A stretch of 64,000 bases of DNA from Thiobacillus sp. Its GTDB lineage: Bacteria > Pseudomonadota > Gammaproteobacteria > Burkholderiales > Thiobacillaceae. Under the pieces are notes generated by a model that saw only the letters and a list, made by a program, of their open reading frames with translations, was not told the origin of the DNA and ran no database searches. This document shows, in pieces, positions 1 to 64,000 of the stretch; position 1 is the stretch's first letter, and each line of letters starts with the position of its first letter. The translations under genes were made by a program, and so were the position numbers. The stretch spans positions 1-64,000 of the forward strand of contig JANJXF010000077.1 of the NCBI GenBank assembly GCA_024709165.1, read 5' to 3'.

Positions 1-686
1 AATTCGAGCGTGGCGCCGACACCGGAACGCTCGAGGACATGGCCGAGGTCGGCGAGCAGGCCGTCGGAAATGTCGATCGCCGCGGAGGCGACGCCACGCA
101 GCGCGATGCCCAGCTCGACGCGCGGTGTGGGCAGATAAAGCGCGGGCAGCACGCGTGCGGCGTCGATCTGCTCCATGAACAGACGCCCCTGGCGATAGGC
201 CAGGGCGGCGGCGGCCGAACCGAGCACGCCCGACACCCAGATGTCGTCGCCGGGGCGTGCGCCGTCGCGGCGCAGCGCCAGCCCGGGCGGCAGCTCGCCG
301 ACGACGGTGAGCGAAAGTGTCATCGGCCCGCGCGTCGTGTCTCCACCGACCAGTTCGATACCGTACTGTTCGGCAACCCGGAAGAAACCGCGCGCGAACG
401 CCGTGAGCCACGCGTCGTCTGCGGCCGGCAGTGCGATCGCCAGCGTGGCCCAGCGCGGCGTCGCACCCATCGCCGCGAGGTCCGACAGGTTCACTGCGAG
501 CGCCTTGTGCCCGATCCCGGCCGGCCCATCCTGCGGCATGAAATGACGGCCTTCGAGCAGCATGTCGGTCGACACCGCGAGCTGCATGCCCGGTGTGGGC
601 GCCAGAAGCGCGCAGTCGTCGCCCACACCGAGCACCGCACCGGGCGCGGCGCGGGCGAAGTGGCGGGCGATGAGGTCGAATTCCAT
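1..686 (-). CDS. thiL: Thiamine-monophosphate kinase (partial, runs off left edge)
   Basis: Minus-strand frame from ATG at 686 ([30 protein letters not shown]...) typical of ThiL; adjacent to nusB-ribH as in many proteobacteria; no stop before window edge. Confidence 0.9.
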
Positions 687-782
687 GGTTAGGGACTGGG
701 ATCTAGGGGCTTGTACGGCTGCGCAGCGCTTGATGAATTCGGAAATTTCCGCATGTTTCCACTGACCCCCAGTCCCTAAATC

Positions 783-1220
783 CTAGCCCCTATTCTTTGC
801 CGCCCCGATCTCTACCGCACGCACGTCCTGCGCCAGCTTGTCGAGCACGCCGTTGATGTACTTGTGACCGTCGGTGCCGCCAAATTTTTTCGCCAGTTCG
901 ACGCCTTCGTTGATGGCGACGCGCCAGGGGACGTCGGGGCAGTTGACGAGTTCGTAGGCGCCGAGCAGCAGGATGCCGCGTTCGATGGGGGAAAGTTCCG
1001 CGATGGGGCGGTCGAGCAGGGGTGCGATGCGCGAGCTCAACAGGTCCTCCTCCTTCAGCACACCGTACAGCAGGGTGCGGAAGTAGTCTTCGTCGGCACG
1101 GCGGAATTGCTCGTCCTCCTTGAGATTGGCGGCGATGAGCGTGGCATCGGCACCGCCGACGAGCCAGGCGTACAGGCCCTGCAGGGCGAATTCGCGTGCG
1201 TGCTTGCGCGAGCCTGCCAT
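783..1220 (-). CDS. nusB: Transcription antitermination factor NusB
   Basis: 145 aa MAGSRKHAREFALQGLYAWL...; context with ribH. Confidence 0.95.
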   Translation of the reverse strand: MAGSRKHAREFALQGLYAWLVGGADATLIAANLKEDEQFRRADEDYFRTLLYGVLKEEDLLSSRIAPLLDRPIAELSPIERGILLLGAYELVNCPDVPWRVAINEGVELAKKFGGTDGHKYINGVLDKLAQDVRAVEIGAAKNRG

Positions 1221-1250
1221 TAGAGTCCACCTTTCGAAAACACGGCTTGT

Positions 1251-1275
1251 CCCTCTCGCCCCTGATGCGAGAGGG
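1251..1275. repeat. Inverted repeat ccctctcgc-ccctgat-gcgagaggg in nusB-ribH spacer
   Basis: 9 bp perfect stem read directly; resembles the hairpin at 8447-8472. Confidence 0.6.
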
Positions 1276-1326
1276 TCGGGATAGGGACGCGCATGTTCGC
1301 GTGGCCCGGGCGGGGCACCATCGCGG

Positions 1327-1794
1327 TCACAGCTGCTTCAGCAGATTGGCCATCTCGATGGCCACGCGCGCGGCGTCGCGGCCCTTTTCGGCCATGCGCT
1401 TGTGGCCTTGTTCCTCCGTCTCGACGGTGAGGATGGCGGTGGCGATAGGCACGCCGGTTTGCAGTTGCACATCGAGGATGCCGCGCGCCGATTCGTTGGA
1501 AACCACTTCGAAATGATAGGTGTCGCCACGTACCACGGCGCCCAGGGCGACGAGTGCATCGAATTTTCCGGACTGCGCCATTTTCTGCAGCGCGAGCGGG
1601 TGTTCGAGTGCCCCAGGCACGTTGACCAGCAGGATGTCCTCGCTGGCGACGCCGAGTCGCCTGAGCTCGATCTGGCAGGCCGACAACAGGCCTTCGCAGA
1701 TGTCCTTGTTGAAACGGCTCATGACGATGCCGATGCGCAGTCCCTTGCCTTGGTAGACCGGGTCGAGTTCTGAGATGTCGCTGGTGGTTCCCAT
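1327..1794 (-). CDS. ribH: 6,7-dimethyl-8-ribityllumazine synthase
   Basis: [37 protein letters not shown]...GALEHP...[16 protein letters not shown] at 1794 preceded by GAAGGAC Shine-Dalgarno (ORF track uses upstream TTG 1815). Confidence 0.95.
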
Positions 1795-1815
1795 GGTGCG
1801 TCCTTCGTCAAACAA

Positions 1816-2901
1816 TCAGGCTTTTTCGGAATAGCCGGCGACTTCGAGGCCGAAGCCGTCCATCGCCGGCATCTTGCGTGGGCTGGCGAGCAGGCGCATC
1901 TTGCCGACGCCGAGATCGCGCAGGATCTGTGCGCCGATGCCGTAGTCGCGCAGGTCGTATTTATGGCCGGCGACCGGCGCCGGATCGACACGGGCGAGCA
2001 GCGCGTCGGCGGTCTCCGGCCGATGCAGCAGCACGAGCACGCCAGACTGCGATTCGGCGATACGCTCCATCGCACCAAGGATGGGCCAGGAGTGGCCGCT
2101 GCCGGTGACGTCGAGAAAATCCATCACCGAGAGCGGTTCGTGCACGCGCACCAGGGTTTCGCGGTCGGCGTGAATCTCGCCCTTGACCAGTGCGAGGTGG
2201 GTTTCTCCGGCGCACTTGTCGCGGTAGGCGATGAGCCGGAACGCACCGTACACGGTCTGTACCAGACGGTCGGCAGCGCGCTCAACCAGGCTCTCGGTCT
2301 GGCTGCGGTAATGGATGAGATCGGCGATGGTGCCGATCTTCAGCCCGTGTTCCTGAGCGAACGGCACGAGATCGGGCAGACGCGCCATGTTGCCGTCGTC
2401 CTTGAGGATTTCGCAGATCACCGCCGCGGGTTCGAGGCCGGCGAGCGCGGCGAGATCGCAGCCGGCCTCGGTGTGTCCGGCGCGCACCAGCACGCCGCCC
2501 GGCTGCGCGCGCAGCGGGAAAATGTGGCCCGGCTGAATGATGTCGGAGGGGCCGGCGTCCTTCTTCACGGCGGCCTGGATGGTAACGGCGCGGTCGGCGG
2601 CGGAAATGCCAGTGGTCACGCCCTGGGCGGCCTCGATCGATACGGTGAACGCGGTACCGTGTGGGGTCTGGTTGTCGGATACCATCTGCTTCAGGCCCAG
2701 TTGGCGGCAGCGCGCGTCGGTAAGCGTGAGGCAGATGAGGCCGCGGCCGTACTTCGCCATGAAGTTGATGGCGTCCGCGGTGACGTGTTCGGCGGCCATG
2801 ACGAGGTCGCCCTCGTTTTCGCGGTCTTCCTCGTCGACCAGCACGACCATGCGGCCGGCTTTCAATTCTTCGATGATTTCGGGGGTGGAGGCGAGGCTCA
2901 T
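1816..2901 (-). CDS. ribBA: 3,4-dihydroxy-2-butanone-4-phosphate synthase / GTP cyclohydrolase II-like fusion
   Basis: MSLASTPEIIEELKAGRMVVLVDEEDRENEGDLVMAAEHVT...; 361 aa; start trimmed from longer ORF. Confidence 0.93.
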   Translation of the reverse strand: MSLASTPEIIEELKAGRMVVLVDEEDRENEGDLVMAAEHVTADAINFMAKYGRGLICLTLTDARCRQLGLKQMVSDNQTPHGTAFTVSIEAAQGVTTGISAADRAVTIQAAVKKDAGPSDIIQPGHIFPLRAQPGGVLVRAGHTEAGCDLAALAGLEPAAVICEILKDDGNMARLPDLVPFAQEHGLKIGTIADLIHYRSQTESLVERAADRLVQTVYGAFRLIAYRDKCAGETHLALVKGEIHADRETLVRVHEPLSVMDFLDVTGSGHSWPILGAMERIAESQSGVLVLLHRPETADALLARVDPAPVAGHKYDLRDYGIGAQILRDLGVGKMRLLASPRKMPAMDGFGLEVAGYSEKA

Positions 2902-3506
2902 CAATCTTGGTCCGTGTGTTGGGTGAATTGCAGCATGCGCTCGACATAGCGCGCGATCATGTCGACTTCGAGGTTGACCCGGGCGCCGGCCTGCAGGTGC
3001 TTGAGCGTGGTCATCTGCAGGGTGTGCGGAATCAGGTTCAGGGTGAAGCGCGCGTCCTCGACATGGTTGACCGTGAGCGACACGCCGTTCACCGTGATCG
3101 AGCCCTTGCGCAGGATGTAGCGCGCCAGCCCGCGCGGCGCGTCGATTTCCAGCAGGTGCGATTCGCCAGCGGGCACGAAGCGGTGCACCACACCGACACC
3201 GTCGACGTGGCCCGACACCATGTGGCCACCGAGGCGGTCGGCCAGGCGCAGTGCCTTTTCCAGGTTGACTTCGGCGCCGGGCACGAAGCCTTCGGTGCAG
3301 TTGAGCGTTTCCGCCGAGACGTCGACGGTAAAGCGGTCCGGCGTCAGTGTCACGGCGGTCAGGCACACGCCGTTGACCGCGATGCTGTCGCCGACCGCGA
3401 CGTCGGCGAGGTCCAGCCCGCCGGCGTGGATCGTCATGCGTGCGTCGGCGCCGCGCGCGTCGTACTCGTGGATGCGGCCGATGGCTTGAACGATTCCGGT
3501 GAACAT
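2901..3506 (-). CDS. ribE: Riboflavin synthase alpha subunit
   Basis: MFTGIVQAIGRIHEYDARG...NGVCLTAV...; stop overlaps ribBA start by 1 nt. Confidence 0.95.
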   Translation of the reverse strand: MFTGIVQAIGRIHEYDARGADARMTIHAGGLDLADVAVGDSIAVNGVCLTAVTLTPDRFTVDVSAETLNCTEGFVPGAEVNLEKALRLADRLGGHMVSGHVDGVGVVHRFVPAGESHLLEIDAPRGLARYILRKGSITVNGVSLTVNHVEDARFTLNLIPHTLQMTTLKHLQAGARVNLEVDMIARYVERMLQFTQHTDQD

Positions 3507-3741
3507 GGCGACGGTCGAGATTCCTGGATGAGGCCGGAGCGTGGCGCGTGTGCGCCGTGGAGGAGCCGGCCGGCAAAGACCCTGCATTGTAGGCGTTTCG
3601 CCCGGGCGGGTGAACTCCCCGCGACACTCCCCGGCGGCACACCGGAGGACATCGGCAAGGGGGGCGGCAAGGACGAAGCGCAGGAACCCACCGGAGTCGG
3701 GCCAAATCCGCTAAAATTGATCGGTTAACGCCTCCCTAGAC

Positions 3742-3765
3742 CGGGCACGGAAACGTGCCCGTTTT
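3742..3765 (+). terminator. Terminator-like hairpin CGGGCACG-GAAA-CGTGCCCG-TTTT immediately upstream of lepA start
   Basis: 8 bp perfect stem, GAAA tetraloop, followed by TTTTGTT; ends 3 nt before GTG start at 3769. Confidence 0.65.
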
Positions 3766-3768
3766 GTT

Positions 3769-5568
3769 GTGTCGCAGAACCTGATCCGCAATTTTTCCAT
3801 CATTGCCCATATCGACCACGGCAAGTCGACGCTCGCCGACCGCCTGATCCAGTATTGCGGCGGCCTCACCGCGCGCGAGATGGAGGCGCAGGTGCTCGAC
3901 TCCATGGACCTGGAAAAGGAACGCGGCATCACCATCAAGGCGCAGACCGCCGCGCTCACCTACAAGGCGCAGGACGGCAAGGCCTACCGCCTCAACCTGA
4001 TCGACACCCCGGGTCACGTCGACTTCTCCTACGAGGTCAGCCGCTCGCTGTCGGCCTGCGAGGGCGCGCTGCTGGTGGTCGACGCCTCGCAGGGCGTGGA
4101 GGCGCAGACGGTGGCCAACTGCTACACCGCGATCGACCTCGGTGTCGAAGTCATTCCAGTGCTGAACAAGATCGACCTGCCGGCGGCCGATCCCGACCGC
4201 GTGGCGGTGGAGATCGAGGACATCGTCGGGCTGGACGCCAGCGAGGCGGTGCGCGCGTCCGCCAAGACCGGGCTTGGCATCCAGGAGATTCTCGAAGTCG
4301 TCGTGAAGCACGTGCCGCCGCCACGTGGCAAGGAAGACGCGCCCCTGAAGGCGCTGATCATCGATTCCTGGTTCGACAACTACGTCGGCGTCGTCATGCT
4401 GGTGCGCGTGGTCGACGGCGTGCTGCGTGCGAAGGACAAAATCCGCTTCATGGCGACCGGCGCGCAACATCTGACCGAGCATGTCGGCGTGTTCACTCCG
4501 AAGTCCGTCGACCGCGAACAACTGTCGGCGGGCGAAGTCGGTTTCGTCATCGCCGGCATCAAGGAGCTCAAGTCGGCACAGGTCGGCGACACCGTGACGC
4601 TGGTCGACAACCCTGCCACCGAACCCCTGCCGGGCTTCAAGAAGGTGCAGTCGCAGGTGTTCGCCGGCCTCTACCCGGTCGAGTCGCACGACTTCGAGGC
4701 TTTGCGCGAAGCGCTCACCAAGCTGCAGCTGAACGATGCCGCGCTGCAGTTCGAACCGGAAGTCAGCCAGGCGCTCGGCTTCGGCTTCCGCTGCGGCTTT
4801 CTGGGACTCTTGCACATGGACATCGTGCAGGAGCGGCTCGAACGCGAGTACGACATGGACCTCATCACCACCGCGCCGACGGTGGTGTACGAGGTCGTGC
4901 TGAAGGACGGCTCCACGATCAACGTCGAGAACCCGTCCAAGCTGCCCGAGCCTTCGAAGATCGACGAAATCCGCGAGCCCATCATCACCGCGACGATTTT
5001 CGTGCCTGAGGAGTTCGTCGGCAACGTCATCACCCTGTGCAACCAGAAGCGCGGCGTGCAGATCGACATGCAATACCACGGCCGGCAGGTCATGCTGCGC
5101 TACGACCTGCCGATGAACGAGGTGGTGATGGACTTCTTCGACAAGCTCAAGTCGACCAGCCGCGGCTACGCCTCGCTCGACTATGAATTCAAGGAATTCC
5201 GTCCCGGCGACCTGGTGAAGCTCGACATCCTCGTCAACGCCGAGAAGGTCGATGCGCTGTCCTTGATCGTGCACCGCGCAACCAGCGTGTACCGCGGGCG
5301 CGAACTCGCTTCCAAGATGCGCGAGTTGATTCCGCGCCAGATGTTCGACGTTGCGGTGCAGGCGGCGATCGGCGCCAGCATCATCGCGCGCGAGAACGTC
5401 AAGGCGATGCGCAAGAACGTGCTGGCCAAGTGCTACGGCGGCGACATCACGCGCAAGAAGAAGCTGCTGGAAAAGCAGAAGGCCGGCAAGCGCCGCATGA
5501 AGCAGGTCGGCAACGTTGAAATCCCGCAGGAAGCCTTCCTTGCGATCCTCCAGGTCTCCGACAAATGA
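3769..5568 (+). CDS. lepA: Elongation factor 4 (LepA)
   Basis: 599 aa [25 protein letters not shown]...; GTG start. Confidence 0.97.
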
Positions 5569-6374
5569 ACTTCGCCCTCATTCTGTTCATCGCGCTGGCG
5601 GCAACCGGTGGTGTCTGGCTGCTCGATGTGCTGCTGTTCAAGCGCCGCCGCGCCCCGGATGCGCGTGAGCCGATGCTGGTGGAGTACGCGCGCAGCTTCT
5701 TCCCGGTCATCCTCATCGTATTCGGCCTGCGTTCCTTCCTCGTCGAGCCGTTCAAGATTCCGTCCGGATCGATGATGCCGACGCTGTTGATCGGCGATTT
5801 CATCCTGGTCAACAAGTACACCTACGGCATCCGCCTGCCGGTGGTCAACCAGAAGATCGTGCAATTGAACGACCCGCAACGCGGCGATGTCGTCGTGTTC
5901 CGTTATCCGGCGGACACCAGCCTCGACTACATCAAGCGGGTGATCGGCGTGCCGGGGGATCGGGTCGAATACCGCGACAAACAGTTGATCATCAACGGCA
6001 AGCCGGTTGCCGCGCAACACACCGGCACCTACAGCTACGTCGGCAACGGGCTGAACTACGTCACCGCGATGGTGTACGATGAATCGCTCAACGACCAGGG
6101 GCACACCATGATGACCGAGCCGGGCAAACCGTCGGTGTTTCCGCCCCAGGTGACGGACTTTCCCTTCCATGAGAACTGCTCCTACAATGCTGACGGCGAG
6201 GGGTTTGCGTGCACGGTTCCGGCCGGGCACTATTTCGTCATGGGCGACAACCGCGATGCCAGCAACGACAGTCGTTACTGGGGTTTCGTGCCGGACCGGA
6301 ACATCGTGGGCAAGGCCTTCTTCATCTGGATGAACTTCGACGAATTCAGTCGCATCGGCACCCGCATACGATAA
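5565..6374 (+). CDS. lepB: Signal peptidase I
   Basis: 269 aa, [24 protein letters not shown]...[12 protein letters not shown]...[15 protein letters not shown]; 4 nt overlap with lepA. Confidence 0.96.
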
Positions 6375-6383
6375 GGAGACAGC

Positions 6384-6788
6384 ATGAAGCGTTTTTCCTC
6401 CCCTGGCGCCCGGCAGCAGCGCGGGCTGTCCATGATCGGTTTTCTGCTCGTCGCCGCGCTGGTTGTGATGGCGGCGATGCTGGCGATGAAGCTGGTGCCG
6501 GCCTATATCGAGTTTTTCTCGGTGAAGAAAATTCTCGTCTCGATGGGACAGGAGACCAGTCTCCAGGGCAAGAGCAATGCCGACATCCGCTCCGATTTTT
6601 CCCGCAGGACCGCCGCGGACTATGTATCCGTGGTGAAAGCCGAAGACCTCATGGTCGACCGCAGTTCCGGTACCCCGGTCGTTTCGGTCGATTACGAGTT
6701 TCGCACCAAACTGATCGGCAACGTGAGCCTGGTCGTCGATTTCAGCGCCAGCTCCGACTCGACCGCCGCGTCGCGCCGGATTGAGTAA
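6384..6788 (+). CDS. DUF4845-type small membrane protein
   Basis: 134 aa, [42 protein letters not shown]; canonical position between lepB and rnc. Confidence 0.8.
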
Positions 6789-6795
6789 TCCCCTC

Positions 6796-7461
6796 ATGAT
6801 CCAACGCCTGCAGCAGGCGCTGAGCTACACATTCAGCCGTCCCGAACTGCTGCGCCAGGCATTGACGCATCGCAGCTCTGGTGCCTCCAACAATGAGCGG
6901 CTGGAATTTCTCGGTGACTCGGTGCTCAACTGCACGGTAGCGCGCGCGCTGTACGATGCGTTTCCCGATCTGCCGGAAGGCAGCCTGTCGCGTCTGCGCG
7001 CCAACCTGGTGCGTCAGGAAACGCTCGCGGACATCGCAATTGCCCTGAAGCTCGGCGACAACCTGCGAATGGGCGAGGGCGAGCTGAAGAGCGGTGGTTT
7101 TCGGCGTCCGTCGATTCTTGCCGATGCGCTCGAATCCCTGTTCGGCGCGATCTTTCTCGAAGCGGGATTCGACGCCGCGCAGCGTGTGGTGCGCGGCCTG
7201 TTCGATCCACTGGTCGCGCAGATCGACCCACGCGCCTCCGGCAAGGATGCCAAGACGCAGCTGCAGGAGCTGCTGCAGTCGCACCGCCTGCCGTTGCCCA
7301 CGTATCAGCTGGTGAGCACGGAAGGCGAGGCGCACGATCAATCCTTCACCATCGAATGCGTGCTCGAGAAGCCAGCAATGGTCACGCGCGGAACGGGCAA
7401 GAGCCGCCGCGCCGCCGAGCAGGACGCCGCACGCCTGGCGTGCGTGCAACTGCAAGCATGA
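6796..7461 (+). CDS. rnc: Ribonuclease III
   Basis: [44 protein letters not shown]; RNase III signature and dsRBD; TTG at 6781 is an alternative start. Confidence 0.96.
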
Positions 7462-8345
7462 ATACCCCCTACCGCTGCGGTCTCGTTGCCCTCGTCGGTC
7501 GGCCCAACGTCGGCAAGTCGACCCTGCTCAACCGGCTGGTGGGACAGAAAGTCAGCATTACCTCGAAGAAGGCACAGACCACGCGCCACCGCGTGACGGG
7601 CATCCATACTACCGGCAACGCGCAGTTCGTCTTCGTCGACACGCCCGGTTTCCAGACCCGCCACGCCGGCACCATGAACCGCGCGATGAACCGTCGCGTG
7701 CGCGAGACGCTGTCGGATACCGACGTGGTGATGATGCTGGTGGAGGCGGGCCGGCTGACACGCGAGGATCGTCAGGTCATCGAGTTGTTGCCGGGCGACC
7801 GGCCGCTCATCCTGGTCGTCAACAAGATTGACCAGGCGAAGGATCGCGCGGCCTTGATGGCCTATCTGCAAGAGATCGCCGGCGTGCATGTCTTTACCGA
7901 AATCGTGCCGGTGTCGGCGAAGAACGCCGCCAACCTCGATGAATTGCTGAAGACCCTGGAAAAACACCTGCCTGAAAACCCGCCGCTGTTCGACGCAGAC
8001 GACGTCACCGATCAGACCGAACGCCAGCTCGCTGCCGAACTCGTGCGCGAGAAAGTATTTCGCCTGTGCGGCGAGGAGATTCCCTACGCCGTCGCCGTCA
8101 CCATCGACAAGTTCGAGGAAGTCGGCAAGCTGCGCCGCATCTACGCCACCATCCTCGTCGACCGCGACAGCCACAAGGCCATCGTCATCGGCAAGGGGGG
8201 CGAGAAGCTCAAGACCATCTCCACCCAGGCCCGGCAGGATATGGAACGAGCCTTCGACGGCAAGGTCTATCTCGAAGTGTGGGTGAAGGTGAAGGGTGGC
8301 TGGGCAGACGACGTGCGCATGTTGAAGACGCTGGGAATCGATTGA
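7458..8345 (+). CDS. era: GTPase Era
   Basis: [51 protein letters not shown] domain C-terminus; 4 nt overlap with rnc. Confidence 0.97.
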
Positions 8346-8353
8346 TTGTTTCA

Positions 8354-8507
8354 TCCGCGAAGGACGCCAACGGACGCGAAGACAGCCTGACGCAGGCGAA
8401 TCACGCGGAAGTCGGGTGTGCCCCAAGGCCGTCCCGCTCTCTCCCACCCCTCTCCCGCACGCGGGAGAGGGGATTTTCTTTCGCATTTCTTCGTGTCCTT
8501 CGCGGAT
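8354..8507. repeat. Intergenic hairpin element, copy A (arms ATCCGCGAAGGACGC / GTGTCCTTCGCGGAT)
   Basis: Near-perfect inverted terminal arms (1 mismatch over 15 nt) bounding era-recO spacer; arms recur at 26800, 52098 and 53305. Confidence 0.7.
8447..8472. repeat. Perfect inverted repeat CCCCTCTCCCGC-ac-GCGGGAGAGGGG nested inside copy A
   Basis: 12 bp perfect stem read directly, followed by ATTTT. Confidence 0.75.
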
Positions 8508-8521
8508 AAAGGTTTTCGCCC

Positions 8522-9271
8522 GTGTCTCACGACGCTCGCATCAACAACGAGCCTGGCTTCGTTCTCCACACTTATCCATTCAAGGAAACGAGCGTGGTGG
8601 CCGAGGTGTTCACCCGCGGGCATGGCCGTGTCGCGCTGATCGCGCGTGGGGCGCGCCGGCCGGCATCCGCCGTGCGCGGACTGATGCAGCCGTTCACCCC
8701 GTTGTTGCTGTCATGGTTCGGCAAGTCGGAGCTGAAGACCCTCCATGCGGCCGAATGGCAGGGTGGTCTGCTCGTTCCGCAGGGGCGCGCGTTGATGTGC
8801 GGGTTCTACCTCAACGAACTGCTGCTGCGCCTGCTCGCGCGGGGCGACGCGCACACAGCCCTGTACGACTGTTATGCCGGGACGCTGGAACGGCTGACGG
8901 ACGTTGCCGGCAGTTCGGAAAGCGAACGTGCGGCCTGCTTCGAGAGGATATTACGCGGCTTCGAGAAGGGCCTGCTTGCGGAAATCGGCTATGGCGCGAC
9001 CTTCGACGTCGACGCCGACGGCGGGGTGGCGATCGAGGCCAATGCCCGCTACGTGTTCCAGCCCGAACGTGGCGCGGTGCGTGCCGCCGGTCAGCCGGGC
9101 TGCCCGGTATCGGGCCAGACCTTGCTCGATCTGGCAAGCGATCGTTTCGACCGGCCGGCCACGCTCGCCGAAGCGAAGACGCTGATGCGCACCCTCATCA
9201 ACCATACCCTCGGCGCCAAGCCGCTTTATACTCGGCAGTTGCTGCGCGAACTTACAGATCTGAATCCATGA
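8522..9271 (+). CDS. recO: DNA repair protein RecO
   Basis: 249 aa, GTG start; [40 protein letters not shown]; between era and pdxJ. Confidence 0.94.
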
Positions 9272-9996
9272 GTATTTATCTTGGCGTCAACATCGACCAT
9301 ATCGCCACCTTGCGCCAGGCGCGCAACACCCGCTATCCCAGCCCGGTCGAGGCCGCGCTCATGGCCGAGACGGCAGGTGCCGATTCGATCACCCTGCATC
9401 TGCGCGAGGATCGCCGTCATATCCAGGATGCCGATGTCACGATCCTGCGCCAGACACTGAAAACCAAGATGAATCTGGAAATGGCGGTGACCGAGGAAAT
9501 GCTCGGCGTCGCCCTCGCTGTGCGCCCGCAGGACGTGTGCCTGGTACCTGAAAAGCGCGAGGAGCTTACGACCGAAGGCGGGCTCGACGTCGCGGGCCAG
9601 CTGCCGAAACTGAGCGAAGCCTGTGCGCGTCTGGCGGATGCGGGGATTCGCGTGTCGCTGTTCATCGATGCCGACTTCGCCCAGCTCGATGCCGCCCGTG
9701 CCGCGGGTGCGCCGGTGGTCGAGATTCATACCGGTCATTACGCCGACGCCGCGACCGACGCGGCACTCGGTGTCGAATTCGAGCGCATCCGTATGGCCGT
9801 CGCCTATGGCCGCAGCCTTGGCCTGACGGTGAACGCCGGCCATGGCCTCACTTACCACAACGTGCAGCCGATCGCCGCGCTGCCGGGCATTCACGAGCTC
9901 AACATCGGCCACGCCATCGTCGCGCAGGCCCTGTTCGTCGGCTGGCGGGAGGCGGTGGCGGAGATGAAGCGCCTCATGGTCGAGGCAACGGGCTGA
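9268..9996 (+). CDS. pdxJ: Pyridoxine 5'-phosphate synthase
   Basis: [52 protein letters not shown]. Confidence 0.97.
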
Positions 9997-10005
9997 AGGG
10001 AATCC

Positions 10006-11280
10006 ATGGACGAGCCGGAACAACGCGTCAGCATCGACCAGTTGCAAGTCGGGATGCACATTCGGCTGGAAACGTGGATGGACCACCCCTTCCTCTTCAG
10101 CAGTTTCAAGATCCGCAACGAAAAGCAATTGCAGCAGTTGCGCTCCCTCGGGATTTCGCACGTGTTGTGCGACCTTGGCAAGAGCGACCTGCCGCCGCTG
10201 CCGCCGCGGACCGCGGGCGCACCGCCTCCACCCCCGCCTCCGCCCGACCCCGAACTCGAGGCGATGTGGGAGGAGAAGAAACGCCGGCGTGACAGGCTTC
10301 TGCGCCAGCGCGAGGCGCTCGGCCAATGCGAACGGCAGTTCGCGGCCGGAGCGTCCACCGTCAAATCCCTGCTGCGCAACCTGTTTTCCCGTCCGCACGA
10401 ATCGATTGAACAGGCGCAGTCACTCGTGTCGGGGATGGTGGACTCGATGCTGGCGGACAAGGACGTCGTCCTGCACCTGGTGAATGCCAAGGCGGGCGAC
10501 GAAAACGCGTACTACCATGCCCTCAACGTCACGGTGCTGGCGCTGATCCTCGGAAAAGAGGCGCAGCTGAGCGCCGGCGACATGCGTGGGCTCGGGCTCG
10601 GTGCCTTGCTGCACGACATCGGCCGGGAGAAGATTCCCAGCCAGATCCTGTTGAACAAGTCGCCCTGGACGAAGGCCGAGTGCAGTTTTTACCAGCAGCA
10701 CGTGGCGTATGGCGTGGACATGGCGCGGCGCCTGCCGGGCATGTCCGATACCGCGACCGAGATCATTGCCAAGCACCACGAGATGCTGGATGGCAGCGGT
10801 TATCCGGAGCGTCTGAAGGAGGGGCAGATCGGCCGGCTCGCGCGCATCGTCGGCATTGCCAATGCGTTCGACAACCTGTGCAACCGTCCGAATCCCGGTG
10901 ACTCCATGACACCGGCCGAGGCGATTTCCTTCATGTTCAAGAAGGAAACCGGAAAATATGATCTTGTGCTGCTGCAGCTCTTCATCCGCTGCATGGGGGT
11001 GTATCCCCCGGGAACCGTGGTGCAACTGAGCAACGGCCAGATCGGCCTGGTCATGAGCGTGAATCCCGGCCAGTTGCTGCATCCCTCGCTTCTGCTTTAC
11101 GAACCGGGCGTTCCCAAGGAAGAGGCTCTCTGGATGGACATGCGGGAATCGCCGGAGCTCGGCATCGCCAAGGTCCTGCGTCCGGCCGAGCTGGATCGTG
11201 CCGTGCTGGCCTACCTCGATCCACGCACGCGGGTCAGTTACTTCACCGAAGGTGCGCTCACCGCCAGGCGTGGCGTCTGA
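10006..11280 (+). CDS. DUF3391 / HD-GYP domain protein (putative c-di-GMP phosphodiesterase)
   Basis: N-term RVSIDQLQVGMHIRLETWMDHPFLFSSFKI; HD-GYP motifs LLHDIGRE and HHEMLDGSGYPE; Pro-rich linker. Confidence 0.88.
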   Translation: MDEPEQRVSIDQLQVGMHIRLETWMDHPFLFSSFKIRNEKQLQQLRSLGISHVLCDLGKSDLPPLPPRTAGAPPPPPPPPDPELEAMWEEKKRRRDRLLRQREALGQCERQFAAGASTVKSLLRNLFSRPHESIEQAQSLVSGMVDSMLADKDVVLHLVNAKAGDENAYYHALNVTVLALILGKEAQLSAGDMRGLGLGALLHDIGREKIPSQILLNKSPWTKAECSFYQQHVAYGVDMARRLPGMSDTATEIIAKHHEMLDGSGYPERLKEGQIGRLARIVGIANAFDNLCNRPNPGDSMTPAEAISFMFKKETGKYDLVLLQLFIRCMGVYPPGTVVQLSNGQIGLVMSVNPGQLLHPSLLLYEPGVPKEEALWMDMRESPELGIAKVLRPAELDRAVLAYLDPRTRVSYFTEGALTARRGV

Positions 11281-11304
11281 GCCGGCCGTGTGCCGGCGCT
11301 CCGC

Positions 11305-13179
11305 TCAGATTTCGAGCTGTGCGCCGAGTTCGACCACCCGGTTGGCGGGAATCCTGAAGAAAGTCATCGGGCTGGCAGCATTGCGCGCCATCGCGGCGAA
11401 CAGGTGCTCGCGCCAGAGTTTCATGCCCTCGCCGCGTGTGGGGATGAGGTTTTCCCGACTGAGGAAAAATGTGGTGTCCATCATTTCGAACTGCATGCCG
11501 CAGGGACACGCCGCCAGCGCCCTGGGAATGTCGACGTCGTCCATGAAACCGTAACGGATGACGACGTGATAGACCCCCTCGGCCAGCGTTGCCAGTTCGA
11601 GCCGGCGGTCGTCGACCACATGGGGCACTTCGGCGTAGCGTACGTTGAGGATCACCACGCGTTCGTGCAGCACCTTGTTGTGCTTGAGGTTGTGTAGCAG
11701 GGCCGACGGCACCACGTTGGCGTGTGCCGTCATGAATACGGCGGTGCCGGGCACACGCATCGGCGGAGCCGCCAGCAGGCTCTCGACGAAAGGTGCAAGC
11801 GGCAGGGCCTTTTCGCGCAGCCGCAGTGTCACGATCTCACGACCGCGCTTCCAAGTGACCAGGAGGGTGAAGATGATCGATGCCACGACCAGAGGAAACC
11901 AGCCACCCTGGGGAATCTTCACGATATTCGCGCCGAAGAATGCGAGGTCGATCACAAGAAAGAACGCCACTGCCGCGGCGGCGAATCCGGCACCGAAATC
12001 CCATCGCACGCGCATGACCAGGCCCAGCAGCAGGGTATCGATGGCGAACGTCGCGGTGACGGCAATGCCGTAGGCCGCGGCGAGGTTGCTCGAACTCTGG
12101 AAGCCCAGTACCAGCAGGGCCACGCCGCTTGCCAGAGTCCAGTTGACGAAGGGGATGTAGATCTGGCCGGCCTCGGAAGCCGAGGTGTGACGGATGAACA
12201 GCCGCGGCGCGTAGCCCATCTGAATCACCTGGCGGGCAACCGAGAACGCGCCCGAGATAACGGCCTGCGAGGCAATCACTGTCGCTGCGGTGGCCAGGGC
12301 GATCATGGGATAAAGCGCCCAGCCTGGCGCAAGCAGGTAGAACGGATTGCGCACCGCCTCGGGCGTGGTGAGCAGCAGTGCGCCCTGGCCGAAGTAGTTG
12401 AGCACCAGGGCAGGCAGAACATAGGCGAACCAGATCAGCCGGATCGGACGACGGCCAAAGTGGCCCATGTCGGCGTACAGGGCCTCCGCGCCGGTGATCG
12501 CCAGCACCACGGCGCCGAGAATGAAAAAGCTTGCCACGCCGTGCGCGGCGAAGAATTTCAGGGCGTGGATCGGCAACAGCGCAACGAGAACCTGTGGATG
12601 CTGGAGAATGGCGAGCGTCCCCAGCAGGGCCAGCACGCCGAACCAGACCAGCATGACGGGACCGAACAAGGTGCCGATCGAGGCGGTACCGTGCTGCTGG
12701 ATGGCGAACAGACCCACCAGGATGCCCAGTGCGAGCGGCGCGATGAAGGGATGCAGGGCCGGTGCGCCCATTTCCAGGCCTTCCACGGCGGACAGCACGG
12801 AGATGGCCGGTGTGATGAGGGTGTCGCCGAAGAACAGCGAGGCGCCGAGAAAGCCCAGAGACATCACGATCCAGCGGCTGCGTGACGCCAGGGGAACATG
12901 CCCCTGCAGGAGAGAGAGCAGGGCGAGAATGCCGCCTTCCCCCTTGTTGTCGGCGCGCATCATGACGCTGACGTACTTGAGTGAGACCACCAGCATCAGC
13001 GACCAGAAGATCAGCGAGAGAATGCCCAGCACATTGTCCTGGCTCAGTGCCAGGCGATGCCCGCCGAACACTTCCTTCATCGTGTACAGGGGACTGGTGC
13101 CGATGTCGCCGAAGACGACCCCCAGAGCCCCGAGTGCGAGGGCGCTGGCCGTGGTGTGTGCCGGGCGGGGCTGGCTCAT
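11305..13179 (-). CDS. kup: Kup-family potassium uptake protein
   Basis: 624 aa, ALGALGVVFGDIGTSPLYTMKEVF; multiple TM segments. Confidence 0.95.
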   Translation of the reverse strand: MSQPRPAHTTASALALGALGVVFGDIGTSPLYTMKEVFGGHRLALSQDNVLGILSLIFWSLMLVVSLKYVSVMMRADNKGEGGILALLSLLQGHVPLASRSRWIVMSLGFLGASLFFGDTLITPAISVLSAVEGLEMGAPALHPFIAPLALGILVGLFAIQQHGTASIGTLFGPVMLVWFGVLALLGTLAILQHPQVLVALLPIHALKFFAAHGVASFFILGAVVLAITGAEALYADMGHFGRRPIRLIWFAYVLPALVLNYFGQGALLLTTPEAVRNPFYLLAPGWALYPMIALATAATVIASQAVISGAFSVARQVIQMGYAPRLFIRHTSASEAGQIYIPFVNWTLASGVALLVLGFQSSSNLAAAYGIAVTATFAIDTLLLGLVMRVRWDFGAGFAAAAVAFFLVIDLAFFGANIVKIPQGGWFPLVVASIIFTLLVTWKRGREIVTLRLREKALPLAPFVESLLAAPPMRVPGTAVFMTAHANVVPSALLHNLKHNKVLHERVVILNVRYAEVPHVVDDRRLELATLAEGVYHVVIRYGFMDDVDIPRALAACPCGMQFEMMDTTFFLSRENLIPTRGEGMKLWREHLFAAMARNAASPMTFFRIPANRVVELGAQLEI

Positions 13180-13314
13180 TCTTGTGCCGGAGCTGTCACA
13201 GGCGGACGGCGTCCTGACGGGCGATCTTTATCCGGCATTGTCTGGCGGGGCGTCCGAAGTCATTCAGAATAGCATGGTCGCTGTGCTTCGGGCACTCCGG
13301 CACGGGCAGCGGAT

Positions 13315-13917
13315 TCACGCTGGCCGGCGACGTTGCCACCATACATAGGCGCCAATGATGAGGGTGACGAAGGCGATGACGCCCGCGGTGATGAAGTGCT
13401 GGTATTCGCGGATGAGCGCCTCGTTGCCGCCGAGGAAATAGCCGAACAGCGTGAGCACGACCGACCACAGGCCGGCACCGAGACAGGTATAGAGCGCGAA
13501 CGCGGCGAGGTTCATGCGCGTGAGCCCGGCGGGAATCGAGATCAGGTGACGGATTCCCGGAATCAGGCGGCCGGTGAAGGTGGACACCGCGCCGTGCCTC
13601 GCGAAGAAGACATCGGTCCTGCGCAGCAGTTCGGGACGCACGAAGAACCAGCGGCCCCATCGTTCCAGGAAGGGGCGGCCGAGCCACAGCGCGACGACGT
13701 AGTTGAACGACGCGCCGACCAGACTGCCGACGGTCGACGCCAGCACGATCAGTCCGAAGTTCATCTGTCCCTGGTGCGCGAGATAACCCGCCGGGATCAG
13801 CACCAGTTCGCTCGGCACCGGCAGCACCGTGGACTCCAGCGCCATCAGGACGAAGATGCCGGTATAGCCCCAGTCATGGACGGTGGCGAGGATCCAGTCG
13901 ATGAAGTCGTGGAGCAT
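13315..13917 (-). CDS. DedA-family membrane protein
   Basis: 200 aa, PVPSELVLIPAGYLA...FTGRLIPGIRHLISIPAGLTRM. Confidence 0.9.
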   Translation of the reverse strand: MLHDFIDWILATVHDWGYTGIFVLMALESTVLPVPSELVLIPAGYLAHQGQMNFGLIVLASTVGSLVGASFNYVVALWLGRPFLERWGRWFFVRPELLRRTDVFFARHGAVSTFTGRLIPGIRHLISIPAGLTRMNLAAFALYTCLGAGLWSVVLTLFGYFLGGNEALIREYQHFITAGVIAFVTLIIGAYVWWQRRRPA

Positions 13918-13920
13918 GAT

Positions 13921-13969
13921 GGTGAGCGGTGAGCGGTGAGCGGTGAGCGGTGAGTGGTGAGTGGTGGGC
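13921..13969. repeat. Heptanucleotide tandem repeat (GGTGAGC)x4-(GGTGAGT)x2-GGTGGGC plus decaying copy
   Basis: Direct read of 13921-13969; dedA-secF spacer. Confidence 0.8.
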
Positions 13970-14011
13970 TCTGAGCGGGTTATATCGTCTCACTGTTTAC
14001 CGTTCACCGTC

Positions 14012-14944
14012 TCACACGACAGCTTCTTCCTTCTTCTCCACCGGCTTGATGAAGTGCTCGCGCTTGACGCCGAACATCAGCAGCAGCGGGCTGGCGACCA
14101 GGTTCGAGGAGTAGATGCCAAACATGATGCCAATGGTCAGCGCAAGCGCGAAGTTGTGCAACGCCTCGCCGCCGAAGAACAGCATGGAGAGCACCATGAT
14201 CTGGGTCGAGCCGTGGGTGATGATGGTGCGGCTCATGGTGCGGGTGATGGCGTCGTCGATGATGTGAGGGATGGTCGCGCCGCGCATCTTGCGGATGTTC
14301 TCGCGGATGCGGTCGAACACCACCACCGATTCGTTGACCGAGTAGCCGAGGATCGCCAGCACGCCGGCCAGCACGGTCAGCGTGAACTCCCACTGGAAGA
14401 AGGCGAATACACCAAGGATGATCACGATGTCGTGCAGGTTGGCAAGCATCCCCGCCACCGCGAAGCGCCATTCGAAGCGCACCGCGAGATAGGCCATGAT
14501 GCCGAAGGAAACCACCAGCAGCGCCAGTGCACCGTTGTCGTAGAGTTCCTTGCCGACCTGCGGGCCGACGAAGTCGACGCGCTTGAGTTCGACCGTTCCA
14601 TCAGTGGCCTTCAGGGCCGTCATGACACGGTTGCTGGTGTCCGCCGCGTTGGCGTCACCCTTGTTGGGCAGGCGGATCAGCACGTCGTGGCTGGTGCCGA
14701 AGTTCTGCACGGAGATTTCGGGCAGGCCCGTCTTTTCCAGTGCGGTGCGGATGGCAGGGAGGTTGGCTGGCTGGGTGTAGCTGACCTCGATCAGCGTGCC
14801 GCCGGTGAAATCGACGCCGAGATTCAGGCCGCGGTCCCACAGCGCCCATATCGAGAACAGGAAGGTGATCAGCGAAATCGCCGTCGTCGCCTTCCCCCAG
14901 CTCATGAAGGGAATGGTTTTCCGGAAGGGGAAGAATTCAAGCAT
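14012..14944 (-). CDS. secF: Protein translocase subunit SecF
   Basis: 310 aa; FTGGTLIEVSYTQP, SVNESVVVFDRIREN. Confidence 0.96.
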   Translation of the reverse strand: MLEFFPFRKTIPFMSWGKATTAISLITFLFSIWALWDRGLNLGVDFTGGTLIEVSYTQPANLPAIRTALEKTGLPEISVQNFGTSHDVLIRLPNKGDANAADTSNRVMTALKATDGTVELKRVDFVGPQVGKELYDNGALALLVVSFGIMAYLAVRFEWRFAVAGMLANLHDIVIILGVFAFFQWEFTLTVLAGVLAILGYSVNESVVVFDRIRENIRKMRGATIPHIIDDAITRTMSRTIITHGSTQIMVLSMLFFGGEALHNFALALTIGIMFGIYSSNLVASPLLLMFGVKREHFIKPVEKKEEAVV

Positions 14945-14954
14945 GATCGGTTCC

Positions 14955-16769
14955 TTAGATCGAAACCTTGGACAGACGCGGCTGACGGCCGTAGCTGAGG
15001 TTGACCATCGCGCGCGACACGGTTACCGCGCTGAACATGGATGTGAGAATACCCAGGCACAACACCACCGCGAAGCCGCGCACCGGGCCGGAGCCCAGCC
15101 AGAACAGCGCGATGCCGGCGATCAGGGTGGTGACGTTGGAGTCGAGAATCGTGGCCCAGGCGCGTTCGTAGCCGGCGTGGATCGCGGCCTGCGGCGTGGC
15201 GCCGTTGCGCAGTTCTTCCCGTACGCGTTCGTTGATCAGCACGTTGGCGTCGATCGCCATGCCGAGGGTGAGGGCGATCGCCGCCATGCCGGGTAGCGTC
15301 AACGTGGCCTGCAGCATGGAGAGCAGGGCGACCAGGAAAAAGCCGTTGATGGCGAGCGCGACCGAGGAGAACAGGCCGAACACGCGATAGTAGATGGTCA
15401 TGAAGGCCACCACCGTGAGGAATCCCCAGATATTGGAGTGGAAGCCTTTGGCGATGTTTTCCGCGCCCATGCTGGGGCCGACGGTACGTTCCTCGACGAT
15501 CTGCATCGGCGCGGCCAGCGCGCCGGCGCGTAGCAGCAGCGCGACGTCGGATGCTTCCTGGGCGGACTCCATGCCGGTGATCTGCACCCGGCCGCCGCCG
15601 ATTTCCTCACGGATCACCGGTGCGGTGATTGCTTCGGCGACCCCCTTCTCGATCAGCAGGATGGCCATGCGCTTGCCGACATTCTCGCGCGTGATGTCCT
15701 TGAAGATGCGCGCGCCCTTGCCGTCGAGGTTGATGTGTACCGCCGCCTGGCCGCTCTGGCTGTCGAAGCCGGGCGAGGCGTCGGTGATCGAGTCGCCGGT
15801 CAGCACCACGTCTTTTTTCACCGCAATCGGCACGCCTTCGCGGCTTGGCACGATCTCTGCCCCAAACGGCGCCTGGCCCTGGCCGATGGCGATCGGGTCG
15901 GCCTGCTCGTCGACCATGCGCACTTCCAGCGTGGCGGTGCGGCCGAGGATGTCCTTCGCCTTGGCGGTGTCCTGCACACCGGGCAGCTGCACGACGACGC
16001 GGCTGGCGCCCTGCTGCTGAATCACTGGCTCGGCGACCCCGAGTTCGTTGACGCGGTTGCGCAGTGTGGTGATGTTCTGTTGCAGGGCGAATTCCTGCAC
16101 GCGCTTTTCCGATTCGGGCTTGAGGCGTGCGGTGAGGGTGAAGCCGTCGGCCTGGTCTTCGGAGGTGAAAGCCAGATCGGTGAACGTCGTGCCCAGCTTG
16201 TTGGCGGCGGCGTCGCGCTGGTCGCGCGTGGCGAAGTGGACCGTGACGGCGTTGCCCTCGCGGACGATGCGGCCGTAGCGGATCTTGTCGCTACGCAACT
16301 CCGTGCGAAAGTCGTTCTGGTAGCGCACCGCGGCTTTTTCCAGTGCCGCCTTCATGTCGACTTCCAGCAGGAAATGCACGCCACCGCGCAGGTCGAGGCC
16401 GAGGTACATCGGCAGTGCATTGATCGAGGAGAGCCAAGCCGGCGAGGCCGACACGAGGTTGAGCGCGACGGTGTAACGGTTGCCGAGCGCGGTCTGCAGC
16501 ACGTCCTTCGCCTTGATCTGCGTATCGGTGCTGGCGAGGCGGACCTTGACGCTGTTGCCCGCCAGTTCGGCGCCGTGATAGGCGAGCCCCCCTGTTTTCA
16601 GTGCGGCCTCGATCTGGCCCAGCAGTGCCGTATCGGCCTTTTCGGTGGTACGCACCGGCGAGACCTGGACAGCCGGCACCTCGCCGAAAAAGTTGGGCAG
16701 GGCGAAAAGAAAGGCCACCACCAGCGTGATGCCGACGAGGATGTATTTCCAGAGCGGATAGCGGTTCAT
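14955..16769 (-). CDS. secD: Protein translocase subunit SecD
   Basis: 604 aa; LGLDLRGGVHFLLEVD, GMAIDANVLINERVREE. Confidence 0.96.
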   Translation of the reverse strand: MNRYPLWKYILVGITLVVAFLFALPNFFGEVPAVQVSPVRTTEKADTALLGQIEAALKTGGLAYHGAELAGNSVKVRLASTDTQIKAKDVLQTALGNRYTVALNLVSASPAWLSSINALPMYLGLDLRGGVHFLLEVDMKAALEKAAVRYQNDFRTELRSDKIRYGRIVREGNAVTVHFATRDQRDAAANKLGTTFTDLAFTSEDQADGFTLTARLKPESEKRVQEFALQQNITTLRNRVNELGVAEPVIQQQGASRVVVQLPGVQDTAKAKDILGRTATLEVRMVDEQADPIAIGQGQAPFGAEIVPSREGVPIAVKKDVVLTGDSITDASPGFDSQSGQAAVHINLDGKGARIFKDITRENVGKRMAILLIEKGVAEAITAPVIREEIGGGRVQITGMESAQEASDVALLLRAGALAAPMQIVEERTVGPSMGAENIAKGFHSNIWGFLTVVAFMTIYYRVFGLFSSVALAINGFFLVALLSMLQATLTLPGMAAIALTLGMAIDANVLINERVREELRNGATPQAAIHAGYERAWATILDSNVTTLIAGIALFWLGSGPVRGFAVVLCLGILTSMFSAVTVSRAMVNLSYGRQPRLSKVSI

Positions 16770-16888
16770 TTCCGAGGTTGGGCGTTAGGAGTTGGCGGCT
16801 AGGGAATTCGGGGGATGCAGGGCTGGATATCGCATGCACGAGGCCGCAAAACCCTGGCCCCTGGATTCTGGTTCCTGTTCCCTTGCAG

Positions 16889-17206
16889 TCACAGGCTCTT
16901 GATCGTGCCCTTGGGCAGCAGCGTCTGGATCGCCTGCTTCTGTACGTGAGTGATCACGCCGTCGGCGATTTCCAGTGCGACGTACTGCTCGCCGAGCTTC
17001 GTTACTTTGCCGACCTGGCCACTGGCAGTGACGACCTCATCGCCCTTGGTCAGGTCCGACAGCATCTTCTTCTGCTCCTTGGCGCGCTTCATCTGCGGGC
17101 GGATGAGCATGAACCAGAACAGGATGAAAATGATGATGAGCGGCAGGAAATCCGTGAGACCGGGGGTGGCCGGCGCGGCGGCCTGGGCATGCGCAAGTGA
17201 AATCAT
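16889..17206 (-). CDS. yajC: Preprotein translocase subunit YajC
   Basis: 105 aa; LIIIFILFWFMLIRPQMKRAKEQKKMLSDLTKGDEVVTASG. Confidence 0.95.
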   Translation of the reverse strand: MISLAHAQAAAPATPGLTDFLPLIIIFILFWFMLIRPQMKRAKEQKKMLSDLTKGDEVVTASGQVGKVTKLGEQYVALEIADGVITHVQKQAIQTLLPKGTIKSL

Positions 17207-17252
17207 GGAATGAAGCTCCAGTTCAGGGCGATTCGACTAAAACCTAAGGATT

Positions 17253-19387
<2,135 letters not shown>

Positions 19388-19410
19388 GGGGCGCGATTAT
19401 AGCCGCCGCC

Positions 19411-19439
19411 TTGCAGCGCCTCGGGCGAACGGTGATAAT
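19411..19439 (+). promoter_or_regulatory. Candidate sigma70-like promoter for tRNA-Leu (TTGCAG-17-GATAAT)
   Basis: -35 at 19411-19416, 17 nt spacer, -10 at 19434-19439. Confidence 0.5.
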
Positions 19440-19479
19440 GCGCGGCTTCCGTGCCGGCCGCGTTCGCGGCCGGTCCCTT

Positions 19480-19564
19480 GCCCGGGTGGCGGAATCGGTA
19501 GACGCAGCGGATTCAAAATCCGCCGCCGCAAGGTGTGGGGGTTCGAGTCCCCCCCCGGGCACCA
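19480..19564 (+). tRNA. tRNA-Leu (anticodon CAA), CCA encoded
   Basis: Acceptor stem GCCCGGG/CCCGGGC, anticodon stem-loop GCGGA-TTCAAAA-TCCGC, T-arm GGGGGTTCGAGTCCCCC, 3' ACCA; 85 nt with class II variable arm. Confidence 0.95.
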
Positions 19565-19770
19565 GCAGTCCAGTTATGGAGATGGCGCGTAGAGCCACGG
19601 GATACCAACCGGGGCGCGACGGGCTTTACGATACCAGGAGCCTCCGGGGTGGCCTGCGAACGCGATCTGATCGCGTCGATGGCAAGCGGGAGCGACTGCC
19701 GCCATTGCAAAGAGCATCGGTTTACAGAACCAATCGGCCAGGCCCACGCCCGTCGCGGGTGCCCCATCGC

Positions 19771-19799
19771 TTGCGGCCGATCCTGGCCGCCGCTACAAT
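19771..19799 (+). promoter_or_regulatory. Candidate promoter TTGCGG-17-TACAAT upstream of the small CxxC protein
   Basis: -35 19771-19776, 17 nt spacer, -10 19794-19799. Confidence 0.45.
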
Positions 19800-19903
19800 C
19801 TCCCCGGACGTGTCGCACGTCCAGCGCCCTTGCATGGCGCTCTCCTTTGGCTCATCGCTTTCACCGGCGAAGGGTTTCATTCGTTCATTTCAAGGAGAAA
19901 ACC

Positions 19904-20272
19904 ATGCGTCAAACCCGCACCAAAACCATTCAGGAAGACATCGTCGTCTGCGACCGTTGCCATCGCGAGATGGACCCGGAGAGCACGGATCTCGAGTGGC
20001 AGGAACGAATCGCGATACGTTTCCGCGCCGGCTATGGCAGCGTGTTCGGCGACGGCAATCTGGTCGAAGCCGATATCTGCCAGTACTGCCTGCAGGAAGT
20101 CTTCGGGAAATATCTGCGCATCACGGAGGACGATCCCTTCGACCCCAAACACAAGCTTGGCGATGAAGCATCCAGGGGCTACCAGGAATATCAGTTGCAG
20201 CAAATTCTGGCGACGGAGAATTTCCTGAAGAACTTCCGCGAGGCGGTTCAGGCCAGGCAAGAGAAAGACTGA
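19904..20272 (+). CDS. Conserved-looking small protein with two CxxC pairs (possible zinc binding)
   Basis: 122 aa MRQTRTKTIQEDIVVCDRCHREM...ICQYCLQEVFGKYLRI; strong SD AAGGAGAAAACC. Confidence 0.75.
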   Translation: MRQTRTKTIQEDIVVCDRCHREMDPESTDLEWQERIAIRFRAGYGSVFGDGNLVEADICQYCLQEVFGKYLRITEDDPFDPKHKLGDEASRGYQEYQLQQILATENFLKNFREAVQARQEKD

Positions 20273-20318
20273 ACCTTCGGCGCCCCGGCAGATGCCGGGG
20301 CCTGATGAGCATGGAAAC

Positions 20319-20765
20319 ATGGACATTCGACCCATCCGACCGACTGAGTTGAATGCGCTGATCGCGCTGTATGCGCATCTGCACACGTCGGACGATCCCC
20401 TTCCGGAGCCAGTGGTCGTCGACGCCGTCTGGCAGGAACTCATGGCGAACCCGCGTGACAGGGTTTTCGGCGTCTACGTGGACGATAGCCTGGTCTCAAG
20501 CTGCGCCCTCACCGTCGTTCCGAATCTCACACGCGGGTGCAGGCCGTATGGCGTGATCGAGAATGTGGTGACCCATCCGGCCCATCGGAATAGGGGCTAC
20601 GGCAAGGCGTTGCTGTCTCATGCGCTCTCGTTCGCCTGGTCCGTCGGCTGCTACAAGGTCATGGTGTTCACGGGAAAAAAGGACCCGGCGACGCGTCGAT
20701 TCTACGAGGCGGCCGGATTTGATCGCCATGAAAAGCAAGCCTTCGTTGCCACGCCGACGGACTGA
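20319..20765 (+). CDS. GNAT-family N-acetyltransferase
   Basis: MDIRPIRPTELNALIALYAHLH...GVIENVVTHPAHRNRGYGKALLSHALSFAWSVGCYKVMVFTG: acetyl-CoA motif (R/Q)xxGxG/A. Confidence 0.88.
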   Translation: MDIRPIRPTELNALIALYAHLHTSDDPLPEPVVVDAVWQELMANPRDRVFGVYVDDSLVSSCALTVVPNLTRGCRPYGVIENVVTHPAHRNRGYGKALLSHALSFAWSVGCYKVMVFTGKKDPATRRFYEAAGFDRHEKQAFVATPTD

Positions 20766-20846
20766 TCTTGCGCGCCCCGGCGACTGGTTCGCCCCTCCCC
20801 GATGCTGGCGCCTCCCCGATTGCAGCGAAGGGGCTACTGGGCTAAA

Positions 20847-20930
20847 CCCGGATTGTCCATTAGCCCCGCTTGCGGGAGAGGGCGAAAACCAGTCCATGCA
20901 CCACGTTTGATGTCCAATGGACAATTTGGG
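20847..20930. repeat. Long-arm inverted repeat CCCGGATTGTCCATT ... AATGGACAATTTGGG upstream of pgi
   Basis: 15 bp stem (2 G-T wobbles) between 20847-20861 and 20916-20930. Confidence 0.6.
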
Positions 20931-21074
20931 CTAAAAAGAAAAAAAGACATGCAATTTTTTGCCATGTCATGCACGTCTTGCGGGTATCTGCTAACTTCGG
21001 CCATAGGCGGGCGGCGGCGGTGGCGAGCACCGGGCGACCGTCATGGCATCCCGGTGGAACAGGAGGTTGCACGC

Positions 21075-22742
21075 ATGTCTTCAGCGGTTCAGGCGACACA
21101 GGGTGGCACGCACGAGGGCGCGTCGCTGCATGGCCCGATCTGCCGGCAATTGCAGGGGCATTACGCGCAGATTGCATCGGTGCACATGCGCGACCTCTTT
21201 GCCGCCGATACGCAGCGCTTCGAGCGCTTTTCGCTGCAGGTGGGCGACATCCTGCTCGACTATTCGAAGAATCGCGTCACCCCGGAAACCATGCAGCTGC
21301 TGGCGCAGCTGGCCGGGCAGGCGGATGTCGTCGCATGGCGCGAGCGCATGTTTGGCGGCGAGAAGATCAACAACACCGAAAACCGCGCGGTGTTGCACGT
21401 GGCCTTGCGCAATCGCAGCAACCGCCCGGTGATCGTCGACGGCGAGGACGTGATGCCGAAGATCAATGCGGTGATCGCGCGCATGAGTGCGTTCGCCGAG
21501 CAGGTGCGCAGCGGCGAGTGGCGTGGTTATACCGGCGAGCGCATCACCGACGTGGTGAACATCGGCATCGGTGGCTCCGACCTCGGCCCGCAGATGGTGT
21601 ATCAGGCGCTGAAGCCGTACCGCCATCCGCGCTTGAAGGTGCACTTCATCTCCAACGTCGACGGTGCGCATGTCAAGGAAACGCTGGAAACGCTGAACCC
21701 GGAGACGACGCTGTTCATCGTGTCGTCGAAGACCTTCGCCACGCAGGAAACCATGACCAACGCGCATTACGCGCGCGACTGGTTTCTCGCGCAGTCGCAA
21801 GCGGAAAAGCACATCGCACGGCATTTCGTCGCAGTGTCGACGAACCGCGAGGCGGTGGCGGCGTTCGGCATCGATCCGGCCAATATGTATGAGTTCTGGG
21901 ACTGGGTGGGAGGGCGCTATTCACTGTGGTCGGCGATCGGCCTGTCGATCGTTCTGGCGGTCGGCAGGGAACGGTTCATCGAACTGCTGGAGGGCGCGCA
22001 CGCGATGGACGAGCATTTCCGGCACGCGCCGCTGGCACGCAACATGCCGGTGATCCTGGCGCTGCTGGGAATCTGGTACAACAACTTTTTCGATGCGGAA
22101 TCGCACGCGATCCTGCCCTACGACCATTACCTGCGGAGCCTGCCGGCGTATCTCGAACAGGCCGACATGGAATCCAACGGCAAGTCGGTCGACCGCGACG
22201 GCAATGCGGTCGACTACGCCACCGGGCAGATCGTGTGGGGCGCCAGCGGCATCAACGGCCAGCATGCGTTCTACCAACTGCTGCACCAGGGCACCAAGAT
22301 CATCCCTGCCGACTTCATCGTCTCGGTCACGCCGCACACCGAACTGCAGGAACACCACGACATCCTCATCGCCAATTTCCTGGCGCAGACAGAGGCGCTG
22401 ATGCGCGGCCGCACGCGGGAGGAAACGCAGGCGCAGACCGGGCAGTTCGTGTCGCACAAGGTGTTCGAGGGCAATCATCCGAGCAACGCCATCCTGCTGC
22501 AGAAACTCACGCCGCATACGCTGGGGATGCTGATTGCGCTGTACGAGCACAAGATCTTCGTTCAGGGTGTGATCTGGAATCTCAATTCCTACGATCAGTG
22601 GGGCGTGGAGCTCGGCAAGCAGCTCGCCAGCCGCATCCTGCCGGAATTGCATGCCGATGCCCCGGTTTCCGGCCACGATGCGTCGACCAACGCGCTGATC
22701 AACTACTATCGACGCATGAGCCAACGCCAGGATGACGTGTAG
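21075..22742 (+). CDS. pgi: Glucose-6-phosphate isomerase
   Basis: 555 aa from ATG 21075; [40 protein letters not shown]. Confidence 0.96.
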
Positions 22743-22754
22743 TATAGGGGTACC

Positions 22755-23738
22755 ATGAACCTCATCGCGGGCGACATCGGCGGGACCAAGAGTGGACTGG
22801 CCTGGGTGCGGGACGATGCCGTGAGCCCGCGCTTCGAGCGGGTCTATGCGAGCGCCGCGTTCGCATCCGTCGACGACCTGTTGCGGCAGTTCATCGCCGA
22901 CGCCGGCGAGGTGGCCCCGCCCGAGCGCTTCCTGCTCGCGGTGCCGGGACCGGTCGATGCGCAGCGCAGCCGGCTCACCAATCTCGACTGGATACTGGAT
23001 GCGGCCGCGCTCGGCCAGCGCCTTGGCGGCGCGGCGGTGCGGCTCGTCAACGATTTCGAGGCAGCGGCAGCAGGGGTGACGGCGCTGGCGCGGCACGAAT
23101 TCGTCGCGCTCAATCCGCGTCCGGTCGAGGCGGATGGCGTGTGTGCCGTCACAGGGGCGGGAACCGGGCTCGGCCTTGCCTTTTTCGTCGGCGCAGCGCA
23201 GATGCCGCGCATCTTCCCCAGCGAGGGAGGGCACAGCGATTTTGCGCCGGCCGACGCACGCCAGGCACGCCTGCTCGACAGGCTGCGGGCACGTTACGGC
23301 CATGTGTCGTGGGAGCGTGTGGCCTCCGGCTCCGCGCTCGACGATCTGTACCGCTTCTGCTGCGCCGAACGCGGGGAGGCGCCGGGCGACACGCCGGTCG
23401 ACGGGGCCGCGCTGTCGGCGCGCGCGGCCGCAGGCGACCCCGCCGCCGATGCGGCGCTCGATCTTTTCACCGACCTCTACGGAGCCTGGGCCGGCAATGT
23501 CGCCTTGCTGTTCCAGCCGCGCGGCGGCCTGTATCTTGCCGGCGGGGTCAGCCGCCATCTGCGCGAACGCCTGCTGGCGCCGCGCTTCATGCGTGCGGCC
23601 ACGGACAAGGGGCGCATGCGCGGCGCGGTCGAACGAACACCGATTTTTCTGGTCACCAGTGAGCGGCTCGGCGTGGCCGGCGCCATGGTGCTCGGCCAGA
23701 CCCCTTCACTGCGGCAATTCAATTCAACAAACGTTTGA
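22755..23738 (+). CDS. glk: Glucokinase
   Basis: 327 aa; MNLIAGDIGGTKSGLAWV, NDFEAAA, GAGTGLGLA. Confidence 0.93.
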   Translation: MNLIAGDIGGTKSGLAWVRDDAVSPRFERVYASAAFASVDDLLRQFIADAGEVAPPERFLLAVPGPVDAQRSRLTNLDWILDAAALGQRLGGAAVRLVNDFEAAAAGVTALARHEFVALNPRPVEADGVCAVTGAGTGLGLAFFVGAAQMPRIFPSEGGHSDFAPADARQARLLDRLRARYGHVSWERVASGSALDDLYRFCCAERGEAPGDTPVDGAALSARAAAGDPAADAALDLFTDLYGAWAGNVALLFQPRGGLYLAGGVSRHLRERLLAPRFMRAATDKGRMRGAVERTPIFLVTSERLGVAGAMVLGQTPSLRQFNSTNV

Positions 23739-23753
23739 ACCGGGAGGAGCTCC

Positions 23754-25073
23754 ATGACGATTTCGAAGGACGAGCAGGCACGGCGTTTCCGCTACTACAC
23801 CGAACCGCGCATGGTGACCGCGCTGACGCGACGCACACTGGCGCTGGTGCTGGCCGGCGGCGAAGGCTCGCGCCTGAAGGACCTGACCGCTTGGCGCGCC
23901 AAGCCGGCCGTGCCGATCGGCGGCAAGTACCGCATCATCGATTTTCCCCTGTCCAATTGTGTCAATTCGGGAATCCGCCGTATCGGTGTGCTGACCCAGT
24001 ACAAGTCGCATTCGCTGATCCGCCACCTGCAGCGCGCGTGGGGTTTCATGCGCGCCGAGATTGGCGAGTTCGTCGAGATCCTGCCTGCGCAGCAGCGCAC
24101 CCACAAGAAGGAGTGGTACCAGGGGACGGCCGATGCGCTGTACCAGAACATCGACATCATGCAGCGTCATCACCCCGACTACGTGCTCGTGCTCGGCGGC
24201 GATCACGTCTACACCATGGATTACTCCGACATGCTGCTCCATCATGTGCAGCAGGAGGCCGATTTCACCGTGGGCAGCATCGAGGTGCCGATCGGCGAAG
24301 CCAGTGCCTTCGGCGTGATGTCGGTCGACGAGAACCTGCGCATCACGCGCTTCAGCGAAAAGCCAAAGCATCCCGACTGCGTCCCCGGCAAGCCGGACAC
24401 CGCGCTGGTGTCGACCGGCATCTATATTTTCTCCAAGGATTTTCTCTACAGGACGCTCATCGAGGACGCCGCCGACAGCGATTCCTCGCACGACTTCGGC
24501 AAGGACATCATTCCCTCGAAGATCGGCAGCGCCCGCGCGGTGGCCTATCCCTTCCGCAACAAGGCCGGCCGCCCCGCTTACTGGCGCGACGTCGGCACGC
24601 TGTACTCCTACTGGCAGACCAACATGGAACTGTGTTCGGTCGAGCCAGAGCTCAACCTGTACGACCGCGACTGGCCGATCTGGACCTACCAGCCGCAGTA
24701 TCCGCCGGCGAAGTTCATCTTCGACGACGAGGGGCGGCGCGGCGAGGCGATCGACTCGCTGATCGCCGGCGGCTGCATCCTGTCCGGTGCCCGCGTGAAA
24801 CGGTCGGTGCTGTTCTTCGCCACCACGGTGGAACAGCAGACGCTCGTCAAGGACAGCGTGATCCTGCCCAAGGTGAGCATCGGTCGCAACTGCCGCATCA
24901 CCCGTGCGATCATCGACAAGGGCACGGTCATTCCCGACGGCTTCGTCATCGGCGAGAACCTTGCGGAGGATGCCCGGCGTTTCCACGTGACCCCGGAGGG
25001 CATCGTGCTGGTGACGCCAGCGATGCTGGGGCAGAATCTCTACGCGCGCTGGCAGGACGAATTCGATGGCTGA
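23754..25073 (+). CDS. glgC: Glucose-1-phosphate adenylyltransferase
   Basis: 439 aa; LALVLAGGEGSRLKDLTAWRAKPAVPIGGKYRIIDFPLSNCVNSGIRRI. Confidence 0.97.
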   Translation: MTISKDEQARRFRYYTEPRMVTALTRRTLALVLAGGEGSRLKDLTAWRAKPAVPIGGKYRIIDFPLSNCVNSGIRRIGVLTQYKSHSLIRHLQRAWGFMRAEIGEFVEILPAQQRTHKKEWYQGTADALYQNIDIMQRHHPDYVLVLGGDHVYTMDYSDMLLHHVQQEADFTVGSIEVPIGEASAFGVMSVDENLRITRFSEKPKHPDCVPGKPDTALVSTGIYIFSKDFLYRTLIEDAADSDSSHDFGKDIIPSKIGSARAVAYPFRNKAGRPAYWRDVGTLYSYWQTNMELCSVEPELNLYDRDWPIWTYQPQYPPAKFIFDDEGRRGEAIDSLIAGGCILSGARVKRSVLFFATTVEQQTLVKDSVILPKVSIGRNCRITRAIIDKGTVIPDGFVIGENLAEDARRFHVTPEGIVLVTPAMLGQNLYARWQDEFDG

Positions 25074-26787
25074 GCAGCTCAATGTCGTGCTGTGCTGGCA
25101 CATGCACCAGCCGTATTACCGCGACGGACTCGCCGGGGCCTACCGGCTGCCCTGGGTCTACCTGCACGGCATCAAGGACTACAGCGACATGGCGGCGCAT
25201 CTGGAGGACCACCCCGCCATGCGCGCGGTGATCAACTTCGTTCCGGTGCTGCTGGAGCAACTCGACGACTATGCGGGCCAGCTCGAAGACCTGCTGAAGG
25301 GCGGACGGGCGACGCAGGATCCCATGCTCAACCTGCTGGCCGGAGTCGAGCCGATTCCGGCCGATCCCGCGAAGCGTCTGCGCATCATTCTTGATTGCCA
25401 GCGTGCGCACACGCAGCGCATGATCCAGCCGCATGCCGCCTTCGCGCGCTTGCTGGAACTGGGGGGGGGCAGCGGGGATGCCGTCGATGGCAGCCCGGCC
25501 ACACCCTGGCAGTTGGGCTACCTGTCGGAGCAATATTTTCTCGATCTGGCGACCTGGTATCACCTTGCCTGGCTCGGTCATTCGCTCGCACGGCAAGCCC
25601 TGCCGCAGCGTCTCATGGCGCAGGAGAAAGGGTTTGGGGAAGCCGACCGGCGCGCCCTGCTGGATCTCATCCAGCACACGCTTGCCGGGCTGGTGCCGCG
25701 CTACCGGGTGCTCGCCGAACGTGGGCAGATCGAGTTGTCCATGACGCCGTGGGGACATCCCATCGTGCCGCTGCTCAACGATTTCACCAATATGCGCGAC
25801 GCCCTGCCCGATGCGCCGGCACCGGTCGCGGCAGCGTATCCCGGCGGTGCGGAGCGCGTACGCTGGCACCTGCGCTACGGTCTCGAAGTGTTCGAACGCC
25901 ATTTCGGCAGCAGGCCGGCCGGCGTGTGGCTGTCGGAAGGCGGCGTTAGCGAGGATGCGTTGGCCCAGCTCGACGAATTCGGTATCCGCTGGACGGCGTC
26001 GGGAGAGGGCGTGTGGCGCAACAGCTGCGTCAAGTCGGGTTGCCCGATGGAGCAAACCACGGCGAAACGCGGGCTGTTCTCGCCGGCACGCTTCGACGCG
26101 CGGGACGTGCGGGTGTTCTTCCGCGACGACGGATTGTCGGATCTGATCGGCTTCAAGTACAGCAATTGGCACGCCGACGACGCCGTTGGTGATTTCATCC
26201 AGCACCTGGAAAACATCGCCGGTTTCTTCGGCGACGAGGCGGACAAACATGTCGTGTCGGTCATTCTTGACGGTGAAAATGCCTGGGAGTACTACCCGGA
26301 CAACGGCCATCACTTCCTCGATGCGCTGTACCGCAGACTGTCCACGCATCCGACCCTGCAGATGCGCACTTTCGCCGGCGTTGCGGCGGAGCTGCCCGTG
26401 CGGCAGATGAAGACGCTCGCAGCGGGCAGCTGGGTCTACGGCAGCTTTTCCACCTGGATCGGTTCGGAGGACAAGAACCGCGGCTGGGACCTTCTGGTGG
26501 CGGCCAAGCGCGATTTCGACGAGGCCGTTGCCGCCGGCGATCTCGGTGGCGACGCGCTGCGGCAGGCGACGCGCCAGCTCGCCGTATGCGAAGGGTCCGA
26601 CTGGTTCTGGTGGTTCGGCGATTACAATCCGGCGGGCAGTGTCAGCGATTTCGAGCAGCTGTTCCGCGCCCAGTTGCGCGAACTTTACCGCCTGATCGGC
26701 GTGGCGGCGCCGCTCACGCTCGATGTGCCGCTGTCGCACGGACGCGGTCATGCAGAGAACGCCGGCACCATGCGCAGGAATACCTGA
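25066..26787 (+). CDS. Glycoside hydrolase family 57 protein (alpha-glucan active)
   Basis: 573 aa; LNVVLCWHMHQPYYRD..., WLSEGGVSEDALAQLDEFGIRW, VILDGENAWEYYPDNG. Confidence 0.9.
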   Translation: MAEQLNVVLCWHMHQPYYRDGLAGAYRLPWVYLHGIKDYSDMAAHLEDHPAMRAVINFVPVLLEQLDDYAGQLEDLLKGGRATQDPMLNLLAGVEPIPADPAKRLRIILDCQRAHTQRMIQPHAAFARLLELGGGSGDAVDGSPATPWQLGYLSEQYFLDLATWYHLAWLGHSLARQALPQRLMAQEKGFGEADRRALLDLIQHTLAGLVPRYRVLAERGQIELSMTPWGHPIVPLLNDFTNMRDALPDAPAPVAAAYPGGAERVRWHLRYGLEVFERHFGSRPAGVWLSEGGVSEDALAQLDEFGIRWTASGEGVWRNSCVKSGCPMEQTTAKRGLFSPARFDARDVRVFFRDDGLSDLIGFKYSNWHADDAVGDFIQHLENIAGFFGDEADKHVVSVILDGENAWEYYPDNGHHFLDALYRRLSTHPTLQMRTFAGVAAELPVRQMKTLAAGSWVYGSFSTWIGSEDKNRGWDLLVAAKRDFDEAVAAGDLGGDALRQATRQLAVCEGSDWFWWFGDYNPAGSVSDFEQLFRAQLRELYRLIGVAAPLTLDVPLSHGRGHAENAGTMRRNT

Positions 26788-26799
26788 TGATTTCGGCGT

Positions 26800-26930
26800 C
26801 ATCCACGAAGGAACGCGAAGAAGGCGACGTCCTGCGTGTCGGCGCTGCCGGAATTCCGGTGCACGGACACGGCCAGACAGGGACAGACTGTTTCCTTCGC
26901 GTCCCGTCGCACCCTTCGCGGACAAACAAG
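26800..26930. repeat. Intergenic hairpin element, copy B (degenerate)
   Basis: ATCCACGAAGGAACGCGAAG ... TTCCTTCGCGTC...CCTTCGCGGACAAAC in GH57-malQ spacer. Confidence 0.6.
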
Positions 26931-26941
26931 GGGTTTCCCGC

Positions 26942-28294
26942 ATGATCCGGTCCGCGCGCCGTGCCGGGGTGCTGCTGCATCCGACCTCGCTGCCTTGCGG
27001 CACACTGGCGGACGCCCCGCGCTGGCTGGAGTTCCTGCACGCTTCCGGGTTTTGCGTATGGCAGATGCTGCCGCTTGGGGTCCCGCTCGCCGGCTTGTCG
27101 CCTTACCAGTCCGTGTCCGCCTTCGCGGTCGATCCGTCGCTGTTCCCCGAAGGCGATATCGACCCCACCGGCTATGCCGACTGGCAGGCACGGCAGGCGC
27201 ATTGGCTCGACGATTTCGCGCGCTTCACGGTGATCAAGGCAGAGCAGGGCGGCACGCCGTGGACCGAATGGCCGCAGGCGCTGCGTGACCGCGAGCCCGG
27301 CGTGATGGTGCGTTTCGACATCGCGCACGGCGAGGCGCTGGACACGGTCAGGCGCGCGCAATACCGCGCGGTGACGTACTGGCATGGCCTGCGTACACAG
27401 GCCGCGGCACGCGGCATCCTGCTGTTCGGTGACATGCCGATCTTCGTCGCCCACGACAGCGCCGACGTGTGGGCGCGGCGCGACCTGTTCCTGCTAGACG
27501 CCGGCGGCTATCCGGAAGTCGTCACCGGCGTGCCACCCGACTACTTTTCCGCGACCGGGCAGCGCTGGGGCAACCCGCATTACAACTGGGCGGCGATGCA
27601 GGCCGACGGCTTTGCCTGGTGGCGCGCGCGGCTGGCGGCGCATTTTGACTGGTTCGACCTGGTGCGCATCGATCATTTTCGTGGCCTGGCCGCCAGCTGG
27701 CACATCCCGGCGAGCGAGCCCACCGCGGCACACGGCGCATGGGTGCCGACCCCGGGTGCCAATCTGCTGCAGGCGATTGCCGACACCATGGGGCCGTTGC
27801 CCCTGGTGGCCGAGGATCTCGGCATCATCACGCCCGATGTCACCGCCCTGCGCCAGCAGTTCAAGCTGCCCAACATGGCGGTGTTGCAGTTCGCTTTCGA
27901 CGGACACGCCAATAATCCGCACAAACCGGAGAACGTGCAGGCGGACACGGTTTATTACACCGGCACCCACGACAACGACACCACGGCCGGCTGGTGGCAG
28001 GCGCTGCCCGAAACGGTGCGCGAACAGGTCATGGCGCAGCTTGGCGCCGTCGATGCGGCGGCGGTGCCGGACATCATGGCCGACGCCGTGCTGCACAGCC
28101 GCGCCGGGCTTGCCATCCTGCCGTTGCAGGATTTGCTCGGCCTCGGTAGCGTGGCGCGCATGAACACGCCTGGCACGGTCACCGGCAACTGGACCTGGCG
28201 CTTCGCATGGGATGCGCTGACGCCCGAACTGATCTCGCGCCTGCTTGAAAAAAACCGGAAAGCCCAACGATGCCCCATACCAAACAGCGGATGA
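26942..28294 (+). CDS. malQ: 4-alpha-glucanotransferase (amylomaltase)
   Basis: 450 aa from ATG 26942; [13 protein letters not shown]..., [29 protein letters not shown]. Confidence 0.93.
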
Positions 28295-30492
28295 ACGTCC
28301 CCGGCCCGGCCGCGCCCCTGCAGGTGATCGATGAATCGATCGCGCGCCTGCAGGCCGGCACGCACCACGACCCCTTCGAGGTGCTGGGCTTGCATGTCCA
28401 GAGCGACGGCCACAGACTGTTCCGCGTCTTCCTGCCGCCGGCCGAAGCGATCGAGGTGGCGGACACGCGCATGACGCGCATCGCCGGTACCGATTGTTTC
28501 GAACTCCGCATTCCGCCCGGCGCGGCTGTCGAGCCGCACCCCCTGCTGCGTTGGCAGCACAAGAGAACCGGTCACTGGCACACGGCACGCTCGTCCTATA
28601 CCTTCGCCCCGCAGCTTGGTGAGCTCGATTTGCACCTGCTCGGCGAGGGCCGCCATCTCCAGGCGTGGAAGGTGCTCGGCGCGCGCCTGGCCTGCGTCGA
28701 CGGCATCGACGGCTGCCAGTTCGCCGTGTGGGCACCAGCGGCGCAGCGCGTCAGCGTGATCGGCGACTTCAACGACTGGGACGGCCGTCGCCACCCCATG
28801 CGCTGCCGCGGCGCCACCGGCATCTGGGAGCTGTTCATCCCCGGCCTTGCGGCGGGGCAGGCGTACAAGTATGAAATCCTCGGCCCGCACGGCCAGCTGG
28901 TGAAAAAAACCGATCCGTATGCACGCCGCATGTTCCTGCGCCCGGAAACCGCCAGCCGCGTGCCGGAAGACCAGACCCACGTGTGGGGCGACGCCGCCTG
29001 GGTCGACGCCCGCGCCGGCTTCGACTGGCAGCATCGTCCCATCAGCGTCTACGAGGTGCACCCCGGCTCGTGGCGGCGGCACGCGGATGGCAGCTTCTAC
29101 GGCTGGAACGAGCTCACCGCCGAACTCATCCCCTACGTGCAGGAACTCGGCTACACCCACATCGAACTCCTGCCGGTGGCCGAGCATCCGCTCGACGCCT
29201 CGTGGGGCTACCAGGTGTCGGGTTACTACGCGCCCACTGCGCGCTTCGGCACGCCCGACGATTTCCGCGCCTTCGTCGACGCCTGCCACCAGGCCGGTAT
29301 CGGCGTGCTGCTCGATTGGGTGCCGGCGCACTTCCCCAAGGACGACTGGGCGCTCGCCCGTTTCACCGGCGAGGCGGTGTACGAACATGCCGACCCGCGT
29401 CGTGGCGAGCACCAGGACTGGGGCACCCTCATCTTCAACTTCGGTCGTCACGAAGTACGCAACTTCCTCATCGCCAATGCGCTGTACTGGCTGGAGGAAT
29501 TTCATATCGACGGCCTGCGCGTCGACGCCGTCGCCTCCATGCTGTATCTCGATTACTCGCGGCGCGACGGCGAATGGCTGCCCAACGCCTATGGCGGACG
29601 CGAGAACATCGAAGCCATCCATTTCCTGCGCGAGCTGAACACCGCGGTGCACGGGCGTTTTCCCGGTGTGCTCACCATCGCCGAGGAATCGACCGCCTGG
29701 CCTGCGGTATCCCGCCCGGTCGAACTCGGCGGACTCGGTTTCTCGATGAAGTGGAACATGGGCTGGATGAACGACAGTCTTGCCTACATCGAGCAGGACC
29801 CCGTGCATCGGAAATATCACCACAACCGACTCACTTTCAGCCAGATGTACGCGTGGACCGAGAACTTCGTGCTGCCGCTGTCGCACGACGAGGTCGTGCA
29901 CATGAAAAAGAGCCTGCTCGACAAGATGCCGGGCGACACCTCGCAGCGTTTCGCCAACCTGCGCCTGTTCTATGCCTGGCAGTATGCCCATCCAGGCAAG
30001 AAGCTGCTGTTCATGGGCGGCGAATTCGCGCAATGGAACGAATGGCGCGAGGCCGGCCAGCTCGACTGGGCGCTGCTGCGTTTCCCCATGCACGACGGCA
30101 TCCGCGCGCTGCTGCGCGACCTCAACCGGCTCTATCGCAGCGAAGGCGCATTGCACGATTACGACTTCGACCCACGCGGCTTCCGCTGGATCGACTGCCA
30201 CGACGCCGACCAATCCGTGTTGAGCCTGCTGCGGCAGGGGCGGGACGAGTCCGACCGTATGGTGATTCTGCTCAACTTCACCCCCGTACCTCGCCATGGC
30301 TATCGCATCGGCGTGCCGGCCGCGTCCGCGTGGGGCGAAGTGCTCAACAGCGATTCCATGTATTACGGCGGCGGCAACCTCGGCAACGGCGCGCCGATCG
30401 CCGCGCAAAACCAGCCGTGGATGGGGTTCGAGCAGTCGATCGAAGTCGTCCTGCCGCCGCTGGGTGCGATCTTTCTCAAGCCGTGCCCGTAA
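28270..30492 (+). CDS. glgB: 1,4-alpha-glucan branching enzyme
   Basis: 740 aa; [49 protein letters not shown]. Confidence 0.97.
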
Positions 30493-30525
30493 AATACGGG
30501 CAAGACAACGATACAAAGCGGAGCA

Positions 30526-31980
30526 ATGAACATTCTTTTTGCCGCCAGCGAGGCGTATCCGCTGGTGAAGACCGGCGGCCTGGGTGACGTCGCCTACAGC
30601 CTGCCCAAGGCCCTGCACGCACGGGGCGCGGACATCCGTCTGGTCCTGCCGGGCTACCACAGCCTGCTGCGCCAGCTCGACGCGATACGCATCGCCGGCT
30701 GGCTGGACGTGCGCGGCAGCGAGCGCACGTTCGGCGTGCGCGTGCTGGAAACGCGCCACGCTGCCTATCCGTTTCCGCTGTGGATCGTCGACTGCCCGCC
30801 GCTGTTCGATCGCCCCGGCAACCCCTACGTCGGCGAGAACGGCCGCGACTGGCCGGACAACGCTGAGCGCTTCGCGGTGTTCGCGCGCGCCGTCGCGCTG
30901 CTCGCGCAGGATGCGCTGGGTGTCGGCTGGCGCCCCGACGTGGTGCACAGCCACGACTGGCAGACCGGACTGGTGCCCGCCTTTCTCGCCGACCTGGCGG
31001 CTCCGCCGCGGACCGTGTTCACCATCCACAATCTGGCTTATGGCGGCTATTTTCCGCATGCCGATTTCGTTCGTCTGCAATTGCCGGCGCACTGGTGGAA
31101 CCCGGAAGGCGCCGAGTTTCATGGTGGTCTCTCGATGCTCAAGAGCGGCATCGTCTACGCCGACGCCATCACCACCGTGAGCCCGACCTACGCGGAGGAA
31201 ATCTGCACCCCGGGGTTCGGCTACGGGCTCGATGGCCTCCTGCGCTCGCGCCGCCACAAGCTCACCGGCATCCTCAACGGCATCGACACCGACGCGTGGA
31301 ACCCCGCCACCGACCTGCATCTGCCCGCGCACTATTCGAAACTGCGCATTCAGCCGGGCAAGCGGCACAACAAGCGGGCCCTGCTTGAACGTTTCCAGCC
31401 GGTGGACGACGAACTGCTCGACGCCCCCCTGCTCGGCATGGTCGGACGTCTCGTCGAGCAGAAGGGTATCGACTGGATTCTTGCCGCAATGCCGGTACTG
31501 CTCGCCGAAACGGATGCGCGCTTCGTCGCGCTCGGTAGCGGCCAAACTTTGTACGAGCAGAAACTGCAACGCCTGGCGCAGCAGCATCCGGATCGCATCA
31601 TGGTTGAAATCGGCTACGATGAAGAACTGGCGCATCGCATCGAGGCCGGTGCGGACATTTTTCTCATGCCGTCGCGTTTCGAGCCCTGCGGGCTCAACCA
31701 GATGTACAGCCTGCGCTACGGCACGCCACCGGTGGTGTTCCGTACCGGCGGTCTGGCCGACACCGTGGTCGACGCCGACGCGGCGCATTGCGCCGACGGT
31801 ACCGCCACCGGCTTCGTGTTCGACCAGCCCGAAGTTTCGGGCTTCCTCGATGCCATCCGCCGCGCGCTCGACCTGTACCGGCAGCCCAAGGCGTGGCGCC
31901 GGCTGCAGCAGACCGGCATGCGCCAGAACTTCGACTGGTCCGAAAGTGCGGGCCATTACCTGTCCCTCTATGCCACCTGA
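30526..31980 (+). CDS. glgA: Glycogen synthase
   Basis: 484 aa; [30 protein letters not shown]. Confidence 0.97.
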
Positions 31981-31997
31981 TAGTTGCCGGGGTTGTC

Positions 31998-34499
31998 ATG
32001 TCCGCCAAAACATCCGAAGAACTCTGCACACTTTCCGCCTGTCCGTTTTCGCTGAAACCGCTGCCGGCGGACACCGAGGCCCTGCGTCGCGATTTCGAGC
32101 GTTACCAGTATTACCATCTGGGCCGCCCGTACGGCTCCCCGCCGCTGTACACCTACCATGCGCTCGCCTGGTCCCTGCGCGACCGCATCATGTCCGACTG
32201 GATGAACACCTACACCGGGCGCGACCAGCCGGGCCGCCGCCGCGCCTACTACCTGTCGCTCGAATTCCTCATCGGTCGTGCACTGGGCAACCATGTCCTG
32301 AATCTCGACCTCGACGCCCCGACGCGCGAAGCGCTGCAAAGCTTCAGCCACACGCTGGAAGATGTCGTCGAGCAGGAGCCGGACGCCGGCCTCGGCAACG
32401 GCGGCCTCGGCCGCCTGGCCGCCTGTTTCATGGACAGCTGCGCCACCCTCAAGCTGCCGGTCATGGGCTATGGCATCCGTTATGAATACGGCATGTTCGG
32501 CCAGCGCATCGAGAACGGCTACCAGAAGGAAGAACCCGATCACTGGCTGCGTGCGGGCAATCCGTGGGAAGTCGAGCGCTCCGAGTTCACCTGCCGAGTG
32601 CACTTCGGCGGGCGCGTCGAGCATTTCCGCGACCCCGCCGGCATCCCGCGCGCGCGCTGGATCGACACCGACGACGTGCTGGCCATTCCGTTCGACATGC
32701 CGATCACCGGCTACCGCAACCGCGCGGTCAACACCCTGCGTCTGTGGAAGGCCGCCGCCACCGACGAATTCAACTTCGACGAATTCAGTGCCGGCAGTTA
32801 TGGCGAGGCCGTACAGGCGAAGAACGAGGCCGAGCACATCTCGATGGTGCTCTACCCCAACGACAGCAGCGAAAACGGGCGCGAACTGCGCCTGCGTCAG
32901 CAGTATTTCCTTGCTTCTGCAAGTCTGCAGGACGTCATCCGCCAGTGGCGTGCGGCCGACAACAGCGATCTGGCGAAGTTCGCCGAACACAACGTGTTCC
33001 AGATGAACGACACCCATCCCTCCATAGCCGTCGCCGAGCTGATGCGCCTGCTGCTCGACCAGGAACGCCTCACCTGGGACCAGGCGTGGGCCATCACGCG
33101 CAACTGCATGGCCTACACCAACCACACCTTGCTGCCCGAAGCGCTGGAAAAATGGCCCGTCTCCCTGTTCGAGCGGCTGCTGCCGCGTCTTCTGGAGATC
33201 ATCTACGAGATCAACGGTGCCTTGCTGCGCGAAGTTGCCACCCGCTGGCCCGGCGACATCGACCGTCGGCGCCGCATGTCGCTCATCGAGGAAGGCGAGG
33301 TACGGCAGGTGCGCATGGCCTGGCTCGCCATCGTTGGCAGCTTTTCCGTAAACGGTGTTGCCGCCCTGCATTCGCGCCTGCTGCGTGAAGGGCTGTTCCG
33401 CGACTTCTACGAACTATGGCCCGAGAAATTCAACAACAAGACCAACGGCGTCACCCCGCGCCGCTGGCTCGCGTACGCCAACCCCGGTCTTTCCGCGCTC
33501 ATCACCCGCGAGATCGGCGATGGCTGGGTCGCCGATCTCGCCCAGCTCTCGCGCCTGCGGCCCCTCGCCGAGGCCGGACACGAGGCCTTCCAGGCCGAAT
33601 GGCGCGCGGCCAGGCGTGCCAACAAGGTCCGTCTGGCCGCGCTGGTCAGGACTGAATGCGGTATCGAATTCAATCCCGATGCCCTGTTCGACGTGCAGGT
33701 CAAACGCATCCACGAATACAAGCGGCAGCTCCTCAACATTCTGCACGTCATCCACCTGTACAACCGCATCAACCAGCACCGCCTCGACGGCTGGGTCGAC
33801 CGCTGCGTTCTCATCGGCGGCAAGGCCGCGCCCGGCTACCTCATGGCCAAACGCATCATCAAACTCATTACCAGCGTCGCCGATGTCGTCAACAAGGACC
33901 CCGACGTCGGCGGCCGGTTACGCGTCGCCTTCCTGCCCAATTACCGCGTCACCAGCATGGAAATCATCGCGCCCGCCACCGATCTGTCCGAGCAGGTTTC
34001 CACCGCAGGCAAGGAAGCCTCCGGCACCGGCAACATGAAATTCATGATGAACGGCGCCGTCACCATCGGCACCTACGACGGCGCCAACATCGAAATCCTC
34101 GAGACGGTGGGCGAGGACAACTTCTTCCTCTTCGGCCTGCGCGCGGAGGAAATTGAGGAGCTGCGTCCGGACTACAATCCGCAGGCCTTCATCGACAGCG
34201 ATCCTGACCTGCGCGATGTCGTCGGGCTGCTGCAATCCGACCATTTCAGCCTGTGCGAACCCGGCATCTTTCAGCCCATTCTCGATGCCATGCTGGACCC
34301 GAACGATCCCTGGATGACGCTGGCCGACTTCCGCAGTTACGTCGATGCGCAAAATCGCGTCGAGCAGGCCTGGCGCAATCCTGCCGGATGGACCCGCATG
34401 AGCATCCTGAATACTGCGTCGAGTGGCTATTTCTCCACCGACCGCACCATGCGGGAGTACAACGACGAGATATGGAAGCTGGTTGCGAACGGGGGGTGA
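31998..34499 (+). CDS. glgP: Glycogen phosphorylase
   Basis: 833 aa from ATG 31998; RRAYYLSLEFLIGRALGNH..., KVSTAGKEASGTGNMKFMMNGA-like motif (EQVSTAGKEASGTGNMKFMMNGAVTIGTYDGANIEI). Confidence 0.96.
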   Translation: MSAKTSEELCTLSACPFSLKPLPADTEALRRDFERYQYYHLGRPYGSPPLYTYHALAWSLRDRIMSDWMNTYTGRDQPGRRRAYYLSLEFLIGRALGNHVLNLDLDAPTREALQSFSHTLEDVVEQEPDAGLGNGGLGRLAACFMDSCATLKLPVMGYGIRYEYGMFGQRIENGYQKEEPDHWLRAGNPWEVERSEFTCRVHFGGRVEHFRDPAGIPRARWIDTDDVLAIPFDMPITGYRNRAVNTLRLWKAAATDEFNFDEFSAGSYGEAVQAKNEAEHISMVLYPNDSSENGRELRLRQQYFLASASLQDVIRQWRAADNSDLAKFAEHNVFQMNDTHPSIAVAELMRLLLDQERLTWDQAWAITRNCMAYTNHTLLPEALEKWPVSLFERLLPRLLEIIYEINGALLREVATRWPGDIDRRRRMSLIEEGEVRQVRMAWLAIVGSFSVNGVAALHSRLLREGLFRDFYELWPEKFNNKTNGVTPRRWLAYANPGLSALITREIGDGWVADLAQLSRLRPLAEAGHEAFQAEWRAARRANKVRLAALVRTECGIEFNPDALFDVQVKRIHEYKRQLLNILHVIHLYNRINQHRLDGWVDRCVLIGGKAAPGYLMAKRIIKLITSVADVVNKDPDVGGRLRVAFLPNYRVTSMEIIAPATDLSEQVSTAGKEASGTGNMKFMMNGAVTIGTYDGANIEILETVGEDNFFLFGLRAEEIEELRPDYNPQAFIDSDPDLRDVVGLLQSDHFSLCEPGIFQPILDAMLDPNDPWMTLADFRSYVDAQNRVEQAWRNPAGWTRMSILNTASSGYFSTDRTMREYNDEIWKLVANGG

Positions 34500-34867
34500 G
34501 GAATACGACGGACTTTCCGTTCTTCCCTGCCCGGGTCCTGGAGGGCGGCGCAACATGGGACACCTGCGCAAAACGCCGCCGGCAAGTGCGGCGTCACCGC
34601 CGCCACCACGGCGTGTACGGACTGCGGACTGTATGGCAGCCAGCAGAACGACATATGGGGTGACGGGCCGAATGGCGCCGGCTTCAAGGCGCTCCGCGCA
34701 TCGAAAGCGTTCGTCGCAACAGGACAACGGCAGCACGAAGATACCAGTGGCCGCTCGTCAGGTGTCGCGTTTTTCGGTATATCATGAAAACCTAATATAT
34801 TGCGTTCCACAAGTTTCGGTATCCGGCTCTTGGGCCTTTCGTTTTCGTTCTCTATCTGGAGTCTTCC

Positions 34868-36214
34868 ATGCAGATCAAACCCCTTCTGGTCGCCGTGACG
34901 ACCGTGCTTGCTGGCCTGTCTGCGCCGGCGGGTGCCCAGCTTCTCCCCCCTGTGCTGCCGGTCCCGGCAGGTACGCCGCAATCGGCTGATCAGTGGATGA
35001 ACCGCATGATGGATTTCACGCAGAATGCGTCGGCCTTCAAGGACCCGGCCGCGTTCGCGGCGTGGACCAACGCGATGACCGATCCGGCGATGGCCACTGC
35101 CATGGCCAGTCATCTGATGGAGCCGGGCAACCTGCTGCGCGCGATGACCACGATGATGCAGCCGGGCACGACGGCCAACTACATGCAGTTCCTCGACCCC
35201 AATATCTATCTGCGCTGGGGCGGGGCGATGATGAATCCGATGTGGTACACGCAGATGGCGCTGAACATGGCCGATCCCGGCAAGATGATGCGCTGGATGC
35301 TGCTGCCGATGGACCCCAAGGTGTGGAAGCTGGGGATGCAGATGATGGATCCCAACCTCTACGTGAAGTGGATGATGACGCCGACCGATCCGCGCGCGAT
35401 GGCGCTGATGTTCGCGCCGATGAACCCGCAGCTCTACGGCAGCATGCTGGGTGGGGCGTTGAATCCGCAGCTGGTCGGCGGGCCGAACTCGACCTGGGGC
35501 ACCTTCATGTACCCGGCGCAGCCGGTGGTGCAGGTGCAGGGCCATGCGCCGGTGGCCAGCCCGATCAACGTATGGGACCCGAGCACCTGGTTCAGCATGC
35601 TCAACATGTTCGGCATCAATCCTTCGGGCGGAACGGCCGGGACGGGTGCGACGACATCGTTCTTCCCCACCTTCGGCAGCGGCCCCAACCCCTATCTGCC
35701 GGCACCGCAGCCCGCGCAACCGTCCGCCGCTGCGGCACCCGTCGCCGTGCCGGCAGTCGCTCCGGCGCCTGCGGTTGCCCCCGCAGTGGCCCCCGCACCC
35801 GCCGGATTCGCGGTCCAGGCGGGCGCGCCGTCGACCCTGAGTCTCGGCGGTGATGCCCTGTTCAAGACGGGCAAGTCGTCCATCAAGGACCTGACCCCGG
35901 AAGGGCGCGCAAAACTCGACGATCTGGTTGCGAAGATCAAGGCATTCGGCGCGATCGACAGCATCAAGGTCACCGGCCATGCCGACAAGATGGGCAAGGC
36001 GTCCAGCAACAAAAAGCTGTCGCTGACGCGCGCGAAGGCGGTGACTGCCTATCTCAAGTCCAAGGGCGTGAAGGCCAAGACCTTTGCCACGGCGGGCGTG
36101 GGCGACACCCAGCCGGTCGTCGACTGCGACATGAAGCTGGCGAAGGATGCGCTGAAGGCGTGCCTCGCGCCCAACCGCCGGGTGGACATCGAGGTCGCCG
36201 GCGCGAAGAAATAA
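34868..36214 (+). CDS. OmpA-family protein with Met-rich tandem-repeat N-terminal domain
   Basis: 448 aa; signal peptide MQIKPLLVAVTTVLAGLSAPAGAQ; C-terminal OmpA motif NKKLSLTRAKAVTAYLKSKGV...CLAPNRRVDIEV; repeats of ~13 aa anchored on [DNEQ]P. Confidence 0.88.
   Translation: MQIKPLLVAVTTVLAGLSAPAGAQLLPPVLPVPAGTPQSADQWMNRMMDFTQNASAFKDPAAFAAWTNAMTDPAMATAMASHLMEPGNLLRAMTTMMQPGTTANYMQFLDPNIYLRWGGAMMNPMWYTQMALNMADPGKMMRWMLLPMDPKVWKLGMQMMDPNLYVKWMMTPTDPRAMALMFAPMNPQLYGSMLGGALNPQLVGGPNSTWGTFMYPAQPVVQVQGHAPVASPINVWDPSTWFSMLNMFGINPSGGTAGTGATTSFFPTFGSGPNPYLPAPQPAQPSAAAAPVAVPAVAPAPAVAPAVAPAPAGFAVQAGAPSTLSLGGDALFKTGKSSIKDLTPEGRAKLDDLVAKIKAFGAIDSIKVTGHADKMGKASSNKKLSLTRAKAVTAYLKSKGVKAKTFATAGVGDTQPVVDCDMKLAKDALKACLAPNRRVDIEVAGAKK
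35039..35484 (+). repeat. Protein-level tandem repeats (~11 units, 12-14 codons) encoding Met-rich [DNEQ]P motifs
   Basis: KDPAAFAAWTNAM/TDPAMATAMASHLM/EPGNLLRAMTTMM/QPGTTANYMQFL/DPNIYLRWGGAMM/NPMWYTQMALNMA/DPGKMMRWMLLPM/DPKVWKLGMQMM/DPNLYVKWMMTPT/DPRAMALMFAPM/NPQLYGSMLGGAL. Confidence 0.85.
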
Positions 36215-36305
36215 GACATCGGGCGGGACGCATTGGGGCGTAACCCGCAAAGCGGAGACGCTGCATTGCTTCATGGCGTCTGCACTTTTCACGGTGCACG
36301 CGGAC

Positions 36306-36340
36306 ATGAAAAAGGCCGGGACGTACCCGGCCTTTTTCAT
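36306..36340. terminator. Bidirectional intrinsic terminator
   Basis: ATGAAAAAGGCCGGG-ACGTA-CCCGGCCTTTTTCAT: 15 bp perfect palindrome with A/T flanks between convergent genes. Confidence 0.9.
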
Positions 36341-36352
36341 GGATAAAGCGGA

Positions 36353-36733
36353 TCAGGCGGCCTGTACGGGGATTGCCTGGCGCGTATCGAGGATACGGTT
36401 GTCCGCATCCACGTATACCAGGTCCGGCGCGTAGCGCGCCAGTTCCAGCTCGTTGTAGGTGGCGTAGGTGGCGATGATCACGAGATCGCCCGGCCTGGCC
36501 TTGTGCGCGGCCGCGCCATTTACCGAGATGATCCCCGAATCGCGCGCCGCGCGGATGGCGTAGGTGGTGAAGCGCTCGCCATTGCTGACGTTGTAGATCT
36601 GGATCTGCTCGAACTCGTGGATGCCGGCCGCGTCCAGCAGGGTCTCGTCGATCGCGCAGGAACCTTCGTAATGCAGCTCCGAATGGGTGACGGTGGCCCG
36701 GTGCAGCTTGGACTTGAGCATCGTTCTCTGCAT
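36353..36733 (-). CDS. panD: Aspartate 1-decarboxylase
   Basis: [38 protein letters not shown]: pyruvoyl GS site intact. Confidence 0.97.
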
Positions 36734-36960
36734 GACGGTGCCCTCAGGGAATTGCGAAAAAGGATCGACATTATACTCCCCTTCGACCTGCAAACCCCGT
36801 GGACGGTTCAATCGTGGGGGGTCGCCTGCGGGGTGGCGCGGCGTCACGTGGCCGGCGGGTTCAAGTTGCGGCGATCCACGCCGATTATCCTTTCAGGGGC
36901 CTTGGGGGCCTTGCGGACGGTCGCGACTGCGCGGCCCGGCATGACGCGGCTGGAGACGAT

Positions 36961-37794
36961 ATGGCGCAGCAGCAAAAAACACTGGATGATTGGCTGGCCT
37001 TTCTGGGCGCGGCCGATATCCCCGCGCTCCGGCATACCGCGCGCGAGCTGGGGCGGCTGCATGCCGACGAGGCACGCTTCACCGCCCGTGCCGTCGCGGA
37101 TGTGGTGACCGACGATCCCTTGATGACGCTCAAGCTCCTGCGCCATCTGCAACGTCACAAGCTTCGTCGGCAGGAATACGAACTGGTTGATGTCAGGCAG
37201 GTGCTTCTGATGATGGGGCTGGACGCCTTCCTGCGCGACGTGCCGGCCTCGCCGCTGGTGGAGGAGATGCTGCATGCCCACCTGGATGCGCTGGTGCAGC
37301 TGCTGCAGACTGTGCGGCGTGCCCAGCGCGCGGCGTATTACGCTTACGACTGGGCGTTGCGGCTGCACGATCTACATGCGGAAGAGGTCTACGTTTCGGC
37401 GCTGCTCACCCATGCCTCGGAGATGCTGATGTGGTGTTTCAACCCCGGCCCGATGCTGGAGATACGCAGCCGCCAGCGCGCCGATGCCGCGTTGCGCAGT
37501 GCGGATGCGCAGCGCCAGGTACTCGGCTTCACCGGCATGGAATTCCAGCGTCGCCTGACGCTCGACTGGGGGCTGCCCGAATTGTTGCAGAATTTGACCG
37601 ATCCCATGCTGGCGCGGTCGAGCCGGGTGCGCAACGTGATGCTTGCGGTGAATCTGGCGCGCCACTCGGCACAGGGCTGGGACGACGCCGCGCTGCCCGA
37701 CGACTACCGTGCGATCGGCGAACTGCTGCGCATGGATCCGGAGGAGGCGCAGCGTCTGGTGCGCCGGTTGCCGGCCGCCGACGCTCCGCCGTGA
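36961..37794 (+). CDS. HDOD-type signalling protein
   Basis: 277 aa; VADVVTDDPLMTLKLLRHLQRHKLRRQEYELVDVRQVLLMMGLDAFLRDV characteristic of HDOD N-region. Confidence 0.7.
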   Translation: MAQQQKTLDDWLAFLGAADIPALRHTARELGRLHADEARFTARAVADVVTDDPLMTLKLLRHLQRHKLRRQEYELVDVRQVLLMMGLDAFLRDVPASPLVEEMLHAHLDALVQLLQTVRRAQRAAYYAYDWALRLHDLHAEEVYVSALLTHASEMLMWCFNPGPMLEIRSRQRADAALRSADAQRQVLGFTGMEFQRRLTLDWGLPELLQNLTDPMLARSSRVRNVMLAVNLARHSAQGWDDAALPDDYRAIGELLRMDPEEAQRLVRRLPAADAPP

Positions 37795-37806
37795 CGGATG
37801 CCGGCT

Positions 37807-38628
37807 TCAGGCGGGTCTGGGTGCGACGATCTTTTCCACCAGGGCGGCGAGGCGGGTGATCGCCTGCGCCGCGGGACAGCCGGGTTTTGCCAGCAGCAGC
37901 AGCTGGCGGCGCATGATCGCCTGACGCACTTCCGGATCGGACGGAATCTCGCCCATCGACTGCAGCCGGATCTCGCGTCCGGTTTCGCTGGTGACGAAAC
38001 GGTCGAGCACCTGCTGCAGCTGTGTGGCGATGGTCTGCCCCGCGCCGGCCCGCGCGGCCTGGTTGACCACCAGGCGCACGAGCTGGCGCTGCTGCTGGCC
38101 TGCGAGCACCTTCACGGTGGCGTAGGCGTCGGTCAGCGAGGTCGGTTCCGGCGTCGCCACCATCAGCACTTCCGCGGCGAGCGACACGGCGAACAGCACC
38201 ACGTCCGAAATTCCCGCGCCGGTGTCGAGCAGGACGATGTCGTAGCGCGGCACGACAGCGTAGATGGTGCGCATGAACTCGTCGCGCACTTCCGTGGTCA
38301 GGCGCGAATACTCGACCATGCCGGAGCCTGCCAGCAGCACCGAAAAGCCGCCGGGAGCCTGCAGGATCGCCTCGTCGAGCGCGCACTTGCCGGTGAACAC
38401 GTCGTGCAGTGTCAGCTTGGGATAGAGATTCAGCACGACGTCGAGGTTGGCGAGGCCAAGATCGGCATCGAGTACCAGCACGCGGTGTCCGCGCTGCGCC
38501 AGCGCGGCAGCGAGGTTGGCAGCGACGAAAGTCTTGCCCACGCCGCCCTTGCCGCTGGTGATGGCGATCACCTTGTCGAGCGGCTTGAGCGGTGGCAGAG
38601 CGGCAGGCGTCGGCGAGGCAGCAGTCAT
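37807..38628 (-). CDS. MinD/ParA/FleN-like ATPase
   Basis: 273 aa; KVIAITSGKGGVGKTFVAANLAAALAQRGHRVLVLDADLGLANLDVVL; EPTSLTDAYATVKVL. Confidence 0.9.
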   Translation of the reverse strand: MTAASPTPAALPPLKPLDKVIAITSGKGGVGKTFVAANLAAALAQRGHRVLVLDADLGLANLDVVLNLYPKLTLHDVFTGKCALDEAILQAPGGFSVLLAGSGMVEYSRLTTEVRDEFMRTIYAVVPRYDIVLLDTGAGISDVVLFAVSLAAEVLMVATPEPTSLTDAYATVKVLAGQQQRQLVRLVVNQAARAGAGQTIATQLQQVLDRFVTSETGREIRLQSMGEIPSDPEVRQAIMRRQLLLLAKPGCPAAQAITRLAALVEKIVAPRPA

Positions 38629-39383
38629 GGTTTTCCTTGGGATGCGACGGCTGGCGCGGATTCGGCTTCGTTGCCGAAGTGTTCGAACAGCAAGCCCTTT
38701 TCCTCTGCACTGACCGAAACCTGGCGCGGCAGGTCGATGGCGCAGCGGTTGCGGCCGCCACGCTTGGCACGATAGAGCTGCAGATCGGCGCGTTCGAGCC
38801 AGAGCTCCGTGGTGGAGCGGATCCACTCGGGGGCGAATGCGCCGCCGATGCTGATCGTGACGTGCAGGTCGAGTACCGGCGAGGCGGCAATGGCGAGCGC
38901 CTCGATCGCGCGCCGGATGCGTTCGGCCACCTTCTCCCCGTAAAGCGGCCGGCAGTTCGGCAGCAGGATGGAAAACTCCTCGCCGCCGTGGCGTGCGACG
39001 GTATCCATCGGTCGCACGCAGTGGGTCAGGCATGCGGCGACGGCCCGTAACACTTCGTCGCCGGCCTGGTGGCCGTGGGTGTCGTTGATTGTCTTGAAGT
39101 GGTCGATGTCGAGCAGCAACAGCAGCACCGAGTCGCCCGAGCGCGCGACGGTTTCGATCGCGCGTTCGAGCAGGGCACGGAAATGGCGGCGGTTGGCCAG
39201 GCCGGTGAGCGGGTCGCGCGCTGAAAGCTCGCACAGGCCGTCGATCACGCGCTGCAGGTAGGCGGTCGGCGACTCGTCAGGCGCGGGCGTACTGTCCTGC
39301 ACGGTGTGACTCAACAGGGCGCACGCGTCGTCGAGCCGCAGTGCGTCAAGGTCGATCGATGCGGAAGGGGCGCGTGGGGCCAC
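38625..39383 (-). CDS. GGDEF-domain diguanylate cyclase
   Basis: 252 aa; RDPLTGLANRRHF, LLDIDHFKTINDTHGHQAGDEVL, I-site RPMD then ARHGGEEF. Confidence 0.93.
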   Translation of the reverse strand: MAPRAPSASIDLDALRLDDACALLSHTVQDSTPAPDESPTAYLQRVIDGLCELSARDPLTGLANRRHFRALLERAIETVARSGDSVLLLLLDIDHFKTINDTHGHQAGDEVLRAVAACLTHCVRPMDTVARHGGEEFSILLPNCRPLYGEKVAERIRRAIEALAIAASPVLDLHVTISIGGAFAPEWIRSTTELWLERADLQLYRAKRGGRNRCAIDLPRQVSVSAEEKGLLFEHFGNEAESAPAVASQGKP

Positions 39384-39472
39384 AGAAAATGGGCGGTCGG
39401 GTAGGTGTCGTCACGGCGTCCCCTTTGCGGGGTGCGCCGGCATTGCGACAGAGTATGCGGGGGAATGTGTGG

Positions 39473-39529
39473 CGGATCAAGCACCCGCACCAACTCAGCA
39501 CCCGTAACAACTGCCCGTGGCTTGATCCG
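39473..39529. repeat. Inverted repeat CGGATCAAGC ... GCTTGATCCG with internal direct repeats
   Basis: 10 bp perfect arms 39473-39482 / 39520-39529; AGCACCCG occurs twice in the loop. Confidence 0.55.
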
Positions 39530-39689
39530 GCAGGCAGGGCGCAACCGGGAGAAGCAACGAACTGCCGACCGTTTCCATCACCCTTCACGGGAAACAGAGC
39601 GTTGGATACCCTCGCGCCCCGTCGCCGACCAGCCTGGCGAGGACTGCCGGACTGAAGCCCGATTGGACGGCCAGATGGGCGGCCCCGGC

Positions 39690-40061
39690 TCAGGCGGCGC
39701 TGCCAAAGCTCCTGTCGATCGCGTTTGCCGGCGCGATGAGCCCGCCGAGGCGGCTGATCTGCGCGATGGGCCCGCCCGGGAACAGCGTGTAGAGATATTT
39801 CAGGCCACCCTGGTGGTGGAAATGCTCCTCCAGCGCGTCGTGCAGTTCGCGCAGGGTGAGGGTCGTGTCGTCGGCATGGCGGGCGTAATAGCCCTGCATG
39901 GCACGGATTGCGTCCCAGTGGACGTCGGTCAGGGTGAGCCCTTCCTCGCGTGCGGCAGCCATGGCATCCTCCCGGGTCCAGTCGAGCGGGGCCTGCGGAA
40001 AATCCGGGTCGATGTCGCGTTCGCGGGTGAGCTGGTTGATGTCGGTGGAAGTGTGCAGCAT
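39690..40061 (-). CDS. DsrC/TusE-family protein lacking cysteines
   Basis: 123 aa; FPQAPLDWTREDAMAAAREEGLTLTDVHWDAIRAMQGYYARH...LKYLYTLFPGGPIAQISRLGGL; DsrC fold signature but no Cys anywhere. Confidence 0.85.
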   Translation of the reverse strand: MLHTSTDINQLTRERDIDPDFPQAPLDWTREDAMAAAREEGLTLTDVHWDAIRAMQGYYARHADDTTLTLRELHDALEEHFHHQGGLKYLYTLFPGGPIAQISRLGGLIAPANAIDRSFGSAA

Positions 40062-40241
40062 GGTCGTACTCCTTGCAGAAAACGAAGCACCGAAAAGCGC
40101 CGGATGGAGGCTCGCGGCGCACTCCTTACGGTTTTTTACTCTAGGCCAGAACGCCGCGGATTCAAGCGCGCGCAGCCCCCCCTATTGACGCATGGCTGCG
40201 ATGCGCTACGGTGGCGGGATCGATGTGAAGAGAAACCTGCC

Positions 40242-41966
40242 ATGCGGCTTCCCATCAGCCTGAAAATCTTCAGCATCACCCTGGCGCTGCTTGCGCTGAT
40301 GGTCGTCGTCACCTGGCTGTCGGTGCTGAATTTTCGCAGTCTCAACAACCAGGTACGCGCGCTGTCCGACTGGTATCTGCCGCTGGAGCAGCAGGTGGCG
40401 AGCGTGGAAATCCTCATCCGCCAGCAGATGGTGCACATGGAACGCGTGCTGGCGGGCATGGAGGCGGCACGCCCCGATCCCGAATACCTTGCACGCGAGT
40501 CGAACGGTTTCGACATGCGCGGCGTCAACGCCGACCAGATCGTCGATTCTTCGCTGCGCATGCTGGGCGAAGCCGGGGCGCAGCAGGACATCCGCCTCGA
40601 CCGCGTGACCCTGGCGGTGCTGGGACGGCAGCTGCCGGCGATCCAGACCGCGCGCCAGCATTTTCATGCGACGTTCCGCCAGTTCCAGATCGAGGCCGAG
40701 GAGGGCAACCCACGCTCGGAAGAACGGGTCCGCGAGGCGCTGCTGCGCGAAAAGGACAGCGTCGACATCGAGATCGGCAAGACGCTCGACCTGTTGAACA
40801 CACTCACCCGCGACACCGCCGTGGCGGCAAAGCGGGAGGAGGCGCGCGCGACGACGCTCAATTGGATCGTCACCGGTATCGCCACCGCGCTGGGGCTCAT
40901 CTTCGCCGCCTTCGTCACCCGCTCGCTGGTCGATCCGGTCAAGCGCCTCCTGGGCGGCACCCGCGCCGTCGAGGCGGGCGACCTCGACGTGGAGATCAGC
41001 GTGCGCACCCACGACGAACTCGCCACGCTCGCCAGTTCGTTCAATCACATGGTGGTCGGTCTGCGCGAGAAGGAACGCATCCGCGAGACCTTCGGTCAGT
41101 ACGTCGATCCGCGTATCGTCAAGAGCCTGCTGGAGAGCCGCATCGCTGCGGACCGTGGCGAGCGCCAGGTGATGACCGTGTTCTTCTCCGACCTTGAAGG
41201 TTTCACACGCATGTGCGAAGACCTCACGCCGGACGCCGCGGTGCGCTTCCTCAATCGCTATTTCGCGATGATGGCCGAGGTCGTGCGCGGCGAGGAAGGA
41301 ATCATCGACAAGTACATCGGCGATTCCGTCATGGCGTTCTGGGGGCCGCCGTTCACCGATCCCGCCGAGCACGCACGGCGGGCGTGCGTGGCGGCACTGG
41401 GGCAGATGGAAAAAATGGTGCAATTCCGCGCCGCACTGCCGGAACTGTTCGGCGTGAAACACGGGCTGCCCGAAGTCAACGTGCGCATGGGATTGGCCAG
41501 CGGCGAAGTCACCGTCGGCAATATCGGCTCCGACACCTCACGCGGCTACACGGTGATCGGCGATACGGTCAATCTGGCTTCGAGGCTGGAGCAGGCCAAC
41601 AAGTTCTATGGCACGCGCATTCTGGTGAATGAAACGACGCGTCGGCTCGCCGGCGACGCGCTGGCGTACCGTGAGATCGACAGCTTGCGCGTGGCAGGCA
41701 AACTGGAGCCGGCCCGGGTGTACGAGCTCGTCGGGCTTGTCGAGGAGCTGGATGAAACCACAGCGAAGGCTGTGCACGCCTATGAGACGGGGCTCGCACG
41801 CTATCGTGCGCAGGACTGGGACGCCGCCGAAACCGCATTCAGGGAATGCCTCGCGCGGGTGCCGGACGACCGGCCCGCCCAGGTCATGCTGCAACGCGTG
41901 GGTGTGTTTCGGCACGCGCCGCCCGGCGCGGACTGGGACGGGATCTGGGTTGCCCCGAGCAAATAA
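40242..41966 (+). CDS. HAMP-domain class III adenylate/guanylate cyclase
   Basis: 574 aa; VFFSDLEGFTRMCEDL, EGIIDKYIGDSVMAFWGPP, YTVIGDTVNLASRLEQANKFYG. Confidence 0.92.
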   Translation: MRLPISLKIFSITLALLALMVVVTWLSVLNFRSLNNQVRALSDWYLPLEQQVASVEILIRQQMVHMERVLAGMEAARPDPEYLARESNGFDMRGVNADQIVDSSLRMLGEAGAQQDIRLDRVTLAVLGRQLPAIQTARQHFHATFRQFQIEAEEGNPRSEERVREALLREKDSVDIEIGKTLDLLNTLTRDTAVAAKREEARATTLNWIVTGIATALGLIFAAFVTRSLVDPVKRLLGGTRAVEAGDLDVEISVRTHDELATLASSFNHMVVGLREKERIRETFGQYVDPRIVKSLLESRIAADRGERQVMTVFFSDLEGFTRMCEDLTPDAAVRFLNRYFAMMAEVVRGEEGIIDKYIGDSVMAFWGPPFTDPAEHARRACVAALGQMEKMVQFRAALPELFGVKHGLPEVNVRMGLASGEVTVGNIGSDTSRGYTVIGDTVNLASRLEQANKFYGTRILVNETTRRLAGDALAYREIDSLRVAGKLEPARVYELVGLVEELDETTAKAVHAYETGLARYRAQDWDAAETAFRECLARVPDDRPAQVMLQRVGVFRHAPPGADWDGIWVAPSK

Positions 41967-41992
41967 GGTGCGGATCGCGTGCGCGCGGATGC

Positions 41993-42262
41993 TTATTCGG
42001 CGAAGCCGTCCTCGCCGTGGCACGTGCACCCCGGCTCCTTGCTGACGCTGCCGTCGCAGCAGACGATCTTGCCGGCGCGGCAGCCGCAGATGCCCTTGTG
42101 CCCTTTGCAGCATTCGGTCTGGGTGAGCTGGGCGAGATGGTCGACAGGCGGGCAGGCGACGGCAGGGGGCGGCGCTTCGATGACAGCAGGGGGCGGGGCG
42201 TCGGCGGCCAGGGACAGTGCCGGCAAGAGGAAGAGCAGGGCGATCGACAGGCGTGAGAACAT
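41993..42262 (-). CDS. Small secreted cysteine-rich protein
   Basis: 89 aa; signal peptide MFSRLSIALLFLLPALSLAA; APPPAVIEAPPPAVACPP; ECCKGHKGICGCRAGKIVCCDGSVSKEPGCTCHGED. Confidence 0.7.
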   Translation of the reverse strand: MFSRLSIALLFLLPALSLAADAPPPAVIEAPPPAVACPPVDHLAQLTQTECCKGHKGICGCRAGKIVCCDGSVSKEPGCTCHGEDGFAE

Positions 42263-42588
42263 GAGCGGCTTCCCGGGATGGTGATGCGGATGTCAGTGTA
42301 TCTGATCGCAGGACGCGGCATGGGTTCCATCGTGTGGCGACCTTCATGAACGAGCTGCCATGCGCCGCCTTCGGCGACGTCCGCGAGTCGGGTGCGTCGT
42401 CCGGCCGTGTTGCGCCCGACGATTGGGCGCCGGCCGTTGTCGCGGCCCTGGCGGTATCGGATGCACAGCTGGAAGCCCATGCTGCACTGCTCGAAGCGGG
42501 TTATCGTTCCAGTCTTGCAGAATGCACACCCCTGTCGTCGGGACAGTGATTCGGCATAATCGAGGCTGTCCCCCTCTCCGCCTCAGCC

Positions 42589-45024
42589 ATGTCCGCTGCC
42601 GCCCTGTCGCCCGCCGAACTGCGTCTCACCATCGATCCCGCGACCCTCGATTTCGACGACACACGCGCGCTGGTCGACGAACCGCTGCCATGGATCGGGC
42701 AGGAACGTGCCGAGGCAGCGGCACGTTTCGGGCTGGCGATGGAGGCACCGGATTACAACCTGTTTGTGCTGGGCGAGACGGGCAGTGGACGCAGTTCGAT
42801 GTTGCGGCAGGCGATGCGAGACGTGGCGGCGCAGCGCCGGGTGCCGCCGGATCTGTGCTACCTGCACAATTTCGATGCGCCGGAACGGCCTCTGGCGTTG
42901 CGTCTGCCGGCGGGCGAGGGCCGCCTGCTGCGGCAATCGCTGGGGCATGCGATGAAAACCCTGCAGGAGGAAATACCGCAACGTCTCGATGGACCGGACT
43001 ACAAGGCGGAAGCCGCGCATATCGAACAGGCGTGGAAAGATGAGGTGGCAGGCCTGTATGCCGAACTCTCGGCGTTTGCCGAGATGCGCAGCTTTTCACT
43101 TCACCGTGAAGACGGGCGCATGGTGTTCACCCTCACCGGCAAGAAGGGACAGGCGCTGACCGAAGATGAGGTGCTGGCTCTGCCGAAGGCACGCCGCACC
43201 CAGGTGGAGCGCGGCGAACAGGAATTGCGTGCCGAGATCACTCGCTATATCGAAACGACCCAGCCACTGGAACGGGCGATGAACGAGGCGCTGGCAACGC
43301 TGCGCCGGCGGATGGCCAGGCCGTTGGTGGAGCGTGCCCTGGAGGCGATTCGCGAAGCCCTCAAGAAACAGATCAAGGATGCGGCCAAGCTGAACGCCTG
43401 GCTCGATGCGCTGCAAGCCGACCTGCTCGACGGGCTGGAGCTTTTTCACGGCGACGGCGAGGACGCCGAGCGGCTGGACGCGCTGCAAACCGTGCTTGCA
43501 CGTTATCGTGTCAATGTCGTCGTCGACAACAGCCGTCTCGCGGGGGCGCCGGTGATCGTCGAGGAGAACCCGCTGTTCCGCGCCTTGTTCGGCAGCATCG
43601 AATACCAGACCGAGAACGACGTGCTGGTCACCGACTTTTCGCGCATTCGTGCCGGCAGTCTGCTGTGCGCACACGGCGGTTTCCTCATGCTGCATCTCGC
43701 CGACGTGCTCGCCGATCCGCTGGTGTGGGAAAAGCTGCGGCGTTTTCTGCGCAGCGGCCGCCTGCAGATCGAGGAACCGGGGGTGTCGTTCTCGCCCATC
43801 GCCACGGTGTCGCTGATGCCGGAGGCGATCGACGTCGACGTCAAGCTGGTACTGATCGGCTCGCGCGAACAGTATTACGAACTGCAGGCGGCGGCACCCG
43901 ATGTCGCGCGCCACTTCCGCGCCAAGGTCGATTTCGCCGACAGGTTTCCTGCCAGTGCGGAGACGCGTCGCGCCTCGGCGATCTTCGTCGCGCATACCTG
44001 CCGCCAGCACGGCCTGCCGCACTTCGGCGGGGCGGCGGTGGCGCGTCTGCTGGAGGAGTCGCACCGTGAGGCAGGCGATCGCACCCGCCAGAGCGCATTG
44101 TTTGCACGCACCGAGGCGCTGGTGATCGAGAGCGCGACGCAGGCCCGCGCACGCGGGGCCAGCCGGGTGGACGCCATCGATGTCGAGGCCGCGCTGGCTG
44201 CGCGCGTGGCGCGCCACGACCATCCTGAGCAGCGTCTGCGCGAGGCCATCGTCGAGGGTGACGTGCTGATCGACGTGTTGGGTACCGCGACCGGCCGGCT
44301 CAACGGGCTGAGCGTGATCGACCAGGGCGACTATCGCTTCGGGATGCCGGTGCGCCTGTCCGCACGCGCATTCGCCGGCGACGCCGGGCTTCTCAATATC
44401 GAGCGCGAAGTCGAGCTGTCCGGCCCGGTGCACGACAAGGGCGTGCTGATCCTGGAACACTATCTCAACGGTCTGTTCGCGGCGAACACGCCACTCTCGC
44501 TCAGCGCCTCGATCGCATTCGAGCAGCAGTATCACGGCGTCGAGGGCGACTCGGCGTCCTGCGCGGAACTGTATGCGCTGCTCTCCGCGCTCTCGGGGCT
44601 GCCGCTTGCACAGGGCATCGCCGTGACCGGTGCGGTCAACCAGCACGGAGAGGTGCTGCCGGTGGGCGGCATCAACGAGAAGATCGAAGGCTGGTTCCGC
44701 GTGTGCGCGCAGATCGGCCTTGACGGCTGCCAGGGCGTGCTGATTCCAGAGCGTAACCGCCGCCACCTCATGCTGGACCCGGAGGTCGTCGCTGCGGTAA
44801 CGGCAGGACGCTTTCATGTCTACGCTGCGGCGACGGTGGCCGAGGGTATCGAGCGGCTCACCGGCGTGGCAACGGGCGATGCCGACGCCGCCGGGCGCTA
44901 TCCTGCGCAGAGCGTATTCGGGCGCGTGCAGACGCGGCTGCAGGCGTTCCGGCGTGCTTGCCGGGCCGCGCCCGAGCGTCGATCGCGCGCGAGTACCCCG
45001 CGCAAGCCCGGTCAGCCGGCCTGA
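42589..45024 (+). CDS. Lon-like ATP-dependent protease (AAA_32/YcbZ-like)
   Basis: 811 aa; GETGSGRS, LLCAHGGFLMLHLADVLADPLVWEKLRRFL, protease EGDSASCAELYALLSAL ... VGGINEKIEG. Confidence 0.9.
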   Translation: MSAAALSPAELRLTIDPATLDFDDTRALVDEPLPWIGQERAEAAARFGLAMEAPDYNLFVLGETGSGRSSMLRQAMRDVAAQRRVPPDLCYLHNFDAPERPLALRLPAGEGRLLRQSLGHAMKTLQEEIPQRLDGPDYKAEAAHIEQAWKDEVAGLYAELSAFAEMRSFSLHREDGRMVFTLTGKKGQALTEDEVLALPKARRTQVERGEQELRAEITRYIETTQPLERAMNEALATLRRRMARPLVERALEAIREALKKQIKDAAKLNAWLDALQADLLDGLELFHGDGEDAERLDALQTVLARYRVNVVVDNSRLAGAPVIVEENPLFRALFGSIEYQTENDVLVTDFSRIRAGSLLCAHGGFLMLHLADVLADPLVWEKLRRFLRSGRLQIEEPGVSFSPIATVSLMPEAIDVDVKLVLIGSREQYYELQAAAPDVARHFRAKVDFADRFPASAETRRASAIFVAHTCRQHGLPHFGGAAVARLLEESHREAGDRTRQSALFARTEALVIESATQARARGASRVDAIDVEAALAARVARHDHPEQRLREAIVEGDVLIDVLGTATGRLNGLSVIDQGDYRFGMPVRLSARAFAGDAGLLNIEREVELSGPVHDKGVLILEHYLNGLFAANTPLSLSASIAFEQQYHGVEGDSASCAELYALLSALSGLPLAQGIAVTGAVNQHGEVLPVGGINEKIEGWFRVCAQIGLDGCQGVLIPERNRRHLMLDPEVVAAVTAGRFHVYAAATVAEGIERLTGVATGDADAAGRYPAQSVFGRVQTRLQAFRRACRAAPERRSRASTPRKPGQPA

Positions 45025-46181
45025 AACAAACGGAACTGCGTGCCGAGCAGCACGGCAGCGGCGAGGAGAATCGCCGCGAGCAGGTTGAACGCGCTGGCAT
45101 AACCGGCGACCGTGACGACCCAGCCGGTGAGCACGGGCCCGATCGACTGGCCGACGTCCATCACCGTGCGCAACACGCCCATCGACGCGCCGAAGCGGCC
45201 ATTGCGCGTGAGGTCGGCAACCAGCGCTGAAGTGGAGGAGGTGACGGTGGCGAAGCCGAGGCCGAACACGAGGCTCAGCGCCGTGAGGCCGAAAATTTCC
45301 GACACCCACGGCAGCAGCGCGACGCTTGCGGCACCGAGTGCAAGTCCGGGCAGGATCACGCGGCGGCGGCCGATGCGGTCGGACAGCTTGCCCATCAGCG
45401 GCTTGGTGAAGACGATGCTGACCAGCTGCACTCCGAGGATGATGCCGATCTGCCACGGCGGCACGCCGAGTGCGGCGGCGTACAGCGCGAGGAACGCCTC
45501 GATCGCGCCGAACACCAGGTATTGCGCGGCTTCGATGGTGCTGACCAGGAGAATACCGCGGTCGCGCAACACCTCTTTCAGACTCGCCCAGAAACGCGGC
45601 CGCACCGATGCCCTGGCCGGCGCCGGCCTGCTCTCAGGGAGCAACAGGCCGGCGGCGAGCGCGAGTACGCCGCTGATCGCGCAGGCGACGTACACCGCCC
45701 CGTAGCTCGCCAGCGAGATCAGGAAACCGCCAAGAAACGGCGCCAGCGAGCGGCCGACGATAGTCGCCGAGGAATACGCGGAAAGACGCGTGGCGCGATC
45801 CTGCGTGTAGCGTTCGGCGATGGCCGCGCTCGCCACGGTGCCGAAGATGGCGGTGGCGAAGCCGTGGTAGAAACGCACGACCATGAGCTGCCAGGCGTTC
45901 TCGACCCCAAGATAGAGAAAGGGTGCGGTGGCGAACACGACCAGCGATGCGAGCATCACGCGCCGCGTGCCGAGATGGTCGGCGAGTGCGCCGGCCGGAA
46001 AGCTGATGAGCACGCCGGGGATCGTCGACGCAATGACGATCCAGCCGATCTCGGTCGGACTGGCGCCAAGCGACGCGGCAAACAGCGGCAGCACCGGCGT
46101 TTTTGACAATGTCGAACTGAAGATCGCCAGTGCGCCGATGGCCGCGATGAGAAAGAAGAAAGAGGGCGTGAGGGATTTCAT
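45012..46181 (-). CDS. MFS transporter
   Basis: 389 aa; 12 TM-like pattern, GKLSDRIGRRRVILPGL. Confidence 0.9.
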   Translation of the reverse strand: MKSLTPSFFFLIAAIGALAIFSSTLSKTPVLPLFAASLGASPTEIGWIVIASTIPGVLISFPAGALADHLGTRRVMLASLVVFATAPFLYLGVENAWQLMVVRFYHGFATAIFGTVASAAIAERYTQDRATRLSAYSSATIVGRSLAPFLGGFLISLASYGAVYVACAISGVLALAAGLLLPESRPAPARASVRPRFWASLKEVLRDRGILLVSTIEAAQYLVFGAIEAFLALYAAALGVPPWQIGIILGVQLVSIVFTKPLMGKLSDRIGRRRVILPGLALGAASVALLPWVSEIFGLTALSLVFGLGFATVTSSTSALVADLTRNGRFGASMGVLRTVMDVGQSIGPVLTGWVVTVAGYASAFNLLAAILLAAAVLLGTQFRLFQAG

Positions 46182-46278
46182 CGCGGTGCTTTGGAGTGTT
46201 CACTGATTGTAGCAACCGGCGTCGGGGGGGCGCGCTGTGCGCGCCTATACTTGGAGCTTGCCCATACTCCGTTGCCTC

Positions 46279-46764
46279 ATGGAAACCCAACTGCTGCTCT
46301 GGTTGTCTGCTGCCGTTCTGATCGCCGTCGGCATTGCCGGATTGATCCTTCCACTGCTGCCGGGCATTCCGCTGGTGTTCGCCGGCCTCGTGCTGTTGGC
46401 CTGGGCGGAAAATTTTGCCTTCGTGGGCTGGCCAACGCTTGCGCTGCTGGGCGTTCTTGCGTTGCTCAGCTACGGTGTCGATTTCGTCGCCAGCGCACTC
46501 GGCGCGAAGCGCTTCGGCGCCTCGCCACGGGCGATCGTCGGTGCGGTGCTCGGCGCGGTGGTCGGTCTGTTTTTCGGCCTGCCGGGTATCGTGCTCGGGC
46601 CGTTTGCCGGGGCGGTCATCGCCGAATTCAGCCAGCGCGCCTCCGTCGGCGCCGCCACACGTGCGGGCGTGGGTGCTGTGGTGGGGCTGGTGTTCGGCGC
46701 GTTGCTGAAGGTCGCACTTGCGTTCACCATGATCGGCGTGTTCGTGGCCGCGCGCCTGCTCTGA
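46279..46764 (+). CDS. DUF456-family membrane protein
   Basis: 161 aa; GLILPLLPGIPLVFAGLVLLAWAE...GAKRFGASPRAIVGA...GPFAGAVIAE. Confidence 0.85.
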   Translation: METQLLLWLSAAVLIAVGIAGLILPLLPGIPLVFAGLVLLAWAENFAFVGWPTLALLGVLALLSYGVDFVASALGAKRFGASPRAIVGAVLGAVVGLFFGLPGIVLGPFAGAVIAEFSQRASVGAATRAGVGAVVGLVFGALLKVALAFTMIGVFVAARLL

Positions 46765-46836
46765 GTGTGTGCTTTGTTTTTTTCCGCAAACTGATACGCT
46801 GAAAATACGCGTTGCGCGTAGCTGTGAGGAGGAATC

Positions 46837-47037
46837 ATGAGTGTTGCCAAGACCATCGAAATCACCGCCGCGTCGAAGAAGAGCTTTGACGATGCCATCA
46901 AGCAGGGTGTGGCAAAGGCGGCCGAGTCACTCGACAATATCACCGGCGCCTGGGTGATGGATCAGAACGTACACGTCGCCAAAGGCAAGATCAGCGAATA
47001 CGTCGTGCGCATGAAGCTGACGTTTGTGCTGAAGTGA
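46837..47037 (+). CDS. Dodecin-family protein
   Basis: 66 aa; MSVAKTIEITAASKKSFDDAIKQGVAKAAESLDNITGAWVMDQNVHVAKGKISEYVVRMKLTFVL. Confidence 0.95.
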   Translation: MSVAKTIEITAASKKSFDDAIKQGVAKAAESLDNITGAWVMDQNVHVAKGKISEYVVRMKLTFVLK

Positions 47038-47073
47038 ACGGGCGGACCTGGCGTTGCCGGTGACGGAGAGAGG

Positions 47074-47493
47074 GTGAGCAAAGACGGCGGCGGGCATCAT
47101 CGCCATGCGGTTCCGGTGCGGATCGTATTCGCCGCGTTCGGCACACTGTTCCTGCTGCTCGGCGTGCTCGGCGTGTTCCTGCCGGTGTTGCCGACCACGC
47201 CTTTCCTGCTGCTGGCGACCGCCTGCTATGCGCGTGCGTCGCACCGTGTCTTCAACTGGCTGTTGAACCATCCGCGCTTTGGCGCCCTGATCCGCGAATG
47301 GCGCGAATACCGCAGCATTCCCTATCGGGCCAAACGTACGGCGCTTGTGCTCATCGTACTGAGCTTCGCGTTCTCGATTGTGTTCTTCGTGCCGGGCTGG
47401 CCGGCCAGACTGGCGATGGGTGCCGGCGGGCTGGTGCTGATGACGTGGATCGCCCGCATTCCCTCGCGTGACGCGCCGTCTGGCGCGGGGTGA
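47074..47493 (+). CDS. DUF454 (YbaN-type) membrane protein
   Basis: 139 aa, GTG start; LGVFLPVLPTTPFLLLATACYARASHRVFNWLLNHPRFG. Confidence 0.9.
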   Translation: MSKDGGGHHRHAVPVRIVFAAFGTLFLLLGVLGVFLPVLPTTPFLLLATACYARASHRVFNWLLNHPRFGALIREWREYRSIPYRAKRTALVLIVLSFAFSIVFFVPGWPARLAMGAGGLVLMTWIARIPSRDAPSGAG

Positions 47494-47697
47494 AACGCCG
47501 GGGTGACGGACAAGGCGATGGCGAAGCGCGACAGTCCGCGGGCACGCGTACTGGATCGCTGACGGAGGCGGGGCCGGCGCGGCTTCCCCGTGGCAACACA
47601 CCGTCCTCGGTGTCCGGGGGGTGTTCAGGCTGCCTTTGGCGCAGAAAAGAGCGGCATCTGCGGATACCGGCTCCGCGGTCGTGGATAATCACGCCGC

Positions 47698-48837
47698 ATG
47701 AATGCGCTTCCCTACTGGCGCCTGTCCGGTTTCTATTTCTTCTACTTCGCTTTCGTCGGCGCGATGTCGCCGTTCTGGGGCTTGTATCTCAAGTCGTTGG
47801 CGTTCAACGCTTTCCAGATCGGCGTGCTGATGTCGCTGCTGCAGGTGATGCGGATCTTCGCGCCCAACATCTGGGGCCACATCGCCGACCACAGCGGGCG
47901 CCGCACCGCCATCGTGCAGATCGCGGCGTTCGGCAGCGTGCTGGCCTTCGCCGGGGTGTTCTTCGGCAGCGGCTTCTGGTGGCTGTTCGCGGTGATGGCG
48001 GCGCTGAGCTTCTTCTGGAGCGCGTCGCTGCCGCTGGTCGAGGCGATGACCTTGTCGCATCTGGGCGAGCGCACCGACGCCTACGGCCGCATCCGCCTGT
48101 GGGGCTCGGTCGGCTTCATCGTCATGGTGGTGGGGCTGGGCTATGCCTTCGATCACGTGTCGATTGCCTGGCTGCCGTGGGCGGTGCTGGCGGTGATGCT
48201 GGGCATCGCCGCGTTCGCGCGGGTGATCCCGGAGGCGGAGATCCTCGCCCACCCGGCCGACCACATCCCGCTGTGGGACGTGGTGAAGCGCCCGGAGGTC
48301 GCCTCGCTGCTCGCCGCCTGTCTGCTGATGGCGGTGACGCACGGGCCGTATTACACCTTCTACTCGATCTACCTGGTCGACCACGGCTACGACAAATCCA
48401 CCGTCGGCTGGCTGTGGGCGCTCGGGGTGATCTGCGAGATCGGCATTTTCCTCGTCATTCCGCGCATCTTCGCCCGGGTGACCCCGCGCCGGCTGATCCT
48501 GGCGAGCTTCGCGCTGGCAGTGCTGCGCTTCCTGCTGATCGCCTGGGGCGTCGAGTCGGCGTGGGTGGTGTGGGGCGCGCAGACGCTGCACGCCTTCACC
48601 TTCGGCACCTACCACGCGGCGGCGGTGGCGCTGATCCACCAGCATTTCCGCGGTCGTCACCAGGCGCGCGGGCAGGCGCTTTTCAACAGCCTGTCCTACG
48701 GCGTCGGCGGCACCCTGGGCGGCCTGGGCAGCGGCCTGACCTGGGAATCGCCGGGGCCGGCGTGGACCTTTACGCTGGCTGCCATGAGCGCAGCGCTGGC
48801 GTGGGGGGTATACGCGGCATGGGGTAAACAGAAATAG
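47698..48837 (+). CDS. MFS transporter (HcaT/MFS_1-like)
   Basis: 379 aa; YWRLSGFYFFYFAFVGAMSPFWGLYLKSL..., FGTYHAAAVALIHQHF. Confidence 0.88.
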   Translation: MNALPYWRLSGFYFFYFAFVGAMSPFWGLYLKSLAFNAFQIGVLMSLLQVMRIFAPNIWGHIADHSGRRTAIVQIAAFGSVLAFAGVFFGSGFWWLFAVMAALSFFWSASLPLVEAMTLSHLGERTDAYGRIRLWGSVGFIVMVVGLGYAFDHVSIAWLPWAVLAVMLGIAAFARVIPEAEILAHPADHIPLWDVVKRPEVASLLAACLLMAVTHGPYYTFYSIYLVDHGYDKSTVGWLWALGVICEIGIFLVIPRIFARVTPRRLILASFALAVLRFLLIAWGVESAWVVWGAQTLHAFTFGTYHAAAVALIHQHFRGRHQARGQALFNSLSYGVGGTLGGLGSGLTWESPGPAWTFTLAAMSAALAWGVYAAWGKQK

Positions 48838-48875
48838 CGGCGAGGCATTCGGATGGCGCTATAGGCCCACTGCCA

Positions 48876-48999
48876 ATGGGGGCATGTTGGCAAGTTTGTG
48901 GCGAGTCAGTTGCATCGGCTCGATGAAATTACGCGGCAGCACGTTGCCGGGGTGGACGGGCGCGACGTGATCACGCGGTGAAGGGTGCAGGCTGGGTGC
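48876..48999 (-). pseudogene. HigA-like XRE antitoxin remnant
   Basis: Minus-strand read APSLHPSPRDHVAPVHPGNVLPRNFIEPMQLTRHKLANMPPLAVGL*, matching HigA N-terminal pattern (HPGevL...F..P..LT...LA); no ATG, in-frame stop upstream, truncated. Confidence 0.6.
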
Positions 49000-49033
49000 G
49001 TTTTAGGAGGGCGTGGGCCATTCCAGCGCCCAG

Positions 49034-49423
49034 TCAAGCCAGCACCAATTCAATACCCGTCAGTGTCTCAGCCCGCTTGATCAGTTTCCTGTCGAACGTG
49101 GCGAATCTTCCGGCGTGACGGCTGCTGGCAAGGTGGAGCGCGTCGGCAAAGTCGAGTCCCTGCTCGAAACCATCGAGCGCTTCAGCGATTTCTCGTTGCT
49201 GTTCAAGGACGACATTGGGCAGGCCGACGAGCTTGCGCAAAGCCTGCAAGATGACGTTGGGCGGCAGTTCGTAGGAAAAGCGCAAGACCCGTTCCGACTC
49301 AAGCAGCACGGTCTTCGAGAGATAGATCTGCTCGCTGCTGAACAATGCCGCCGCGCGGCGCGTTTGTGTCGCGTCGTCATTGGTGAGCAGTCTGACGATG
49401 AGATTGCTGTCAACGCCGAGCAT
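49034..49423 (-). CDS. PIN-domain toxin (VapC-like)
   Basis: MLGVDSNLIVRLLTNDDATQ...LDFADALHLASSRHAGRFATFDRKL. Confidence 0.9.
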   Translation of the reverse strand: MLGVDSNLIVRLLTNDDATQTRRAAALFSSEQIYLSKTVLLESERVLRFSYELPPNVILQALRKLVGLPNVVLEQQREIAEALDGFEQGLDFADALHLASSRHAGRFATFDRKLIKRAETLTGIELVLA

Positions 49424-49670
49424 GGCGCGCCTTGACACCTTTTTCGATGGCGTCTTCCATGTCCTGAAGTGTTTTCGCGGGCCCTTGGTAGCCGGTGCAG
49501 CCGATCACCTCTTCCAGGCGCGTGGGCTGGAAGGGCTTGGCAGGCCGAAGCAGAACGCCGTCGGGTGTGTCTTCGACCATGAATTCAGTGCCGGGCAACC
49601 AGTGATGGGAGTCCCGCACGGATTTGGGGAGGATGATCTGACCTTTGCTGGATAACCGGGTTGTTTCCAT
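49410..49670 (-). CDS. AbrB/MazE-type antitoxin (VapB-like)
   Basis: 86 aa METTRLSSKGQIILPKSVRDSHHWLPGTEFMVEDTPDGVLLRP; overlaps PIN gene. Confidence 0.9.
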   Translation of the reverse strand: METTRLSSKGQIILPKSVRDSHHWLPGTEFMVEDTPDGVLLRPAKPFQPTRLEEVIGCTGYQGPAKTLQDMEDAIEKGVKARHARR

Positions 49671-49685
49671 TGGGTGGCCCTGATT

Positions 49686-49702
49686 GTAAGATCAAGTAAG
49701 AT
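49686..49702. promoter_or_regulatory. Candidate antitoxin operator: direct repeat GTAAGAT-caa-GTAAGAT
   Basis: Two 7-mers with 10 nt period just upstream of the vapB-like start. Confidence 0.4.
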
Positions 49703-49907
49703 TCAACTATACGCCCGGTTGTTGCGGGTGACAATCAGGCTTCCTGCGTCAGGTCGAGCCATCAGGACCGTACTACGATTTCAAGCCAGAATGCCCTGAA
49801 GGCAAGGGCTGAGTCCGCGCAAGATCAACAATCAACATGATCCGTGCCAGCAGGCCCCAAGCTATGAAATAATTGGCCTTTTCCGCGTCGTATCGTTTTT
49901 TATTCGC

Positions 49908-51311
49908 ATGTCCGGTCAAACCCTATTCCAGAAACTGTGGGACGCCCACGTCGTCCACGTCGAGCCCGACGGCACCACGCTGCTCTACATCGACCGCCAC
50001 CTGGTGCACGAAGTCACCAGTCCGCAGGCGTTCGAGGGGCTGAAGCTCGCCGGCCGTACGCCGCGTCGCACCGACGCGGCGATCGCCGTGCCCGACCACA
50101 ATGTGCCGACCACCGACCGCAGCCAGGGCATCGCCGACCCGGTGTCGCGCCTGCAGGTGGAGACGCTCGACGCCAACTGCGCCGAGTTCGGCATCACCGA
50201 GTTCAAAATGGACGACATCCGTCAGGGCATCGTCCACGTCATCGGCCCCGAGGAAGGGCTGACCCTGCCGGGCATGACCGTGGTGTGCGGCGACTCGCAC
50301 ACCTCGACGCACGGCGCGTTCGGCGCGCTGGCGTTCGGCATCGGCACCTCCGAGGTCGAGCACGTGCTGGCGACGCAATGTCTGTGGCAGAAGCCGTCGA
50401 AGACCCTGCTGGTCAAGGTCGAGGGCACGCTGGGCCGCGGCGTCACCGCCAAGGACATCGCGCTCGCGATCATCGGCGAGATCGGCACGGCCGGCGGCAC
50501 GGGCTATGCCATCGAGTTCGGCGGATCGGCGATTCGTGCGCTGACGATGGAAGGCCGCATGACGCTGTGCAACATGGCGATCGAGGCGGGTGCGCGTGCC
50601 GGCATGGTCGCCGTCGACGCAACCACGATCGACTATGTGAAGGGCCGCCCCTATGCGCCCCAGGGCGAGGCCTGGGACAAGGCCGTGGCCTGGTGGAATA
50701 CATTGCACTCGGACGCCGACGCGCAGTTTGACCGCGTGGTGGAACTCGACGCCACAAAGATCGAACCGCAGGTCACCTGGGGTACCTCGCCCGAGATGGT
50801 GACGACGGTGAGCGGGCGCGTACCCAACCCCACCGATGCTCCGAACGAGGTCAAGGCCAACGACTGGTTACGCGCGCTCGACTACATGGGCTTGGCGGCC
50901 GGCACGCCGATTGCCGAAATCCCGGTCGACAAGGTGTTCATCGGCTCGTGCACCAATTCCCGCATCGAGGATTTGCGCGAAGCCGCCGCGGTGGCCAAGG
51001 ACCGCAAGATCGCGTCCGGCGTCAAGCTGGCGCTGGTGGTGCCGGGCTCGGGCCTGGTAAAACGCCAGGCTGAACAAGAAGGGCTCGACAAGGTCTTTAT
51101 CGAAGCGGGCTTCGAATGGCGCGAGCCGGGCTGCTCGATGTGCCTGGCGATGAACGCTGATCGGCTGGAGCCGGGCGAGCGTTGCGCTTCCACCTCCAAC
51201 CGCAATTTCGAGGGCCGGCAGGGGCAGGGTGGGCGCACCCACCTCGTCAGCCCGGCAATGGCCGCCGCCGCCGCGTGTGCCGGGCATTTCGTTGACGTAC
51301 GTCATTTTTGA
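49908..51311 (+). CDS. leuC: 3-isopropylmalate dehydratase large subunit
   Basis: 467 aa; [37 protein letters not shown]. Confidence 0.97.
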
Positions 51312-51323
51312 GGAACAATTCCC

Positions 51324-51449
51324 ATGAAACCTATGATCGCCGTCCTGATCACCGCCGTGATGACCCTGGCGGGGTGCAACACCATCCAGGGTATGGGTCA
51401 GGATATCCAGAAGGCCGGCGGTGCAATCGAGCGCGCCGGCAGTAAATGA
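51324..51449 (+). CDS. Entericidin-like small lipoprotein
   Basis: 41 aa [41 protein letters not shown]; lipobox LAGC; stop overlaps leuD start (AAATGATG). Confidence 0.88.
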
Positions 51450-52087
51450 TGCGGGCATTCACCACGCTTGACGGGCTGGTGGCGCCGCTCGACCGCGCCA
51501 ACGTCGACACCGACGCCATCATTCCCAAGCAGTTCCTGAAGTCGATCAAACGTGCAGGCTTCGGCCCCAACCTGTTCGACGAATGGCGCTACCTTGACCA
51601 CGGCGAGCCGGGTATGGATCCCGCCACGCGCCAGCCGAATCCGGATTTCGTGCTGAACTTCCCGCGCTATCAGGGTACCTCGGTGCTGCTGGCGCGCGAC
51701 AATTTCGGCTGCGGATCGAGCCGCGAGCATGCGCCGTGGGCGCTGGAGGACTACGGCATCCGCGCGGTCATCGCGCCGAGTTTCGCCGACATCTTCTACA
51801 ACAACTGCTTCAAGAACGGCATTCTTCCCATCGTCCTCGACGCCGTTGTGGTCGACCGGCTGTTCCAAGAATGCGAGGCGAGCGAGGGCTATCGTCTCGG
51901 CATCGATCTCGACAAGCAGACGGTGACGACGCCGGGCGGCGAAATCCTGAAATTCGAGGTCGACGGTGGCCGCAAGCATCGCCTGCTGAATGGGCTCGAC
52001 GACATCGGCCTGACGCTGCTGCAGGGCGACAAGATCAAGGCGTACGAAGAACGGCGCAAGCAGGAAGCGCCGTGGCTGTTTGCATGA
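51446..52087 (+). CDS. leuD: 3-isopropylmalate dehydratase small subunit
   Basis: 213 aa; [33 protein letters not shown]. Confidence 0.97.
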
Positions 52088-52095
52088 TTATTTTT

Positions 52096-52170
52096 TCATC
52101 CGCGAAGGACGCTAAGGTCACGAAGAAGAATCTCCCTTCGTGTTTCTTCGCGTCCTTCGCGGACAAAGGA
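52096..52170. repeat. Intergenic hairpin element, copy C (TCCGCGAAGGACGC...CGTCCTTCGCGGAC)
   Basis: Compact copy with near-perfect arms in leuD-leuB spacer. Confidence 0.75.
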
Positions 52171-52180
52171 TTTTGAAAAC

Positions 52181-53257
52181 ATGAAAATTGCAGTCTTGCC
52201 GGGTGACGGCATCGGTCCGGAAATCGTCGCGCAGGCGGTGAAGGTGCTGGAGGCGCTGCGCGCCGACGGCGCGAAGATCGAGATGGAAACCGCGCCGATC
52301 GGCGGCGCCGGCTACGACGCGGCGGGCGACCCGCTGCCCGAGGCGACGCTCGCGCTCGCGCGCACGGCCGACGCCGTGCTGCTCGGCGCGGTCGGCGGGC
52401 CGAAGTACGACACGCTCGACCGTCCCCTGCGCCCCGAGCGCGGCCTCCTGCGTATCCGCAAGGAGCTGAATCTGTTCGCCAACCTGCGCCCGGCGCTGCT
52501 GTACCCGGAACTCGCCGGCGCGTCGTCGCTGAAGCCCGAGGTGGTGTCCGGACTCGACATCATGATCGTGCGCGAACTGACCGGCGACGTATATTTCGGT
52601 CAGCCACGCGGCATCGAAGTGAGGCCGAGTCCAACCGGGGGAAGCGAACGTGTCGGCTTCAACACCATGCTGTATTCCGAATCCGAAGTGCGCCGCGTCG
52701 CCCATGTCGCCTTCGGTATCGCGATGAAGCGCGGCAAGCGCCTGTGCTCGGTGGAAAAATCCAACGTGCTCGAATGCTCGGAACTGTGGAAGGAAGTCAT
52801 GATCGAGGTGGCGAAGAGTTACCCCGAGGTCGAGCTTTCACACATGTACGTCGACAACGCCGCGATGCAGATCATCCGTGCACCCAAGCAGTTCGACACG
52901 CTCGTCACCGGCAACATCTTCGGCGACATCCTTTCGGACGCCGCTTCCATGCTGTCGGGTTCGATCGGTATGTTGCCGTCGGCATCCCTGGACGAACGCA
53001 ACAAGGGTATGTACGAGCCGATCCACGGTTCCGCGCCGGACATCGCCGGGAAGAACATGGCGAACCCGCTCGCCACCATTCTTTCCGTGGCGATGATGTA
53101 CCGTTATACCTTCGCCGATCTCGATACTGCCGACCGCATCGAGAACGCGGTGAAGAAAGTGATTGCACAGAGCTATCGCACCGGCGATATCTGGACCGAG
53201 GGCACGCGCAAGGTGTCGTGCAGCGAGATGGGCGACGCGGTGGTGAAGGCTTTTTGA
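52181..53257 (+). CDS. leuB: 3-isopropylmalate dehydrogenase
   Basis: 358 aa; [23 protein letters not shown]. Confidence 0.97.
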
Positions 53258-53260
53258 TTT

Positions 53261-53320
53261 TCTCGGCAAAGTACGCGAAATCAAGGTATTTCTTCGCGTT
53301 TCTTCGCGTCCTTCGCGGAC
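53261..53320. repeat. Intergenic hairpin element, copy D (right arm conserved, left arm decayed)
   Basis: TTTCTTCGCGTTTCTTCGCGTCCTTCGCGGAC in leuB-asd spacer. Confidence 0.65.
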
Positions 53321-53345
53321 AGGAATTTAATCGGAGACAAACGAA

Positions 53346-54473
53346 ATGATGAAAGTAGGCTTGATCGGCTGGCGCGGCATGGTGGGTTCCGTGTTGATGG
53401 GGCGCATGAAGGACGAGCGCGATTTCGACCACATCGACCCGGTGTTCTTCACCACGTCGAACGTCGGCGGCAAAGGCCCCGACATCGGCCGCACGATCGA
53501 TGGGGGGCAGCTTCCGCCGCTGAAGGACGCCAACAGCATCGACGACCTGCGTGCCTGCGACACAATCATCAGCTGCCAGGGCGGCGATTACACCAAGGAA
53601 ATCTACCCGAAGCTGCGCGCTGCCGGATGGAACGGCTACTGGATCGACGCAGCCTCGACACTCAGGATGAAGGACGAGGCCATCATCATCCTCGACCCGG
53701 TCAACGGCAACGTGATTCGGGACGGCATCGCCAATGGGGTCAAGACCTACGTCGGCGGCAACTGCACGGTGTCCTTGATGCTGATGGCGATGGGCGGGCT
53801 GTTCGATGCAGGGCTGGTCGAGTGGGTGTCGCCGATGACCTACCAGGCGGCGTCCGGCGCCGGTGCGCGCAACATGAAGGAACTCATCATGCAGATGGGC
53901 GCCATCCACGGCGAGGTCGCCGACATGGTGGGCGACCCTGCGGCCGCGATCCTGGAGATCGACCGCAAGGTGGCCGAGTTCATCCGCTCCGACGACTACC
54001 CGCTGGACGCATGGCCGGTGCCGCTCGCGGGAAATCTCATTCCGTGGATCGACGTCGCGCTCGAATCCGGCCAGTCGAAGGAGGAATGGAAGGCGCAGGT
54101 CGAGGCCAACAAGATCATGGGCAGGAGCGCCAGTCCCATTCCCATCGACGGTCTGTGCGTGCGCGTGGGTGCCATGCGCTGCCACTCGCAGGCGCTCACC
54201 GTCAAGCTGACCCGCGACGTGCCGCTCGCGGACATCCACGGCCTGATCGCCGCGCACAACCAATGGGTGAAGGTGGTGCCGAACGACCGCGAGATCACCA
54301 TGCGCGAACTCACTCCCGCGGCGGTGACCGGCACGCTGACGGTGCCGATCGGCCGCATGCGCAAACTCAACATGGGGCCGCAGTACCTCGCTGCGTTCAC
54401 CGTCGGCGACCAGCTCCTGTGGGGCGCCGCAGAGCCGCTGCGCCGCATGTTGCGCATCCTGCTGGAGGCCTGA
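53346..54473 (+). CDS. asd: Aspartate-semialdehyde dehydrogenase
   Basis: 375 aa; [19 protein letters not shown]..., [12 protein letters not shown]. Confidence 0.97.
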
Positions 54474-54603
54474 GGCGGACGAAAAACTCGCCGGATGGCA
54501 ATCTGGTGCGCTTGTTGCTCTAAAGATTGCGCCTGCCGAGCCGTCAATAGTGGCGTCGACGATTCAACAGCTCCGCCTGGCGGGGCGTACAGGGAGAAAC
54601 GGG

Positions 54604-57054
54604 ATGAAATTGAAGCGCTTCACCACATATCTGGCGGCTGCGGGACTGATCGCGCTGCCGTGGATGGCGCACGCTGCGGGTCTCGGAAAACTGTCCGTCA
54701 CCTCGGCACTGGGCCAGCCGCTGGCCGCGGAGATCGAGGTGTTTGCGGCGGACAAGGCCGAATTCGACAGCCTGACCGCCAATCTGGCGTCCGACCAGGC
54801 CTTTCGCGAGGCGCGGGTCGAGTTCGCACCCATTCTCTCCTCCCTGCGCTTCTCCATCGAACGCAAGCCCGACGGCAGGGCCGTGCTCAAACTCAGCACG
54901 AACCGTCCGGTCAACGATCCCTTCGTCGATCTCGTCCTTGAACTGAACTGGAACTCCGGCCGCCTGGTGCGTGAGTACACCATGCTGCTCGATCCACCCG
55001 GCATGGCGGCGCCGCAGAAGCCTGCGCCGGCGGTGGTGGTGGCACCCGTACAGATTGCCGCACCCAAGGCCACGTCCAAGCCGGCGCCTGCACCTGAACC
55101 GGCGGCGCCCCCGCCTGCTGCCGAGGCGCCCGCCGCACCGGCGCCCAAGGCCGCCACCAAGCCGGCGGAGAGTACGGAACCGGCCGCTGCGCCGACCCAG
55201 ATTGTCGTCAAACGCGGCGATACGCTGGCGAAAATCGCCAACCGAGTCCGCCCGCAAGGCGTCAGCCTGGAACAGGCCCTGGTCGGTCTGTACCGCGAGA
55301 ACGCCAAGGCCTTCGAAGGCAACATGAACCGGTTGAAGTCGGGCAAGACGCTCAACATCCCGGGCGCGGAAGCGCTGGCCGACATCACCCGGCAGGAGGC
55401 CGCGCGCGAAATCCGCCTGCAGGCCGAAGACTGGCGCGCCTACCGCCAGAAGCTCGCGGCCGCCGTGCAGGAAGCGCCTGTGGCCAAAGCCGAGCCGTCG
55501 CAGGCCGCAACGGGCAAGATCACCCCCAAGGTCGAGGACAAGGCCAAGCCTGCGCCCGAGGCGCAACAGGACGTGTTGAAGCTGTCCAAGGCACCGGCGG
55601 CCGCTGCAAAGGCGGATGAGGCACGCGCGTTGCAGGACAAGCTGCGCGCCCAGGAAGAAGACGCCATCGCACGGCAGAAGGCGCTCGACGAATCCGGCCA
55701 GCGTGTTGCTGCCCTCGAAAAACAGATCGAGGACATGCAGAAGCTGGTCGAGATGAAGGACCAGGAGCAGCAGGCACAGCAGCAGGAGGTTGCCCCCGAG
55801 CCCGCACCCGAGCCCAAGATGGAAACCCCGCCCGCACCCAAACCCGCTCCGGCGCCCGCGGTCACGGCACCGCCTGCCGCGCCGCCGGCCGGCGAGGCCT
55901 GGTACGCCCCGCTGCTGGAAAACCCGCTCTACTGGGGCGGCGGTCTGGCGGCGCTGGGTCTGGGAGGCGTGCTGTGGTGGATGCTGGCCGGCGGCGGGCG
56001 CCGCCGCAAGGCCACCGCCACCGCGCTGGAAGACAGCATCATGAGCAGCGGCGAAGTACGGCCGAACACCGTCATCGGCGCCGCATCCGGCGGCAGCGTG
56101 AACACCGGCGACACGTCTTTCCTCACCGATTTCAGCCAGGCGGGTCTTGGCACCATCGACACGCATGACGTCGATCCCATCGCCGAGGCCGAGGTGTACA
56201 TGGCTTACGGCCGCGATGCCCAGGCCGAGGAGATCCTCAAGGAAGCCATCAACAAGAATCCGGATCGCCACGAGATTCGCGTCAAACTGCTGGAAATTTA
56301 TGCGGCGCGCCGCAACACCCAGGCCTTCGGCGCAGGCGCAGGCGAGCTCTACGCGGCGCTCGGCAGCAAACAACATCCCCTGTGGGACAAGGTCTGCGAG
56401 ATGGGACGCAGCATCGATCCCACCAATCCGCTGTACGGGGGTGCGGAGTCCGCCGGGGCGGCTGCGACGGTTGCCGCCACCGACGCGATCGCCGGTGGTG
56501 CAGTGGCCTTCGGTGGCGACGTGCCGGCCGAGGCACCGGCTGCCGAGCCGGAGCCCGAAGTTTTTCCCACCTTCGCACCGGAACCGGAACCTGCGCTCGA
56601 AGCGGTTGATGTCGTCACATCCGGCCCGCTGGAGTTCGAGTCGGCCGGCAATGTCCTCAGCTTCGACACCCGCGCGGAAGCCGCGGTGGCCGCGGACATC
56701 CCGGCGACCGCCGAGCAGGCCTACGTGGAACCGGACACGCAAGGCCTCGATTTCGAACTGCCCGAGCTCGACCTCCCGGATGTGCAGGACGATGAACTGA
56801 AGCTGGACCTCGGCCTGGAGGAAGACAGCGGCCCCGACAGCAAATTCGATTTCAGCGGCCTCGACCTCGACCTGGGCGAAGCCGGCGGCAGCGAGCTCGA
56901 GCTCGACGAAGTCGGCACCAAGCTAGATCTTGCTCGTGCCTACGTCGAAATGGGCGACAAGGAAGGCGCCCGCGAAATTCTCAACGAAGTGCTGGCCGAA
57001 GGCAGCGACAGGCAGAAGACCGACGCCAAGGACATGCTGGGCGCGCTGGGCTGA
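54604..57054 (+). CDS. fimV: FimV/HubP-like polar pilus assembly protein
   Basis: 816 aa; LGKLSVTSALGQPLAAEIEVFA, LysM-like region, acidic C-term LDLARAYVEMGDKEGAREILNEVLAEG. Confidence 0.92.
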   Translation: MKLKRFTTYLAAAGLIALPWMAHAAGLGKLSVTSALGQPLAAEIEVFAADKAEFDSLTANLASDQAFREARVEFAPILSSLRFSIERKPDGRAVLKLSTNRPVNDPFVDLVLELNWNSGRLVREYTMLLDPPGMAAPQKPAPAVVVAPVQIAAPKATSKPAPAPEPAAPPPAAEAPAAPAPKAATKPAESTEPAAAPTQIVVKRGDTLAKIANRVRPQGVSLEQALVGLYRENAKAFEGNMNRLKSGKTLNIPGAEALADITRQEAAREIRLQAEDWRAYRQKLAAAVQEAPVAKAEPSQAATGKITPKVEDKAKPAPEAQQDVLKLSKAPAAAAKADEARALQDKLRAQEEDAIARQKALDESGQRVAALEKQIEDMQKLVEMKDQEQQAQQQEVAPEPAPEPKMETPPAPKPAPAPAVTAPPAAPPAGEAWYAPLLENPLYWGGGLAALGLGGVLWWMLAGGGRRRKATATALEDSIMSSGEVRPNTVIGAASGGSVNTGDTSFLTDFSQAGLGTIDTHDVDPIAEAEVYMAYGRDAQAEEILKEAINKNPDRHEIRVKLLEIYAARRNTQAFGAGAGELYAALGSKQHPLWDKVCEMGRSIDPTNPLYGGAESAGAAATVAATDAIAGGAVAFGGDVPAEAPAAEPEPEVFPTFAPEPEPALEAVDVVTSGPLEFESAGNVLSFDTRAEAAVAADIPATAEQAYVEPDTQGLDFELPELDLPDVQDDELKLDLGLEEDSGPDSKFDFSGLDLDLGEAGGSELELDEVGTKLDLARAYVEMGDKEGAREILNEVLAEGSDRQKTDAKDMLGALG

Positions 57055-57058
57055 TCGT

Positions 57059-57661
57059 TTGCACCCGCTCGCCCGCATCCTGTTGTGGTGCGGCTGGGCG
57101 GTGGCGGTCGAGCGCGCTGCCCCGCCCCTGCTGGCAATCCTGGCCGCCGCCTCCGCGACGGCCTTTCTGTTTGCGTCCTCGCGTGCCCAGCTGTTGCGGC
57201 TGCTGCGGCGCACCCGCTGGCTGCTTGCCGTGCTGTTCATCGCTCACGCCTACGCACTGCCCGGTGCCGCCGCGTGGCCCGCGCTGGAATGGGCGAGTCC
57301 TAGCGTCGAAGGCGTGCAGGCGGGTGGCCTGCGGGTCGCACGCCTGGTGCTGCTGCTCGCCGGCCTCGCGCTGCTGCTCGCCTACACTGCGCGGCCACGC
57401 CTGATTTACGGGCTGTACACCCTGGCCCGGCCGCTGGCGGCGCTTGGCTTCGACCGCCGTGCCTTTGCCGTGCGGCTCGGCCTGACACTCGACTATGTCG
57501 AACACGCGCCGAAGCCGACGCGCTGGCTCGATGCCCTGCGTGCCCCGATACCCGATGCGGAAACGCCGGTCAGCTATCGACTGGACGTCGAGCCCTGGCA
57601 AAGCCGCGACAGCGCCGCCATACTCGTGGGCTTGCTTCTACTGGGATGCGCTTTGGCATGA
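57059..57661 (+). CDS. Putative membrane protein, CbiQ/EcfT-like
   Basis: 200 aa from TTG 57059; hydrophobic segments; [37 protein letters not shown] reminiscent of CbiQ; 4 nt overlap with truA. Confidence 0.6.
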
Positions 57662-58437
57662 GAATCGTCATCGGCCTCGAATATCGGGGGCAGGGGTTTT
57701 GCGGCTGGCAGTCGCAGCCGCAGCGCTGCGGCGTGCAGGACGCCCTGGAAGCCGCGGTCGGCGCCATTGCCGGCATGAAAACGACGGTCACCGCCGCCGG
57801 GCGTACCGATACCGGCGTGCATGCTGCCCTGCAGGTCGCGCACTTCGACGTGTCGGTGGAGCGTCCGCTCACCGCGTGGGTACGCGGGGTCAACAGCCAT
57901 CTGCCCGAAGGCGTGGCGGTGCTGTGGGCGCGCGAAACGGCCGCGTCCTTTCATGCGCGCTTTGCCGCCATCCAGCGCGGCTATCGCTATGTGCTGCTCA
58001 ATCATCCGGTGCGCCCCGGTCTCAATGCAGGCCTCGTCGGCTGGCATCACCGCCCGCTCGACGCCGACGCGATGAAGCGCGCGGCGCTGCATCTTATCGG
58101 CCGGCACGACTTTTCTGCCTTCCGTGCCGCCGAATGTCAGGCGAAATCTCCGGTCAAGGAACTGCGTCGCGCGCATGTCGAACGGCGCGGCGACTATCTT
58201 CTGTGCGACTTCCAGGCCGATGGTTTTCTGCACCACATGGTGCGCAACATCATGGGCAGCCTAGTCCAGATCGGCGCCGGCGTGCAAGACGGCGAGTGGC
58301 TGGGCGAACTCCTGGCGAGCCGCGACCGCACCCGCGCGGCGCCGACCTTCGATGCCGCCGGGCTCTATCTCACCCATATCCGGTATCCTGCGCACTTTGC
58401 CCTGCCGGAGACCTCCGACCGATGGCTGTTCGCGTAA
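57658..58437 (+). CDS. truA: tRNA pseudouridine synthase A
   Basis: [44 protein letters not shown]. Confidence 0.97.
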
Positions 58438-59038
58438 AAATCTGCGGCATCACCCGTCTGGCGGACCTGCGCGCCGCCTGCGACGCCGGTGCCGACGCGC
58501 TCGGCTTCGTGTTCTACGACAAGAGCCCGCGCCACGTGTCCATCCAAACTGCGGCTGCTCTGCTGCGCGAGCTGCCGCCCTTCGTGCAGTCGGTGGGACT
58601 GTTCGTCAACGCCGATCCCGCCTTCGTCGCGTCGGTGCTGAACGTCGTGCCGCTCGACCTGTTGCAATTCCACGGTGACGAGACGCCGGCCGGCTGTGCG
58701 CGTTATGGCCGGCCCTGGATCAAGGCGGTTCGCGTCAGTGCCACGACGGATTTGCTAAAATACGCGGCTGACTTCGCGGGCGCCCGTGGTCTGCTGCTCG
58801 ATGCCTTCGTGCCCGGTGTGCCGGGCGGCACCGGCGAACGCTTCGACTGGCGCCTGATCCCGCCGGACCTGCCGCTTCCGATCGTGCTTTCGGGTGGGCT
58901 CGATCCCGGCAACGTCGTCGAGGCGGTGCGCACGGTGCGGCCGTGGGCGGTCGACGTCTCCTCCGGCGTGGAGGCCGCGAAGGGCATCAAGGACGCGCAG
59001 CGCATTGCGCGATTCATTGCGAACGCGAAAGAAGCATC

Positions 59039-59042
<4 letters not shown>
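58422..59042 (+). CDS. trpF: Phosphoribosylanthranilate isomerase
   Basis: 206 aa; [28 protein letters not shown]. Confidence 0.96.
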
Positions 59043-60238
<1,196 letters not shown>

Positions 60239-60240
60239 AT

Positions 60241-61149
60241 ATGGCGATTCCGGATTTTCAAAGCATCTTCCTGCCGCTTCTCAAGGCATGTGCGGATGGT
60301 CAGGAACACACCAAGCAGGAGTTGTTGCCTCTGCTGGCAAAACAGTTCGGCTTGAGTGACGGGGATCTTGCAGTCAAGCTTGCCAGCGGCAAGCAGGGGA
60401 TGTTCGATAACCGGGTGGGATGGGCAAAGAGTTATCTGAAGCAGGCTGGGTTGCTTGAGAACTTGCGTCGCGGTGTTTTCAAGATTACTGCGCGTGGGCT
60501 GCAGGTGTTGAATGAGAACCCCCAGCCCTTGAATGTCAGGTACCTCAAACGCTTTCCCGAATTTGTGGTTTTCAATGCCGGCAAACCCAAAGATGAGAGC
60601 AAACTTGCCGAATCCATTTCGGCAAACCAGGAAACCCCCGACGAACTTATTGCCGCTGGCTACAGGCAATTGCGTGAGGCGCTTGCGATTGAATTACTGG
60701 AGCGAATCCGAAGTGTCAGTGCCTGGCAGTTTGAAGAATTGGTCGTCGAACTGCTGCTTAAGATGGGTTATGGCGGTACGCAGGAAGATGCAGGGCGCGT
60801 CGTCGGGAAAAGTGGTGATGGTGGTATTGACGGCATCATCAATGAGGACCGGCTCGGCCTGGATGTGATCTACATTCAAGCCAAGCGATGGGAGGCAGAT
60901 GTGGGCCGCCCTGAAATCCAGAAATTTGTCGGTGCGCTGGCTGGAAACAAGGCTAACAAAGGTGTATTCATTACCAGTGCGGGCTTCTCAAAAGGCGCGA
61001 CCGAGTATGCGTCACAAGTGAATCACAGGGTTGTTCTGATCGATGGCCAGACGCTGGCAGAACTGATGATTGACCACGATCTGGGTGTCTCCACCAAGGA
61101 TGTCTATACAGTGAAACGCTTGGACACCGATTATTTTGAAGAAGACTGA
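60241..61149 (+). CDS. mrr: Mrr-family (type IV-like) restriction endonuclease
   Basis: 302 aa; N-term Mrr winged helix, catalytic GDGGIDGIINEDRLGLDVIYIQAKRW (D...QAK); GVFITSAGFSKGATEYA. Confidence 0.92.
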   Translation: MAIPDFQSIFLPLLKACADGQEHTKQELLPLLAKQFGLSDGDLAVKLASGKQGMFDNRVGWAKSYLKQAGLLENLRRGVFKITARGLQVLNENPQPLNVRYLKRFPEFVVFNAGKPKDESKLAESISANQETPDELIAAGYRQLREALAIELLERIRSVSAWQFEELVVELLLKMGYGGTQEDAGRVVGKSGDGGIDGIINEDRLGLDVIYIQAKRWEADVGRPEIQKFVGALAGNKANKGVFITSAGFSKGATEYASQVNHRVVLIDGQTLAELMIDHDLGVSTKDVYTVKRLDTDYFEED

Positions 61150-61152
61150 ACC

Positions 61153-61959
61153 ATGAGCCGCATCGGCCCCACCTTCGCCGCGCTGAAAGCGCAAAACAAG
61201 AAAGCCCTGATTCCCTTCATTACCGCCGGGGATCCCGGCAAGGGCATGACCGTGCCGCTGATGCACGCACTGGTGGAAGCCGGCGTGGACATCATCGAGC
61301 TGGGGGTGCCGTTTTCCGACCCGATGGCGGATGGGCCGGTAATTCAGCGTGCGTCGGAGCGGGCGCTGGCGAACAAGGTGGGGTTGAAGGACGTCTTGGG
61401 CATGGTCGCCGAATTCCGCAAGGCCAATGCCGCCACGCCAGTGGTGCTGATGGGCTATGCGAATCCGGTGGAACGCATGGGCTATGAAAATTTCGCCCAG
61501 GCGGCGAAGGCAGCCGGAGTGGATGGCGTGCTGACGGTGGACATTCCGCCGGAAGAGGCGGCCGGTATCGCCGAGGCTTTCCGGACACATGAGATCGATC
61601 CGATCTTCCTCCTGTCGCCGACCACGCCGGAGTCGCGCATCGAGCAGGTGGCAGCGGTTGCCGGTGGTTTCATCTACTACGTGTCGCTGAAGGGCGTCAC
61701 CGGGTCGGCCAATCTCGATATCGACGAGGTGGCGCGCAAGATTGCCCTGGTGCGCAAGCATTGCGACCTGCCGGTGGGTGTCGGCTTCGGTATTCGTGAC
61801 GCGGAATCCGCGTGTGCGGTGGCGCGTGTCGCCGATGCCGTGGTGGTGGGCAGCCGCATCGTCGGCGAGATCGAGATCGCGCCGGAAGGCGGCTGTGTCG
61901 ACCGCGTGAAGTACCTGGTTGCAGAGTTGCGGCGCGGTGTGGACGCCGCAAGCAGATGA
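61153..61959 (+). CDS. trpA: Tryptophan synthase alpha chain
   Basis: 268 aa; [55 protein letters not shown]. Confidence 0.97.
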
Positions 61960-62038
61960 AATGAACGCCGGGGGTGCGCCGCACCCTCTCCCCGCCCCGT
62001 TCACTCAAGCGAGGGGCGATAACGTCAGGGACATTCCC

Positions 62039-62905
62039 ATGAGCTGGTTCCAGAAAATTCTGCCACCGAAGATCAAGCGCCGGGCGGATGCGCGCAAGTC
62101 GATGCCGGAAGGCCTGTGGTCGAAATGTCCGGCGTGCAACGAGGTGCTGTATCGCGCCGACCTCGAGAGCAACCTTGAGGTATGCCCGAAGTGCGGACAT
62201 CATCATCGCATCGGCGCGCGTGCGCGCCTGGCCATGTTTCTCGACGCGGAGGGGCGGCACGAAATCGGCATGCACGTGACGCCGCTCGATCCGCTGAAAT
62301 TCAAGGACAGCAAGAAATATCCCGACCGCTTGAAGGAGGCGCAGGGCGCCACGTCGGAGGGCGACGCGCTGGTGGTGATCGGCGGCAGCGTGAGGGCGGT
62401 GCCGGTGGTCGCGGCGGCGTTCGAGTTCAAGTTCATGGGCGGTTCGATGGGTTCGGTGGTGGGCGAGCGCTTCGTGCAGGGCGTGGAGGAGGCGATCGGG
62501 TCGAATTCGGCCTTCGTGTGTTTCTCCGCCAGTGGCGGTGCGCGCATGCAGGAGGGGCTGTTCTCGTTGATGCAGATGGCCAAGACCTCGGCTGCGCTCA
62601 CCCAGTTGTCGCGTCACCGCCTGCCCTTCATCTCGGTGCTGACCGATCCCACCATGGGCGGGGTGTCGGCGAGCTTCGCCATGCTTGGTGATCTCGTCAT
62701 CGCCGAGCCCAATGCGCTGATCGGGTTCGCCGGTCCGCGTGTGATCGAGCAGACCGTGCGCGAGACTCTCCCGGAAGGGTTCCAGCGCGCCGAGTTCCTG
62801 CTCGACAAGGGGGCGGTCGATCGTATCGTCGACCGGCGCGAGATGCGCGACGAACTCGCCGCCACGCTGACGATGTTGATGGGGCGGCCGGCACTGGCGG
62901 CCTAA
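62039..62905 (+). CDS. accD: Acetyl-CoA carboxylase carboxyltransferase subunit beta
   Basis: 288 aa from ATG 62039; Zn ribbon [26 protein letters not shown]. Confidence 0.97.
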
Positions 62906-62961
62906 CTCCGCCAGCCGCCGTCATGCGCGGTTCCCGGCGAGAACCGCGTGGAGAGCCGATC

Positions 62962-64000
62962 ATGTCCTATCCAGATTCGCTTCAGACCTGGCTCGCACGG
63001 CTGGAACGCCTGCATCCAAGCGCCATTGCGCTCGGACTCGACCGCGTGCGTCGTGTCTGGCAGGCGATGGCGCTTGCGCCGTGCTTTCCCGTCGTCATCG
63101 TCGGCGGCACCAATGGCAAGGGCTCGGTCTGTGCGATGCTTGACGCGATTCTCTGCGCTGCCGGCTACCGTACCGGGCGCTACACCTCCCCACATTTGCT
63201 GCGGTACAACGAACGCGTGCGCATCGGTGGACGTGAGGCGAGCGACGCGGAGCTGGTCACAGCGTTCGGCGAGGTCGACGCGGCGCGTGGCGACACCTCG
63301 CTGACCTACTTCGAGTTCGGCACCCTCGCGGCGATGGCGCAGTTCGTCGCGGCGGACGTCGACATCGCCATTCTGGAAGTGGGCCTTGGCGGACGCCTCG
63401 ATGCGGTCAACGTGTTCGACGCCGACGTGGCGCTGGTCACGACCGTCGATCTCGATCACCAGGATTATCTGGGCGATACGCGGGAAGTGATCGGCTTCGA
63501 GAAGGCCGGCATCTATCGTGCCGGGCGTCCGGCGATCTGTGCCGATCCGGCGCCGACGGCGAGCCTGGTCGCGCACGCCCGCGCCATCGGCGCGGATCTG
63601 CGCCTGCTGGGGCGGGAATTCTTCCACGAGACGGCAGGCGATGGCTGGACCTATCGCGGCTTGACGGTGAACTGGCCGGAACTGCCGCCCCCCGCGCTCG
63701 CCGGCAGTTTTCAGCTGCGCAATGCCGCGGCAGCGCTGGCGGTGCTCGAAGCCCTGCGCGAGCGTCTTCCGGTGGATGTTGCAGCGATTTGTGCGGGGCT
63801 GCGCGCGGTAGTCGTACCGGGCCGCTTCCAGCGCATCGCCTCGGCGCCGGAGACCATCGTCGATGTTGCGCACAACCCCGAAGCCGCGCGTGCGCTCGCG
63901 GCCACGCTGCGGGAAGGGCCGGCGTGCGGCCGCACGCTTGCGGTGGTGGGTATGCTGGCCGACAAGGACGCGCTGGGAGTGGTCGCCGCGCTCGCCGACA
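62962..64000 (+). CDS. folC: Folylpolyglutamate/dihydrofolate synthase (partial, runs off right edge)
   Basis: MSYPDSLQTWLARLERLHPSAIALGLDRVRRVW...VGGTNGKGSVCAMLDAIL; open to window end. Confidence 0.95.
   Translation, partial: MSYPDSLQTWLARLERLHPSAIALGLDRVRRVWQAMALAPCFPVVIVGGTNGKGSVCAMLDAILCAAGYRTGRYTSPHLLRYNERVRIGGREASDAELVTAFGEVDAARGDTSLTYFEFGTLAAMAQFVAADVDIAILEVGLGGRLDAVNVFDADVALVTTVDLDHQDYLGDTREVIGFEKAGIYRAGRPAICADPAPTASLVAHARAIGADLRLLGREFFHETAGDGWTYRGLTVNWPELPPPALAGSFQLRNAAAALAVLEALRERLPVDVAAICAGLRAVVVPGRFQRIASAPETIVDVAHNPEAARALAATLREGPACGRTLAVVGMLADKDALGVVAALAD

Follow-up and report, generated by a model that had tools for sequence, protein, structure and literature searches.

What is the Met-rich repeat region that precedes the OmpA domain of a Thiobacillus protein, and what might it do in the cell envelope? 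The gene lies in a 64,000-nt stretch of Thiobacillus sp. DNA (assembly GCA_024709165.1, contig JANJXF010000077.1, positions 1 to 64,000), which was analysed as a whole and is referred to here as the window. It encodes a 448-aa protein comprising, from the N- to the C-terminus, a signal peptide, Met-rich repeats predicted to be helical, a Pro/Ala linker and an OmpA domain (Table 1). An earlier note, made from the sequence alone, had described the repeats and proposed that they might bind metals, scavenge oxidants or contact membranes or granules.

Table 1. Features of the repeat gene and its 3' flank (window coordinates)
Feature	Position (nt)	Strand	Basis
Whole gene, 448 aa	34868-36214	+	ORF and translation
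Signal peptide, type I, residues 1-23 (MQIKPLLVAVTTVLAGLSAPAGA, followed by Q)	34868-34936	+	By inspection
Helical-repeat domain (predicted fold; new as far as the libraries searched show), residues 37-222	34976-35533	+	No Pfam/NCBIfam/PDB match; AlphaFold models; dN/dS
Twelve [D/N/E/Q]P units of 12-13 residues each, residues 59-211	35042-35500	+	
Pro/Ala/Gly-rich linker, predicted disordered, residues 223-318	35534-35821	+	pLDDT, constraint
OmpA peptidoglycan-binding domain, residues 332-422	35861-36133	+	Pfam PF00691
Perfect hairpin, 16-bp stem	36305-36341	.	-29.4 kcal/mol, z -8.4
panD (aspartate decarboxylase), convergent with the repeat gene	36353-36847	-	PF02261

The two ends of the protein can be assigned with known features. 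An AxA-like cleavage site is present in 79 of 80 family members and a lipobox in none of the 80. The C-terminal domain, which the earlier note had also called as OmpA, matches PF00691 (E=1.5e-17, 64.2 bits against a gathering score of 27.2), and all 17 OmpA-bearing rows of the family alignment retain Asp373 and Arg388, the two residues through which OmpA domains contact peptidoglycan. In the AlphaFold model of the full protein, pLDDT falls below 50 across residues 215-233 and 243-313, and the linker is the least constrained of the three regions in most dN/dS comparisons. An OmpA porin (a beta-barrel plus OmpA) was rejected based on an equivalog score of 95.5 bits (cut-off 277) and an N-terminus that is helical throughout in the model.

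Upstream of the gene is a glycogen cluster (25066-34499) encoding GH57, 4-alpha-glucanotransferase, GlgB, GlgA and phosphorylase, as the earlier note had stated. Here and in six other loci, the repeat gene or its ortholog is found 3' of the phosphorylase gene, an arrangement that would fit a glycogen-linked or granule-contacting protein. Such a function can be given almost no credence: the protein has a signal peptide, its gene is separated from the phosphorylase gene by 368 nt, and both the paralogs and a second OmpA-bearing clade adjoin unrelated housekeeping genes. Contact with granules was thus rejected. Downstream, the strong terminator that had been reported is borne out by a perfect hairpin (Table 1), which is probably common to the repeat gene and panD and which a consensus terminator scan missed because the T-run sits within the stem. 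An HDOD protein is encoded beyond panD (36799-37794, + strand), and an HDOD gene is also located 3' of a family member in locus L081.

The repeats themselves are highly regular. [DNEQ]P dipeptides occur at residues 59, 72, 85, 98, 110, 123, 136, 149, 161, 174, 186 and 199, giving 12 consecutive units with a spacing that is always 12 or 13 residues; when residues 37-222 were shuffled 20,000 times, the longest such chain was four. The tandem repeats described previously are therefore real, but number 12 rather than approximately 11 and extend over nt 35042-35500 instead of 35039-35484; the region is also Met-rich as stated, with 26 Met in residues 55-205 and 27 in residues 55-219 (165 residues) instead of the approximately 29 originally counted. 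The dN/dS of the repeat domain ranges from 0.013 to 0.30, indicating strong purifying selection. With the two nearest orthologs the values are 0.013 and 0.049, a constraint equal to or tighter than that on the OmpA domain, and with the most distant ortholog compared the value is still below 0.31. Chance or low complexity as the origin of the repeats was ruled out by the shuffles and dN/dS values, and recent tandem duplication of DNA by the presence of only short and diverged direct repeats.

Alignment of the units from 62 family members gave the consensus D1-P2-[NGK]3-x4-[YWF]5-x6-[KRA]7-[WM]8-[ML]9-x10-A11-M12-[ML]13. Hydrophobic residues occupy unit positions 4/5/8/9/12/13 with helical periodicity, and in this register the helical moment peaks at 100 degrees, as in an amphipathic helix. 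The domain was modelled twice with AlphaFold, within the full protein and alone, and is predicted to form a chain of approximately 11-residue helices, one per unit, with a pLDDT of about 80-92 over most of its length. The prediction, a stack of repeating helices, has good confidence and accords with the solenoid suggested earlier, and we consider it very probable that the repeat domain represents a folded helical-repeat family.

No known domain was identified in this region. In Pfam searches with E-values up to 10, the repeat domain of the window protein had no family match; a Phasin_2 match to the protein (E-value: 0.54) was weak and was taken as noise. The 49 aligned family members likewise had no Pfam match other than a single stray weak one, NCBIfam returned only marginal matches for the repeat domain, and a profile of this domain found nothing among PDB sequences at E-values up to 10. 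Foldseek was run with the model of the isolated domain, since the OmpA domain otherwise dominated the matches. The best PDB match had an E-value of 4.8, with no STI1 among the matches, and nothing in BFVD was better than 6.1. Identity with a known domain was ruled out by these searches combined, in agreement with the earlier note, which had recognised no named domain; neither a match to a characterised domain nor a predicted structure devoid of a repeating unit was obtained. A description of the family was not found in literature searched on Met-rich repeats, OmpA/Thiobacillus and YeeE/DUF302. As far as the libraries searched show, the repeat domain belongs to an undescribed family.

OmpA proteins anchored to peptidoglycan are already known, as are helical grooves rich in Met, and the window protein resembles each in part. 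Like soluble PF00691 proteins, it has a flexible linker and a C-terminal domain with the Asp and Arg residues, but its N-terminus is a Met-rich helical repeat rather than a beta-barrel or known domain, and most of its paralogs lack OmpA entirely. With STI1/DP, the Sgt2/SGTA C domain and ubiquilin it shares short Met-rich amphipathic helices (predicted here) with D/N-P caps. It differs from them in having about 12 helices rather than about five, in being periplasmic and bacterial, and in giving no Foldseek match; nor did an STI1/UBQLN profile match the window protein (E-values up to 10) or the 49 members. The Met-rich groove of STI1/Sgt2 offers the nearest working analogy (PMC8010706), short of family membership. 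Two distant relatives, the proteins of L126 (7e-14) and L188, do match Pfam UBQLN1.

The domain is part of a paralogous family found in part of the Thiobacillaceae, with three to eight copies per genome and OmpA absent from most copies. The genome of the window has three members, and OmpA is present on the window gene only. Matches were obtained in 11 of 100 relatives, in three genera and with several copies per genome. Most of the named loci belong to Thiobacillus, to Parasulfuritortus or to other MAGs of the Thiobacillaceae/Hydrogenophilales; the labels Gallionellaceae, Bordetella and Tepidiphilus, which some MAGs carry, are probably unreliable. The family is absent from most sampled Thiobacillus genomes, including one with dsrA. 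OmpA-bearing members form two clades in the family tree (built with a column filter that omits the OmpA part), a topology that suggests two fusions or several losses. A low-Met companion paralog with the same DP-unit pattern is found in tandem 3' of a family gene at L113:10724-11404, L108:10654-11319, L044:7376-8026 and L047:10942-11604.

Comparison of family members indicates which property of the domain has been maintained. Its Met content varies from 4.7 to 26% across the family and is inversely related to Leu content (r=-0.89); an effect of GC content was rejected (r=0.09). Column by column, Met is exchanged for Leu, Val, Ala or Phe, and only positions 47 and 141 are more than 95% Met. The domain contains no Cys, a median of zero His and only about 11% charged residues. 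Because Met and Leu interchange and Cys and His are absent or nearly so, we infer that the conserved property is a hydrophobic face and not the chemistry of Met itself, which weakens metal ligation and oxidant scavenging as core functions. Binding of Cu(I) or silver by Met motifs, to which a Met-dense periplasmic domain might lend itself, is accordingly disfavoured along with the metal binding proposed in the earlier note, and we regard it as highly improbable: a conserved Met/His/Cys ligand set is absent, and no copper genes were found among the conserved neighbours examined.

The same substitutions bear on a role as an oxidant sink, in which periplasmic Met residues would be sacrificially oxidised and then restored by MsrPQ, on the model of the MrpX system of Azospira suillum. 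MrpX is also periplasmic and Met-rich, and there is a precedent for a periplasmic Met-rich peptide acting together with Msr (cited in PMC7464077). The family domain reaches 26% Met, and of the 18 genomes with the family that were tested, 12 have msrP. However, Leu takes Met positions and some members have as little as 4.7% Met. Moreover, msrP was not found in the other six genomes (the window's own assembly, which is 87% complete, G014, G059, G387, G539 and G775) and is never adjacent where present. Compared by description, MrpX further differs from the window domain, which is predicted to be folded, is built of repeats with interchangeable Met and Leu, and is unlinked to msrP. Oxidant scavenging is therefore possible but not favoured, and we judge it rather unlikely.

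Genes adjacent to the window gene and the Thiobacillaceae paralogs examined are housekeeping genes, with no sulfur genes among them. One paralog type adjoins the mlaFEDCB lipid-transport operon in approximately 38 loci; in most of these a short DUF72-like gene, scoring slightly below the Pfam cut-off, is situated between the family gene and mlaF (L039:9312-9773). The association with mla could indicate a holdase or lipid-handling protein, whose groove would bind unfolded outer-membrane proteins, lipoproteins or phospholipids instead of sulfur, and the Met-rich grooves of STI1/Sgt2 do bind transmembrane helices (PMC8010706). Four genomes without the family nevertheless have a DUF72-mla/cysS locus with the same flanking genes in the same order and no family gene, such that the adjacency may reflect mere position, and the distribution of the family follows sulfur oxidation. 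We consider this alternative unlikely, if somewhat less so than an oxidant sink.

The connection with sulfur comes from genome content and from distant relatives. Profile searches detected such relatives in two other Burkholderiales families, five other Gammaproteobacterial families and one genome elsewhere in the phylum (G905, outside the class of the window). The proteins of L125, L126, L158 and L188 are, like the core family, secreted and built of Met-rich units starting with xP, but have double units of about 25 residues (DPKMM...), lack OmpA and are encoded within sulfur-gene clusters. The DPKMM type (L126/L125) aligned with the core family using hhalign (98.8% probability, E-value: 9e-17), although Met-rich repeats can raise such scores artificially. 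A description of these proteins was not found in the literature either. Distant kin are adjacent to a YeeE/Sulf_transp gene in G243, G387, G636 and G466 and to a DUF302 gene in G243 and G387; DUF302 is fused to a Met-rich repeat in G636, where DsrE2 is also adjacent, and in G905 a DUF302-like gene is a neighbour and a FadL-type porin gene is nearby.

Several of these clusters contain further Met-rich proteins. In G466 (L172:8466-14590, also L173 and L174), several more secreted Met-rich xP-repeat proteins are encoded beside a YeeE-type transporter, including 9-10-residue NP units (NPATYMQWMNPGAYAAFM) and one protein with a CxxCH haem-like motif; those that were scanned had no Pfam family. At L170:5341-9172 of G636 (also L158), DUF302 is fused to a long MMNPAMMMNP repeat adjoining DsrE2 and YeeE, and a neighbouring Met-rich protein has a CALCH haem-like motif. 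At L188:1837-6250 of G905, genes for a FadL-type porin, a small CTACH protein, a DP-repeat protein and a DUF302-like protein lie in a row.

Using dsrA as a marker of the Dsr pathway, we found it in 10 of 11 bearer genomes and then in G905, found afterwards (11 of 12), compared with base rates of 117/369 in a draw from the class and 36/180 in a draw from the order. For the class draw, the association has a Fisher p-value of 0.0046, which overstates independence as some bearers are congeners. The gene soxB discriminates less (6 of 7 class-level bearers versus 148/369). The converse does not hold: the family is absent from 110 of 116 dsrA-bearing genomes in the class draw. As most dsrA genomes and most sampled Thiobacillus genomes lack the family, sulfur oxidation can proceed without it.

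A multi-copy, hydrophobic, low-charge, extracytoplasmic family in dsrA-bearing organisms might also have a structural role, coating or scaffolding sulfur deposits in the periplasm instead of acting as a carrier, and the envelope proteins of Allochromatium sulfur globules have been described as extremely hydrophobic (PMC10386293). The attachment of the OmpA copy to peptidoglycan speaks against this, and we consider a coat improbable.

In the explanation that we prefer, the OmpA domain fastens the window protein, a soluble protein of the periplasm, to peptidoglycan. From this anchor, a flexible linker of approximately 95 residues would extend about 12 stacked helices, all of them short and amphipathic and each with a [D/N]P cap. 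The Tyr/Trp/Met/Leu faces of these helices may together create a groove or surface, flexible and hydrophobic, that binds hydrophobic cargo much as eukaryotic STI1/Sgt2 do with their Met-rich "helical hands". The repeats, the anchor residues, the family, its selection and its co-occurrence with dsrA are observations and the helices a prediction, from which the groove, its cargo and any ferrying are deduced. Binding of hydrophobic cargo by the repeat domain is slightly favoured. The most likely cargo would be zero-valent sulfur (S0/polysulfane), which the protein would retain or transport within the periplasm, because kin of the family occur almost only with Dsr-type oxidation and some are adjacent to sulfur-import genes; the lack of Cys for covalent sulfur carriage in the family domain argues against it. 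The full reading, a peptidoglycan-tethered helical hand for hydrophobic cargo including sulfur, is plausible but falls somewhat short of an even chance.

YedE1E2 imports zero-valent sulfur (PMC10812762), and the YeeE-like SoxT1A, the only demonstrated importer of sulfur for oxidation as described in 2024, has sulfur presented to it in a manner that is only modelled (PMC11582611). We tentatively propose, as a possibility on the doubtful side, that the family carries zero-valent sulfur without Cys, using Met/aromatic grooves, between FadL-type importers of the outer membrane and YeeE/SoxT-type importers of the inner membrane that feed the Dsr pathway. Were this true, the family would represent a carrier of a new kind. 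Independently of this, the helical-repeat domain is unmatched in Pfam and the PDB and would give the Met-rich STI1/Sgt2 grooves a counterpart in bacteria. In dissimilatory sulfur oxidisers, where sulfur presentation and inner-membrane passage are still only modelled (PMC11582611), this conserved, unannotated, hydrophobic periplasmic family that tracks dsrA and in distant lineages adjoins YeeE, DsrE2 and DUF302 provides named genes to test for sulfur presentation and import.
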